From contig JAETRI010000008.1 in assembly GCA_021770245.1 (NCBI GenBank), positions 68,927 to 119,319 on the forward strand: 50,393 bases of DNA, written 5' to 3'. Positions 1 to 50,393 of this stretch are shown in pieces. The notes beneath the pieces are model-generated. The model saw only the letters and a program-made list of their open reading frames with translations. It was not told the DNA's origin and did no database searches. The position numbers and the translations under genes are program-made. Source of the DNA: Lachnospiraceae bacterium. GTDB taxonomy: Bacteria > Bacillota > Clostridia > Lachnospirales > Lachnospiraceae. How positions within the stretch are numbered: the stretch's first letter is position 1; each line of letters starts with the position of its first letter.

Positions 1-36
1 TCACGCGCCGTAGGGACGGGCAGGGGTGGCGCAGGG
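1..36 (+). repeat. Large dispersed intergenic repeat, copy A (cut by window edge)
   Basis: The first 36 bases match the central part of a repeat found again at 557-614, 17438-17495 and (reversed) 50247-50315. The shared core is a TCACGCGCCG block, then a CGGGCAGGGGTG block. The conserved end (GGCCATTCATGCGTTTGTC-like) seen in other copies is not recognisable here, so the copy is partial. Confidence 0.6.
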
Positions 37-67
37 AAGGATACCGGCTTCCTCCTTATTGGGCCTG

Positions 68-117
68 ATCCTAAAGGGGGTATCGTTTCCTTCCGGAAAC
101 GATACCCCCTTTAGGAT
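68..117. terminator. Perfect 23-bp inverted repeat with 4-nt loop, downstream of the Cys-rich gene
   Basis: Bases 68-90 are the exact reverse complement of 95-117, around a TTCC loop. It lies 8 nt beyond the stop codon of the minus-strand gene at 126-500, where a terminator is expected. No run of T follows the stem on the minus strand and only a weak one on the plus strand, so it may stabilise the mRNA 3' end instead of ending transcription. Confidence 0.55.
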
Positions 118-125
118 TCCCGTTT

Positions 126-500
126 TCAATTGTTGTCACATCCACAGGCCGGCCCGTCTGCGAAGGGGGGGAAAGGCCTGGGGAAAGGCTGATCCGGCCT
201 CGGTCCCGGACCCGGTTCCGGGCAGGGAGGCTCCGGACGCACATCCTGGCAGGGACATCCTCCGTCACGCTCCGCTCCGGCCCGGCGGATCTCTTCATGT
301 ACATGGCCCATATTGCGCATATCCGTCCCACGTCTCGGCGGCTCTTCCCGATTCGGGCCGCAGCTTTCGGGAGAGGGCTCGCAGCACTGGGGCGAATTAT
401 TCCTGCCGGAGCAATTCCCCCTGCATCCGTTGTTCGTTGTGCAGCATTGGTTCGACCGGCTGCAGCAGAATAAAAGCAGCAGTAAATACAGACAGTTCAT
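126..500 (-). CDS. Small Cys- and Pro-rich protein, possibly spore- or envelope-associated
   Basis: A 124-residue protein I cannot assign to a named family. It starts with a very short hydrophobic stretch (residues 4-11, mostly Leu), followed by a Cys-rich segment with several CC pairs (about 10 Cys in the first 47 residues, about 15 in total). A Pro-rich tail ends in a CGC motif. The start is well supported: AAAGGAGATG lies 5 nt before the ATG. That ribosome binding site is inside a perfect hairpin (505-541), so translation may be controlled. Short LLLLL-CC proteins of this kind are common in sporulating Clostridia, and a coat or envelope role is only a guess. It stands alone between a hairpin downstream (68-117) and a dispersed repeat upstream (557-614). 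Confidence 0.6.
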   Translation of the reverse strand: MNCLYLLLLLFCCSRSNQCCTTNNGCRGNCSGRNNSPQCCEPSPESCGPNREEPPRRGTDMRNMGHVHEEIRRAGAERDGGCPCQDVRPEPPCPEPGPGPRPDQPFPRPFPPFADGPACGCDNN

Positions 501-504
501 ATTC

Positions 505-541
505 TCATCTCCTTTACCACTACTATATGTAAAGGAGATGA
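505..541 (-). promoter_or_regulatory. SD-sequestering hairpin in the leader of the Cys-rich gene
   Basis: Bases 505-517 and 529-541 are exact reverse complements (13 bp) around an 11-nt loop. In the minus-strand mRNA the 3' arm contains the whole Shine-Dalgarno sequence AAAGGAG of the gene starting at 500, and the 5' arm is its perfect anti-SD. The structure should block initiation unless it is opened by an RNA, a protein or temperature, or avoided by transcription starting inside it. Confidence 0.7.
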
Positions 542-556
542 AATAGGTTCCTCCCA

Positions 557-614
557 GACCGCAGGGGACGGGCAGGGGTGCACAGGGGCCGCAAGGCCAT
601 TCATGTGTTTGTCA
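557..614 (+). repeat. Large dispersed intergenic repeat, copy B
   Basis: It shares the CGGGCAGGGGTG core, the GGGGCCGCA block and the conserved end GGCCATTCATGTGTTTGTC with copies at 17438-17495 and 50247-50315. It lies between the DUF5662 stop (619) and the leader of the Cys-rich gene. Confidence 0.65.
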
Positions 615-618
615 CGCT

Positions 619-1221
619 CTACCGCCTCCGTCTCCTCCTGCCCTTTCCAAGGAGCTTCACCCGAACATAGGCGAAGGTGGCCGCCTCCCCTTTCCGGGCA
701 AGCATGGTCAAAAGCTTTAACAGAAGAGCACGCGTATTCTCGTGCATGATGGGCCGTTCCTTGGAGGAGGTGAAATACAGCAGGGGATCCTCGTCCCTGT
801 ATGCGCTGCCCCGATATACCTTGGATGCGGCGATCCGGTCCATCAGCATTTCCGCCACGTATTTTGCGGGCATCTCCACCGGGGCCATTCCTCCGGGCAC
901 GTCTCTGGTGCTGTAGTCGATCCAGTATTCATAGTGGTGCCTGTTGCGCCCTTTATGATGGAGCCATGCGGAGGAGTAACCCTTTTCCTCCCGCTCCGCA
1001 TTATTGGGACTCCGGTTCCCCTGGAAATACCTGGCTCCCATCAAAAATTCCGTAGGTTCATATTTCGACAGGTCATGGGTTAACCCCTGCCTGTATAATC
1101 CCACGGCAAAGCAGCCTTTCATTACCAGGTATTTATGATAAGTAACCGTTTTAAAATGTTTCCAAGCCCCGGCGGCAGGCAGGAAGATGCGCCTGCGCCG
1201 GCTCTGTCCTTCTCTTTTCAC
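619..1221 (-). CDS. DUF5662 family protein
   Basis: A 200-residue protein with the His-rich pattern of the DUF5662 family: an HDLSKY motif (residues 49-54) and a later HHKGRNRHHYEYW block that could form a metal site. Family function is unknown to me; an HD-like metal-dependent hydrolase is possible. The C-terminus is a run of Arg/Lys. The start is a GTG whose GTGA overlaps the stop of the upstream glycosidase-like gene by 4 nt, so the two are probably translationally coupled. A dispersed repeat follows the stop. Confidence 0.7.
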   Translation of the reverse strand: MKREGQSRRRRIFLPAAGAWKHFKTVTYHKYLVMKGCFAVGLYRQGLTHDLSKYEPTEFLMGARYFQGNRSPNNAEREEKGYSSAWLHHKGRNRHHYEYWIDYSTRDVPGGMAPVEMPAKYVAEMLMDRIAASKVYRGSAYRDEDPLLYFTSSKERPIMHENTRALLLKLLTMLARKGEAATFAYVRVKLLGKGRRRRRR

Positions 1222-3191
1222 TCCGTTTTCCGTCCTCTTCCCCGATTTTTACGGCCGCGTCCCGCCTTTTTGAAATCCTTTTTGAAGGATATTCCCTCCA
1301 GGATACAGACGGTACGTCCGCCCACCGGATATTTTCTGCGCTCATCCTTCTCCGGCCCATCCCCCGGGCCGGTCTGCCCGGCCGCCGTATCTTTCTGCCA
1401 CTCCGTCCCGGCTCCCGCATCCGTGCTGCAGACCTCCTGCCATCTCATTCCTGCCGGAAGGGCCGGAAGGGCGAATTCATGGGCCTCCCAGTGCATATTA
1501 TATGCAAGATAGAGGAAACTATCGTCTTCCTCTCTGTCCTTTTTCGCATAACGGCCGCAGTACATCACCCCTGCATGCCTGCTCAGCCTGTCCGCGGCCA
1601 GCCTCCAGGCATCCTCCCCGTGATAGGAGAGATCGGGATAGCCGCAGCCCATATAATCCAGCATTGTGAATTCCCTTTCCTGGTGCAGGATGGGATGGCG
1701 CTTCCGGAAGGCAATCGCCTCCTTTACGAAAGCATGGAAATCCGCGTTTCTCTCCGTCAGCCTCCAATCCAGCCAGCTCACCTCATTATCCTGGCAGTAT
1801 GGGTTGTTGTTGCCCCGACGGCTGAAGCCGAATTCGTCTCCGCCAAGGATCATGGGCGTCCCCTGGGCCGTTAACAGGAGCAGTATGGCGTTTTTCATCT
1901 GTTTCCTGCGCAGCGCCAGAATGCCTTTTCGTCTGGTTTTCCCCTCGCAGCCGCAATTCCAGCTCATGTTATAGGTCTCCCCGTCCGAACCGCCCTCTCC
2001 GTTTTCCTCATTGTGTTTTCTGTCGTAGGAAACCAGGTCCGCCAGGGTAAATCCACAGTAATTGGTAATATAATTGATGACTCCGGCCTGCTCGCCGCAG
2101 CGTTTCAGGCTTTCCAGCGCCGGCATGAGAGAGTCCTCGTCGCTCTTGAGAAAACGCCGTACCGCATACAGGAAACCGTCGTTGTAAGCCGCCAGATTCT
2201 TGTATACGGGCGGCTGTGCGCCGTCAAATATTTCACGGCAGGGTATGTCCTGATAGAACAGCTTCACATTTCCCAGAATCGGTTCCGTCGCCAATAGGGC
2301 CATGGGAACCTGCGTCCCCATCAGATGAAAACCATCCACATGATATTCAAGAACCCAGTGCCTGACCACCTCCAGGATATACGCCTGCTTCACTTCCACG
2401 GGAAAATAAAACTGCATGACCACTTCGATCCCCGCCCCATGCAGAGCCTTCACCATATCCCTGAATTCCCTGCCGGGGCAGCCCGTGGCAGACAGGGACA
2501 TCTTGGGCGCGAAATAGTATCCCCGCTTATATCCCCAGAAATTGATCCGCGGCGCCGCATCCTCCGGCGGATCCATATAATGGGACAGGGCGGCTTCCAT
2601 CCCGGCCTCCGCCTTGGGCGGCTTCTCCAACTCCGTAAATTCATAGGAAGGCATCAGCTCCACCGCCGTGATCCCCAGCTCTTTCAAATACGGGATCTTC
2701 TCCACAATCCCCATAAAAGTCCCCTTATGCGGCACACCCGAGCTGGCATGCCTGGTGAAGCCCCGGGGATGGATCAGATAAAGGACAGTTTCCGACAAAG
2801 GCGTCATTAAAGGCGCATCTTCTTCCCAGTCGTAATCTTCCCTTTCCACTCCACCCTTCAAGGGCGGACTGACCTTTTTCCCCCAACGTCCGTTCCCGTG
2901 GATGATTCCCGCATAAGGATCGGTGATAACCTCGTCTCCCGCATAAAAATTATATTTGAAATCGGCGCCCTCTAACCCCTCCACCCGGAGGCAGTAGATA
3001 TTCCCGATCCTTTTGCCTGTACGAAACGGCAGCCGCACCGGAGTACCGTGATTTCTCAGATACAGAAGCACACCGCATTCCTCCCGGGAATGGAGGGAAG
3101 CGGCAAAATTCACTTTCCCGTCGGGTTCAAAGGACACTCCCATGGGATAAGGCTTTCCGGGAAGGGTTTTCAAATTCTGTCTCGATACCAT
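1218..3191 (-). CDS. GlgX/isoamylase-like GH13 protein with replaced catalytic residues (probable pseudoenzyme)
   Basis: A 657-residue protein built like a GH13 debranching enzyme: an N-terminal CBM48-like beta domain (about residues 10-95), then a TIM-barrel region with strong isoamylase/GlgX landmarks, including HVDGF (284-288) and GFTLADLVSY (380-389) followed by KHNEENGE. All three catalytic positions differ from active enzymes by alignment to the family motifs. The nucleophile Asp of DGFRFD is Met291, the acid/base Glu of AEPWD is Gln314, and the Asp of HDGFTL is Cys379. The conserved NH of the first barrel motif is also missing. The frame is intact and has a good promoter (TTGTTT-17-TAAAAT) and ribosome binding site (AAAGGAG), so it is expressed and selected, not decayed. 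It may bind or sense glycogen-like glucan. Confidence 0.8.
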   Translation of the reverse strand: MVSRQNLKTLPGKPYPMGVSFEPDGKVNFAASLHSREECGVLLYLRNHGTPVRLPFRTGKRIGNIYCLRVEGLEGADFKYNFYAGDEVITDPYAGIIHGNGRWGKKVSPPLKGGVEREDYDWEEDAPLMTPLSETVLYLIHPRGFTRHASSGVPHKGTFMGIVEKIPYLKELGITAVELMPSYEFTELEKPPKAEAGMEAALSHYMDPPEDAAPRINFWGYKRGYYFAPKMSLSATGCPGREFRDMVKALHGAGIEVVMQFYFPVEVKQAYILEVVRHWVLEYHVDGFHLMGTQVPMALLATEPILGNVKLFYQDIPCREIFDGAQPPVYKNLAAYNDGFLYAVRRFLKSDEDSLMPALESLKRCGEQAGVINYITNYCGFTLADLVSYDRKHNEENGEGGSDGETYNMSWNCGCEGKTRRKGILALRRKQMKNAILLLLTAQGTPMILGGDEFGFSRRGNNNPYCQDNEVSWLDWRLTERNADFHAFVKEAIAFRKRHPILHQEREFTMLDYMGCGYPDLSYHGEDAWRLAADRLSRHAGVMYCGRYAKKDREEDDSFLYLAYNMHWEAHEFALPALPAGMRWQEVCSTDAGAGTEWQKDTAAGQTGPGDGPEKDERRKYPVGGRTVCILEGISFKKDFKKAGRGRKNRGRGRKTE

Positions 3192-3263
3192 GTCTAACCG
3201 TTCTCCTTTCGTATGCCGGAAAATGTCTGCATCATTTTCAATTCATAGCAAGAAATTTGTTCT

Positions 3264-3292
3264 ATTTTACCATATTATGCCCCGCGAAACAA
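3264..3292 (-). promoter_or_regulatory. Sigma-A-type promoter of the GlgX-like gene
   Basis: On the minus strand TTGTTT (3287-3292) and TAAAAT (3264-3269) are 17 bp apart, about 70 nt upstream of the start codon at 3191. Confidence 0.6.
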
Positions 3293-3303
3293 GAAAAATA
3301 ACC

Positions 3304-3344
3304 AAAAAAAGCCCACCGAACCCCGGAGGATCCGGCAGGCTTTT
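3304..3344 (-). terminator. Rho-independent terminator after the purine permease gene
   Basis: On the minus strand a GC-rich stem (AAAAGCCTGCCGG pairing with CGGTGGGCTTTT, with some G-T pairs) is followed by TTTTTT. It lies about 10 nt past the permease stop at 3354. Confidence 0.75.
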
Positions 3345-3353
3345 CTATCCTTT

Positions 3354-4724
3354 TTACAGGAAAATGTACTTTAAGATGAATAAAACGGTGAGAATGTACA
3401 TCAGTACGCTGATTTTCTTATCCTTCCCCTTGCCGGTGATCAGATTCAGCAGCGTCCAGGAGATCACGCCGATGGCGATCCCTTCCGAAATGCTGTAAGC
3501 CAGAGGCATGGCGATGATGCACAGGAACGCGGGAATGGCTTCCGCCATATCGTCGAAGTTAATCCGCACCACGGCACCCATCATATAGAAGCCTACGATG
3601 ATCAGGGCAGGAGCCGTCGCAAAGGACGGAATGGTCAGAAACAGCGGTGAAAAGATCAGAGCCAGCAGGAACAGAAGACCTGTGGTCATTGCGGTAAGCC
3701 CCGTACGTCCCCCTTCCGTAACGCCGGAAGCGCTCTCCACATAGGTTGTGGTGGTGGAAGTCCCGAAGACCGCCCCTACGCTGGTCGCTACCGCGTCAGC
3801 CAAAAGGGCCCCCTTGATCCTGGGAAGCTTCCCGTCCCGATCCAGCATGTCCGCCTTGGAGGCCACACCGATCAGGGTTCCAAGGGTATCGAACAGGTCA
3901 ACGAACAGGAACGCAAACATGATTACAACGAAATCGAGGATCCGGATACTTCCGAAATCGGCCGTGAACACCCTGCCGAAGGTCTGCCCGATAGCGGTGA
4001 AGTCAAAGCTGATGATCGCGGAAGGGATTACGGAGTACATCCCCGCATCCGGATTGGGAACATAAAGCCCCACCAATTCGCAGAAGATCCCCAGCACCCA
4101 GGTAGCGATGATGCCGAACAGGATTCCGCCTTTGACCTTCTTCACCAGAAGGATGGCCGTGATGAGCACCCCGATCAGCGCCAGAAGCGCGCCCATGCCG
4201 ATGGAATGGAAGTTCTCGCCCTTGAACGTCTGATAGGTTAACAGCGTGGCATCGCTGTTGACGATGATCTTCGCATTCTGCAGGCCGATAAAAGCAATAA
4301 ACAGGCCGATCCCCACGCTCACAGCGGATTTCAGCGTCATGGGGATCGCGTTAAAGATCGCTTCACGCACATTCGTCAGCGAAAGCACGATGAAAATAAT
4401 ACCTTCCAGAAACACCGCAAACAGAGCGATCTGCCAGGAATACCCCATGCCCAACACCACCGTATAGGCGAAGTATGCGTTCAGCCCCATGCCGGGCGCC
4501 AGCGCAAACGGATAGTTCGCGAGCAGAGCCATCAGGGCCGTCCCGACGAAGGATGCCAGCGAAGTGGCAATCAGCACCGCACTTCGATCCATTCCCGCTG
4601 CGGAAAGGATATTTGGGTTGACAGCCAGGATGTAAGCCATGGTCATGAACGTGGTGATGCCGGCCATTACTTCAGTCTTGACATCCGTTTTGTTTTCCTT
4701 CAGCTTGAAGAAATTTTCCAACAT
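3354..4724 (-). CDS. NCS2 family guanine/hypoxanthine permease (AzgA/PbuG-like)
   Basis: A 456-residue membrane protein of the AzgA/PbuG branch of nucleobase:cation symporters. It starts with the family's typical NFFKLKENKTDVKTEV segment. About a dozen hydrophobic segments follow, and the family signature FGTSTTTTYVESASGVTEGG lies around residue 320. It should import guanine, hypoxanthine or adenine. It has its own promoter (4772-4800), an AGGAGG ribosome binding site and a terminator, so it is a single-gene unit next to the salvage enzymes upstream. The leader is only about 45 nt long, too short for a purine riboswitch, and I saw none. Confidence 0.9.
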   Translation of the reverse strand: MLENFFKLKENKTDVKTEVMAGITTFMTMAYILAVNPNILSAAGMDRSAVLIATSLASFVGTALMALLANYPFALAPGMGLNAYFAYTVVLGMGYSWQIALFAVFLEGIIFIVLSLTNVREAIFNAIPMTLKSAVSVGIGLFIAFIGLQNAKIIVNSDATLLTYQTFKGENFHSIGMGALLALIGVLITAILLVKKVKGGILFGIIATWVLGIFCELVGLYVPNPDAGMYSVIPSAIISFDFTAIGQTFGRVFTADFGSIRILDFVVIMFAFLFVDLFDTLGTLIGVASKADMLDRDGKLPRIKGALLADAVATSVGAVFGTSTTTTYVESASGVTEGGRTGLTAMTTGLLFLLALIFSPLFLTIPSFATAPALIIVGFYMMGAVVRINFDDMAEAIPAFLCIIAMPLAYSISEGIAIGVISWTLLNLITGKGKDKKISVLMYILTVLFILKYIFL

Positions 4725-4771
4725 TTCCCTACCTCCTAAGAATTATGTATAAATAAAAAAAATACATTTCT

Positions 4772-4800
4772 ATTCTATACTCATTCTTCGGCTTTGTCCA
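4772..4800 (-). promoter_or_regulatory. Sigma-A-type promoter of the purine permease gene
   Basis: On the minus strand TGGACA (4795-4800) and TAGAAT (4772-4777) are 17 bp apart, about 48 nt before the ATG at 4724. Confidence 0.6.
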
Positions 4801-4850
4801 TGACATTTTTCGATTTTTATCGACAACTGCGGCGGGAGCGGCTTCGAAGG

Positions 4851-6155
4851 TTACCTTCCGGACAATCTCGCTATGATCTCATTTGCTTTTGCATACAGGG
4901 CTTCCGGATCTTCACAGCATAGGAACTTCCCGTCCCGATAGAGGATTTTTCCGTCGATCATGGTCAGTTTCACGTTCTGCTTGCTGCCGCTGTATACGAT
5001 ATTTTTCGTGATATTGTTCAAGGGCTGCATATTGGGCTGATGCAGATCTATCATAATTATGTCGGCCTTTTTCCCTTCCGCCAGTACGTCACAGTCCGTA
5101 AGCCCCATGGCCTTCGCACCGTTTACCGTGGCCATGCGCAGCACCTCATCCGCATCGACGGCGGATGCGTCGTTATCGTGCAGCTTGGCCAGGCCCGTGG
5201 TGAGGAACATTTCCCGGAACATGTCCAGGCAGTTGTTGCTGGAGGCGCCGTCCGTCCCGATCCCCACATTGATCCCTTTTTCCAGGAAGCGGGTGATGGG
5301 AGCGATGCCGCTCGCCAGCTTGGTGTTGGAGCCGGGATTCGTGATGACGGAAAGGCCTTTTTTTGCAAATAAGTCCATGTCCTCTTCCGTAAAGTAGACG
5401 CAGTGGTATCCGCCTCCGCCGTAGTCAAAGAGGCCGAGAGAGTCGAAAAATTGGGGCGGCGTCATCCCGTAGCGGGCGATGCATTCCTCCGTTTCCGTCT
5501 TCGTCTCCGACAGGTGGGAGAATACGGGAGCCTTGTATTTGTGAATCAGCGCGGACACGTCCTCCAGAAGCTCCTTCGAACAGGTGTATTCCGCATGGAC
5601 GCCCATAAAGTAGCTGACCAAAGGGTGCATGGCGTTGAGCTGATGGAAGCGCTCCTCCATCACCTCCAGGGCCGGACCGAACTTGTTGAGCCCGCTCACC
5701 TGGACGCAGCGCATCCCCATGTCGATGCAGGCCCGGGCGATATCCTTCGGGGAAAGGTACATATCGAAAATGGCGGTGATCCCTGACGTTAAATATTCCA
5801 GAATGGCGAGCTGGGTTAAATCATAGTTATCTTGATCCGTCATTTTCGCTTCCAGCGGGAATATTTTGGTATTCAGCCACTCCTGCAGAGGCATGTCGTC
5901 AGCAAAGGAACGCATGGCCACCATGGCCGAATGGGTATGGGCGTCCTTGAAGCCCGGCATCAGCACATTCCCCGCGCAGTCGATCTCCTGATCCCAGGCG
6001 ATGCATTCCTTTCCCGTCCTGCGATAAAAACCGTCCAGGTCTTTTCCGTCTCCCACATAGAGGATCCTGTCATCCTCCACCCAGAGTTCGCCCTCAAAAA
6101 GAGGGCTTCCTTCCGTCATCGTTAAAATCCTAGCATTGTAAAAACGGATTTTCAT
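4851..6155 (-). CDS. Amidohydrolase of the MTA/SAH deaminase (MtaD/SsnA) type
   Basis: A 434-residue metal-dependent amidohydrolase of the subfamily that deaminates 5-methylthioadenosine, S-adenosylhomocysteine or related purines. Visible metal and catalytic landmarks are GFKDAHTH (about residue 90), GVHAEYT, FSHLSET and GIGTDGASSNN, then the C-terminal GKKADIIMID strand that closes the composite domain. Substrate within the family cannot be read from sequence; guanine or other purine-like rings are alternatives. It follows pnp and cdd in the same direction, which fits a nucleoside salvage role. Its start is preceded by tandem copies of the GGGAG hairpin repeat (6163-6252), which supply or contribute the ribosome binding site. 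Confidence 0.85.
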   Translation of the reverse strand: MKIRFYNARILTMTEGSPLFEGELWVEDDRILYVGDGKDLDGFYRRTGKECIAWDQEIDCAGNVLMPGFKDAHTHSAMVAMRSFADDMPLQEWLNTKIFPLEAKMTDQDNYDLTQLAILEYLTSGITAIFDMYLSPKDIARACIDMGMRCVQVSGLNKFGPALEVMEERFHQLNAMHPLVSYFMGVHAEYTCSKELLEDVSALIHKYKAPVFSHLSETKTETEECIARYGMTPPQFFDSLGLFDYGGGGYHCVYFTEEDMDLFAKKGLSVITNPGSNTKLASGIAPITRFLEKGINVGIGTDGASSNNCLDMFREMFLTTGLAKLHDNDASAVDADEVLRMATVNGAKAMGLTDCDVLAEGKKADIIMIDLHQPNMQPLNNITKNIVYSGSKQNVKLTMIDGKILYRDGKFLCCEDPEALYAKANEIIARLSGR

Positions 6156-6162
6156 CCTTCTA

Positions 6163-6252
6163 CTCCCGTCCGCGCGCTTTAGCGCGCACTTTAATCAAGA
6201 AGATTGAAAATATTATTTTCAATCATACTCCCGTCTGCGCGCTTTAGCGCGC
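6163..6252 (-). repeat. Two tandem copies of the hairpin-SD repeat before the amidohydrolase start
   Basis: CTCCCGTC plus a GCGCGC stem occurs at 6163-6187 and again at 6228-6252, a 65-bp period. Between them lies a second hairpin (GATTGAAAAT pairing with ATTTTCAATC). Read on the minus strand each copy ends GACGGGAG. The proximal GGGAG (6163-6167) is 7 nt before the ATG at 6155. The tandem layout is the same as at 39100-39258. Confidence 0.8.
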
Positions 6253-6315
6253 TCAAATTTCTTCTTCTGCGATCCGCCGGCAGGCATCTTCCGGCCTGCC
6301 GGCCGCTTTGCCTTC

Positions 6316-6750
6316 TTATCGAAGCATCTGCCCGCCAAAGCCTTCCGGCAGGAGTTCCCGCAGACGATGTACCCGATAATCGTCTTCCGAAACCGCAGTC
6401 ACGATCTCAAAGGTGTCCGGATCGCAGAATTCCTGCATCACCTGTCTGCACACGCCGCAGGGCATGGCAAAATCCGTAACCTGTCCGTGCATCCCGCCTA
6501 CGACGGCAATGGCCCGGAAGGAACGTTCCCCTTCGCTCACGGCCTTAAAAAACGCGGTGCGCTCCGCACAGTTGGTGGGGGAATAGGCCGCGTTTTCGAT
6601 GTTGCAGCCTCTGTACACCGCCGGTTTCCCATCCTCTGTGCCCTCCGCCAGCAGGGCCGCCCCCACCTGGAAACCGGAATAGGGCGCATAAGCTTTTTTC
6701 ATCGCCCGGAAAGCCTCTGCAACCAGGCTTTTATATTCTCTGTCTGTCAT
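6316..6750 (-). CDS. cdd: Cytidine deaminase
   Basis: A 144-residue cytidine deaminase (cytidine or deoxycytidine to uridine or deoxyuridine), of the usual length for the homotetrameric form. The zinc and catalytic residues are clear: NCAERTAF holds the zinc Cys and catalytic Glu, and PCGVCRQ holds the other two zinc ligands. The substrate-pocket PYSGFQVGAAL segment is near residue 20. It lies 48 nt after pnp. The gap is filled by stem-loops of the mosaic repeat family, whose conserved ATGAAAGGA tail provides the AAAGGA ribosome binding site. Confidence 0.95.
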   Translation of the reverse strand: MTDREYKSLVAEAFRAMKKAYAPYSGFQVGAALLAEGTEDGKPAVYRGCNIENAAYSPTNCAERTAFFKAVSEGERSFRAIAVVGGMHGQVTDFAMPCGVCRQVMQEFCDPDTFEIVTAVSEDDYRVHRLRELLPEGFGGQMLR

Positions 6751-6760
6751 CCGATCCTTT

Positions 6761-6789
6761 CATGCCGCGTCCTATGCGGCAGCGCGATG
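6761..6789 (-). repeat. Mosaic hairpin module X (short copy) before cdd
   Basis: On the minus strand CATCGCGCTGCCGC followed by GCGGCATG matches the end of the module at 27475-27538 and, less exactly, 46318-46379. The GCGGCATGAAAGGA end is shared with the 46-kb copy and acts here as the ribosome binding site of cdd. An additional GGCCG hairpin lies between it and the pnp stop. Confidence 0.6.
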
Positions 6790-6798
6790 CCGGCCGCA

Positions 6799-7626
6799 TC
6801 AACGGCCGAATTTCTTCACCGATTCCGTCACCAGGGCTTTAAACAAAGGAGCCGCCGCATTGGCCGCTTCCTGCACCTCCTCGTGGGTTAACGGATTTTC
6901 CGTCATCCCCGCCGCCAGATTGCATACGCAGGAGATGCAGCAGATCCGCATTCCCATGTGATTGGCAGCGATGGCCTCCACCACCGTGGACATGCCCACC
7001 GCATCCACTCCCAGCTTATGAAGCAGCTGTATCTCTGCCGGTGATTCAAAGGACGGCCCGGTGAGCTGGGCATAGACGCCTTCCCGAAGGGTGATCCCCT
7101 GCTCCCTCGCCGTTTCCCGGATCATCTCCTGCAGATTCTTATCGTAGACGGCGCTCATATCTGGAAAGCGCACGCCCAGCTCGTCCAGGTTGGCGCCGAT
7201 AAGCGGGTTGGGCGCCCACAGGGATACATGGTCTGTGAGCATCATAAAGTCCCCGGCCCTAAAGGTCGGGTTGATTCCTCCGGACGCATTGGTGAGGAAG
7301 AGCACTTTTGCCCCCATCAGCTTCATCAGGCGGGTGGGAAGCACCACATCGGAAATGGGATATCCCTCATAATAGTGCACCCTGCCCTTCATGCATACCA
7401 CCGGAACATCCCCCACATAGCCGAAGATGAACTTTCCCGCATGGCCGGGCACCGTGGAGACCGGGAAGCCTTCGATCTCGTGATAATCCAGCTGCGCTTC
7501 CACCCGGATACTCTCCGCATAGTCGCCCAGGCCGGATCCCAGAACGATGGCCACCTCCGGCCGGAAGTCGATTTTCTTCCGGACGCTCTCATAACACTTC
7601 ATTAGTTTATCGTAGACGGGATTCAT
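6799..7626 (-). CDS. punA: Purine nucleoside phosphorylase
   Basis: A 275-residue trimeric-type purine nucleoside phosphorylase that splits inosine and guanosine with phosphate into base and ribose-1-phosphate. Landmarks are VLGSGLGD (phosphate loop, about residue 29), PVSTVPGHAGKF, KGRVHYYEGY, LTNASGGI and GPSFESPAEI, with VDAVGMSTVVEAI near the C-terminus. It starts the unit pnp-cdd-amidohydrolase and has a strong GGAAGGAGGAA ribosome binding site and a promoter at 7669-7697. The bases it releases can be exchanged by the nearby NCS2 permease. Confidence 0.95.
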   Translation of the reverse strand: MNPVYDKLMKCYESVRKKIDFRPEVAIVLGSGLGDYAESIRVEAQLDYHEIEGFPVSTVPGHAGKFIFGYVGDVPVVCMKGRVHYYEGYPISDVVLPTRLMKLMGAKVLFLTNASGGINPTFRAGDFMMLTDHVSLWAPNPLIGANLDELGVRFPDMSAVYDKNLQEMIRETAREQGITLREGVYAQLTGPSFESPAEIQLLHKLGVDAVGMSTVVEAIAANHMGMRICCISCVCNLAAGMTENPLTHEEVQEAANAAAPLFKALVTESVKKFGR

Positions 7627-7668
7627 ATCTGTTCCTCCTTCCCCAAAACAGGTATTTATTTACTGAAT

Positions 7669-7697
7669 ATCATATCATAATCTTTTCCCGTCTTCAA
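7669..7697 (-). promoter_or_regulatory. Sigma-A-type promoter of pnp
   Basis: On the minus strand TTGAAG (7692-7697) and TATGAT (7669-7674) are 17 bp apart, about 43 nt before the pnp ATG. Confidence 0.6.
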
Positions 7698-7749
7698 TCT
7701 AATCCTTTCCCTTGAGGCAGGACAAATCACCGTCCGTATAGCCATCAAC

Positions 7750-7783
7750 AAAAAGCCGGCGGTCTGTCTTTCCGACCGCCGGC
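7750..7783 (-). terminator. Rho-independent terminator of spoIVA
   Basis: GCCGGCGGTC (7755-7764) pairs perfectly with GACCGCCGGC (7774-7783). On the minus strand the stem is followed by TTTTTG. It lies 60 nt past the spoIVA stop. Confidence 0.85.
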
Positions 7784-7843
7784 TTCCTTCCTCTTTCCCG
7801 GATCCGTTTTTCTACCTCCCAGACCGATTTCGTCCGGCTTTTC

Positions 7844-9325
7844 TCAGATGATGATGCATACCATCCCGCCGTTGCTGTCGTTGACGATCTTCTGCATGGT
7901 TTCCTGAAGCTTTACCTGGCTTTCATCCCCGATCATGGATATCTTGCTGGTGATCCCGTCGTTCACGAGCTGTTCCACCGTTTTCCCGAAAATGTTGGTT
8001 TCCCAGATCCCGTCCTCATCCTTTTTCGCCTCGGAAATATAGCTGATCAGATCCTCCGCCTGCTGCTGTGTTCCCACAATGGGAGCGATCTCCGTGATCA
8101 CGTTTGCCCGGATCAGATGGATGGACGGGCTCTCCGCCCTGATTTTTACGCCGAACTTATTGCCGTGTTTGATAACCTCCGGCTTCTCCAGCCTGATTTC
8201 CGACCTCTCCGGTGTCACCACTCCGTAGCCCTTCAGCCGGACGGACTCCATGGCATGGAGCACTTTGGTATATTCCCGCCGCATCTGCGCCATTTCTTTC
8301 AATACGGTGATGAGCTGATACTCGCTGCCCACGTTTTCGCCGATAAGTTCGCTGAGCATCTCATAATAGTAATTGTCGTCCACATCCAGCACCACCCGGA
8401 TGCTGCCGTCCGCCATATTGATGTTTTCCACGATGCAGCGCTTCACGTAGCTGCCGTCCAGGCTGACGGGAGTATCCACCACATCCCGGATCGTATTGAT
8501 CCCCGCCATCAGCGCGCGGATCTGCTCGATCAGGTCCGCTTTCAGCTTGTGGGTGTTGGGAAGCATCTCCACCCATTTGGGCATATAGAACTCCAGCATG
8601 GTGACGGGAAATTCATAGAGCACGCTCTCCATGATTTTATTGATGTCGTCCTTCCGCAGCTGCTCACAGTTCACCGGAAGCGCCGGGACATGATATTTTT
8701 CCTGAATCTGTTCCGCCGTCCGAAGGGCCTCCTCCCCATGGGGCCGCTCGGAATTCACCAGCACCATGAAAGGTTTATGGAGCTTTTTCAGCTCCTGGAT
8801 GGTCTTTTCCTCGGGCGCCAGATAATTTTCCCTCTTCAGCTCCCCGATGCTTCCGTCCGTGGTCACCACAATCCCGATGGTGGAATGGTCGCTGATCACC
8901 TTCTTGGTTCCCACCTCCGCCGCCTGGGTGAAGGGGATTTCATAATCATACCAAGGAGTCTTTACCATCCGTTCTTCCTCGTCCTCCATATGGCCTGCCG
9001 CTCCCTCCACCATAAAGCCCACGCAGTCCACCAGCCGCACCCGTACATTCACATCCCCGCTCAGAGTGATGGAAGCCGCCTCCTTGGGTATGAACTTGGG
9101 CTCCGTTGTGGTGATGGTCTTCCCTCCGGAGCTCTGGGGCAGTTCGTCCTGTGCCCTGGTCCTTTCCGCCTCATCCGTAATCGAAGGGATCACCAGAAGG
9201 TCCATGAACCGTTTAATAAAGGTAGATTTCCCCGTGCGCACCGGGCCCACCACCCCGATGTAGATCTCCCCTCCGGTTCTCGACTGAATATCCCTGTATA
9301 GATTCTGCGTATGCAAAGTGTCCAT
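7844..9325 (-). CDS. spoIVA: Stage IV sporulation protein A, spore coat morphogenetic ATPase
   Basis: A 493-residue SpoIVA, the ATPase that polymerises on the forespore surface and anchors the coat basement layer. The N-terminal P-loop is GPVRTGKST (residues 27-35), and VRLVDCVGFMVEGAAGHM forms the Walker B region. Length and the C-terminal VCIII ending match the family. The start is an ATG after AAAAGGGGATG. A sigma-E-like promoter is visible upstream. Its presence shows that the organism forms endospores. It is a single-gene unit with its own terminator. Confidence 0.95.
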   Translation of the reverse strand: MDTLHTQNLYRDIQSRTGGEIYIGVVGPVRTGKSTFIKRFMDLLVIPSITDEAERTRAQDELPQSSGGKTITTTEPKFIPKEAASITLSGDVNVRVRLVDCVGFMVEGAAGHMEDEEERMVKTPWYDYEIPFTQAAEVGTKKVISDHSTIGIVVTTDGSIGELKRENYLAPEEKTIQELKKLHKPFMVLVNSERPHGEEALRTAEQIQEKYHVPALPVNCEQLRKDDINKIMESVLYEFPVTMLEFYMPKWVEMLPNTHKLKADLIEQIRALMAGINTIRDVVDTPVSLDGSYVKRCIVENINMADGSIRVVLDVDDNYYYEMLSELIGENVGSEYQLITVLKEMAQMRREYTKVLHAMESVRLKGYGVVTPERSEIRLEKPEVIKHGNKFGVKIRAESPSIHLIRANVITEIAPIVGTQQQAEDLISYISEAKKDEDGIWETNIFGKTVEQLVNDGITSKISMIGDESQVKLQETMQKIVNDSNGGMVCIII

Positions 9326-9361
9326 AAAACATCCCCTTTTCGCTTATGCCTGGATGATACA

Positions 9362-9391
9362 TGTATATGCGAAGGGGATTTCCGGTTATGC
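9362..9391 (-). promoter_or_regulatory. Candidate sigma-E promoter of spoIVA
   Basis: On the minus strand GCATAACC (9384-9391) and CATATACA (9362-9369) are 14 bp apart, close to the mother-cell sigma-E pattern (ATA at -35, CATAnnnT at -10). The match at -10 is partial. Mother-cell sigma-E control of spoIVA is established in Bacillus subtilis. Confidence 0.4.
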
Positions 9392-9547
9392 CTGTTTTTT
9401 CTCCATCAGGCTTTTTCCCTATCCTGCACTCAAGAACAGCTTGATAGACCGGATCCCTAAAATAGGATATACTGATCCTGTGGCCACACCATTCATACGA
9501 AATACCATGATTTGTCAGCCGCCCAAGACGGCAGAAAGAGAGGAAAT

Positions 9548-10126
9548 ATGTTTGCTATAGAAGAAGTTGCCAAGCAAATCAGACAGGCGAGGATTGCCAA
9601 AAATCTAACGCAGATGAATGTGGCCGATGCCCTGGGGGTAACCTACCAGGCCGTTTCCAACTGGGAACGGGCCAACTCCATGCCCGATATCGGTAAACTG
9701 GGAGAACTCAGCGACTTGCTGGAGATCCCGCTCGAAGAGCTCCTGGGGCACACAACAGCTTCCGCTCATATACGGAAGCTGCTGGACAAAAATGAGGACG
9801 AAAAGATACAGATCAGCCTTTCGGAACTTGCCGATCTATCTCCCCTGCTGCCTCCTGAGGACACCCGGGAACTGGCTCTGCAGGTGAAGGCATCCACCGT
9901 GGAGGAACTTTTGTCCATTGCCCCTTTTGTCAGCAGGGAAACGCTGGACCAGATGGCAAAAGACGTCAGAGCCTCTTCCATATCCGAATTATCCGCGATC
10001 GCACCTTTTATGGGCAGGGATGCCCTGGAACGCATGGCGCAGGGCCTGCGGGCCACATCCATACATGAACTGTCCGCAATCGCACCTTTCCTGAGTCAGA
10101 GTTTCCTGAAAAGTCTGATACGGTAA
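9548..10126 (+). CDS. Xre-family HTH regulator with C-terminal 28-residue helical repeats
   Basis: A 192-residue protein. Residues 1-65 are an Xre/Cro-type helix-turn-helix (KQIRQARIAKNLTQMNVAD, then VTYQAVSNWERANSMPDI). After a linker come about three repeats of 28 residues with the pattern S-x-x-EL-xx-IAPF-xx-R-xx-L-xx-MA, preceded by a weaker fourth. No enzymatic motif is visible, and the repeats probably form a helical protein-binding surface. The start is chosen at 9548 because AGAGGAAAT precedes it. It is one of only two plus-strand genes here, and its target is not evident from the neighbours. Confidence 0.75.
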   Translation: MFAIEEVAKQIRQARIAKNLTQMNVADALGVTYQAVSNWERANSMPDIGKLGELSDLLEIPLEELLGHTTASAHIRKLLDKNEDEKIQISLSELADLSPLLPPEDTRELALQVKASTVEELLSIAPFVSRETLDQMAKDVRASSISELSAIAPFMGRDALERMAQGLRATSIHELSAIAPFLSQSFLKSLIR

Positions 10127-10139
10127 GCAGCAAAAAATG

Positions 10140-10227
10140 CCACCTGTGCGGTTGCTAATCCAATGGCTCGTCTGCATTGCAATAGCTTGCATGCAGACAA
10201 GCCATTGGATTGCAACCGCACAGGTGG
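10140..10227. repeat. Near-perfect 40-bp inverted repeat between the Xre gene and tyrS
   Basis: CCACCTGTGCGGTTGC (10140-10155) pairs perfectly with 10212-10227. The stem continues with few mismatches through ATCCAATGGCT and GTCTGCA, closing near 10183-10188. On the minus strand the outer stem is followed by a CATTTTTTG run, so it could end minus-strand transcription. Its length is unusual for a terminator and it resembles a small MITE-like element. Confidence 0.65.
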
Positions 10228-10260
10228 AAAAAATGGGGCGGCCCGCTTGCCGGCCGCCCC
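10228..10260 (-). terminator. Rho-independent terminator of tyrS
   Basis: GGGGCGGCC and GGCCGCCCC (10235-10260) form a stem, followed on the minus strand by ATTTTTTCC. Confidence 0.8.
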
Positions 10261-10355
10261 ATAAATCGTCTACGCAGATTTTCTTTCTGGATTTTCATCT
10301 CCCTGTCCGCTTCAACCGGGAAACTTATGGACAAAAACCACGAATTTCTCGCCGA

Positions 10356-10387
10356 CTCCCGTCTGCCCGCTCTGACGGGCAGACGGG
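10356..10387 (-). repeat. Orphan copy of the hairpin-SD repeat downstream of tyrS
   Basis: CTCCCGTCTGCCCG, six bases, then CGGGCAGACGGG makes a perfect 12-bp stem. On the minus strand it ends GACGGGAG like the other copies, but no start codon follows at the usual 5-7 nt. Confidence 0.65.
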
Positions 10388-10412
10388 GCAGGGACGAAAG
10401 AACCGCCCGGCT

Positions 10413-11633
10413 TCACACACGGATGCGTTTAAAATTCTTTTTCCCGCGCCTGAGCACTTTTCCTTCGCCCCGGAAATCCTCCCCGGCAAATACCGCCCGG
10501 AAGTCTGTCACCTTCTCTCCGTCCATGGACACACCGCCCTGCTCCACCGCGCGGCGTCCCTCGGAACGGGACTTCACCAGGCCGGACTTTACCAGCAATT
10601 CCAGGATATCGATGTTCCCGTCCGTCAAATCCGTCTCTGACAACTGTGTGGTGGGCATCTCGGCCGCGTTTCCTCCTTTGAACAATGCCTTGGCACTTTC
10701 CCGCGCCTTTGACGCCTCTTCTTCGTTATGCACCAGCTTGGTTAACTCAAAGGCCAGGATTTCTTTGGCTTCGTTTAACTGGCTGCCTTCCCAGCGGTCC
10801 ATTTCGTCGATCTGCTCCAAAGGAAGGAAGGTGAGCATGCGCAGACATTTCAGCACGTCCGCATCAGCCACATTTCTCCAGTACTGATAGAATTCAAAGG
10901 GCGATGTCTTGTTGGGATCCAGCCAGACCGCTCCCTTTTGAGTCTTTCCCATCTTCTTGCCTTCCGAATTCAGGAGCAGGGTAATCGTCATGGCATAGGC
11001 ATCCTTTCCCAGCTTCTTACGGATCAGTTCCGTACCGCCCAGCATATTGCTCCACTGGTCGTCGCCGCCAAACTGCATATTGCAGCCGTATTTCTGGTAC
11101 AGCATCAGGAAATCATAGCTCTGCATGATCATGTAATTGAACTCCAAGAAGCTTAAACCCTTCTCCATCCGCTGCTTATAGCACTCCGCCCGCAGCATGT
11201 TATTCACGGAAAAGCAGGCGCCCACATCCCGCAGCAGCTCCACATAGTTCAGATCCAGCAGCCAATCCGCATTGTTTGCCAGAATGGCCTTACCGTCCGA
11301 AAAGTCGATGAATTTGCTCATCTGCTTCCGGAAGCACTCGCAGTTTTCGTCAATGGTTTCCTTGGTCATCATGGTACGCATATCCGTCCTGCCGGTGGGA
11401 TCCCCGATCATCCCGGTTCCCCCGCCGAGCAGGGCAATGGGTTTATTTCCCGCCATCTGAAGCCGCTTCATCAGGCAAAGCGCCATGAAATGGCCCACAT
11501 GAAGGCTGTCCGCCGTAGGATCGAACCCGATATAAAAGGTCGCCTTTCCGGCATTCACCAATTCCCGGATCTCTTCTTCGTCCGTGAGCTGGGCCAAAAG
11601 GCCGCGCGCTCCAAGTTCCTCAAATACCTGCAT
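10413..11633 (-). CDS. tyrS: Tyrosyl-tRNA synthetase
   Basis: A 406-residue class I synthetase that charges tRNA-Tyr. The HIGH motif is HVGH, in [17 protein letters not shown] (about residue 45). The KMSKS-like motif is KMGKT around residue 240, and the C-terminal S4-type RNA-binding domain contains a VRSGEAV-like [17 protein letters not shown] stretch. The start is [11 protein letters not shown] at 11633, with GAGGAAAAA before it; upstream in-frame codons belong to the leader. A tyrosine T-box leader precedes the gene and controls it by tRNA-Tyr charging. Confidence 0.95.
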
Positions 11634-11816
11634 TTTTTCCTCATTTCTGCGCCGCTTTGTCCCTGTCCCGGGTCTGCGGATGCGGCGCGGACACAGACCC
11701 GGGCAATGGCGTGTCCGAAAGGGATGCGCCAAATTGCTTTTCATCATGTCGATACACGGTTACCGCGCGGATCAAGGCCGTCCGGACGACTTGTATATGC
11801 TCTTTTGCCGGAAAAC

Positions 11817-11855
11817 AAAAAAGCCCTTCTCCCCGGTTTCCCGGAAAAAAGGACG
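11817..11855 (-). terminator. T-box terminator hairpin of the tyrS leader
   Basis: On the minus strand GTCCTTTTTTCCGG pairs (with G-U pairs) with CCGGGGAGAAGGGC around a GAAA loop and is followed by TTTTTTG. It overlaps the region that would form the antiterminator with the T-box sequence, as expected for this class. Confidence 0.8.
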
Positions 11856-12192
11856 AGCATAAACCCGTGTTACCACCTTCCTTCGCAGCCGGCTCACACC
11901 GTCTGCCTCATCAAGTACGGTCCCGCTTCCTGCGGCTGCAGTCCGAAACGCATTCGCAGATTTTTCCCTTTATCCGCCGGATGCGCTTTAAGGAATCGGA
12001 ACGATACTCCTGCAGGATAACGGCTGCGCCCGTTGCAGCCTACTCCCTTCCGGTTTCGGTGCAAAACTCCGGGATGTATTCCGGAACGCTTCCCCTGCGC
12101 CTCTCATCAACCGGCCGCTTTCTGTAGGATCCCCGTTTCCGTACTTCTTCCCTTCACAGTTGTTAGAAAATGATTCATTTATAACAAACTAT
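11817..12192 (-). ncRNA. T-box leader, tyrosine-specific
   Basis: The minus-strand leader contains the T-box sequence AAGGTGGTAACACGGG (11865-11880 region), followed by the terminator hairpin. The upstream part forms a long stem I. A UAC tyrosine codon lies in the GGAAUACAUCC segment (about 12074-12084), which I take as the specifier loop. Uncharged tRNA-Tyr would pair with UAC and with the UGG of the T-box bulge, and so allow readthrough into tyrS. Exact stem limits were judged by eye. Confidence 0.85.
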
Positions 12193-12196
12193 CGTT

Positions 12197-12225
12197 ACTG
12201 TAGCACATACGCGGCCGGCTGTCAA
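12197..12225 (-). promoter_or_regulatory. Sigma-A-type promoter of tyrS
   Basis: On the minus strand TTGACA (12220-12225) and TACAGT (12197-12202) are 17 bp apart, just upstream of the T-box leader. Confidence 0.8.
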
Positions 12226-12270
12226 TCGTCCTGTTCAAAAAACGGCGAACGGTAACGGTGCATCCACTCC

Positions 12271-12354
12271 GCAGAATCCTTCCTGTGCGCCCCGGCATCC
12301 GGGAACCTGCGGGGTGGATGAACTGTTACGACGAACGTACGAACGGTCCTGTGG
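12271..12354 (-). repeat. 85-bp dispersed repeat, copy 1 (downstream of the ArsR gene)
   Basis: This stretch aligns almost end to end with 39723-39806: the GCAGRATCCTTCC block, the CCGGGARCCTGCGGG block and the TGAACTG-TACG block occur in the same order. The GAACGGTCCTG end also resembles the conserved end of the large repeat family. Both copies lie just past the stop codon of a minus-strand gene. Confidence 0.6.
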
Positions 12355-12368
12355 TTCCTGCAGAAATC

Positions 12369-12728
12369 TCACTCCCCGATCCTGTCCGGCATTTTTCCTG
12401 CCAGCTTCTTCGCCCTTTGCAGCATATGGACCAGCCTGTCAAAGCTTTTAGCATCCGGGTCAAAAAAATAATAATTTTTGGTCGCTTCCTTCCTGACCTT
12501 CAGGATCCCCGCATCCTTTAAAATCTGAAGATGGTGGGATACCGCAGGATGCGAAAGATGCGTCCTTTTCGTAATATCCCCTACCCTGGCTCCCGAACAG
12601 TTTCCCATCCTCATCATCTCAAGGATCAGGTGCTGCCGGTTCTCATCTCCCAGCGCAACCAGCACTTTCCTGCAGCTCTCAAATTCCTCTGCAAGCTTTT
12701 CTATCTCTGTTTTCGTATCCATTGGCAC
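12369..12728 (-). CDS. ArsR-family winged-helix transcriptional regulator
   Basis: A 119-residue ArsR/SmtB-type repressor. The recognition region THLSHPAVSHHLQILKDAGIL (about residues 57-77) is followed by the wing (KVRKEATKNYYFF). The Cys-based metal motif (ELCVC) of classic metal sensors is absent, so the signal is unknown. The frame opens with GTG two codons before an ATG; a GGGGGG run suits the GTG better. It lies 23 nt after the nitroreductase gene in the same unit, which suggests it represses that gene and itself in response to a redox or nitro-type signal. Confidence 0.85.
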   Translation of the reverse strand: MPMDTKTEIEKLAEEFESCRKVLVALGDENRQHLILEMMRMGNCSGARVGDITKRTHLSHPAVSHHLQILKDAGILKVRKEATKNYYFFDPDAKSFDRLVHMLQRAKKLAGKMPDRIGE

Positions 12729-12751
12729 CGCTTTTCTGCCCCCCCTGCAGG

Positions 12752-13402
12752 CTATTCCACCTTATGGCCCGAAACGGCCTCAAAATGATATTTTACAATG
12801 CCCATGTCCATTTTTGTGTAGAATCCCTTTCCAGCTTTGACAGACACATTCCCATTTTCAAGGATAAAACAGAACTTCTGCTGGTTCATAGCCGTCGGTG
12901 CAAGCAGTACCGCCTCCATTCCCTTTGAAAACCAGTCCGGCATATCCGACGTACAGCGGCATAGCTGCCCCACAGGTTTGTTCGGATGGGCCGTTCCCTG
13001 GGTTACTCCATAACCCAGCGCAATGATGCACGCCTGCTTTTCTCCTTTCTTGAGTCTGGCAGCGCTCTTCCCATGGGTCATTGCTACCCAGCAGGTATTC
13101 AGCCCCAGTTCCTGGGCTTTCAACACCAGCTTCTCCCCGTAATATCCTGCCTTTTCATCCAGGCCGGCGTCCTTTTCTCCCACAAGCGCGATGTAATTTT
13201 CCACGCCGCTAAATTTCCCGTAATGTGCCATCATACTGTCAAAGCATTTCGGCTCGTCAAAGAAAATCTGGATATGCATGCCGCTCTCTTTATTACATTC
13301 GTTTACCAACGCAGCCAGAGTCTCCCTTTTATTACCCTCAATTTTTTTCCCTGTATACTGCCGTACGCTGTGGCGCGCTTTCATCGTCTCTAAAATATCC
13401 AT
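12752..13402 (-). CDS. Nitroreductase-family flavoprotein
   Basis: A 216-residue member of the FMN-dependent nitroreductase superfamily, of the putative TM1586-type branch. The N-terminal MKARHSVRQYTGKKI binds the FMN phosphate. AGYYGEKLVLKAQELGLNTCWVA is the conserved helix-strand, and APTAMNQQKF lies near residue 170. Substrate is unknown. The ATG at 13402 follows GAAAGGGG. It is the first gene of a two-gene unit with the ArsR regulator. Confidence 0.85.
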   Translation of the reverse strand: MDILETMKARHSVRQYTGKKIEGNKRETLAALVNECNKESGMHIQIFFDEPKCFDSMMAHYGKFSGVENYIALVGEKDAGLDEKAGYYGEKLVLKAQELGLNTCWVAMTHGKSAARLKKGEKQACIIALGYGVTQGTAHPNKPVGQLCRCTSDMPDWFSKGMEAVLLAPTAMNQQKFCFILENGNVSVKAGKGFYTKMDMGIVKYHFEAVSGHKVE

Positions 13403-13416
13403 AACATGGCCCCTTT

Positions 13417-13422
13417 CGTTTC
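13417..13422 (-). promoter_or_regulatory. Likely -10 element for the nitroreductase/arsR unit
   Basis: A consensus TATAAT (minus strand, within ATGATATAATTTG) lies about 20 nt before the start codon. The -35 region at 17 bp (GTCATA) is poor. A second ATGATATAATGAG sequence occurs about 90 nt further upstream. The coordinate may be off by a few bases. Confidence 0.4.
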
Positions 13423-13638
13423 AGTATTTAAACAAATTATATCATGAATCGGAGATTTATGACCGCCATTCGCCGCTCGTCGAACATACGGGCATGCTCT
13501 CCTCGCTAACGCTCATTATATCATACTTCGCAAGTTAAAAAACATCGGTAAAGAAAATCGAGACAAAAACGCCGTTTTTAAAAAAACAGCCCTCCGAACC
13601 GGAAGTTTTATGTGAAATGAAGTATTGAACGACAACCA

Positions 13639-13669
13639 GGGAGGCCGAAAGAATATTCTTCAGCCTCCC
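13639..13669. terminator. Hairpin after ftsZ
   Basis: GGGAGGC (13639-13645) pairs with GCCTCCC (13663-13669), and the inner bases extend the stem. A T-rich run follows on the plus strand (TTTTGTTTC) but not directly on the minus strand. It lies about 80 nt past the ftsZ stop. A second AT-rich hairpin near 13568-13590 is followed by GTTTTTG on the minus strand and may be the true end of the dcw transcript. The rest of 13423-13750 shows nothing else I can name. Confidence 0.5.
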
Positions 13670-13750
13670 TTTTGTTTCTTCGTCTATGTATTGCGGCCCG
13701 CCTCTTTTTTCCAAAAAAGCCTTTCCTGCGGGAACCTCTGTCATCCGATT

Positions 13751-14953
13751 TTATTTTCTCTGAAGGAAATCCGGGATATTCAGCGTTTTTTCCTCCACAT
13801 TGCTCCTTAAGTTGCCCGGCTTCTGGATTCCGGTCATGTTGGGAGCGGGCGCTGCAGGAGGCCTCTGCTGGGGCATCACACCGCCCTGCGGATTGGGCAT
13901 CGGATTGGGATTATAAGGCCTGGGGCCTCCTGTCGGCGGCATTTGGCGCATTCCTCCCATGGACGGCTTCACGCTGAATGCGGAACCGAACCTGTTCTGA
14001 GGCCTGTCCTCAATCCCTGTGGCGATCACCGTAATCTGGCAGGTATCCGGTGTGGTATCGTCGTACTTGGCGCCGAAGATGATATTCACGTCCTCTCCGG
14101 TCAGCTGCTGCACATAGCTCGCCGCATCATCCGCATCGTATATGGATACGTCGCCGCTGATATTGATGATCACATCCGTGGCGCCGGTAACCTTCGTCTC
14201 GAGCAGCGGGCTTTCCACCGCCATTTTAACCGCTTCGCTGGCTTTATCGTCTCCCTTGCCCTGTCCGATACCGATATGGGCAATCCCTTTATCACGCATA
14301 ACCGTCTGTACATCCGCGAAATCCAGATTGATGATCGCAGGCGTATTGATCAGATCGGTAATTCCCTGAACCGCCTGCTGAAGGACTTCATCCGCTTTCT
14401 TAAGCGCCTCCGGCATGGTGGTTCTGCGGTCAACAATTTCAAGAAGTTTATCATTCGGAATTACAATTAACGTATCCACGTTCGTCTTCAGCCTGTCGAT
14501 CCCGCCTATGGCATTGGTCATGCGGGCTCTGGCCTCGAAACGGAAGGGCTTCGTCACCACGCCCACCGTCAGGATTCCCATGCTTTTAGCGATTCCGGCA
14601 ATCACGGGGGCCGCGCCGGTTCCCGTTCCTCCGCCCATGCCGCAGGTTACGAACACCATATCCGCTCCCGTAAGGGCATTGGTGATCTCGTCCGTGCTTT
14701 CCTCCGCCGCCTTCTGCCCGACTTCCGGCTTCGCTCCCGCGCCCAGTCCCTTGGTCAGCTTCTCGCCGATCTGGAGCAGCTTGGTCGCTTTACACAGCTG
14801 AAGGGCCTGCTTGTCCGTATTTACACCGATGAACTCCACACCGTCAATTTGCTCATCTATCATTCTATTAACAGCATTATTACCGGCCCCGCCAACACCG
14901 ACTACTATGATTCTGGCGGAGAACTCGGTATCGTTTGTCTTAATCTCAAGCAA
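13751..14953 (-). CDS. ftsZ: Cell division GTPase FtsZ
   Basis: A 400-residue tubulin homologue that forms the Z-ring. The nucleotide-binding loops are clear: [13 protein letters not shown] (residues 18-30) and the tubulin signature [10 protein letters not shown] (about 107-116). A Pro/Asn-rich linker (residues 325-385) leads to the C-terminal peptide [10 protein letters not shown] that binds FtsA or SepF. The start is a TTG preceded by AAGGAGGAACTACCC. A separate promoter lies upstream (14999-15027), so ftsZ can be made independently of the long dcw transcript. Confidence 0.97.
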
Positions 14954-14998
14954 GGGTAGTTCCTCCTTTTTGATTTCCGTCTCAACTTCACAATTTCT

Positions 14999-15027
14999 AT
15001 CATATAATTATTTTGCCAGGAACGCAA
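14999..15027 (-). promoter_or_regulatory. Sigma-A-type promoter of ftsZ
   Basis: On the minus strand TTGCGT (15022-15027) and TATGAT (14999-15004) are 17 bp apart, about 46 nt before the TTG start. The sequence between 15030 and 15228 contains GC-rich inverted repeats but no gene I can support. Confidence 0.7.
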
Positions 15028-15228
15028 TAGCTTTTTTCATTTTCTTCTCGATTTTCTTGGCGATTTATAGCGGGCCAGACACCTCCGCAGGCCCTCGGAG
15101 GCCGGGGCCTCAGAAGAAGATCCTGCCGGAAGCCTGCCGTCCCTTTGGACTGCCTCTAAAGCCGCCGTACCCGGCTTCGGTTCCCTGCTTCTGCCGGGAA
15201 TTCCCGTTTCAAGAACAGTCTGTTCCCG

Positions 15229-16083
15229 CTAAGGTTTATCCTGTTCAAAGGATACGTTATCCCCGCTTCCCGTATAACCCTCCAGCCTGAAAACTCCCTT
15301 TTTCCCTTCCGCGGCCGGCAGGATCTGCTGGAGCCTGCCCACCTTTTCCTCAATATTGTCGTCGTTCCCCAGTTTGGCCCTCACATCGCCGAAATACAGC
15401 GTCATTTCGGAAGCACTGTCAAAATAGATCTTGTCCGCACTGATGCCGTATTTGGACAGAATCTGCGTCATGGACAAAATTTTTTTAAAAATATCCTGGT
15501 TCTCCACGGGAAGCGGCTCGTACAATATGACCTGGTCAAAGGAAATCCCCGTGATTTCGGGGATTCCGGCCGTTTTCATCTCGGAAGCCTCCACGATGAT
15601 GCCGTCCCTGTCAAAATACATATACCGGTCCAGGTATTCCACATAGCCTGCCACCGATTTCTCATATACGATAATCCGTATAGTATCCGGGGAAAGCACC
15701 TTCACATCCATCTTTTCGATAAAAGGAATGCCCTGGATCCCTTTGTTTTTATATTTCAGGGAAAGGAAGAGGGAATTATCCCCAAATCGCTGCGACGTTA
15801 CGAGGTCTATGATTTCTTCGCTGGTATAGTGGATATTCCCTTCCACATAGATCGTCTCCACATGATAGTGATCCGAAACATACAGGATGCAGGATACGGC
15901 CACGGCCAGAACCGCTATGGCCGCCGCCGCAAAAATCATCTTCCCCTTTCCCTCCAGGGATTCCGGAACGTGCGCGCGCTTCTTCTTCTTTCCCGCGTTT
16001 CCTTCCAGGACGCGCAGTCTGCTTCCCGTGGAAGTGACCACGCTCCTGCCCTTTTTTTTCCCGTTGACCGGTCTACTGTCCAT
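15229..16083 (-). CDS. divIB: Cell division protein FtsQ/DivIB
   Basis: A 284-residue bitopic divisome protein. A basic cytoplasmic N-terminus (residues 1-47, KKKKR) precedes one transmembrane segment (about 48-70). A POTRA domain begins at VETIYVEGNIHYTSEEI and is followed by the beta domain. With FtsL it holds the septal synthase complex together. Its place between murA and ftsZ is standard for the cluster in Firmicutes. It starts 22 nt after murA. Confidence 0.9.
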   Translation of the reverse strand: MDSRPVNGKKKGRSVVTSTGSRLRVLEGNAGKKKKRAHVPESLEGKGKMIFAAAAIAVLAVAVSCILYVSDHYHVETIYVEGNIHYTSEEIIDLVTSQRFGDNSLFLSLKYKNKGIQGIPFIEKMDVKVLSPDTIRIIVYEKSVAGYVEYLDRYMYFDRDGIIVEASEMKTAGIPEITGISFDQVILYEPLPVENQDIFKKILSMTQILSKYGISADKIYFDSASEMTLYFGDVRAKLGNDDNIEEKVGRLQQILPAAEGKKGVFRLEGYTGSGDNVSFEQDKP

Positions 16084-16105
16084 GTATGTATTCCCTCTTC
16101 TCCGC

Positions 16106-17350
16106 CTACCAGCATTCCGCGCCCAGCGAACGCATGTCGCGGCAGATATCCTCGTATCCGCGGTCTATATAATGCCTGTTTGCGACCAATGTCTCCCCCT
16201 CGGCGCACAGCCCTGCCGCCACCAGGGCCGCCCCGCCGCGCAGCTCCTGGGCGCTCACCCCGGTTCCCTTAAGGCTCCTCCCTCCGGGGACATAGGCTGC
16301 GTTCCCCCTCACCCGGATCTCTGCACCCATGCGGTTGAGTTCCTCCACCACGCGGAACCTCCCGTTGAAGATGGTTTCCCGCAGGACGCTTTCTCCCCGG
16401 GCCACCGACAGGGCTGCCAGCAGAGGGGACTGCAGATCCGTGGGAAAGCCGGGATAGCTTCCGGTCTCCACCAGGCCGGGGGAGAGCAGTTTCCCCGTCC
16501 GCTCCACGATCAGCCCCTTGTCCGTTTCCCTCAGCCTCGCGCCCATGCGCAGGGCGATTTCTTGAAGGGCATCGTTTTCCCCCTTAGGCTGCCCCGCCAG
16601 GAAAACCTTCCCTCCTGCGGCCAGGCAGGCACACAGATAGGTTCCTGTGACGATACGGTCTGCCGGTATCTCAAAACAGCAGGAATGAAGCGGCCGTCCG
16701 CCTTCGATCAGAAGGGCCTCGTCCCCTTCCTTTCTTATTCCTGCCCCGGCCGAGCGCAGGAAAGCGCACAGCCATTTGATTTCCGGTTCCGCAGCCGCAT
16801 TTTTCAGGCAGGTAGTGCCCTCCGCCGCCACCGCTGCCATTATCACATTTTCCGTGGCTCCCACGCTGGGGAAATCCAGAGCGATTGTCGCTGCGCACAT
16901 ACCGAGAGCACGGGCCCGCAGGACGATCCCGTCGTCCTCACAGCAGGCGCCCAGGCAGCGCAGGGCTTTTAAATGGATGTCAATGGGACGGTCGCCGATC
17001 ACGCAGCCGCCGGGATGACTTAACTCCACCTCCCCCAGCCTCCCCAGAAGCGGCCCCATGAGCATCACGGAGGAACGCATCCTCGTCACATACTCCTCCG
17101 GGAGATGCCCCGTGTTCAGACAGGAGGCGTCGATTTCCAGATTGTTTCCTCTCCAGCACACCCGGCATCCGATATGGGTAAGGATCCTGCACATATATTC
17201 CACATCCGCTATCCGGGGACAGTTCTTCAGTACGCTTATTCCCGGGATCAAAAGAGCCGCCGCCATAATGGGCAGCGCCGCATTCTTGGATCCCTGGATC
17301 GTCACTTCGCCGTACAGGGGCGTTTTTCCGCCAATATAAACAGACTCCAA
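16106..17350 (-). CDS. murA: UDP-N-acetylglucosamine 1-carboxyvinyltransferase
   Basis: This is MurA, the first committed step of peptidoglycan precursor synthesis (UDP-GlcNAc plus PEP). Landmarks are GSKNAALPIMAAALL (active-site Lys, near the N-terminus) and PGGCVIGDRPIDIHL, with the PEP-attacking Cys that fosfomycin targets. I place the start at the TTG at 17350, preceded by GGGAAGGTGG, because LESVYIGG matches family N-termini. An ATG nine codons earlier (17377) is the alternative. It occupies the place between ftsW and divIB where many Clostridia carry murG. A dispersed repeat fills the gap to ftsW. Confidence 0.92.
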   Translation of the reverse strand: MESVYIGGKTPLYGEVTIQGSKNAALPIMAAALLIPGISVLKNCPRIADVEYMCRILTHIGCRVCWRGNNLEIDASCLNTGHLPEEYVTRMRSSVMLMGPLLGRLGEVELSHPGGCVIGDRPIDIHLKALRCLGACCEDDGIVLRARALGMCAATIALDFPSVGATENVIMAAVAAEGTTCLKNAAAEPEIKWLCAFLRSAGAGIRKEGDEALLIEGGRPLHSCCFEIPADRIVTGTYLCACLAAGGKVFLAGQPKGENDALQEIALRMGARLRETDKGLIVERTGKLLSPGLVETGSYPGFPTDLQSPLLAALSVARGESVLRETIFNGRFRVVEELNRMGAEIRVRGNAAYVPGGRSLKGTGVSAQELRGGAALVAAGLCAEGETLVANRHYIDRGYEDICRDMRSLGAECW

Positions 17351-17437
17351 ATGTCCACCTTCCCGGAAATTCATCAAATTCAGAGATGTTTTATTTTATG
17401 CGGAATGCCGGATGGTGTGCTTACGGTCCCCGATGGA

Positions 17438-17495
17438 CCATCACGCGCCGCAGGGCCGGGCAGGGGTGTCGCAGAGGCCATTCATACGTTTGTCA
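17438..17495 (+). repeat. Large dispersed intergenic repeat, copy C
   Basis: It contains the whole family pattern: CCATCACGCGCCGC, the CCGGGCAGGGGTGTC core and the GGCCATTCATACGTTTGTC end. It lies 15 nt past the ftsW stop, between ftsW and murA, and aligns base by base with the reversed copy at 50247-50315. Confidence 0.7.
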
Positions 17496-17509
17496 TGCCG
17501 TCCTGGCTG

Positions 17510-18661
17510 TTACGAACCGAGCTTGATCCCCTTTGCCACGCTGAGCACCAGTCCGATTTCGATGAGCAGAAACATCACCGAAGACCCGCCGTAACTGATG
17601 AACGGAAGGGAAATCCCCGTATTGGGAATGGTGTTGGTGACGACGGCTATGTTCAGGATGACCTGGATGGCTATGTGTCCCATGACGCCCACCACCAGAA
17701 GAGCTCCGAAAAGGTCGGGCGCGTTGTTGGCGATGACCATAAAACGCCAGATGAGCAGGATGAACAAAAGGATGACGGCAATCCCTCCGAAAAGGCCCAG
17801 TTCTTCGCAGATGATGGAGAAAATCATATCGTTCTGCGCCTCCGGAAGAAAACCGAGCTTCTGCATGCTCTGCCCCAGCCCTTTGCCGAATATGCCGCCG
17901 GAGCCGATGGCATAAAGGGCCTGAAGCGTCTGGAAGCCGGTCCCCGAAGCGTATTCCTCCGGATTCAGCCAGGCGAGGATCCGGTCTCCCCGAAAGCTCA
18001 GATCCGAATCTTTCATCTGGACGATCGCAAATACAATCAGCGCTGCACCGGCAATCCCGATTAAGAACATCAGAACGAATTTTTTATAATCCGGGCTGGC
18101 TACGAAAAGCATCAGGAAGGCGATCCCGAAAATGATAATGGCAGAACTCATGTTGTTGGTAATCTTCCATACCATCAGACAGATGGGCAGGGGAACGGCC
18201 AGCACCACACAGAATCCCTTCATACTGCGGATTCCCTTTCCCATCTTGCAGATAAAGCTGGCAAGGAACAGGATCATACACAGCTTAGCGACCTCCGCAG
18301 GCTGTACGCTCATCCCCAGGTTCAGCCATCTTCTGGCGCCGTTCGCCTCGATCCCCAGCGGAGTTAATACCAGGAGGATCATGACTGCCGATACCACATA
18401 TCCCAGTACGGCAAAGCGTTCCCAGAAATGATACGGGATGTTGGATACCAGAACCATGGCTGCCAATCCCAGTGCGGTGGCCATGGCCTGATGCTTCAGG
18501 TAATAAGCCTCATCATAGTTCAGGCTCGCCGTCATAGCCGCTTCATAGGAACTGGTGGAATAGACCATGATCAGGCCGAATCCCAGCAGGAACAGGACAA
18601 TGAACAATAGAGTATAATCAAAAAATCTATCAGGCTGTTTTCCGTTTTTCCTGGCCGCCAC
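17510..18661 (-). CDS. ftsW: Septal peptidoglycan glycosyltransferase FtsW (SEDS family)
   Basis: A 383-residue SEDS protein with about ten membrane segments that polymerises lipid II together with a class B PBP. Signatures include GARRWLNLGMSVQPAEVAK (around residue 130) and PFISYGGSSVMFLLIEIGLVLSV near the C-terminus. The start is GTG with GGAGTGATTGC before it, 4 nt after the murD stop, so the two are coupled. RodA is the close paralogue; the dcw location favours FtsW. Confidence 0.93.
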   Translation of the reverse strand: MAARKNGKQPDRFFDYTLLFIVLFLLGFGLIMVYSTSSYEAAMTASLNYDEAYYLKHQAMATALGLAAMVLVSNIPYHFWERFAVLGYVVSAVMILLVLTPLGIEANGARRWLNLGMSVQPAEVAKLCMILFLASFICKMGKGIRSMKGFCVVLAVPLPICLMVWKITNNMSSAIIIFGIAFLMLFVASPDYKKFVLMFLIGIAGAALIVFAIVQMKDSDLSFRGDRILAWLNPEEYASGTGFQTLQALYAIGSGGIFGKGLGQSMQKLGFLPEAQNDMIFSIICEELGLFGGIAVILLFILLIWRFMVIANNAPDLFGALLVVGVMGHIAIQVILNIAVVTNTIPNTGISLPFISYGGSSVMFLLIEIGLVLSVAKGIKLGS

Positions 18662-18665
18662 GCAA

Positions 18666-20036
18666 TCACTCCTTCAGGCTGTTAACATATTCCTTGAAAA
18701 CTTTTCCCCTTACCTCATAATTGGGGAACATGCCCCAACTGGCACATGCAGGGGACAGCAGGACGGCATCTCCGGGCGCCGCGTTTCTCACGCACAGATC
18801 CATACATTCCTCAAAGGTATCCGCCAGGATCACCTGCTCCAATCCGTGCCGTTTGGCGCATTCGGCTATTTTTTCCCTTGTCTGGCCGATCAGCACCAAA
18901 AGCTTCACCTTCCCCTCAAAGGCCTCGATCCATTCGTCGTAGGAGCTTTCCTTATCGTAGCCGCCCCCGATGAGTATCGTGGGGCGGTCCATGGCCCGGA
19001 TCCCCCGGATGGCCGCGTCGGGATTGGTCCCTTTGGAATCGTTATAATATACCACGCCATTTTTTGTGGCTACGTATTCGATCCGATGCTCCACCGCCTT
19101 GAAATGTCTCACCGTCTCCAGGATTTCCTTCATGGGGACTCCCAGGGCCGAGGTAACCGCAATCGCCGCCATCACATTCTCCGCGTTGTGAATGCCGGGC
19201 AGAAGGGTATCATGGATATTCAAAAGGCATACCTGCCCGTTCTCTCCCCTGTGCCAGATCTCATCCTTTTCCAGATAATAGCCTTCCTTGGGCTTCTCTT
19301 TGGAGGAAAACCAGACCACGTGTGCCGGGCACCGTTTTCCGAAGGCTCTGGTGTAAGGATCCATATAGTTCAGGACACAGACATCCTCCATCGTCTGGTT
19401 CCTGGCGATCGATTCCTTTACCGCCACATAATTTTCCATGGTATGATGCCTGTTCAGATGGTCCGGGGTAATGTTCAGGATGGCGGAAACCGCCGGATGA
19501 AACGCCCTTGCAGTCTCCAGCTGAAAGCTGCTCACCTCCGCCACAGTCACGCTCTCCGGGCGGGTTGAAAGCGCTTCATGGGTGATGGGATCCCCGATGT
19601 TCCCCACCACGAAGACGGAGGAAAAATGATCGGCCAGGATCTGTCCCACCAGCGCCGTGGTCGTGGTCTTGCCGTTGGTACCCGTGACGGCCGCCAGGCG
19701 TCCCTGAAGGAAAGCATAGCCCAATTCCAGCTCTCCCCATACCGGAATTCCCGTCTTAGAAAATCCTTCCGCAAAAGGGGTATCCACCGGAACCCCCGGA
19801 CTCATGACCACCAGGGAAAATTCCGCCCCTCTCTCCTGCGGAAAACTCCCCGCCAGGATTTCCGGACTACATCCCTCCGGCAGACGACTTCTTACCGCTT
19901 CCCGGTCCACCTTTTCATTCTCGTCGTAGAGAACGGGAACCGCGTCCACCGCATAAAGCAGCGCCGCGGCCGCAACGCCGCTCTTTCCCGTTCCCACCAC
20001 CAAAACCTTTTTCCCTTCCAGTTCCGTCTTTCTCAT
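18666..20036 (-). CDS. murD: UDP-N-acetylmuramoylalanine--D-glutamate ligase
   Basis: A 456-residue Mur ligase that adds D-Glu to UDP-MurNAc-L-Ala. The N-terminal Rossmann motif GTGKSGVAAAALL, the ATP loop AVTGTNGKTTTTALV (about residue 110), the NITPDHLNRH motif and the later HRIEYV and YNDSKGTNPDA segments are all present. The start at 20036 (MRKTELEGKK) fits the family and lies 6 nt after the GGGAG of a hairpin-SD repeat. An upstream in-frame ATG lies inside the repeat and is unlikely. Confidence 0.95.
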   Translation of the reverse strand: MRKTELEGKKVLVVGTGKSGVAAAALLYAVDAVPVLYDENEKVDREAVRSRLPEGCSPEILAGSFPQERGAEFSLVVMSPGVPVDTPFAEGFSKTGIPVWGELELGYAFLQGRLAAVTGTNGKTTTTALVGQILADHFSSVFVVGNIGDPITHEALSTRPESVTVAEVSSFQLETARAFHPAVSAILNITPDHLNRHHTMENYVAVKESIARNQTMEDVCVLNYMDPYTRAFGKRCPAHVVWFSSKEKPKEGYYLEKDEIWHRGENGQVCLLNIHDTLLPGIHNAENVMAAIAVTSALGVPMKEILETVRHFKAVEHRIEYVATKNGVVYYNDSKGTNPDAAIRGIRAMDRPTILIGGGYDKESSYDEWIEAFEGKVKLLVLIGQTREKIAECAKRHGLEQVILADTFEECMDLCVRNAAPGDAVLLSPACASWGMFPNYEVRGKVFKEYVNSLKE

Positions 20037-20042
20037 TTTGGG

Positions 20043-20069
20043 CTCCCATCTGCGCGCCCTGGCGCGCAT
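20043..20069 (-). repeat. Hairpin-SD repeat before murD
   Basis: CTCCCATCTG plus a GCGCGCC...GGCGCGC stem. On the minus strand it ends CAGATGGGAG, and GGGAG (20043-20047) is 6 nt before the murD ATG. Confidence 0.75.
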
Positions 20070-20114
20070 ACCAATCAGATATCATCCCGCTTCCGTTCCG
20101 AAGCCGTCCGGGGC

Positions 20115-21071
20115 TCATATGCCCAGAAGCGCCAACAGGCACAAAAGCGCCGTAAAAATGGAAAACGCCGCAACAATCCGCGTTTCCGACCAGCCGCACA
20201 GTTCAAAGTGATGATGCAGGGGAGCCATCCGAAACAGCCGCTTTCCCCCGGTGATCCGAAAAAAAGCCACCTGAGCGATCACGGAAAGCACCTCCGCCAT
20301 ATAGATAAAACCGATGATGGGGATGAAAAGCTGCATCCGCATCATGTAAGCCGACGCGGCCACAAATCCGCCCAGAGCCAGGGAGCCGGTATCTCCCATG
20401 AAAACGCTGGCCGGATATACGTTAAACAGTAAAAAACCCAGAAGCGCACCGGCCACCGCACAGGCCACCGGTTCGATCCGTACTCCGGTCCCGATGGCGG
20501 CCGCGGCCAGAAAGGTCGCGGTCATCACCGTCACGCTGGCGGCCAGTCCGTCCAGCCCGTCGGTAAAATTAACTCCGTTCACCGTTCCCAGGATCACGCA
20601 GAAGGCGAAGGGAATATTCAGCCATCCCAGATCCAGCATCTGCCCCGGAAGGAACGGGATCCTGCCCGCCAGGCCGATATCCGTCTCCTCAAGCAGATAA
20701 TAGATGAAAAGCCCGGTCACCACCAGCTGGCCTGTCAGCTTCTGCAGAGGGGAAAGCCCCATGGAACGCCGGAGCACCACCTTGATATAATCGTCCAGAA
20801 AGCCGATCAGCCCGAACCCCAGCGTCATCAGAAGGACGGGCAGGATCTCCGGATAATCCTTTCTGTAAAACAGGGAAGAGACTACCACCGCGGAAAGGAT
20901 CAGGATCCCTCCCATGGTGGGCGTACCGTTTTTCTTTAAATGGCTTCTGGGCCCTTCTTCCCTTACGGTCTGCCCAGCCTTGAGTCTCTTTAGAAAAGGG
21001 ATGATCACCGGCCCCAGGAGCACGCTCACCAGGAATGACATCAACACCGGCAGATAAATGGATATACTCAT
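20115..21071 (-). CDS. mraY: Phospho-MurNAc-pentapeptide translocase
   Basis: A 318-residue polytopic membrane enzyme that makes lipid I from UDP-MurNAc-pentapeptide and undecaprenyl phosphate. Family motifs visible are KKNGTPTMGGI (about residue 46), GFLDDYIKV (about 90), NFTDGLDGLA (about 165), and MAPLHHHFE near the C-terminus with the conserved His triplet. The ATG follows AGAGGAAAGG. It lies between the SpoVD-like PBP and murD. Confidence 0.95.
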   Translation of the reverse strand: MSISIYLPVLMSFLVSVLLGPVIIPFLKRLKAGQTVREEGPRSHLKKNGTPTMGGILILSAVVVSSLFYRKDYPEILPVLLMTLGFGLIGFLDDYIKVVLRRSMGLSPLQKLTGQLVVTGLFIYYLLEETDIGLAGRIPFLPGQMLDLGWLNIPFAFCVILGTVNGVNFTDGLDGLAASVTVMTATFLAAAAIGTGVRIEPVACAVAGALLGFLLFNVYPASVFMGDTGSLALGGFVAASAYMMRMQLFIPIIGFIYMAEVLSVIAQVAFFRITGGKRLFRMAPLHHHFELCGWSETRIVAAFSIFTALLCLLALLGI

Positions 21072-21119
21072 CTGACCTTTCCTCTTCCATATCGACAGGG
21101 CCTTGGGGGAATCCCGGAT

Positions 21120-22901
21120 TCAGCCGTTTGGCCCAAAAGCTTCCCGGCCGGGGATTTCCCCATCCCTGCTATTATAATCCATCTCTTCCAGATAAGGAAG
21201 GATATTTTCAAAAAGCTGCCGCACCACCGGGGCGGATACCTGGCCGCCGTAATAGACCCCCTGCGGATTGGTCACGATGGCCAGCGCCAGCACCTTGGGA
21301 TCGTCCGCGGGCGCAAATCCCAGGAAAGAGGCGATATACCGCCCCGTCCCCCTGGGAAGGGTCTGGCTCGTGGCGGTTTTCCCTCCCACCCGATAACCTT
21401 CTACATAACCGTTCTTTCCTCCTCCGTTCTCCACCACCTGCTCCAGCATATAGCGCATCTTTTCACAGGTTTCCTCCGATACGATTCCCTCCGTCACCGG
21501 ATATTCGAATTCCCGGGTCACGTTTCCCTCCCGGTCCACGGTTTTAACGCCGAAATGAGGCGTGATGCGCTTCCCGCCGTTGATCAGGGAGGATACGGTG
21601 GTGGCCAGCTGGATCGGCGTCACCTGGAAAGACTGGCCGAAGGAAATGGTCGCCAGCTCCACCATGCCGATATCCTCCTCCTTGTGCATGATCGTTCCGG
21701 CTTCCCCGGGCAGATCCACATTGGTCTTGGTTAACAGGCCAAACTGTTTGAAATATTCGTAATAGGAGTGGGCGCCCAGCCGCAGGCCCACGGTGACGAA
21801 TACGGGATTGCAGGAATTCATGGTGGCCTGGACAAAATTTTCCGCCCCGTGGCCGGTGGTCTTATGGCAGCGGATCCTGCGGTCTTCCACCATGATAAAG
21901 CCCGGGCAGCTGAACTGATCCTCCATGGACACCACTCCCGCCTCCAGCCCGGCGGAGGCCGTGATAATCTTGAAGATGGAACCGGGTTCATAGGTATCGT
22001 TGATACATCCGTTCCTCCACATCCGGTTCAGAAGATCCTGCTTTTCCTCCGCGGAAAGCCCCTCCGCCTGCGTACCTTCCGGCAGCGTGTAGGGGTCGTT
22101 CAAATTATATTCCGGCACGTTGACCATGGCCAGGATTTCTCCGTTATCCGGCTTCATTACCAGGATGGATACGCTTTCCGCCTCCTTGGCTGCCATGACC
22201 TGATTGGCGAGCTGTGTGGCATACTGCTCGATGTTCACATCCAGGCTGATGTACAGATCGTCCCCGTCCACGGGCTCCACCCGTTCCTCTCCCTCTCTGG
22301 ACACCTCCACCCCTCTGGCATCCGTCACTGTCAGGATTGTCCCCGGCTCTCCCTGCAGATATTCATCATACTTTACCTCCAGGCCCACGATCCCCTGGTT
22401 ATCCCCGCCGGTAAACCCCAGCACCTTGGAAGCCAGGCTGTCATAGGGATAGTAACGTTTGTAGTCTTCATCCACCTTTACGCCGTCCAGATGATAGGCG
22501 CGGATGGCGTCCCCCACCGACTTCTCCACATTGCTTTTTATCTTTTCAATGGAGGTGTACTTCTCCACCCGCCTGCGGATGTATTCCTCCTCCAGGCCCA
22601 ATTCCTTAGACAGCACCTCCACCACCAGATCCGGATCCGTGATCTGATTGTGGATGACGGATATATTGCACACCGTCCTGTTATCGGCCAATACCGTTCC
22701 CGTGGAATCGATGATCCGTCCTCTTTTGGCCTTGATGCTCCTCTCCCTCTGATGCAGTTCCTCGGCGGCTTGGGAATAATACGCCGAACTGTAAACCATC
22801 AGATATACCAGCCTTCCCGAAAGTCCAAGAAAGGCAGAAAAGCAGAGCAGGAAAGCCAAAAACGTTTTTTTCCGGTGAAAGGTTTTATGCTTCTCTTCCA
22901 T
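21120..22901 (-). CDS. Class B penicillin-binding protein, SpoVD-like transpeptidase
   Basis: A 593-residue bitopic transpeptidase: a short cytoplasmic N-terminus, one membrane segment (about residues 12-34), the PBP dimer domain starting at KRGRIIDSTGTVLADN, and the transpeptidase domain. The SxxK motif is EPGSIFK, the SxN motif is NSCNP, and the third motif reads GGKTATSQ (Lys508), so KTG is replaced by KTA. No PASTA domain is seen, unlike B. subtilis SpoVD. As one of two class B PBPs in the cluster it may serve the spore cortex or the septum. Its ribosome binding site (GAGG) lies inside a hairpin (22907-22956). Confidence 0.88.
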   Translation of the reverse strand: MEEKHKTFHRKKTFLAFLLCFSAFLGLSGRLVYLMVYSSAYYSQAAEELHQRERSIKAKRGRIIDSTGTVLADNRTVCNISVIHNQITDPDLVVEVLSKELGLEEEYIRRRVEKYTSIEKIKSNVEKSVGDAIRAYHLDGVKVDEDYKRYYPYDSLASKVLGFTGGDNQGIVGLEVKYDEYLQGEPGTILTVTDARGVEVSREGEERVEPVDGDDLYISLDVNIEQYATQLANQVMAAKEAESVSILVMKPDNGEILAMVNVPEYNLNDPYTLPEGTQAEGLSAEEKQDLLNRMWRNGCINDTYEPGSIFKIITASAGLEAGVVSMEDQFSCPGFIMVEDRRIRCHKTTGHGAENFVQATMNSCNPVFVTVGLRLGAHSYYEYFKQFGLLTKTNVDLPGEAGTIMHKEEDIGMVELATISFGQSFQVTPIQLATTVSSLINGGKRITPHFGVKTVDREGNVTREFEYPVTEGIVSEETCEKMRYMLEQVVENGGGKNGYVEGYRVGGKTATSQTLPRGTGRYIASFLGFAPADDPKVLALAIVTNPQGVYYGGQVSAPVVRQLFENILPYLEEMDYNSRDGEIPGREAFGPNG

Positions 22902-22906
22902 TGGAA

Positions 22907-22956
22907 AACCTCATAAAGCGGTAATTATTAAAATTTATTACCCGGTTTATGAGGTT
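22907..22956 (-). promoter_or_regulatory. SD-sequestering hairpin between the two PBP genes
   Basis: AACCTCATAAA (22907-22917) and TTTATGAGGTT (22946-22956) are exact complements. The stem continues through GGTAAT and ATTACC, with one base unpaired. In the mRNA the 3' arm carries GAGG, the ribosome binding site of the PBP gene starting at 22901, and the 5' arm is its complement. It could lower translation of this gene relative to the gene upstream, or act as a processing site. Confidence 0.65.
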
Positions 22957-22990
22957 ATTCGCAATTCGCCTTTTTTCTTAAATGTACATC

Positions 22991-25354
22991 CTAAAACGGG
23001 GAGTCGTCTCCTCCCTCCGGCGTCTGCGGCAGGGAGGGCTCGGGCAGGCCCAGCTCCACGCTTTCCACCGGTTCCCCGGTGGCGGGATCCACCTTCGTCC
23101 CGTCCGGAAGGATACCGTATCCCGTTTCCGGGTCGATCACCATGTCTTCCTTCGACACTCGTCCCGTACCTTCCTGTTCTTCCGTCCGGCCGCTTCCGTT
23201 TCCCTCGCCCGGTTCCCCGGCCTGGCCCGTTCCGCCGCCCTGGCCTGTCTCCGTACCCTGGCCGGTTTCACCGCCCTGGCCCGTTCCGCCGCCCTGGCCG
23301 GTTTCCGTGCCCTGGCCCGTCTGCGTTTCTCCTGCTCCTTCCACGTCGTTTCCGCTCACGCTGTTGCCGCTTACCTGGTTCATCAGCGCCTGTTTATAGG
23401 CGATTTGCTGTTCCTCCAGCTCCTGCTGCTCTTTTTCCGAAAGGGGCTCCGTCATGAAAATATCCAGGTAGGGAAGAACCTCCGTGAGGATGCTGCGTAC
23501 AATGCGCGTTGCGTATTTGGCGTCATCCTGCCTCGCCGCATTGGGGCGGTCCACCACCACATAGATGGCGATCTGCGGATTGTCCGCCGGGGCATAACCC
23601 ATGAAGGACACCACATATTCCTTGTTTCCCCTGGGCACGGTTTCCGCCGTCCCCGTTTTCCCTCCGATCAGATATCCGGCAGGACGTGCCGTATGGCCTG
23701 TCCCCTTCTCCCCGATCACCACCTGCAGGCAGTAATCCCTGATTTTGGCCGAGGTTTCTTCGGATATGGTCTGTTTGAGCAGGCGGGGTTCGATATTGCG
23801 CACCACGGAACCGTCCGACGCGGTAATCCTGCTCACCATATGGGGTTCATAGTAATATCCCCCGTTGATCAGGGAGCAGAAGCCCGTAATCATCTGGATC
23901 ATGGTCACATTGAAGCCCTGCCCGAAGGTGGAGGTGGCCAATTCCATGGGCCCCATATTGCTTTCCTTATACACCAGGCCCGCCGTCCTGGATTCCCCGG
24001 ACAGGTCGATATTCGTCTTCAGGCCAAAATTAAAGTCTTCCAGATATTTCAGCATGGTGGTCTTGCCCATGGCCTGCCCGATTTTCATAAGCGCCACGTT
24101 GCAGGACATCTCCACCGCCTGGGATACGGAAACCTCTCCGTCTCCGAAGGTATTGTGGCATTTTACAGGCTTCTGCCCTTCCACGACCGTCAGGTTCCCG
24201 TTGCATTGATAGACCTCGTTTCCGGTGATGCTCCCGCTCTCTAAAGCAGCCGCCACGGTAAAGGGCTTCATGGTGGAACCCGGTTCATAGGTATTGAAAA
24301 TACAGTAATTGCGCCACAGGGAATTCAGCTGGCGGACCGCCTCCTCGCCGTCGATGGACGCTTCCAGCTCGGCCGCCTTTTCCGCCGTGATCACGTCCGC
24401 CTGTACCTCGCCCTGTTCGTTCACCAGGTTTGTCCCGATCAGCGGTTCGACCGCCTTGGGATTGTTCAGATCAAAGCCGGGATAACTGGCCATGGCCAAC
24501 ACGTTCCCGTTGTTCACATCCATGATCACGCAGCCCACGTTCCTGGCCCCGTTCCCTTCCCGGACCGCATTTTTGTATTCTTCGTTAAACGCCGCCAGAT
24601 GCCTTTCCACGATGCCCTGGATATTGGCATCCAGGGTGCTCACCACGTTGTATCCGTCCACGGCCGCCTTCGTGGTGCGCTCCAGGTTGGAGTCGTCGTT
24701 CATATAGCCGTATTCCCGGCCGTTCACACCGCTTAGTATATCGTTGTAATATTCCTCCAGCCCGTATTTTCCCACGTTATCCTTGGTGGTAAAGCCGATT
24801 ACGTCGCTGGCGAGGGTATTATTGGGATAGACTCTGCGGTATTCCTCTTCGAACCATACGCCCTGGATGTTCTTTCCGTTTTCTTTATTTTGAAGAAGCT
24901 CCTCAAAGGCCGCCACCTGTTCATAGGTCTGCTGCCGCTTCACCACGTAGTAGCGTGAGGTGGGATTTTTCTCCCTGTAGCTGTGGATATCGGATGCCGA
25001 AACGTCAAAGCAGCTTACCAGAGCCGCCACCGTGGCATTGATGCATTCCTCCTTTTCCCCCATCTGCTTACAGTCCAGGACCACGTTGTAAACCTTCTCG
25101 CTGGTGGCCAGACGGGTTCCCTTGGAGTCCAGAATGTCTCCCCGGCGGAAGGGGATCGTCCTGCTGGAATAATACTGCTGGGAAAGCACCTGTTTCTTAT
25201 ATTGATCCCCGTTATCCCTGTTGATGAAAAAAAGCCTGGCGCTCAGGCCGGCAAATGCCAGCAGGATAAAAAGATAGAGCACCACCAGCTTTATCTGCAT
25301 TTTTTTGGTGAATTTATTCTTTTCGTCCGCCTGCTTCTTTCCCGTCCTGGTCAA
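22991..25354 (-). CDS. Class B penicillin-binding protein (FtsI/PBP2-type) with Gly/Gln-rich tail
   Basis: A 787-residue septal transpeptidase: basic N-terminus, a membrane segment (about residues 24-46), a dimer domain beginning at RRGDILDSKGTRLATS, and a transpeptidase domain with EPGSTMK, MSCNV and the canonical GGKTGTAE. The last 120 residues are not part of the catalytic fold. They include near-identical TGQG(G/T)-type repeats (encoded at 23219-23330) and an acidic segment, probably an extracytoplasmic spacer. The start is TTG with GGGGAGGACGG before it. It follows ftsL directly and pairs with FtsW and FtsL in septal synthesis. Confidence 0.9.
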   Translation of the reverse strand: MTRTGKKQADEKNKFTKKMQIKLVVLYLFILLAFAGLSARLFFINRDNGDQYKKQVLSQQYYSSRTIPFRRGDILDSKGTRLATSEKVYNVVLDCKQMGEKEECINATVAALVSCFDVSASDIHSYREKNPTSRYYVVKRQQTYEQVAAFEELLQNKENGKNIQGVWFEEEYRRVYPNNTLASDVIGFTTKDNVGKYGLEEYYNDILSGVNGREYGYMNDDSNLERTTKAAVDGYNVVSTLDANIQGIVERHLAAFNEEYKNAVREGNGARNVGCVIMDVNNGNVLAMASYPGFDLNNPKAVEPLIGTNLVNEQGEVQADVITAEKAAELEASIDGEEAVRQLNSLWRNYCIFNTYEPGSTMKPFTVAAALESGSITGNEVYQCNGNLTVVEGQKPVKCHNTFGDGEVSVSQAVEMSCNVALMKIGQAMGKTTMLKYLEDFNFGLKTNIDLSGESRTAGLVYKESNMGPMELATSTFGQGFNVTMIQMITGFCSLINGGYYYEPHMVSRITASDGSVVRNIEPRLLKQTISEETSAKIRDYCLQVVIGEKGTGHTARPAGYLIGGKTGTAETVPRGNKEYVVSFMGYAPADNPQIAIYVVVDRPNAARQDDAKYATRIVRSILTEVLPYLDIFMTEPLSEKEQQELEEQQIAYKQALMNQVSGNSVSGNDVEGAGETQTGQGTETGQGGGTGQGGETGQGTETGQGGGTGQAGEPGEGNGSGRTEEQEGTGRVSKEDMVIDPETGYGILPDGTKVDPATGEPVESVELGLPEPSLPQTPEGGDDSPF
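23219..23330 (-). repeat. In-gene tandem repeats encoding the TGQG tail
   Basis: Blocks of CCCTGGCC with GTTCCGCCG or GTTTCCGTG recur at 18-bp steps and encode TGQGGG/TGQGTE units near the C-terminus of the PBP. Copy number is likely to vary between strains by slippage. Confidence 0.7.
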
Positions 25355-25383
25355 ATCCGTCCTCCCCGGTTTCTGCCTTTTTC

Positions 25384-25884
25384 CTACTCCACAGGTTCGC
25401 CCAGCTGCCTGACATAGTCGCTTCCCCCGTCCGGCACGGTCATAACCTGTCCTTCCTCCGGGTACATCATCCCCAGCTCCGTGATGGCAATCCTGCGGAT
25501 CTCCTCCAAGTCAATCGCGCTTTCGATCCTGCTGTATTCCTCGTCATTGGCCACCTTTAAGCTGTTCAGGGTGCTTTCCATGGAAGCGATGCGCTTAATG
25601 CTCGCCGTAATCTCGGACTGCAGGCGTATATATCCCACCAGGATCCATCCCGCCATCAGCAGGGAAACCGACAAAAACAGCACATATCCCAGGTTCATAT
25701 ATACAGCTCTGTCCCTGTTCTTCTTTACCGCATGGCTCAGTTCCCTCTTTCGCGGCGGTTTGCGTATCTCAGTGACCACATCCAGTTTTCTTGCCGTATT
25801 TCCTGCAATATATGCGCTGTCATTGTATCTGTATCCACCCTCTGCCGGGCGCCTTGCCTGTCTTCTTCCTGTAGTCCGTGCCAT
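25384..25884 (-). CDS. ftsL: FtsL-like septum formation initiator
   Basis: A 166-residue bitopic protein assigned mainly from its position between rsmH and the FtsI-type PBP. A basic cytoplasmic region of about 60 residues precedes a membrane segment (LGYVLFLSVSLLMAGWILVGYI). A coiled coil with Leu heptads follows (RLQSEITASIKRIASMESTLNSL), and then IRRIAITELGMMYPEEGQV, which matches the FtsL/DivIC C-terminal pattern. Primary sequence of FtsL is poorly conserved, so the call rests on shape and context. The ATG at 25884 has TTGAGG before it. Confidence 0.8.
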   Translation of the reverse strand: MARTTGRRQARRPAEGGYRYNDSAYIAGNTARKLDVVTEIRKPPRKRELSHAVKKNRDRAVYMNLGYVLFLSVSLLMAGWILVGYIRLQSEITASIKRIASMESTLNSLKVANDEEYSRIESAIDLEEIRRIAITELGMMYPEEGQVMTVPDGGSDYVRQLGEPVE

Positions 25885-25901
25885 GGCAGTTACCTCAACT
25901 A

Positions 25902-26879
25902 TCAATCAGATTCCGGCATTTTTGCTTCGCCGGACGGCTCATCCGGCCGGCGCTCAAAAATTCTCAGCTTCGCGCTCTTTGAGCGCGGGTTCTCCTCCAT
26001 CTCCTTTTGTGAAGGAAGGATGGGTTTTCGTGTGGCTGCTTTTCCCAATGGTTTCCTGCCACATATGCAGACCGGGAAATCCGGCGGGCAGGTACAGGGA
26101 TTCTCCATCTGCCGGAAGAGATTCTTCACGATCCGATCCTCCAGGGAGTGGAAGGTGATCACACAGAGCCTTCCTCCCGGGTTCAGAAGCCGGACCATCA
26201 TCTCCAGCGAGTTTTTCAGTACCTCCAATTCATGATTGCATTCAATACGGATTGCCTGGAACGTCCTTTTGGAAGGATGCCCGCCCGTAGCGCGCATCTT
26301 CGCCGGTATGGCCGTCCGGATCAGCTCGTTTAGCTCCCCCGTGGTCTCGACGGGTTTCTTCTCCCTCGCCGAGAGGATGTTTCTCACAATCTTTTTGGCA
26401 AAGGGTTCCTCTCCGTACTCACGCAAAACCCGCAGAAGCTCCGCCTCGGAGTACTCATTCACGATCTTCCTGGCGGAAAGCGCCTGCCTGGTATCCATCC
26501 GCATATCCAACGGCGCGTCGAAGCGGTAGGAAAACCCCCGTTCCCCCCGGTCCAGCTGCCAGGAGGATACGCCCAGATCCAGAAGGATCCCGTCCACTCT
26601 CCGGATTCCCAATTCCGCGAGCACGCGCTCCGCATTCGAGTAATTATCCCTTACAAGCGTGATATGCCCCGCGTATTCGGACAGCCTGTCCGATGCGGCG
26701 GCGACTGCGTCCCCGTCCTGGTCGATCCCGATCAGGCGCCCGCCCTCTCCCAGGCGGGCCGCAATCCCTCCGCTATGCCCCCCGCCGCCCAGGGTTCCGT
26801 CTAAATAGATCCCCTGCGGCTTTATCTTAAGCCCCTCTATCACTTCATCAAAAAGTACCGGTTTATGACCAAATTCCAT
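25902..26879 (-). CDS. rsmH: 16S rRNA (cytosine1402-N4)-methyltransferase
   Basis: A 325-residue RsmH (MraW), the SAM-dependent enzyme that methylates N4 of C1402 in the ribosomal P site. The start [16 protein letters not shown] is typical and follows AAGGGGATACGG. The SAM motif is [10 protein letters not shown], and later motifs are [20 protein letters not shown] and [13 protein letters not shown]. The conserved end [14 protein letters not shown] is present. It is the second gene of the dcw cluster. An in-frame upstream ATG (26915) is unlikely. Confidence 0.95.
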
Positions 26880-27015
26880 CCGTATCCCCTTACATACCGC
26901 AGGCAGAGTCCGCAATGCTGCCGTCCATAAGGAGTCTCAAACTCGACCCCTGCATATCGCAGAATGCGCCTGCAATACTGCGCCAATCAGGCGTTCCTTC
27001 ACCGATTCCGGCCTG

Positions 27016-27453
27016 TCAGATTCCCAGTCCCAGTTCGGACATGCGTTCCGCGATGTCCTCCATGGAATCCTCTTCCTCCTGCTGCAGGCCATCCCATCTG
27101 GAACGGCTCCAGATCTCGATACGGCTGGCCACACCCGCCAGCACCACATCCTTTTCCAGTCCGGCAAACTCCCTCAGATTGGCAGGCAGCAGAATCCTTC
27201 CCTGCTTGTCCACCTCCACCTCTGCGGCTCCGGCCAGAAAAAACCTGGCAAACTGACGGTTATCCTTCCTGCTCAGGGGCAGACCCTTTAATTTCTCCTC
27301 AAAGGCATCCCATCCCTGATTGTCATAAGCAAACAGGCAGCCGTCCAACCCTTTCGTAACCACGAACCTGTCTCCCAGGCTTTCGCGGAATTTAGAAGGG
27401 ATGATCAGCCTGCCCTTTACATCGATCGTGTGGTTGTATTCACCCATGAACAT
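27016..27453 (-). CDS. mraZ: Transcriptional regulator MraZ
   Basis: A 145-residue MraZ with its two half-domains: [20 protein letters not shown] at the N-terminus and [20 protein letters not shown] in the second half, each with the AbrB-like (D/K)xxGR motif. MraZ binds repeats upstream of its own operon; four AAGTGG boxes at exact 10-bp steps lie at 27630-27665. I place the start at 27453, with GGTGG before it; the next Met (27447) is also possible. It heads the dcw operon. Confidence 0.93.
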
Positions 27454-27474
27454 GACAATCACCACCCTAACCGA

Positions 27475-27604
27475 CATGCCGCGCCCTGCGCGGCAGCGCG
27501 ATGCGAAATTGCGCATGCGATTTCGCATCTGCGATTCGGATTTGGGCCGTCTGCGGCACAAATCCGGGTGTGCGGGAAATAGGCCATCGGGCCTATTTCC
27601 CGCA
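27475..27604 (-). repeat. Mosaic hairpin tract (modules X and Y) in the mraZ leader
   Basis: Module Y (27571-27604) is a perfect 15-bp stem, TGCGGGAAATAGGCC against GGCCTATTTCCCGCA. Module X (27475-27538) has two stems, a GATGCGAAAT...ATTTCGCATC type and GCCGCGC...GCGCGGC. A further GGATTTG hairpin lies between them. The same two modules occur at 46273-46379 in the opposite order. In the mRNA they would form a chain of stem-loops between the MraZ boxes and the mraZ start. Confidence 0.65.
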
Positions 27605-27629
27605 CTAAGCAGCCGGTGGGAAAATGGCT

Positions 27630-27665
27630 CCACTTCTCTCCACTTCAAGCCACTTTTCACCACTT
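27630..27665 (-). promoter_or_regulatory. MraZ operator: four AAGTGG boxes at 10-bp steps
   Basis: On the minus strand AAGTGG occurs at 27660-27665, 27650-27655, 27640-27645 and 27630-27635. Each is exactly 10 bp from the next, one helical turn, so all face the same side of the DNA. This matches the known MraZ mode of binding several short direct repeats. They begin just downstream of the -10 element, a position suited to repression. Confidence 0.8.
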
Positions 27666-27677
27666 GTATTTGATTTT

Positions 27678-27706
27678 ATTATAATTCTGCGCATTTTGCA
27701 AGTAAA
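27678..27706 (-). promoter_or_regulatory. Sigma-A-type promoter of the mraZ/dcw operon
   Basis: On the minus strand TTTACT (27701-27706) and TATAAT (27678-27683) are 17 bp apart, directly upstream of the MraZ boxes. Confidence 0.7.
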
Positions 27707-27838
27707 AACAAGGAATCTTCACAAAAAACGGCCGATTGTTAATGATTTCCATATCAGTCAAACGGGAAATTTCCACATGTTGTACTTTCCTTTTCGGCAC
27801 ATACCATATGTGGATTCAGGTGCAAAACCTGCACAACA

Positions 27839-27917
27839 AACGCATGAACGGCCCTACGCTCCGCAGGGCTCTGCCAGGGGCATCATCCGAGCGCAGGGCC
27901 GTTCATGCGTTTGTCCT
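27839..27917. repeat. Large dispersed intergenic repeat, palindromic copy E
   Basis: AAACGCATGAACGGCCCT at the left and AGGGCCGTTCATGCGTTT at the right are exact complements, with a further GCTC/GAGC pair inside. The right end plus TGTC is the conserved end of the large repeat family, so this copy has it at both ends. It lies between the divergent mraZ and C39-like genes. Confidence 0.7.
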
Positions 27918-27936
27918 GGTAACCCTGCATACCGCC

Positions 27937-27965
27937 TTTCAAAAGCAGAACGGTTCTGTTATAAT
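27937..27965 (+). promoter_or_regulatory. Sigma-A-type promoter of the C39-like gene
   Basis: TTTCAA (27937-27942) and TATAAT (27960-27965) are 17 bp apart, about 125 nt before the start. The leader contains no further element I can name. Confidence 0.6.
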
Positions 27966-28091
27966 AGGATCTAAAAGGAAGCCCGGCATTTTTCGTTCAG
28001 GGGGAGCACGATAAGCGGCAGGAATTCTGCCCGGAGGCCGCAGGCCGCGGAACTCCTTTTGTGTCTGCTGTCCCGGGAAAGGGAGGTTACT

Positions 28092-28793
28092 ATGTTTTCA
28101 AATAAAATGGCTTCTGTCCTTTCATCTTTTTTCTGTGGTTTCATCCCGAGACATGTGGGAAACCGGACGGTCTATACTGCCTATGAGCTGCTGCGCAGGA
28201 TGCAGAGGATGGCAAAAAGGGATTATAAAGGCCATGCGCCGGCCAACGAGGCCGCCTTCCAAAAACACCTTACACGCCTGCAGCAAACCGGAGGATATAT
28301 CGAAGATCAGATGAATTATGCGGATCTGGCCTATGGGAAAAGCACTCTGCGCAGTGCGGGATGCGGAGTCATTGCGGTCTATAATATTCTTACCCACCTG
28401 GGCTGTCCCCGAAGCCTCCCCGAGATCATCTCAGGGTTTGAAAAAGACGGCCTGTGCCTGGACGGGAAATGGGGCACTTCTCCCGGCGCCATCCGGGATT
28501 ATCTGGCCCGCAGCGGCCTCTCGGCCAGCCTTTCCGTGAAAAAAGAAGAATATAAAACCCTGGCCGAAGACAGCCAGGGTTTCATCCTTACGATCTATAA
28601 TGACAAAAACGATATCCGACAGCAGATACACACCATTGCTGTAACGCGGGAAAACGGGCGCTGCACCGCCCATAACGTATCCTGCGACGGGAAAATAATG
28701 CCGCCCTGCCCCGGTCCGGACGAACTTCTCGCTTCCCTGCACGGCGGCAGGGCGGCAGGAATCGTACTCATCGGGGTAAAGCGCCCCGTATAG
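28092..28793 (+). CDS. C39-like papain-fold cysteine peptidase, cytoplasmic
   Basis: A 233-residue protein with the C39-like papain-fold pattern: a catalytic Cys in SAGCGVIAVYNIL (about residue 95) and a catalytic His in QQIHTIAVT followed by HNVSCDGK. No ABC-transporter part, signal peptide or membrane segment is present, so it is not a bacteriocin exporter and is probably cytoplasmic. The substrate is unknown. The ATG at 28092 follows AGGGAGGTTACT and fits better than an upstream in-frame start. It is divergent from the dcw operon and convergent with ychF. Confidence 0.7.
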   Translation: MFSNKMASVLSSFFCGFIPRHVGNRTVYTAYELLRRMQRMAKRDYKGHAPANEAAFQKHLTRLQQTGGYIEDQMNYADLAYGKSTLRSAGCGVIAVYNILTHLGCPRSLPEIISGFEKDGLCLDGKWGTSPGAIRDYLARSGLSASLSVKKEEYKTLAEDSQGFILTIYNDKNDIRQQIHTIAVTRENGRCTAHNVSCDGKIMPPCPGPDELLASLHGGRAAGIVLIGVKRPV

Positions 28794-28857
28794 GCGGTAT
28801 AAAAGGCCCGGCGGGCCGCAGCCATGGCCTTATACTGTCCTGCTGGATCAAACGGCC

Positions 28858-29955
28858 TTAAACATTGAACCGGAAAAGGATGGTATCCCCGTCCTGAACC
28901 ACATAATCCTTTCCTTCCATACGTACCAATCCCTTCTCCCGGGCGGCGGAAAGGGAGCCCTGCTCCAGCAGATCACGGTAATTCACCACCTCCGCTTTAA
29001 TAAAACCACGTTCAAAATCACTGTGGATCTTTCCCGCCGCCTGGGGAGCCTTTGTCCCGACCCGGATCGTCCATGCCCTGGTTTCGTCTTCCCCGGAGGT
29101 TAAGAAGCTGATCAGTCCCAGCAGCCGATAGCTGGCCCGCACGAGCTTGTCCAATCCGGATTCCGCAAGCCCCAATTCCTCCAGGAACATATTCCGTTCC
29201 TCTTCTTCCAGCTCCGCTATCTCCTCTTCGATCTGGGCACAAATCGCGAATACTTCGCTGCCGTTTTCCTCCGCGAATTTCCGTACCGCTGCCACGCCCG
29301 CATTGGAGGCGCCGTCATCGGCCAGATCTTCTTCCGCCACATTCGCGGCATAGATCACCGGCTTTGCGGTGAGCAGGTTCAGGGAGGCGAAAATCGCTTC
29401 CTCATCCTCATCCCCGGGCGTAAACCGTATGGCCAGGTTTCCTGCTTCCAGGATTTCCTTCACCTTCTCTAAGAGGGCCTCTTCCTTTGCCAGCCCCTTA
29501 TCCATTCGGGCCTGTTTGCCCACCTTGGCAATCCTTCTTTCCAAAATCTCGAGGTCGGAAAAAATCAGTTCCAGGTTGATGGTCTCGATATCCCGAAGGG
29601 GATCAATGCTGCCGTCCACATGCACCACGTTTTCGTCCTCAAAGCAGCGCACCACATGGACAATGGCATCCACCTCCCGTATGTTTCCCAAAAACTGGTT
29701 CCCCAGCCCTTCCCCTTTGGAGGCGCCCTTCACCAGCCCCGCGATATCCACGAATTCGATAACCGCAGGCGTCACCTTCCTGGAATGATACAGATCCCCC
29801 AGCAGCTTCAGACGTTCGTCCGGGACCGTCACGATCCCCACATTGGGATCAATGGTGCAGAAGGGATAATTGGCCGATTCCGCCCCCGCCTTGGTCAAAG
29901 AATTGAATAACGTACTTTTGCCCACGTTGGGCAGGCCTACGATGCCTAGTTTCAT
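28858..29955 (-). CDS. ychF: Redox-regulated ATPase YchF (Obg family)
   Basis: A 365-residue YchF/OLA1-type P-loop protein that binds ribosomes and prefers ATP. The G1 loop is GLPNVGKSTLFNSLT (residues 7-21), G3 is DIAGLVKGASKGEGLGNQF, and the NKXD position reads AANVAEED, typical of the altered specificity of this family. A coiled-coil insert and the C-terminal TGS domain (TWTIR-like AWTIRVGTKAPQAAGKIHSDFERGFIKAEV) are complete. It has its own promoter and a CGGAGG ribosome binding site. Confidence 0.97.
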   Translation of the reverse strand: MKLGIVGLPNVGKSTLFNSLTKAGAESANYPFCTIDPNVGIVTVPDERLKLLGDLYHSRKVTPAVIEFVDIAGLVKGASKGEGLGNQFLGNIREVDAIVHVVRCFEDENVVHVDGSIDPLRDIETINLELIFSDLEILERRIAKVGKQARMDKGLAKEEALLEKVKEILEAGNLAIRFTPGDEDEEAIFASLNLLTAKPVIYAANVAEEDLADDGASNAGVAAVRKFAEENGSEVFAICAQIEEEIAELEEEERNMFLEELGLAESGLDKLVRASYRLLGLISFLTSGEDETRAWTIRVGTKAPQAAGKIHSDFERGFIKAEVVNYRDLLEQGSLSAAREKGLVRMEGKDYVVQDGDTILFRFNV

Positions 29956-30008
29956 GTATTTTAGTCCTCCGTGTTTCCTATCAATAAGTGAGTCTTAACA
30001 GCTATGAT

Positions 30009-30037
30009 AGTATAGCATAGTAGGGCTCAAAAGTAAA
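30009..30037 (-). promoter_or_regulatory. Sigma-A-type promoter of ychF
   Basis: On the minus strand TTTACT (30032-30037) and TATACT (30009-30014) are 17 bp apart, about 55 nt before the ATG at 29955. Confidence 0.65.
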
Positions 30038-30119
30038 TTACGGGATTTTGCATCCATACTAAATATGAAAAACGGTCAACTTCTTCAAGCTTTTTCTGCA
30101 AATAATCCGCAAAATTATC

Positions 30120-30312
30120 TTACATGAATGATACGCCCCTAATCAAGGAAACATCTCCTGATGACTTGCAACTAACAAAGTCAAGCATCTTAGGATGCTC
30201 ATTCACTATTCTCGTAACATTTTGTTGCATTTCGACATCAAACGGCAAAACAACACAAGATTGTTCCTTCAACCATCATTTAATCTCATCATCCTTGATT
30301 TCATCTGATATT
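30120..30312 (-). pseudogene. Remnant of a DUF4411 (PIN-like toxin) gene
   Basis: Just past the toxN stop, one minus-strand frame reads ISDEIKDDEIK, a stop, WLKEQSCVVLPF, then DVEMQQNVTRIVNEHPKMLDF and VSCKSSGDVSLI before a second stop. This follows the middle part of the PIN-like DUF4411 family (EI...L, W-K, D-E-VQ, KS-AD-x-I) as I remember it. The start, the internal stop and the missing C-terminal half show that it is decayed. A short coding-like stretch in another frame (about 30035-30118, ADYLQKKLEEVD) may be a piece of a further gene. Base composition is AT-rich, unlike the flanks. Confidence 0.45.
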
Positions 30313-30735
30313 TCAAAGCAAGTTACCATTACGCTTCTTATGATTGTAAACTATCTCCGCATTTTTTCTTATTCGACATTTTTGCTTATTAATTTCCCGA
30401 TTTTCAGCCTGCAAAAGGAATTTATAATGTGGATCTTTTTCCGCATTGATATTCAGTTCTACCAATTGCCCTCTCGGTACAGGAATCATGTTATTAATAT
30501 TGATAACTGCGTAATCCTTTATCTTAATAAAATCCACACCTTCCTTCATCTTTTTGTGTTTGGGTTTAAACGAGGATAACGGTGCAAAATAGGAAAATTT
30601 ATTGATTTCAAAAACGACTCCAATATACTTACGTCCTGACGATCCTCCTTCATGCCGGAACAAATGCTCCTGATATTGGCTCAAATATTTTATGTAGGAA
30701 TCCTTCACTCCATATATTCTTAAATTATCTTTCAT
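30313..30735 (-). CDS. toxN: ToxN-type endoribonuclease toxin of a type III toxin-antitoxin system
   Basis: A 140-residue protein with the ToxN/AbiQ pattern: SYIKYLSQYQEHLF near the N-terminus, the core strand RKYIGVVFEINKFSYFAPLSS (with the following KPKHKKMK), and AVININNMIPVP. Toxins of this family cut mRNA and are held inactive by a repeat RNA. The start at 30735 has AGAGGAG before it. Upstream lie two RNA repeats and a terminator, the hallmark order. The C-terminus ends soon after IRKNAEIVYN, perhaps 15-25 residues earlier than relatives I know, and joins the DUF4411 remnant, so activity may be altered. Phage defence by abortive infection is the known role of several family members. Confidence 0.85.
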   Translation of the reverse strand: MKDNLRIYGVKDSYIKYLSQYQEHLFRHEGGSSGRKYIGVVFEINKFSYFAPLSSFKPKHKKMKEGVDFIKIKDYAVININNMIPVPRGQLVELNINAEKDPHYKFLLQAENREINKQKCRIRKNAEIVYNHKKRNGNLL

Positions 30736-30788
30736 AAAACTCCTCTGTGTACAAACAATCACATACTTTAACCTCCGCATTATCTGAC

Positions 30789-30819
30789 AGAAAAGGCAGA
30801 GACTCAAATAGTCCCTGCC
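30789..30819 (-). terminator. Terminator between toxI and toxN
   Basis: On the minus strand GGCAGGGACT and AGTCTCTGCC (30795-30819) form a 10-bp stem with one G-U pair and a 5-nt loop, followed by TTTTC. In type III systems this leaky terminator sets the ratio of antitoxin RNA to toxin mRNA. Confidence 0.85.
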
Positions 30820-30823
30820 TCCT

Positions 30824-30898
30824 GATAACTCGCTCACTTATGGGCTGTGCATCACCCACTTATAACTCGCTCATTTATAAGGCTGTGCATCACCTACT
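30824..30898 (-). ncRNA. toxI: ToxI-type antitoxin RNA: two repeats of 38 and 37 nt
   Basis: On the minus strand unit 1 (30861-30898) and unit 2 (30824-30860) share AGTRG, then GTGATGCACAGCC, then ATAARTGAGCGAGTTAT. A third unit begins (AGGAGG) but stops at the terminator. ToxN-family toxins cut their own repeat RNA into units that wrap them as pseudoknots. Here a full trimer could not be made from one transcript with two units, although units from several transcripts could assemble. The promoter lies directly upstream. Confidence 0.8.
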
Positions 30899-30904
30899 AA
30901 TTTC

Positions 30905-30930
30905 AGTATACACTATTTTTTCTAATTACA
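30905..30930 (-). promoter_or_regulatory. Promoter of toxIN
   Basis: On the minus strand TATACT (30905-30910) lies 6-8 nt before the first repeat. TTGTAA is found 15 bp upstream of it, a short spacing. The position, right at the start of the repeats, supports it. The rest of 30931-31093 is AT-rich, with a weak hairpin near 31023-31046 (TTCTGCA/TGTAGAA) that may end the rsgA transcript. Confidence 0.5.
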
Positions 30931-31093
30931 ACACATTTAATAAAATTTTTACTTTTCCTCGGTATTAAGGCTTAAACTAATAGTTTCTAATTCCACTTCA
31001 ACGTACCAATTTTGAAACAAAACGTTCTACAGCTTGTTGCAGAATTTATCGATATTATGAAAAAATCTCCAGCCGGTAACTGCTCCCGATCCC

Positions 31094-32116
31094 CTAATAC
31101 CTTCTCCTGCCTTTGAGTTCCTCATAAAGCAGGCAGTAATTCTCATAACGCACCGGACCGATCTTCCCTTCCGCGAGAGCCTGCTTCACACCGCAGCCCG
31201 GCTCCTTTAAGTGGGCACAGCCGACGAAACGGCAAGAGGATTCCCACCTGGCAAACTCCGGGAAAAAGCCGGACAGTTCTTCCTTCCCGATCCCGTATAC
31301 TCCGGCAAGCTCGATGGAGCTAAAGCCAGGGGTATCCACAATATAGGCGCCGGGGGAAACAGGTATCAGTTCGGAATGCCTGGTGGTATGCCGCCCTCTC
31401 CTGATCTTGCTGCTGACTTCACCGGTTTCCATCAAGACCCCGTCCTGCAGGCCGTTGATCAGGGAGGATTTCCCCACGCCGCTGGGTCCGGCCACCGCGG
31501 TGGTGCGGCTTTGCAGGAAAGCCCGGAGCTTGGCGCACCCTTCCTTTTGCAGGGCGCTGGTAAACAGCACCGGATAGCCCGCAAGGCGGTAATCCAGTGC
31601 CAATTTCTCGAGTTCTTCCTCTTTAACCAGATCCTTCTTGTTAAAACAGATACAGCAGGGAATCCCCTGCTGCTCCATGGTAATTAAAAATCTGTCCAAC
31701 AGGTTCAGATTCGGTTCCGGGTCTGCTGCGGCGAGGATCACCAATGCCTGGTCCACGTTTGCCACCGCGGGACGGATAAGCGCGTTCTTCCTGGGGAGGA
31801 TCCGGCGGACATTCCCCTCCCGCTCCTCCTCATCCAGGACGTCCATTTCCACGTAATCCCCCGGAAGCGGCTTCATGCCGTCCTTCCGAAAGATCCCCTT
31901 CGCCCTGCATTCGTAAACCACACTCCGAAGGGCCGGCGTCCCGTCCGCTTCAAAGCGGCCCGGCCGCCCGGTCATTCCCTCTGTTTGGAGACGGCCCGGC
32001 CTCCCGCACGGGATTGGGCCGTCTGTCCCGGGCGCCGTCTCCGCCATGCCGTCTTCCCACACCTGCACATAATAGAAACCCGCAATGCCTCTGATGATCC
32101 TTCCGCGCATACTCAC
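31094..32116 (-). CDS. rsgA: Ribosome small-subunit GTPase RsgA
   Basis: A 340-residue circularly permuted GTPase that checks late 30S assembly. The order of G motifs is permuted as expected: NKKD (G4), then GPSGVGKSSLIN (G1), then DTPGF (G3). The C-terminal zinc motif C-x6-H-x-C is visible in CRFVGCAHLKEPGCGVKQAL. The N-terminal OB domain carries an unusual low-complexity Gly/Pro/Arg-rich insert of about 40 residues (about 24-65). Its ATG overlaps the prkC stop (ATGA), so it is the last gene of the def-to-rsgA unit. Confidence 0.93.
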   Translation of the reverse strand: MSMRGRIIRGIAGFYYVQVWEDGMAETAPGTDGPIPCGRPGRLQTEGMTGRPGRFEADGTPALRSVVYECRAKGIFRKDGMKPLPGDYVEMDVLDEEEREGNVRRILPRKNALIRPAVANVDQALVILAAADPEPNLNLLDRFLITMEQQGIPCCICFNKKDLVKEEELEKLALDYRLAGYPVLFTSALQKEGCAKLRAFLQSRTTAVAGPSGVGKSSLINGLQDGVLMETGEVSSKIRRGRHTTRHSELIPVSPGAYIVDTPGFSSIELAGVYGIGKEELSGFFPEFARWESSCRFVGCAHLKEPGCGVKQALAEGKIGPVRYENYCLLYEELKGRRRY

Positions 32117-34218
32117 TCTTTTCTGCTGAATTCCACAGGCCTGTTGATTGATTTTTCCTCCACCGTACCGGGCACCGTCGTGGTTTCCCCGGTTTCGGGA
32201 TTCACCACCGTTGAGGACTGGCTTGTGACGTTATAGATCAGCGTCAGCGTCCCCGTCGCCTCGTTGATTTCCAACAGGTTGACCGGCGTCGGGAAGGATG
32301 CGGTGGTCATTCGGTAGAGTTCCCTTCCGCTCGCCGTGGTGAGCACGATGATGCAGGGCGTTCCCTGCACATAGGCGGGATCCTCCAGGGCGGGGCTTTC
32401 GATATTGGCCATATACATATAGGTGACCTTCGGGCCGATGCTTACATGCAGATCCACCGTTGTCCCCGGTTCCACCTCCGTACCCACGGAATAACTCTGA
32501 TAACAGACTTTGCCTACGGTAGTCTCGTTGTCGTTGTTCACCTCTTCCACATTGCCCACGTTCAGGCCGGAAGCCTCTAAGGTGGTCTTCGCGTCTTCAG
32601 GCAGCATGCCCATCACATCCGGCATGGGCACCCTGCTTTCCTGGGCGCCCTGGCTGACGGTGATCGTCACGGTGCTTCCGCGCTCCGCTCCGGTCCCCGC
32701 CTCCGGATTCTGAGCCATCACATTTCCCTTCGCCACGGTATCGGAAAAGCCTTCGTTTTTCTCGGGCACAAAGCCCTCCGCCTCCAGCTCCGACACCGCC
32801 TCCGCCAGGCTCTTATTCTTCACGTCGGGAATCTTCACGCCAGAAGTCCCGCTCACCGTAAGTTCCACCTTGTCGCCGGCCGAAAGCTGCGTCCCTTCCA
32901 TGACGCTGGCGCCGATTACCTGGCCCTCCGCCACATCCGCGTTCTCCTCATACACCACGGAAACCTCCAGCCCGAGCCCCACAAGTTCCTGCCTGGCCTG
33001 CGCTTCGCTCATCCCGGCCACCGCTATCATCTTAACGGAGTCCTCCTGCCTGCCGGGTGCAAAGTTAAAGACCCCGATCCCCCTTCCCACCAGAACAATG
33101 ACAATACAGCCGATTAAAACCGCCCCGATCACCGCCGCCACAGTGGTAAACCGTTCCATCCTGGATTCTTCCTCTTCTTCCTCCTCCTCGCGGTAATTCG
33201 CTTCGTAGCTCCCCTGTTTTTTCTTACCGCCCCGGGACGGGGGCGCAGCGGTCCTCCTGTCGTTTTTCTTCAGGCGGATTTCCTCCGTATGGGATGTTTT
33301 CCTGCCCGACTGCTTTTTGATTTCGTTCAGTTCGTCCCTGGAGATCTTACGGGTGGCTCCGCCCGTATCCATATCCATCACCTTGACGAAGTCCTCGTCC
33401 GGAGAAACCAGGGATTTTTTCAAATCTTCGATCAGTTTCCCCGCCGTCTGGTATCTGCGGTCAGGGCTCTTCTGGGTGCATTTCAGCACAATCTGCTCCA
33501 CGCTCACCGGAATTTCCGGCACATAATCCCTGGGGGACGGCATCGGTTCCTGGATATGTTTGATGGCTACGGCAACCGTGGTGTCCCCGTTAAAGGGTAC
33601 TCTTCCGGTGAGCATCTCAAACAGGGTGATGCCCATGGAATAAATATCGCTCTTCTCATCGCTATAGCCGCCCCGGGCCTGCTCGGGGGAAGTGTAATGG
33701 ACGCTGCCCATCACGTTGGAGGTAATCGTATCGCTCGTAGCCGCCTTGGCGATTCCGAAATCCGTAACCTTTACCTTCCCTTCCTTGGAAATGATGATAT
33801 TCTGCGGTTTAATATCTCTGTGGATGATATGGTTATTATGGGCCGCCTCAATCCCCATGCACGCCTGGATGGCGATGCTCACCGCTTCCTTCACGGAAAG
33901 GCGCGCTTTTTTCTCGATATATCTTTTCAGGGTAATCCCTTCCACCAGTTCCATCACGATATAGTGGATCCCGGCGTCTTCGCCCACATCATACACGTTC
34001 ACAATATTGGGATGCATCAGGCTGGCCGCAGCCTGGGCTTCCACACGAAACTTTGACACAAAATTGGAATTTTCGCTGAATTCCTGTTTCAGTACCTTCA
34101 CCGCCACATAGCGGTTCAGTTTATGATCCTTCGCTTTATATACATCCGACATTCCGCCGGTACCTATTTTTTCAAGTATTTCATATCTGTCGCCCAACAT
34201 CATTCCGATTTTAATCAT
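32113..34218 (-). CDS. prkC: Membrane Ser/Thr kinase with PASTA domains
   Basis: A 701-residue PrkC/Stk-type kinase. The kinase domain (residues 8-270) has GTGGMSDVYKA, VAVKVLK, HRDIKPQNI and DFGIAKA. A basic juxtamembrane linker (280-360) precedes one membrane segment (about 365-388). Three PASTA repeats follow outside, the second beginning VKIPDVKNKSLAEA and the third MPDVMGMLPEDAK, then an extra C-terminal beta-rich domain of about 85 residues. Relatives bind muropeptides and control cell-wall synthesis and spore germination. The start at 34218 is set by GGGAGTAAGG from a hairpin-SD repeat. It sits next to its phosphatase Stp. Confidence 0.95.
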   Translation of the reverse strand: MIKIGMMLGDRYEILEKIGTGGMSDVYKAKDHKLNRYVAVKVLKQEFSENSNFVSKFRVEAQAAASLMHPNIVNVYDVGEDAGIHYIVMELVEGITLKRYIEKKARLSVKEAVSIAIQACMGIEAAHNNHIIHRDIKPQNIIISKEGKVKVTDFGIAKAATSDTITSNVMGSVHYTSPEQARGGYSDEKSDIYSMGITLFEMLTGRVPFNGDTTVAVAIKHIQEPMPSPRDYVPEIPVSVEQIVLKCTQKSPDRRYQTAGKLIEDLKKSLVSPDEDFVKVMDMDTGGATRKISRDELNEIKKQSGRKTSHTEEIRLKKNDRRTAAPPSRGGKKKQGSYEANYREEEEEEEESRMERFTTVAAVIGAVLIGCIVIVLVGRGIGVFNFAPGRQEDSVKMIAVAGMSEAQARQELVGLGLEVSVVYEENADVAEGQVIGASVMEGTQLSAGDKVELTVSGTSGVKIPDVKNKSLAEAVSELEAEGFVPEKNEGFSDTVAKGNVMAQNPEAGTGAERGSTVTITVSQGAQESRVPMPDVMGMLPEDAKTTLEASGLNVGNVEEVNNDNETTVGKVCYQSYSVGTEVEPGTTVDLHVSIGPKVTYMYMANIESPALEDPAYVQGTPCIIVLTTASGRELYRMTTASFPTPVNLLEINEATGTLTLIYNVTSQSSTVVNPETGETTTVPGTVEEKSINRPVEFSRKE

Positions 34219-34223
34219 CCTTA

Positions 34224-34246
34224 CTCCCATCTGCCGCCCCGGCGGG
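34224..34246 (-). repeat. Hairpin-SD repeat before prkC
   Basis: CTCCCATCTG followed by a CCGCC...GGCGG stem. On the minus strand it ends CAGATGGGAG, and GGGAG (34224-34228) is 5 nt before the prkC ATG. Confidence 0.75.
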
Positions 34247-34274
34247 TATCCAAATCGGGACGGTTATCCACCTT

Positions 34275-35012
34275 CTATGCGAACGGGTCAATCACAATGA
34301 CCGCGATGTTATCTCTTCCACCATTATCATTCGCCGCCTGGATTAGGGCCTCCGCCCCTTCGCGGACGCCTTCTTCCTCCGTCAGGATCCGGTAGATCTC
34401 CGTATCCTCCAGCATATCCGTTAATCCGTCCGAACACAGAAGTACCAGGTTCCCGGGCGCAAGGTCTTTCTCAAAGCAGTCAACCTTCAGATTTTCTTCC
34501 AGTCCCACCGCACGGGTAATGATGTTTTTATTCGGATGGAGCCTGGCTTCCTCTCTATTGATGCCGCCTACCCGCACCATTTCCTGCACCAGGGAGTGGT
34601 CCTCGGTGATCTGTCTGATCCCCCCGTTAACCACATAAAGCCGGCTGTCGCCCACATTGGCCGTGATCAGAGTATCGCCGTCGATACAGGCTGCCACCAC
34701 GGTGGTACCCATCCCGTAAAGGCGTTCATCCTGCCCCGCCAGCCGCTCCAGCACGCCGTTCGCCTCACGGATCGCATCCGTAAGGATCTCCGGTATTCCT
34801 GTTTTTTCCGATTCCTGTATACTCTTCAGGATGATTTCCACCGCACAGCTGGAGGCATATCCCCCGGCCCTGTGGCCCCCCATACCGTCTGCCACCAGAA
34901 AGACGTTCGGCAGATTTCCCACCGGTTTTGTGGAGGCATACAGGTGGTCCTGATTTAATTGTCTCTTTTTTCCGATATCCGTAATGGAAAACGCCTTCAC
35001 TTCGTATCTCAC
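34275..35012 (-). CDS. stp: PP2C-family Ser/Thr phosphatase
   Basis: A 245-residue PPM/PP2C phosphatase that reverses PrkC phosphorylation. Metal-binding and catalytic motifs are present: NQDH (residues 20-23), VADGMGGH (about 41-48), GDSRLYVV, and LCSDGLTDM with GGRDNIAV at the C-terminus. The ATG overlaps the rlmN stop by 4 nt. Kinase and phosphatase adjacent in this order is the standard Firmicute arrangement. Confidence 0.95.
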   Translation of the reverse strand: MRYEVKAFSITDIGKKRQLNQDHLYASTKPVGNLPNVFLVADGMGGHRAGGYASSCAVEIILKSIQESEKTGIPEILTDAIREANGVLERLAGQDERLYGMGTTVVAACIDGDTLITANVGDSRLYVVNGGIRQITEDHSLVQEMVRVGGINREEARLHPNKNIITRAVGLEENLKVDCFEKDLAPGNLVLLCSDGLTDMLEDTEIYRILTEEEGVREGAEALIQAANDNGGRDNIAVIVIDPFA

Positions 35013-36046
35013 CTTTCTTCGGACAAATGCCGACGGCGCAGCTGCCCGCAGGCGCCGTCGATATCCCTGCCCATTTCCCTTCTAATCGTAACATTTATTT
35101 TGTTTTTTTCAAGTTCCTTTTTAAAAGCCTCTGTTGCGAAGCGTCCGGATTCCCGGTAATCCCGTTCCCGGATGGGATTTACAGGGATCAGGTTCACATG
35201 GGCCGCGAGCGGTTTCGCCAGGGCCGCGAGCCGTCCGGCGTCCGCCGGCGAATCGTTTATGCCGCCCACCAGCGCATATTCAAAGGTAATCCTTCTGCCC
35301 GTCTTTTCAAAATAGTATGCGCATGCCTCCATCAGTTCATCCAGGGACCATTTTTCGGCTATGGGCATCAGGCTGCGGCGCTTTACGTCCGTAGCCGCGT
35401 GCAGGGAAAGGGCCAGGGTGATCTGCATCCCTTCCTCCGCCAGGCGCCTCATCTTAGGCACAAGGCCGCAGGTGGAGACGGTGATGTTCCTCTGGCTGAT
35501 GTTCAGGCCGCCTTTTGCGGTAAGCAGACGGAGGAACCGGAGCAGGTTGTCATAATTATCCAGGGGCTCCCCCGTCCCCATGACCACCACGTTGGAAATC
35601 CTCTCCCCCGTAATCCTGGTGACGGCATAGACCTGCTCCAGCATCTCGGAGGGCAGCAGGTCCCGGGCCCAGCCGTCCAGGGTGGAAGCGCAGAAGCGGC
35701 ACCCCATCCTGCAGCCCGCCTGGGAGGAAATACATACGGAATTCCCGTGCTTATATTTCATCCAGACGCTTTCCACCAGATTCCCGTCCCCCAGGGAAAA
35801 CAGGAACTTCCGCGTTTTGTCCAGAGCGGATTCCTGCATGTTCATAAGCTCCAGACGGGTCAGGGGATACTCTTCCCCGAGGCGCTGCCGGAGGGCGGAC
35901 GGCAGGTTGGTCATCCGGTCATAATCCTCCGCCAGCTTATCGTGCATCCATCCGTAGAGCTGCGCGGCGCGGAAGCCCTTCTCCCCCAGGCCTTCCACCT
36001 CTTTTCTCAGTTCCTCCAGCGTCATGGACTTGATATCACATCCCAT
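35009..36046 (-). CDS. rlmN: 23S rRNA/tRNA adenine-C2 methyltransferase RlmN
   Basis: A 345-residue radical SAM methyltransferase that modifies A2503 of 23S rRNA and A37 of some tRNAs. The cluster motif CRMGCRFC is followed by the family's GTGEPLDNYDN segment. The Cys that takes part in methyl transfer appears to be that in the C-terminal DIDGACGQLR. The start is 5 nt after the GGGAG of a hairpin-SD repeat. Cfr resistance proteins are related, but length and context favour RlmN. Confidence 0.95.
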   Translation of the reverse strand: MGCDIKSMTLEELRKEVEGLGEKGFRAAQLYGWMHDKLAEDYDRMTNLPSALRQRLGEEYPLTRLELMNMQESALDKTRKFLFSLGDGNLVESVWMKYKHGNSVCISSQAGCRMGCRFCASTLDGWARDLLPSEMLEQVYAVTRITGERISNVVVMGTGEPLDNYDNLLRFLRLLTAKGGLNISQRNITVSTCGLVPKMRRLAEEGMQITLALSLHAATDVKRRSLMPIAEKWSLDELMEACAYYFEKTGRRITFEYALVGGINDSPADAGRLAALAKPLAAHVNLIPVNPIRERDYRESGRFATEAFKKELEKNKINVTIRREMGRDIDGACGQLRRRHLSEER

Positions 36047-36051
36047 GCTTG

Positions 36052-36076
36052 CTCCCGTCTGCGCGCTCTTGCGCGC
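36052..36076 (-). repeat. Hairpin-SD repeat before rlmN
   Basis: CTCCCGTCTG plus a GCGCGC...GCGCGC stem. On the minus strand it ends CAGACGGGAG, and GGGAG (36052-36056) is 5 nt before the rlmN ATG. It fills most of the 39-nt gap after rsmB. Confidence 0.8.
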
Positions 36077-36085
36077 CTATACTAT

Positions 36086-37453
36086 TCAGGAAAGGCGCTT
36101 AAAGCAGGAGAGAAAGAAGCCGTCCGTCCCGAAAAATCCCGGCAGGAGCCGGCACATCCCCTTCTCCTCCTGCCCGGCCAAAAGTTCCGCCGGGAGCCTG
36201 TCTTCCAGGGAAACCGGCACGAACGGGAACGTCCCGGCAAACCACTGCGCCGTCCTTTCGTTTTCCTCCCGGTTAACCGTACAGGTGCTGTAGATCAGGA
36301 TCCCTCCCGGCCTGACGTACTCCCAGACGGTTTCCAGGATCCTGTGCTGTAATGCCGACACTTCCTTTAAACTCTCCAAAGATACCCGGTATTTGATATC
36401 CGGCTTCCTGCCGATCACCCCCAGACCGGAACAGGGCAGATCGGCCAGCAGCACGTCCGCGGCTCCCAGCATAGCGGGATCACACACCGTGGCGTCCCAG
36501 ACCTGTACCTTCAGGTTGGATACGCCCATCCTGTCCGCATTTTCTTTTATGTATGCGGCCTTTTTCTCCGACACATCCCGGGCCCGTACCATGCCGTGCC
36601 CGTCCAGGAGCTGTGCCGCATGGACGGCCTTGCCTCCGGGCGCGGCGCATACGTCCAATACCAGGATATTTTCCCGCTCTCTTTCCTCCAGGCCGGCGCA
36701 CTCCGTCACCAGCATGCTGCCAACGTCCTGCACCGCAAATCTCCCCTCCGCAAATCCCGGCAGCTGTGCCACGCTTCCCGACCGTTTCAGCAGATAAGCG
36801 TACGGAAGGAACGGATGGCGCCTCGGACCGGCCCCTGCCCGCCTAAGGCCGTCCAGAACCGCTGTTTTTTCTTCTTCCGTCATCCGGGGGGACAGGCGGA
36901 CGGCGACGGGGCGTTCTTCCAAAAGCCCCTGCAGCATCCGTTCCGTCGTCTCCGTCCCATAGTCGTCCGACCACATCCGAACGATCCATTCGGGCATGGA
37001 ATAATACACGGACAGAAACCGGAAGGGTTCCTTTTCCCGGTCGGGCCACACAAGCCGGTCCTTTTGGCGGGAAAGGCTGCGCAAAACGCCGTTCACGAAG
37101 CCCTTGAGGGAGACGAAATGTCTTCCCGCCGCCAGCTTCACCGCTTCATTACAGGCCGCCGCATCCGGTACCCCTTCCATAAAAAGGATCTGATACGCTC
37201 CCATCCGCAGCACATTCCGGATCAGAGGCTTCATCCTTCGTACCGGGACGCTGGAAAAGGCATCCAGCACATAATCCAGCTGAATCCGACGTTCCGTCAC
37301 GCCCTGAGTAAGCCGCTTGGCGAAAGCCTTTTCCCGCTCCTCCAGATAATCGTATTTATCCAGCACATCCTTAAGGAGCAGGTTTTCGTATCCGCCGTCC
37401 CGCTCCGTTTCCAAGAGCATATCGAGCACCAGCTCCCTTGCGCTTACACCCAT
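36086..37453 (-). CDS. rsmB: 16S rRNA (cytosine967-C5)-methyltransferase RsmB
   Basis: A 455-residue protein with an N-terminal NusB-like RNA-binding domain (residues 1-140) and a C-terminal SAM methyltransferase. Motifs are VLDVCAAPGGKAVHAAQLLDG, ADLPCSGLGVIGRKPDI with the catalytic PC, and STCTVNREENE with the second catalytic Cys. The ATG follows GAAGGAGGGAAA inside the end of the upstream gene. Its place between fmt/yugP and rlmN is conserved in Clostridia. Confidence 0.95.
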   Translation of the reverse strand: MGVSARELVLDMLLETERDGGYENLLLKDVLDKYDYLEEREKAFAKRLTQGVTERRIQLDYVLDAFSSVPVRRMKPLIRNVLRMGAYQILFMEGVPDAAACNEAVKLAAGRHFVSLKGFVNGVLRSLSRQKDRLVWPDREKEPFRFLSVYYSMPEWIVRMWSDDYGTETTERMLQGLLEERPVAVRLSPRMTEEEKTAVLDGLRRAGAGPRRHPFLPYAYLLKRSGSVAQLPGFAEGRFAVQDVGSMLVTECAGLEERERENILVLDVCAAPGGKAVHAAQLLDGHGMVRARDVSEKKAAYIKENADRMGVSNLKVQVWDATVCDPAMLGAADVLLADLPCSGLGVIGRKPDIKYRVSLESLKEVSALQHRILETVWEYVRPGGILIYSTCTVNREENERTAQWFAGTFPFVPVSLEDRLPAELLAGQEEKGMCRLLPGFFGTDGFFLSCFKRLS

Positions 37454-37463
37454 TTTCCCTCCT

Positions 37464-38168
37464 TCAGTCCCTGTCGCTTCTTCCCCTGGTTAAGAGCACC
37501 AGTCGCAGAAGCTGCAGGATGGAAGAGGCTGCCGCCGCCACATAGGTGAGAGCCGCCGCGGAAAGCACCTTCTTGCACTGGCCCGTCTCCTCGGGGGAGA
37601 GGATCCGATATCCCTCCAACATTTTCAAAGCGCGGCCGGAGGCGTCGAACTCCACGGGCAGGGTCACCACCTGGAACAGCACCGCCAGGGAAAAGACCCA
37701 GACGCCGATCATGGCCAGGGACTCCGTAAGGCCCAGGACGATGCCCAGCACCACCATGGGCAGGCCCAGCCTGGAACCGATATTGGCGGCGGGCACCAGA
37801 GCGCTGCGCAGCTTCAGGGGGCCATAGCTTTCTTTATCCTGTACCGCATGGCCGCATTCATGGGCCGCCACACCGACGGCCGCCACGCTCCCGGATGCAA
37901 AAGTGGCATCCGACAGCCGCAGGACCTTGGAGGACGGGTCGTAGTGATCCGTCAGATTCCCGCTCACATGCTCGATCCTCACGTTGGACAGGCCGTTGTA
38001 ATCCAGGATCCGCCTGGCCGCCTCCGCCCCCGTCATTCCGGTCATGCTGCGGACCTTGGCGTATTTATTGAAGGTGGAATTCACCCGGCTGCTGGCCCAT
38101 ATGGAAAGTACCGCGCCGATGATCACCAATATATAAGTGGGGTCAAAGTAGTATCCGTAACCTAACAT
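37464..38168 (-). CDS. yugP: Membrane zinc metallopeptidase, YugP family
   Basis: A 234-residue membrane protein with the zinc motif HECGHAVQ (about residues 103-110) and several hydrophobic segments: one at the N-terminus (residues 9-27) and two or three after the motif. The family is widespread in Firmicutes and its substrate is unknown to me. The start ATG overlaps the fmt stop (ATGTTAG) and the ribosome binding site AAAGGAGA lies inside fmt, so the two are coupled. Confidence 0.9.
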   Translation of the reverse strand: MLGYGYYFDPTYILVIIGAVLSIWASSRVNSTFNKYAKVRSMTGMTGAEAARRILDYNGLSNVRIEHVSGNLTDHYDPSSKVLRLSDATFASGSVAAVGVAAHECGHAVQDKESYGPLKLRSALVPAANIGSRLGLPMVVLGIVLGLTESLAMIGVWVFSLAVLFQVVTLPVEFDASGRALKMLEGYRILSPEETGQCKKVLSAAALTYVAAAASSILQLLRLVLLTRGRSDRD

Positions 38169-39094
38169 CCCAACATCTCTCCTTTATCCATCCGATATCC
38201 CAGCAGAAAATCCTTTACCGGCATCTGCTTCTTTCCTTCTATCTGTACCCGGGTCACCCGCAGGAGTCCGTCTCCCGTGTTCACGCAGACGGCATCCTTC
38301 TCCACCCTGCTCACGCTGCCCGGGCAGCCGTCCGCCTCTTCTCCCGTCACGCGGGCCTCCCAGATCTTCAGCGTCTTTCCCTTATAAGAAGTATACGCAC
38401 TCGGCCAGGGATTTAACCCCCGGATCTGCCTGTGGATCTGCTCCGCAGAGCGGGAAAAGTCGATCAGGCCCATTTTTTTATCGATCATGGAGGCATAGCA
38501 GCCGCCCTCCTCCGGCTGAGGCACAGCCTGTATGCTCCCCCTTTCGATCGCATCCAGGGCGGGAACGATCAGTGCGGCTCCCGCCTCCGCCAGCTTATCC
38601 TGGAGCGTGGAAGCGGTATCCTCGGGATTAATGGGCACCTCCCTTTTGAAAAGCATGTCTCCCGTATCGATCCCCTCGTCCATCTGCATAATCGTAACGC
38701 CGCTCACCGTCTCACCGTTTAAGATGGCCCACTGAATGGGGGCCGATCCCCGGTATTTCGGCAGAAGGGAGGCATGGATATTCACGCAGCCGTAAACCGG
38801 CAGCTGCAGGATCTCGCGGGATAAAATCTGTCCGAAAGCCGCCACCACGAAAACATCCGCCCCATAGGAAGCCAGCCGCTCCACGGCTTCCGGCCGCTTC
38901 AAGCGCTCCGGCTGAAACACCTCTATCCCCTTTTCAACGGCAAACGCCTTCACAGGCGGCATCTGCAGTGTCTTCCCCCTGCCCTTTGGCTTATCCGGCT
39001 GGGTAATCACTGCAGGGATTTCATGTCCTGCTTCCCATATGGCACGAAGCGCTCCCACCGCAAAATCCGGGGTACCCATAAATACTACCCTCAT
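38162..39094 (-). CDS. fmt: Methionyl-tRNA formyltransferase
   Basis: A 310-residue enzyme that formylates initiator Met-tRNA with 10-formyl-THF. The start MRVVFMGTPDFAVGAL, the SLLPKYRGSAPIQWAI motif with the catalytic Asn/His region (VNIHASLLP), and TGDML are all typical. The C-terminal OB-like domain is complete. The ATG is preceded by GGGAGGGCGA, which is the end of a tandem hairpin-SD repeat. Its usual partner def lies just upstream but is truncated. Confidence 0.96.
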   Translation of the reverse strand: MRVVFMGTPDFAVGALRAIWEAGHEIPAVITQPDKPKGRGKTLQMPPVKAFAVEKGIEVFQPERLKRPEAVERLASYGADVFVVAAFGQILSREILQLPVYGCVNIHASLLPKYRGSAPIQWAILNGETVSGVTIMQMDEGIDTGDMLFKREVPINPEDTASTLQDKLAEAGAALIVPALDAIERGSIQAVPQPEEGGCYASMIDKKMGLIDFSRSAEQIHRQIRGLNPWPSAYTSYKGKTLKIWEARVTGEEADGCPGSVSRVEKDAVCVNTGDGLLRVTRVQIEGKKQMPVKDFLLGYRMDKGEMLGC

Positions 39095-39099
39095 TCGCC

Positions 39100-39258
39100 C
39101 TCCCGTCTGCCCGCTTTCGCGGGCATTTAAATCAAGGAGATTGAAAGTGTCCTTCTTTCAATCTTGCTCCCGTCTGCCCGCTTTCGCGGGCATTTGAATC
39201 AAGGAGATTGAAAGTGTCCTTCTTTCAATCTTGCTCCCGTCTGCCCTTTCCGGGCAGG
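39100..39258 (-). repeat. 67-bp tandem hairpin-SD repeat (2.4 copies) between def and fmt
   Basis: Copies start at 39100, 39167 and 39234 (the last partial). The two full copies differ at one base or so. Each unit has the CTCCCGTCTGCCCG...CGGGCA stem, then ATTTAAATCAAGGAG or ATTTGAATCAAGGAG, and a second hairpin (GATTGAAAG pairing with CTTTCAATC). On the minus strand the last unit ends GACGGGAGG 5 nt before fmt. The first unit encodes the last residues of the truncated def frame. Confidence 0.85.
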
Positions 39259-39530
39259 CTCAGACAGCCTTCCCCTCCGGTCTGCTCCCCGCTGGTCTCC
39301 ATAATACGGGGATTGATCAATACGATCAGATCTTCTCCCGTCACGTCGATCACCACGATCCGTTTCAGCACCCCCACCTGGGGGGCCGCCAGTCCCACGC
39401 CGTTCGCATCGTACATGGTTTCAATCATATCGTCGATCAGCTCCCGCGTCCGGGGCGTCATTTCCTTTACTTCCTTACACGTTTTCTCCAGTATGGGATC
39501 TCCCATGAGCCTGATATTCCTGATCGCCAT
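39225..39530 (-). pseudogene. def: Peptide deformylase, truncated before the HExxH motif
   Basis: A 101-residue frame that is clearly the N-terminal part of peptide deformylase. It begins MAIRNIRLMGDPILEKTCK and has motif 1 (GVGLAAPQ) and motif 2 (EGCLSLP, with the metal Cys). It then runs into the tandem hairpin repeat, which encodes the last residues and the stop. Motif 3 (HExDH), with two metal ligands and the catalytic Glu, and about 55-65 residues are missing and are not found in any frame up to fmt. The product should be inactive. The ribosome binding site (GCAGGAGGATAGG) is intact. A second def elsewhere, or an assembly collapse at the repeat, should be considered. Confidence 0.8.
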
Positions 39531-39634
39531 TCCTATCCTCCTGCATCCGGCACCAAATCTTTCTGCCGCTTTCTTCCGTCCGTTTTTTATTCCGTATACC
39601 GCCGTCCCGCGGCTTTTGGTTTAAACAATATATA

Positions 39635-39663
39635 ATCATACCATAACCGGAGCCTAATTTCTA
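39635..39663 (-). promoter_or_regulatory. Possible promoter of the def-fmt unit
   Basis: On the minus strand TATGAT (39635-39640) has TAGAAA (39658-39663) 17 bp upstream. The -10 is good and the -35 weak. It lies about 105 nt before the def start, in the gap left by the inserted three-gene block. Confidence 0.35.
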
Positions 39664-39722
39664 TCCTTTTTCCGAATCCGCTCAGGATAAACGTAAGAGT
39701 TCGGCCGCCCCGCGGGTTTCCG

Positions 39723-39806
39723 GCAGGATCCTTCCCCGTGCGCTCCGGCGTCCGGGAGCCTGCGGGCGGCTGAACTGATACGGAGAAACGCAGGAACGGC
39801 CCTGCG
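39723..39806 (-). repeat. 85-bp dispersed repeat, copy 2 (downstream of the HEPN-like gene)
   Basis: It aligns with 12271-12354 in the same orientation, sharing the blocks GCAGGATCCTTCC, CCGGGAGCCTGCGGG and TGAACTGATACG. Like that copy it lies immediately past the stop of a minus-strand gene. Confidence 0.6.
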
Positions 39807-39828
39807 ACGCTCCGGTGCGGACGGCACG

Positions 39829-40830
39829 TTAGATATTCCCGAAATCCTCTTCTATAATATACTGCATCATATCCTGGGGAAGCATGGTATATCCTTCCGC
39901 TTTCAGCCGGGGAAGGCTCTGCGCATATTTGGTCCTAAGGGAGGCCAGATAATAATTCTTATAATGATAGTCCCTGAGCCTTTCTGTCTGGCCGCCGCAA
40001 TACTTTAACGCCACCGTCTCCCTGGTCTGCCTGATCCTGTCCGCAATCTCCCCGATGCAGCCTTCCATCTGCGTCCTGACCGGCTGCGGGACCTGATCTT
40101 TGTATCTGTCATATTCCTCCTGTGCCTTCCGAAGCTGTTTCTCGTCCTCCGTCAGGTACAGCGCCTTGCACCAGCCGGCGATTTTCCAGTCCAGATTGTC
40201 CGTCCTGTCAGGATAACGGGCCAGATATGCCATCCTGAGCTGTCCTTCCGCTATATTCACGTTGGTGGAGGAATCATAAAATTCGATGATTAACCCCTCC
40301 CACTGACGGACCAGTTCCCCTCTCTCATACTCCCGGGCCAGCTCGTCCACCAGCGTGGCGGTAAGGGAATACACCCGGTCCGCCAGTTCTTCCAGCGCCG
40401 TCACCGCCGGCCGGTAATCTTCGGCCTGCGTCGGCTCTTCCTTTTGTATCACGCTCCTAAGCCACTGCTCGGCACGTCTGCGCACATCCCCGGTGCCGCT
40501 TTCCTCGCTTACGTTATGGGCAAAGGCCGTCCGCAGGTCCTGCACCAGAATCTGACACGCCTGGAGCCTGCCGAATTCGTCCTGGCATCTCCGGCCGAGA
40601 TTTCCTCCCAGCCTTCCGTCCAGCCTTTTCAGCCTGCCAATCAGGCCGGCATCCACCACAAACTTATACAGATTCGTAACTCCCTTAAAAAATCTCCCGT
40701 CGTCCCCGAAGGCCCGAAAACTTTCCGGTTCGTAATTGCATAGCAAAAACAGATGGGGGGCTATTCTTTCCCGCACCAGCGCATTTAATTCCTCCGCGCC
40801 GTCCCGGTAAAAAAGAAGGCTTCTGTTCAT
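39829..40830 (-). CDS. Helical protein with HEPN-like RxxxxH motif; partner of the SIR2-like/P-loop protein
   Basis: A 333-residue, almost wholly helical protein I cannot assign to a named family. Residues 93-107 (ILVQDLRTAFAHNVS) contain R-TAFA-H (Arg100, His105), the arrangement of the HEPN RNase active site (LRxxxxH at the end of a helix). Two long helical halves follow, with charged coiled-coil-like stretches (about 225-275). No signal peptide, membrane segment or zinc site is seen. Its ATG overlaps the stop of the 1254-residue gene (ATGA), so the two proteins are made together and probably interact. A toxic RNase effector is the most attractive reading, but the motif alone is short and could be chance. 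Confidence 0.6.
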   Translation of the reverse strand: MNRSLLFYRDGAEELNALVRERIAPHLFLLCNYEPESFRAFGDDGRFFKGVTNLYKFVVDAGLIGRLKRLDGRLGGNLGRRCQDEFGRLQACQILVQDLRTAFAHNVSEESGTGDVRRRAEQWLRSVIQKEEPTQAEDYRPAVTALEELADRVYSLTATLVDELAREYERGELVRQWEGLIIEFYDSSTNVNIAEGQLRMAYLARYPDRTDNLDWKIAGWCKALYLTEDEKQLRKAQEEYDRYKDQVPQPVRTQMEGCIGEIADRIRQTRETVALKYCGGQTERLRDYHYKNYYLASLRTKYAQSLPRLKAEGYTMLPQDMMQYIIEEDFGNI

Positions 40831-43800
40831 TGTCTGCCCTCCAATCTCTTACGGCCCTCCGGCGTATACAGGGAAAATCCCATATAGCCGATGCCCATTT
40901 CCAAACCGGTCAGATATTCGTTTTCCTCGGGCATTTTCCGGTTCCCCAGATTGTTCAGATAGAAACGGACCCCCTTCTTATTGCCCAGATACAGCGGCAG
41001 CCCGTCCACCTTAATGAATCCCTTGAAGCGTTCCCTGGCGTCGATCACCTTGCCCGAGTAAGCAGCCGGGCAGCCGTCGGAATCGCAGATCATATACGGG
41101 ACGCGCATCCGCGGCGTGGCGTAAAATGCCTCCTCGTTCAGGGAAACCAGCATGTCCGCAGCCTCCCTGTAATCTCCCGAAAGCTGCACCACGGACAGGG
41201 CATGGACCAGCACGACGATGGGGCGTCTGTTGGAGTTGGTACATTCCTCATAGAGACAGCAGATCCTTCTGATGTCCTCCCACTGCCCCTTATCCAGCCT
41301 GGTCATCCGGCGTTCCTGGCCGTTGTCGGACAGAGGCCTCCTGTTATAGCACATCCAGGCCACCCGGAGCAGCAGGTACAGGGCATGGGAATTCCTCTCC
41401 ACACACTCCGCATACTCCTTTTTGCTGAGGAAATCATAGATTTCTCTGCACTTCTCCAGCTGCCCTTCGGTCAGTTCGGACGCCTCGTCGTCCGGATCCC
41501 TTCCCGCCCGGTTCAGCCTGCACGACTCCAGTTCCTGCTGCGCCACAAAGGTGATGGCGGAGGCGTTGTTCTGTTCCAGCATCTTTTGAAACAGGCTGGA
41601 AAAGGAGGGGCTGCAGCTTCCCTCCAGGATACTGCGGATGCCGACCCGCGCAGCGCTGCCGTACTGCCGGATGCGCGCCAGATGCTGACCCAGCTCATCC
41701 ACGCCGGCCGGGCCCCGGTCCTGGATATCGCTGCCAAGCGCATCGTCCACATACATCATGATTTCGCTCAGCAGCGCGATCCGCTTCTCTTCCCCGTCCG
41801 CGCCCTGGTACTCCTTTTCAAACAGGTCAAAGAGGGCGTTATAGATATAGCCGTTGAGCGGGTCGCTGTTCAGCGCCTTCGTCAGCATCTGATACATGGG
41901 ACGGTAGGGCAGCGGATTATAGATCGAGCGGTCGATCCTCGCCTGCAGCCCCTTTGCCCGGCACAGACGGAAATACTCGTTCAGCAGCTTTTCCAGGCTC
42001 ATGTTGCAGCGGCACAGCTCCACGGTCAGGGAATTGATCTGGGAAGCCACCTGCCGCCTGCTGCCATAATCCACATCGGAACGCTCCAGCATATCGATAT
42101 TGGCATTGGCCAGATCCACCGCCTTCTTCAGCTGCTTGAGCCTCGTACAATAGGTTTCCTCGGTGAAAATATCCCCGTATACATCCCAGCATTCCAATCC
42201 GCCCGGTTCGTTTTCACCCGCAAAACAGCCGTGCACGATTCTGGACCAGTTATTGCCGAAATATTCCCGCAGGAACGTAATTTCAATGGACGCAAAGCTG
42301 GCGTCCGCATCCTCCATCCCGATTTCTTCCCGCATATAAGCCAGCTTGTCGATGATCCGGTCCATATTTTTCAGAAGCAGGTTGTGTTCCATATTTCCCT
42401 GATCCTGGAATTTCTCATAGTCGGAATTCGGGCCCAGGATACGGATAAGCCGCTGCAGCGTCCTCTTCAGGAACGGGTCCTGGGAACCGTACTGCCTGTA
42501 GCTGTAGATATAATAATCCAGCATCTGCAGAACCATACCGATGGTTTTGTCCGGCTCGATGGCGTTGTTTTTCAAATGGATCTCCGCTTCCTTCACGCTG
42601 CGGTAATAGAAACAGAATTCACCATCTTCGTTTTCCCGGTAGAAAATCCACGGTATGGAGGACGTGACGATCTTGAACAGTTCCCTCTTACTGTCCGAAT
42701 AGAAAAGTTCGGCCTGGCCGGCATTCCCCTCATACAGTAAATAGAGCGCCAAAGACACCGGCGTATCCAGTTTGAAACGGCCGAAAAGCGCGACGCAATC
42801 GTTTAACCGGCCCAGATTTTCCAGCGCCCGGTCCTCTTTTTTCTCCGCGTCCTCTTCCTCATCCAGGGTAAATCCGGCATCCTGCAGCGCCTTTTGTATG
42901 GGGCTGAGCGTCTTCTCCTCCGTCTCGTCTGCGGGCTCCCCCGTATAATCTTTCATCTGTTCCTGGACATATCTGAAAACGATCCGCTGCTCATCGCCCA
43001 GTCCCTGCTCCAGGGGCGGCTGCAGCGCCACGATCAGTTCATAGAAGTAGTCAAACAGGCTCGCGTCCGGCGTTTCTTTCAGTTTTTCCCACTTTCTTTT
43101 GATGTGGTCGGAATTCTGCGGGCAGTACCTCCTGATTTTATTCATCAGTTCGTATTCTTCCCGGCTGTTGATCCAGCGGTTGCTGTTTACGAAATAGCAG
43201 CCGTTGTAATAGGATACCGCGGCCGGCCTGCCGTCGGAGCGCTCCTCAAATCCTCTTTCCTTCTCCCAGCCAAACCGGCGCACCTCATCCGGGCCGGCCT
43301 TTTCCAGGGCCAGATTGCGGTACGCGCTGCACACCAGCACGAAGCGGCGTCCCCTGTTGTCCAGCTGCCTGGCGATGTTCTTCGCGTTCTTCTCAATGTT
43401 ATGATAGGCGGAGCCGTCCCAGATCACCAGGATACGCGTATCCGCCTCGCCCGCGGCCTCGACCGTCTGCATCATGCTGTCCAGTTCTTCCAGATCCTCG
43501 TTGATATTCAGTTCCTTTTTGGTGATGAAAATCACCGGGTTCATCTTCTTTTCGAAGATCTGGAAAGCGAGGAAGCCCAGCACGATACTTTTGCTGCTTC
43601 CCGGGTCTCCGTTCAGGATGATCGGCGTGGCATATCCGTAGCCGGCCATTTCCTTTCCGTCCAGGATATTGCTGACCAGTTCGGTAAGAACTGTCCCGTA
43701 TTCCCTTTTCAGATAAAATTCGGACTGGGGCAGATAGCCGTACCATTGCGGGCCGTAGACCGCAGTTCTCGTCAGAAAGTTGGCAAACCACCTCGCCTGC

Positions 43801-44591
43801 TGGATCCTCCCCAGCGGGCGGATCTCATAGACCTTCTCTTCGGTCAGAAGCTCCCCCGCATTCCGGTAACGCAGCAGCTGGCTCTGGGGCAGGAACGCAG
43901 GCTTCCTGCCCTTATAGAACAGCCGCATGGCTGCATCCGGGTCTTCCTTCGCCTCGGGGATATCCTCCGTGCCCCGGCGGCCCAGCATCTGCGCCAGGGT
44001 CTGCCGGAAATGGCGGAAATTCATCTTATCTGCGGATTTCAGCAGCTTGGCGGTCTCCTCATCCTCCGGATCCATGCCGAACAGGCTGATGCTGCCTCCC
44101 TGGCATTTCCCCCACTGAACCACGAGGGACGTCCTTTTGAGCTCGTTCTCTTCCCCCGGACGGTATCCCACCATGACCATCTGGCTGACCACGTCCAGCT
44201 TGGCCATGACCGCGGCCAGAATGGTTTTGCATTCGTCCTGCTGCCGCTCCCTTAAAAGCTCCGGATCCTCCTCCGCCTCTTCCCCTGCACCGACGCCGAA
44301 GCACCGGATCACAGGAAGCTGCGAACGGTTAAACAGCTTCAGGGGCAGTTCCCCCGCGCTGTTATATTCCTTCAGCCTTCTGCCGTCCTTCTCAAAATAT
44401 TTACAGAATCCTTCCTCCTGATTCGTTGTAATCACACAGCTCCAGGGCAGCTGGCAGACCTCCGCGCTCAGCTCCTCTGAAAGCGGGCCCGTCCCGACGA
44501 ACAGGATCATATTGTTGACGTTGAAACTTTGAATGAAATCCGCAACGACCGCATCTTCCTCTTGTATCGAAATTCCCATCTTAACCGCCAT
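40827..44591 (-). CDS. Large SIR2-like/P-loop NTPase protein with helical repeat C-terminus (candidate defence protein)
   Basis: A 1254-residue protein. The N-terminus (about residues 13-165) follows the SIR2-like fold: ILFVGTGPLSEE, WSCVITTNQ (51-58) and VVSQMVMVGYRPGEE. The catalytic His of the usual KLHG appears lost (RCFG, 96-99), so NAD cleavage is doubtful. A P-loop ATPase follows: Walker A GDPGSSKS (328-335), Walker B-like ILVIWDGS (387-394) and a FVLVCSAYR strand (417-425), as in STAND/AAA proteins. From about 480 to 1150 it is helical and probably repeat-like, and a small beta-rich end domain contains IKVDGLPLYLGN. This sensor-switch layout resembles SIR2-STAND (Avs5-like) antiviral proteins. 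It lies between an ADP-ribosylglycohydrolase-family gene (25 nt) and the HEPN-like gene (overlap). Confidence 0.65.
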   Translation of the reverse strand: MAVKMGISIQEEDAVVADFIQSFNVNNMILFVGTGPLSEELSAEVCQLPWSCVITTNQEEGFCKYFEKDGRRLKEYNSAGELPLKLFNRSQLPVIRCFGVGAGEEAEEDPELLRERQQDECKTILAAVMAKLDVVSQMVMVGYRPGEENELKRTSLVVQWGKCQGGSISLFGMDPEDEETAKLLKSADKMNFRHFRQTLAQMLGRRGTEDIPEAKEDPDAAMRLFYKGRKPAFLPQSQLLRYRNAGELLTEEKVYEIRPLGRIQQARWFANFLTRTAVYGPQWYGYLPQSEFYLKREYGTVLTELVSNILDGKEMAGYGYATPIILNGDPGSSKSIVLGFLAFQIFEKKMNPVIFITKKELNINEDLEELDSMMQTVEAAGEADTRILVIWDGSAYHNIEKNAKNIARQLDNRGRRFVLVCSAYRNLALEKAGPDEVRRFGWEKERGFEERSDGRPAAVSYYNGCYFVNSNRWINSREEYELMNKIRRYCPQNSDHIKRKWEKLKETPDASLFDYFYELIVALQPPLEQGLGDEQRIVFRYVQEQMKDYTGEPADETEEKTLSPIQKALQDAGFTLDEEEDAEKKEDRALENLGRLNDCVALFGRFKLDTPVSLALYLLYEGNAGQAELFYSDSKRELFKIVTSSIPWIFYRENEDGEFCFYYRSVKEAEIHLKNNAIEPDKTIGMVLQMLDYYIYSYRQYGSQDPFLKRTLQRLIRILGPNSDYEKFQDQGNMEHNLLLKNMDRIIDKLAYMREEIGMEDADASFASIEITFLREYFGNNWSRIVHGCFAGENEPGGLECWDVYGDIFTEETYCTRLKQLKKAVDLANANIDMLERSDVDYGSRRQVASQINSLTVELCRCNMSLEKLLNEYFRLCRAKGLQARIDRSIYNPLPYRPMYQMLTKALNSDPLNGYIYNALFDLFEKEYQGADGEEKRIALLSEIMMYVDDALGSDIQDRGPAGVDELGQHLARIRQYGSAARVGIRSILEGSCSPSFSSLFQKMLEQNNASAITFVAQQELESCRLNRAGRDPDDEASELTEGQLEKCREIYDFLSKKEYAECVERNSHALYLLLRVAWMCYNRRPLSDNGQERRMTRLDKGQWEDIRRICCLYEECTNSNRRPIVVLVHALSVVQLSGDYREAADMLVSLNEEAFYATPRMRVPYMICDSDGCPAAYSGKVIDARERFKGFIKVDGLPLYLGNKKGVRFYLNNLGNRKMPEENEYLTGLEMGIGYMGFSLYTPEGRKRLEGRQ

Positions 44592-44616
44592 TCTGCCGCC
44601 GTATGGCGGCTCTCAA

Positions 44617-46176
44617 TCAGGTCTCCCGCATCAGAACCACCTTGGCCGAGCCCGTAGAGTGCCTCCCTTCCAGAGATACTTCCACGATAAATTCCAGTTT
44701 CCCTCCCTCATAAGCTTCCGGCCTAAAGGCGATCTCCGCCTCCGCCCTGGCCCCGTACAGATTATTCAGCGGAAGCTGGAAGGCCCGTCCGTTTACCGCC
44801 TCCACTCCCTCCGGCATGTAGACCCGGATCCTGGCCCACTGCTGCTGGCACATGGTATGGGAGTTGACGACGCTCACTTTCACCTTCCGCAGCTCCCCGG
44901 TTTTGAAAAACACGGAATCCCCGTAATCCACCGTCAACCGGAAGGCCGGGAAATCATAGCGGACCACATAGGCGGACAGGCCGCACAAATCGCGCACGGG
45001 AAGCGCCTCATCCTTCCCGCCGCCGTTGATCCCGGGCAGATAGTCTGCGGCTTTCCTGCAGTAAAGGTCATCTCCCTCCCTGCACTCTATGCTCATCCCG
45101 CCCTCCGCGAATATGTCGCACCGCTCCGGCCCCAGGAAACCGGGCACTGCCCGCATGACCCGGTCCGTCAGCTGCGTCACCGTGGAGGGTACCCAGATCC
45201 CTCCGCCGGTTCTGTCAATACATAGGGTGGAAATTTTATCGTCCAGGGGAGCCGTCCACTTCTCCGGAAGGCCGCCGGCTCCGGACAGGATCCCCAGGAC
45301 GGCCCCCAGGGTAGCGCAGGTACAGTCCGTATCCTCCCCGCAGGCTACGGCCATACAAAGGCTCTTCCCGAAATCCTCTTCCCCGTACATCCATCCGGCG
45401 ATGGTAAACGCCACATTTTCCGGCGCGTCGAATCCGGGAGCCCCCAGCTCCATTCCCTCGTTTCCCTCCACCGGGATCCGGGAAAGGGTACAGCTCTGGA
45501 TACCGAAGGTGCCGGGAGCCGTATTGTGGATCCGCCTGCGCGCTTCGGCGAATTCCACCCCGGTATCATAGCATTCCATGGCGCAGCGGATGGCCTCCGC
45601 CGTCCGGCACTCCTCCGGGATGTAGGAAAGGGCGATATCGATCAGCTTCCTCTTGTCCGGCTCCACAAAAGCCGCGCTTTCCAGGGCCGCGAAAAAGATC
45701 TCCCCGTATACCCCTTCCCCCTCATGGTCCACAATGGCATCCTCGTAGGCGTAGCGGGCGGCCAGCTCCGGATTTCCCGGCGCGAGGCATGCCCAGATCT
45801 CCGAACGGATGAAGCAGCCGCAGCTGTCCTTGTAGGTATTGCCCACCACACCGGAAAGGGGAGGCTGCAGGCCGGCGCGCAGATTCGCCTTTCCCGTCCC
45901 GTACTCCACCCAGTTCGGAATACAATAGGAAAGCCAGTATTCCCCCAGAATAGAGGCGTTCACATTCCTGCCGTAGCGTTCCACGGCCGCCAGCCAGATG
46001 ATCTGCAGATCCAGATCGTCATTGGGCGGGGGCCCCATGGACAGATCCTGGGTATAAAAGGAGACGTCGTTCATCTGCCGTATCCCCTCAAAAGGCGCGC
46101 CCAGTACCCCGCCGATGTTTTTCCCGGTCCAGCATCCCATCACTTTGTCTTTATATGTGGCAAAATCCAGCTTCAT
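44617..46176 (-). CDS. ADP-ribosylglycohydrolase-family protein with C-terminal beta domain
   Basis: A 519-residue protein. Residues 1-335 match the ADP-ribosylglycohydrolase (DraG/ARH) fold: KVMGCWTGKNIGGVLGAPFEG at the start, the metal site PNDDLDLQ (51-58), and the second metal site ACGEDTDCTCATLGAVLG (279-294). Residues 340-519 look like a beta-sandwich. The family cleaves ADP-ribose from proteins or related N- or O-glycosidic bonds. Many Clostridial members of this length lie in sugar or nucleoside loci, so the true substrate is open. I start it at 46176 because GGGGGTTAAT precedes that ATG; an ATG four codons upstream is less likely. It heads the three-gene block after priA. Confidence 0.75.
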   Translation of the reverse strand: MKLDFATYKDKVMGCWTGKNIGGVLGAPFEGIRQMNDVSFYTQDLSMGPPPNDDLDLQIIWLAAVERYGRNVNASILGEYWLSYCIPNWVEYGTGKANLRAGLQPPLSGVVGNTYKDSCGCFIRSEIWACLAPGNPELAARYAYEDAIVDHEGEGVYGEIFFAALESAAFVEPDKRKLIDIALSYIPEECRTAEAIRCAMECYDTGVEFAEARRRIHNTAPGTFGIQSCTLSRIPVEGNEGMELGAPGFDAPENVAFTIAGWMYGEEDFGKSLCMAVACGEDTDCTCATLGAVLGILSGAGGLPEKWTAPLDDKISTLCIDRTGGGIWVPSTVTQLTDRVMRAVPGFLGPERCDIFAEGGMSIECREGDDLYCRKAADYLPGINGGGKDEALPVRDLCGLSAYVVRYDFPAFRLTVDYGDSVFFKTGELRKVKVSVVNSHTMCQQQWARIRVYMPEGVEAVNGRAFQLPLNNLYGARAEAEIAFRPEAYEGGKLEFIVEVSLEGRHSTGSAKVVLMRET

Positions 46177-46194
46177 ATTAACCCCCATTCCGGA

Positions 46195-46379
46195 GCGTTT
46201 ACGCGACGGGTCATGCCATCAAAGCTATTTGCGACGCTCCGGCGCAAATAGCCAGGCGAATCTGGTTCGCCTGTGAAACAATAAGCCATCAGGCTTATTT
46301 TTCGCACTAGTCCTTTCATGCCGCTCCCTTTGCGGCACCGCGGCGTGAAATCGCGCATGGGATTTCTCCTCTGCAATTC
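46195..46379 (-). repeat. Mosaic hairpin tract (modules X and Y) between priA and the ADP-ribosylglycohydrolase gene
   Basis: On the minus strand module X (46318-46379) is followed by module Y (46273-46306). Two more hairpins come next: AGGCGAA...TTCGCCT, and CTATTTGCG...CGCAAATAG at 46227-46252. X and Y are the modules found in reverse order in the mraZ leader (27475-27604), and part of X precedes cdd (6761-6789). The gap contains no promoter I can support. Confidence 0.6.
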
Positions 46380-46381
46380 GG

Positions 46382-48610
46382 TCAATAGGGCGACATGGGA
46401 TCAAAATCGAACGCAACCCGTCCGTCTGCCTCCCCCTGCCCTTTCAGATAACGCTCCATCCGGTCCTTCAGCCCGGTTAAAAGCCCGTAATCCGGGCTTT
46501 TGATATAAAGCGCATACCGGAAGACATCGTTGATCTTTTCGATGGAGGCGGGCGCCGGGCCGATCACGTACGATCCCTCCGGAACCTCCCCCGCCAAGTC
46601 CCTCATGCTCCGCGCCGTCTGCTCCGCCCCCTCCCGGGTGGGCGCACCCACCTGCACCACCAGAATATGCGCCACGGGCGGATAGGCCAGAAGGCTCCGG
46701 TAAAGGATCTCCTCTTCGTAAAAGCCCTCGTAATCCTGGGCGGCCGCATGGACGATACTGTAATGCTCCGGCTGATAGGTCTGGATGACCACCTCTCCGG
46801 GCCTGTTTCCCCGGCCCGCCCGGCCCGCCGCCTGGGTGAGCAGCTGGAAGGTCCGCTCCCCGGCCCGGTGGTCGCATACCCCCAGGGACATGTCCGCCGC
46901 CAGGATCCCCATCAGGGTCACGTTGGGAAAGTCGTGCCCCTTCACGATCATCTGCGTCCCCACCAGCACGTCCGCCTCCCCCGCCGCGAAGGCGGAAAGG
47001 ATCTTTTCATAGCTTTCCTTCTTCCGGGTGGTATCCGCATCCATGCGAAGCACCTTTCTATCGGGATATTTTTCCAAAAGCTGCTCTTCGATCTGCTCCG
47101 TTCCCGCACGGAAGCCGCCTACGTATTTGGAGCCGCATTCCGGACACAGCCGTACCGCCTTCTGTACATAGCCGCAGTAATGGCACACCAGCGTGCCGTC
47201 CCTGTGCTCCGAAAGGGACACGTCGCAATGGGGGCATTTCATCACATGCCCGCACATCCGGCAGGACACAAATCCCGCGTAGCCCCTCCTGTTCAGGAAA
47301 AGCATGCTCTGCTCCCCTCTGGCAAAACGATCCTCTAGAAGCCGCGTCAGCCTGCGGGAAAAGATGGAACGGTTCCCGCTCTTTAATTCCTCCCGCAGAT
47401 CCTCCACGTAGACCGTGGGCAGCGTTCCCCCGGTCAGCCGTTCCTCCAGGGTGAAAAGCCGGTAGATTCCCTGCTTTGCCCGATAATAGCTGTCCAGGGA
47501 CGGAGTGGCGGATCCCAGGAAAACCGATGCGTGATGCAGTCTGGCCAGTTCCTCCGCGGTTTCCCGGGCGTGATACTTGGGCATGGTCTCGCTTTTATAG
47601 CTTCCCTCGTGCTCCTCGTCGATGATGATCAGCCCCACCTGCGGAAACGGGGTAAAAAGGGCGGAGCGGGGCCCGATGATCACATCGATTTCCTTTTTCC
47701 GGGCCCGCTCGCACTGGTCATATTTTTCCCCGGCGGACAGGGTGGAATTCATCACCGAAACCCGGTCTCCGAACCTCTTGTAAAAACGCAGGACGGTCTG
47801 GTAGGTCAGGGCGATTTCCGGAATCAGCATGATGGCCTGCTGACCCCTGGCCACCACCCCCTCTATCAGTGCCATATAGACCTCGGTCTTGCCGCTTCCC
47901 GTAATTCCCCTCAGCAGATAGGTCCGCCGCCGCCCTCCGTCATAGTCGGAAAGCACCTCGTCCACAATCCGCCGTTGATTCACGCTCAGCTGATGCCCTG
48001 CTTCCCTGGCTGCATCCAGCTTCACCGGGTTGCGGTAATAGGGAACCGTATTGACGGAAATCAGTCCGGCATCCCGCAGGCTTTTAAAGGTGGCAGGGGA
48101 AATGTTCAGCTTCTTCGCCACCAGCCCCATGGGCAGCCGTTCTTCCGCAATCAGCTCTCGCAGCACCCTGGCCTTGGCCGTCTGATGCTTCCTTTCACAG
48201 GCCAGCATTTCGCCTCTGGCCTCCTCGCGGCCCACCCGCAGGCAGATTTCCTTCTTTTCCTGCGCCTTCATCTTCTGGCGGACCGGCAGGACGGTTTTCA
48301 GGGCATTGATCATGGTGGATCCATAGTGCTCCTTCATCCAGAAAGCCAGCCGGATCAGCCTGCCTTCCACCTGGATCCCGTCCTCCTGGATGCCTGCGAT
48401 CTCCTTCAGCCGGCTTTCGTCGAATTCCGCCTCGTCCGTCACCTCGATGACATACCCTGTACGCAGCCCGTTCCCCCTGCCGAAGGGGATGCGCACGCGC
48501 ATCCCCGGCTCCAGCATGCCGGACAGCTTCTCCGGGATACGGTAGGCAAAGGGACGGTCCACCTTTTCATGGGAGATATCCACGATCACATTTGCAAACC
48601 TGCCCTGCAT
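46382..48610 (-). CDS. priA: Primosomal replication restart helicase PriA
   Basis: A 742-residue superfamily 2 helicase that reloads the replisome at stalled forks. Residues 1-105 are the 3'-DNA-binding domain (FANVIVDISHEKVDRPFAYRIPEKL). Walker A is GITGSGKTEVYM and the DEAH-type box is DEEH. The zinc-binding Cys cluster (CRMCGHVMKCPHC to CHYCGY to CPECG) is complete, and the C-terminal helicase motifs include TQAAGRAGRG. The ATG has GGAGGAAGGC before it and lies 44 nt inside murE. In related genomes priA is followed by def and fmt; here a three-gene block intervenes. Confidence 0.96.
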   Translation of the reverse strand: MQGRFANVIVDISHEKVDRPFAYRIPEKLSGMLEPGMRVRIPFGRGNGLRTGYVIEVTDEAEFDESRLKEIAGIQEDGIQVEGRLIRLAFWMKEHYGSTMINALKTVLPVRQKMKAQEKKEICLRVGREEARGEMLACERKHQTAKARVLRELIAEERLPMGLVAKKLNISPATFKSLRDAGLISVNTVPYYRNPVKLDAAREAGHQLSVNQRRIVDEVLSDYDGGRRRTYLLRGITGSGKTEVYMALIEGVVARGQQAIMLIPEIALTYQTVLRFYKRFGDRVSVMNSTLSAGEKYDQCERARKKEIDVIIGPRSALFTPFPQVGLIIIDEEHEGSYKSETMPKYHARETAEELARLHHASVFLGSATPSLDSYYRAKQGIYRLFTLEERLTGGTLPTVYVEDLREELKSGNRSIFSRRLTRLLEDRFARGEQSMLFLNRRGYAGFVSCRMCGHVMKCPHCDVSLSEHRDGTLVCHYCGYVQKAVRLCPECGSKYVGGFRAGTEQIEEQLLEKYPDRKVLRMDADTTRKKESYEKILSAFAAGEADVLVGTQMIVKGHDFPNVTLMGILAADMSLGVCDHRAGERTFQLLTQAAGRAGRGNRPGEVVIQTYQPEHYSIVHAAAQDYEGFYEEEILYRSLLAYPPVAHILVVQVGAPTREGAEQTARSMRDLAGEVPEGSYVIGPAPASIEKINDVFRYALYIKSPDYGLLTGLKDRMERYLKGQGEADGRVAFDFDPMSPY

Positions 48611-50090
48611 TGCCTTCCTCCATGATCTGCGCGATCAGAACCCTTTCGTCCATGGGATGTTTCACTCCCCGGATCTCCTGATAATCCTCGTGGCCCTTAC
48701 CGGCCAGGACGATGATATCCCCGGCCCGGGCATGGTCTATCGCCCAGGCGATGGCCTCCTTCCTGTCGCAGATCTCCACGTATTTTCCGTCCGTTTTCCG
48801 GATCCCCGTAACGATATCGTCGATGATGTCCTGGGGTTTTTCAAAGCGTGGGTTATCCGAAGTGATAACCGTCAGATCTGCCAGGCGGCCGCTCACCTCC
48901 CCCATCTCAAACCGACGCAGACGGGAACGGTTTCCCCCGCAGCCAAAGACACAGACCAGCCGGCCGTGCTCGTACTCTTTCAGCGTGGTAAGCAGGCTCT
49001 CCAGCGCCATGGCATTGTGCGCATAGTCGATAAGCAGCGTGAATTCGTCCGACACCTTCACCGGTTCGATACGTCCCCTTACCTTGGCATCCGCCAGGGC
49101 GCGGCGGATATCCCCGCAGGATACGCCGAAATGTCTGCAGATGGCAATGGCCGTTAACGCGTTATAGACGCTGAACCGTCCCGGCATGGCGATCTGTGCG
49201 TCCATCTCCAGCAGACCTTCCACCCGAAACCAAACGCCCAGCCGGCCGTTTTCGTTGACCAGACGCAGGTCCGCCGCCCGCAGGTCCGCCGGTCCGTCAC
49301 AGCCATAGGTTTCCAGACTGCAGGTATGCCCCGAGAGCACCTTTTCCCAGTGGCTGTCGTCCCGGTTCACAATCCCCACCCGGCACTGGCGGAACAAAAG
49401 ACTCTTGCACGCCATATATTCCTCAAAATCGGCGTGCTCGTTGGGACCGATATGATCCGGTTCCATGTTGGTGAAAATGCCGAAATCAAAGATGAACCCC
49501 TGGCTGCGGTGAAGCTTCAGCGCCTGGGAGGAGACCTCCATCACCACCGCATCACAGCCCTCCTGGGCCATCCGCGCCAGATAGGACTGCAGCAGCCAGG
49601 ATTCCGGCGTGGTATTCTCCGCAGGAATATGGGTATCCCCGATGATCGTCTCGATGGTGCCGATCAGGCCCACCTTCAGGCCGGCATTTTCCAGGATAGA
49701 TTTCACCAAATAGGTGGAAGTGGTCTTTCCCTTGGTTCCGGTGATCCCGATGGTCTTCAGCTTTTCCGCCGGATGGCCGAACCAAGCCGCGGAAAGGAAC
49801 GAAAGCGCATAACGGGTATCCGCCACGCGCAGAATACATACGTCTCCATCCTCTGGCACCTCCACCTCTTTACAGACCACGAGCGCCGCAGCGCCCTGGG
49901 CCGCCGCCTGGGCCGCCGCCGTATGCCCGTCGAAATTCGCCCCCTCTATACATACGAACAGGCATCCTTCCGTAACTTTTCTGGAATCGTATACCACTGC
50001 GCTGATCCTGCGGTCAGGGACGGCGCCCTGAACTCCTCCCCGCACCACGGATACTTCCAGACCCTTCAGTAAATCTTTCAATACTGCCAT
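48567..50090 (-). CDS. murE: UDP-N-acetylmuramoyl-tripeptide synthetase (meso-DAP type)
   Basis: A 507-residue Mur ligase that adds the third residue of the stem peptide. The N-terminal uridine-binding domain (YDSRKVTEGCLFV), the ATP loop GITGTKGKTTSTYLV (about residue 115), and DYAHNAMALESLL are present. The specificity loop is TSDNPRFEKP, and DNPR is the signature of meso-diaminopimelate enzymes. The ATG at 50090 follows GAAGGTGAGG; a GTG two codons upstream is possible. It overlaps priA by 44 nt, lies outside the dcw cluster (separated from mraZ by about 21 kb) and has its own promoter at 50199-50226. Confidence 0.95.
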   Translation of the reverse strand: MAVLKDLLKGLEVSVVRGGVQGAVPDRRISAVVYDSRKVTEGCLFVCIEGANFDGHTAAAQAAAQGAAALVVCKEVEVPEDGDVCILRVADTRYALSFLSAAWFGHPAEKLKTIGITGTKGKTTSTYLVKSILENAGLKVGLIGTIETIIGDTHIPAENTTPESWLLQSYLARMAQEGCDAVVMEVSSQALKLHRSQGFIFDFGIFTNMEPDHIGPNEHADFEEYMACKSLLFRQCRVGIVNRDDSHWEKVLSGHTCSLETYGCDGPADLRAADLRLVNENGRLGVWFRVEGLLEMDAQIAMPGRFSVYNALTAIAICRHFGVSCGDIRRALADAKVRGRIEPVKVSDEFTLLIDYAHNAMALESLLTTLKEYEHGRLVCVFGCGGNRSRLRRFEMGEVSGRLADLTVITSDNPRFEKPQDIIDDIVTGIRKTDGKYVEICDRKEAIAWAIDHARAGDIIVLAGKGHEDYQEIRGVKHPMDERVLIAQIMEEGNAGQVCKCDRGYLP

Positions 50091-50198
50091 AGCCACCTCA
50101 CCTTCCCTGCCCCGGCCTGTGCCAAGCGGAGCAGCCTTCCTGATGAAAGGCAGTTACCCCGCAGCGGGCTACGGGGTAACCGGTTTAATCTATTATGA

Positions 50199-50226
50199 AT
50201 TATAACACGTTTTGGAAATAAAACAA
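50199..50226 (-). promoter_or_regulatory. Sigma-A-type promoter of murE-priA
   Basis: On the minus strand TTGTTT (50221-50226) and TATAAT (50199-50204) are 16 bp apart. The leader then contains a GTTACCCCG/CGGGGTAAC hairpin (about 50153-50180) before murE, of unknown role. Confidence 0.65.
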
Positions 50227-50246
50227 CTCGAACCGGTTTTCGCTCG

Positions 50247-50315
50247 GGACAAACGCATGAATGGCCCTGCGGCCCCTGTGACACCCCTGCCCGGCCCCGC
50301 GGCGTGTGATGATCA
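50247..50315 (-). repeat. Large dispersed intergenic repeat, copy D (reverse orientation)
   Basis: Its reverse complement aligns with 17438-17495 throughout: ATCACACGCCGCGGGG, CCGGGCAGGGGTGTC, and the end GGCCATTCATGCGTTTGTC. It is the most complete copy and lies upstream of the murE promoter. Confidence 0.7.
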
Positions 50316-50328
50316 CAGAGGGGACCAT

Positions 50329-50389
50329 CCAAAAACGCCGGCACTTAGCGAGCACGCCCCTTGCGAGCTTAGTACCGCTGCGTTTTTGG
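50329..50389. terminator. Bidirectional terminator-like hairpin at the right edge
   Basis: CCAAAAACGC near 50329 and GCGTTTTTGG near 50389 are complementary, with an imperfect inner stem. A T-run occurs on either strand. It probably ends transcription of a gene beyond the window. Confidence 0.5.
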
Positions 50390-50393
50390 CTGA

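Follow-up and report, generated by a model that had tools for sequence, protein, structure and literature searches.

The locus and its gene layout

What do the three minus-strand genes lying between priA and def in a Lachnospiraceae bacterium do, and which of them belong together? The stretch of DNA analysed (the window) comprised 50,393 nucleotides, positions 68,927 to 119,319 of contig JAETRI010000008.1 in assembly GCA_021770245.1, and was described in an initial annotation as containing a tightly packed block of ADP-ribosylglycohydrolase, SIR2-like/P-loop and HEPN-like genes. Reading of the open frames confirmed this layout in full: downstream of priA (46382-48610) lies an ADP-ribosylglycohydrolase-family gene (44617..46176; PF03747, E 2.3e-39), followed after a 25-nt gap by the gene for a 1254-residue protein (P0001; 40827..44591), which in turn overlaps by 4 nt (ATGA) the gene for a 333-residue protein (P0002; 39829..40830), and thereafter by def and then fmt. 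The glycohydrolase frame may start at 46188 or at the ATG at 46176, the copy in another genome of the same genus (G011) starting at the equivalent of the latter. The motifs previously read in the translations were likewise all located: VITTN (residues 53-57), the Walker A sequence GDPGSSKS (residues 328-335; 43587..43610) and the Walker B-like ILVIWDGS (residues 387-394, with ILVIWD at 387-392; 43410..43433) in P0001, and R100-TAFA-H105 in P0002, all on the minus strand.

Three further features of the window were recorded. The spacer between priA and the glycohydrolase gene (46189-46381) looks hairpin-rich by eye, and a repeat finder detected no repeats of at least 14 nt within it. The def gene (39225-39530) encodes just 101 residues as against 170 in G011, its 3' part, presumably the site of the last metal-binding motif, being lost where two 67-nt tandem repeat units (39091-39224) start; this shortening reflects a genuine break in the gene or an error of assembly. 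A T-box leader on the minus strand (11846-12166) was the sole Rfam match in the window at the gathering threshold.

Conservation of the block within the genus

The same block was found at the same place in G011, with identities to the window of 89% for the large protein, 78% for the partner and 93% for the glycohydrolase. In the same comparison the large gene had a dN/dS of 0.10, with 0.093 over the SIR2-like part; the partner gene had 0.20 and the glycohydrolase gene 0.065, and five neighbouring genes ranged from 0.03 to 0.13. All genes of the block are under purifying selection, the partner gene being the fastest-changing. The block occupied the priA-def site in two of 13 genomes of the genus and was absent from 11, and in all 10 readable block-less genomes priA was followed by def with no block between, a count that leaves out G004, where priA lies at a contig end. 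Insertion in the branch of the window and G011 is the simplest reading of this pattern, loss in the other branches being the alternative. Because the block has been kept in G011 under low dN/dS, and because full-length relatives of P0001 occur in three distant lineages (vide infra), it is considered to be more than a chance assemblage.

Whether the glycohydrolase forms part of a system with the other two genes was left undecided by the initial annotation, which had it either removing an ADP-ribose mark or travelling as a passenger. A three-gene system is suggested by the common strand, the 25-nt gap and a gene order common to the two genus genomes, but in G001, G002 and G012 orthologues 82-83% identical were found at other sites that lack the pair, behind frames read by eye as a solute-binding protein, two permeases and a sensor kinase, and tblastn detected no glycohydrolase gene in the 16-19.5 kb around the large gene or pair in the distant genomes G040, G740 and G978. 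Since such close orthologues sit in other clusters without the pair, the glycohydrolase is judged, from these comparisons, to be a probable passenger; a three-gene system acting on an ADP-ribose mark was rejected as very improbable.

Relatives of the large protein and its NTPase region

Full-length relatives of P0001 were found in G011 and, outside the genus, in three further lineages within the phylum, represented by G040, G740 and G978. The distant relatives were 19-23% identical to P0001 over the full-length alignment, single-pair BLAST with the G740 protein giving E 3e-37, and sizes across the family ranged from 1115 to 1254 residues. Following removal of false matches (raw counts: five in the taxonomic family, three in the order, four in the phylum), searches with P0001 placed a member in three of 195 genomes of relatives, three of 299 of the taxonomic family and two of 392 of the order; wider searches gave two of 249 for the phylum and two of 186 for the class, and those around G740 one of three and one of 10. 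These samples overlap, and every one contains the window's genome or G740 itself. A pattern scan of genome contigs recovered a member, the genus relative, in only one of 14 stretches.

Some initial candidates were discarded as family members. Matches in G046, G712 and G715 were restricted to the P-loop region, in frames read as FlhF-, DnaA- and PriA-like, G046 still matching the family profile at E 2.9e-5 over the P-loop part; those in G125 and G198 were short and lay in frames that in our own reading are radical-SAM-like and sensor-kinase-like, respectively.

Alignment of the five members indicated that the Walker A Lys and the Ser/Thr next to it, together with the WD of the Walker B-like strand, were conserved in every one. 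The Pfam nSTAND_NTPase5 model (PF25199; cut-off 34 bits) recognised the G978 relative at 37.0 bits, the scores of G040 (30.8), G740 (23.6) and the window (14.3; E 0.036) falling below the cut-off. Pfam gave nothing above cut-off for P0001 or P0002, and PADLOC at E up to 1 gave no match for the window proteins and just weak ones for the relatives. The long C-terminal region (residues 690-1254; 40830..42524), for which a sensing function is proposed, was collinear among the relatives. P0001 is predicted to be a divergent SIR2-like/STAND NTPase.

The SIR2-like head

The SIR2-like domain of P0001 (about residues 1-205; 43977..44591) presents GTGPL, TTNQE and RCFG where GAGxS, TTNxD and HG or NG would be expected, and all three motifs were absent from the alignment in all five members. 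The first site read GTGPL in the window, GTGAS in G011, GQQYL in G040, GDNFN in G740 and GQAYL in G978; the second read TTNQE in both the window and G011, TTSVD in G040, TTLRQ in G740 and TSAID in G978, such that the Asn of TTN (N57 in P0001) occurs only in the window and G011, and the Asp only in G040 and G978. The third read FG in the window, G011 and G978, YG in G040 and SG in G740, in a register that is uncertain, hhalign shifting it by one residue. Just upstream of this site lie ILHG in G978 and ILH in G040, and in both the ILH could represent a displaced His; P0001 contains neither His nor Asn in residues 89-110.

Relationship to SIR2 proteins was indicated by several comparisons of modest score. 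The N-terminal profile, searched against 177,635 PDB sequences, returned the SIR2 NADase KomC as the best three of five matches (E 0.007-0.009), and hhalign of the head with nine SIR2-region sequences of relatives gave E 2.1e-4 and a probability of 46% (5.1e-4 and 31% under another column rule). The nine, drawn from 11 SIR2_2 loci, amount to sequences chosen for intact motifs, because L059 and L067, with no frame containing both G[AS]GxS and TTN, were dropped as motif-poor. The stand-alone SIR2-STAND protein of G003 was matched at E 1.3e-5 and that of the window's own genome (G000) weakly, at E 0.014, while the PADLOC SIR2 model matched the G040 relative only (E 0.003). Pfam at E up to 1 found no SIR2 family in any of the five members, a SIR2_2 search of the window's genome matched another gene only and not P0001, and a structure model of P0001 residues 1-690 (mean pLDDT 35) was too poor for use. 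Because SIR2_2 misses P0001 and the family link of the head relies on modest scores, confidence in the reading favoured below is slightly lowered.

As judged by alignment, the SIR2 motifs are worn in every member while the NTPase motifs and the HEPN signature (vide infra) persist. It is nevertheless conceivable that the head still cleaves NAD+ or handles ADP-ribose by means of shifted residues, the module then being an Avs5-type NADase with the partner as an accessory. Retention of N57 in the window and G011 and of ILH in G040 and G978, the head dN/dS of 0.093, and the tolerance by Avs5 of NG, used about as often as HG according to PMC12931631, would all accord with such activity, but GAGxS is lost in all five members, His and Asn are absent from P0001 residues 89-110, the TTN Asn is missing in G040, G740 and G978, and in Avs5 itself N110A, D112A or replacement of the NG Asn by Ala or Gln abolished defence (same source). 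Persisting NADase activity is consequently regarded as improbable.

The HEPN-motif partner

A partner gene was found directly behind the large gene in four of the five genomes, at spacings of -4 nt in the window and G011, 0 in G740 and +1 nt in G978, encoding proteins of 333 residues in the window, 300 in G740 and 246 in G978. With a profile built from both genus partners, the G978 partner came first among 88 ORFs (E 1.3e-6), and once that sequence had been added, the three-sequence profile placed the G740 partner first among 45 (E 1.5e-5). The genus-partner profile alone had put the G740 partner fourth of 45 (E 0.57), and comparison of the genus partners with it was negative by hhalign (probability 0.6%) and gave E 0.007 by BLAST. 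On this profile evidence the G740 and G978 partners are homologues of P0002 when the profiles are chained. Searches with the partner as query found it only in the window and G011 (two of 195 relatives) and in the window alone (one of 299 genomes of the taxonomic family). In the fifth genome, G040, the contig stops 414 nt past the large gene and the next ORF has 96 residues; this was not counted as a partner, 101 and 71 of 2000 shuffles being equally good and the profile match standing at E 1.4, and in our own reading a possible insertion sequence lies beyond the frame.

All four partners carry the signature R-[TS]-x-F-[AC]-H-N (R100-TAFA-H105-N106 in P0002; 40513..40533), in which R100, F103, H105 and N106 are invariant. 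These constitute four of 18 invariant columns and fall inside seven residues (binomial 2.6e-4, for a test picked post hoc), and R....HN occurred in only one of 52 window ORFs of at least 200 residues, that one being P0002. HEPN proteins are characterised, according to PMC3710099, by Rx4-6H with a polar residue, usually N, D or H, after the R, and in many families by a further acidic residue that mostly lies in Ex3[KR]. Both Rx4-6H and a polar residue after the R, here T or S, were present in all four partners, and Asp60 upstream of the motif was invariant in all four, though not in the exact Ex3[KR] context. Pfam at E up to 1 detected no HEPN family in any member, the search of PDB sequences returned a single unrelated match (E 0.8), and the partner model was all-helical but, at a mean pLDDT of 47, too poor for use. 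Conservation of a putative STAND protein with a HEPN-motif partner is well supported by these comparisons.

An overlapping gene pair of patchy distribution that bears a HEPN motif would also suit a toxin-antitoxin-like module. In that case the HEPN protein would inhibit growth as an RNase, and the STAND protein would serve chiefly to neutralise it and release it upon stress, without sensing phage specifically; the HEPN/MNT pair is an abundant one of this kind (PMC7641770). By way of contrast, the regulator here has 1115-1254 residues, its NTPase motifs are intact and its C-terminal region is long. To our knowledge small antitoxins are unlike so large an NTPase regulator, and this explanation is considered unlikely.

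Genomic setting of the distant relatives

The initial annotation had left it to be established whether the genes co-occur in other genomes and lie in defence islands. Genes of the P0001 and P0002 types were indeed paired elsewhere, in G740 and G978. As regards setting the outcome was divided: in G740 the downstream side holds cas5, cas7, cas8b and cas6 genes matching I-B models and the upstream side a C-5 cytosine methylase, and in G040 a MobA/MobL relaxase, a VapE-like protein, a CHC2 zinc finger, a phage integrase and an HTH regulator lie nearby, whereas in G978 the neighbours were read by eye as housekeeping genes, including cell-wall and transporter genes, and neither it nor the window lineage has a defence-island or mobile setting. 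Downstream of the G740 pair (L049:5666-6841) is a 391-residue protein with a possible metallopeptidase HEFAH and no Pfam or PADLOC match.

A plasmid search with P0001, the large proteins of G040 and G740 and the G740 partner yielded no match. In a phage search P0001 and the G740 protein likewise found nothing, and the G040 protein matched once, over the P-loop region. Of six scans of viral contigs, five gave rise to candidate matches, none of which was confirmed, and the sixth gave no candidate.

That two of the four lineages carry the genes amid others read as housekeeping could be taken to indicate a regulatory or housekeeping pair serving the host rather than defence. Such a role is decidedly improbable given the very patchy presence, with occupation of the priA-def site in only two of 13 genus genomes, and given the mobile-element neighbours in G040 and the CRISPR/methylase neighbourhood in G740.

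Proposed mechanism

STAND immune proteins often carry an effector within the same chain. The reading favoured here, held with moderate confidence, is that of a mobile, defence-like two-gene module in which a STAND switch has undergone decay of its own NADase and the effector is a co-translated HEPN RNase. The earlier interpretation of the block thus survives in its worn SIR2-like N-terminus, STAND-type NTPase, HEPN-motif partner and conserved pairing, all as predicted from sequence, and in a mobile or defence-like neighbourhood for two of the three distant relatives, and fails as regards membership of the glycohydrolase. A defence system with its RNase on a second chain is the best inference for the pair, with both folds, the RNase activity and the defence activity putative.

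In the favoured two-gene module, the large protein would derive from a SIR2-STAND (Avs5-type) ancestor, its head having lost most of the residues for NAD+ cleavage and being retained by selection, probably to serve as a scaffold or to bind a ligand. The C-terminal region of the large protein may detect an invader or evidence of damage as the trigger, whereupon nucleotide binding would drive assembly of the STAND protein; the small HEPN protein, as proposed effector, would be held in a complex with the large one and released or paired upon activation, thereafter cutting RNA such that growth stops, with an anti-phage outcome.

A further possibility, distinctly unlikely, is that the worn head now senses NAD+ or ADP-ribose and thereby controls the HEPN RNase, the pair being a second line that fires once the NAD+ pool has been drained by another system; a separate SIR2-STAND protein with intact catalytic motifs is encoded in this genome. 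Were this true, the effector would have moved from a same-chain NADase to a second-chain RNase, with the old enzyme domain as receptor. More generally, the family suggests that a STAND chain can lose an enzyme and gain a separate RNase, the dead domain still being under selection, and so small a two-gene cassette offers a way to test effector exchange among bacterial NLR-like proteins.

Comparison with known systems

Among the matches listed in a mostly open-access literature on SIR2, STAND, HEPN and Avs5, the available text of the sources does not describe the pair, which represents a candidate defence family unnamed by the Pfam and PADLOC libraries used. Avs5 (AVAST type 5) has in common with it an N-terminal SIR2-like domain, a STAND NTPase and a further C-terminal region, but keeps GAGxS, TTNxD and HG or NG and acts via NAD+ hydrolysis (PMC12931631), whereas the motifs of P0001 are worn and a HEPN-motif gene follows, a contrast drawn from the published description of Avs5. 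KomC of Kongming, to which the N-terminal profile had its strongest match among PDB sequences, is by PDB naming a SIR2-domain NADase of 264 residues. The defence HEPN RNases PrrC, RloC, the Abi families and Tha share the Rx4-6H signature (PMC3710099), but the partners here are matched by no Pfam HEPN family and the partner gene is of another type. The two-gene nSTAND2 conflict system, predicted to counter invaders, likewise combines STAND and HEPN, and in it a second STAND protein, itself inactive, carries a fused GT4 or HEPN effector (PMC8195603); here, by contrast, the HEPN motif is on a small protein in which no STAND was recognised, and its STAND partner bears a SIR2-like head.

The window's own genome also contains a second, stand-alone SIR2-STAND gene with intact catalytic motifs (L068:4247-6796, contig C171). 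The stand-alone proteins of G000, G003 and G011 show a SIR2_2 match and a sub-cut-off nSTAND_NTPase5 match (on L063) and, unlike P0001, keep GSGFS (GAGFS in G003), TTNYD and NG; the partner profile found nothing near those of G000 and G003. There is a direct contrast between a motif-intact SIR2-STAND protein, for which no partner was found, and a worn one accompanied by a HEPN-motif partner, the latter having presumably arisen from a form like the motif-intact stand-alone one.
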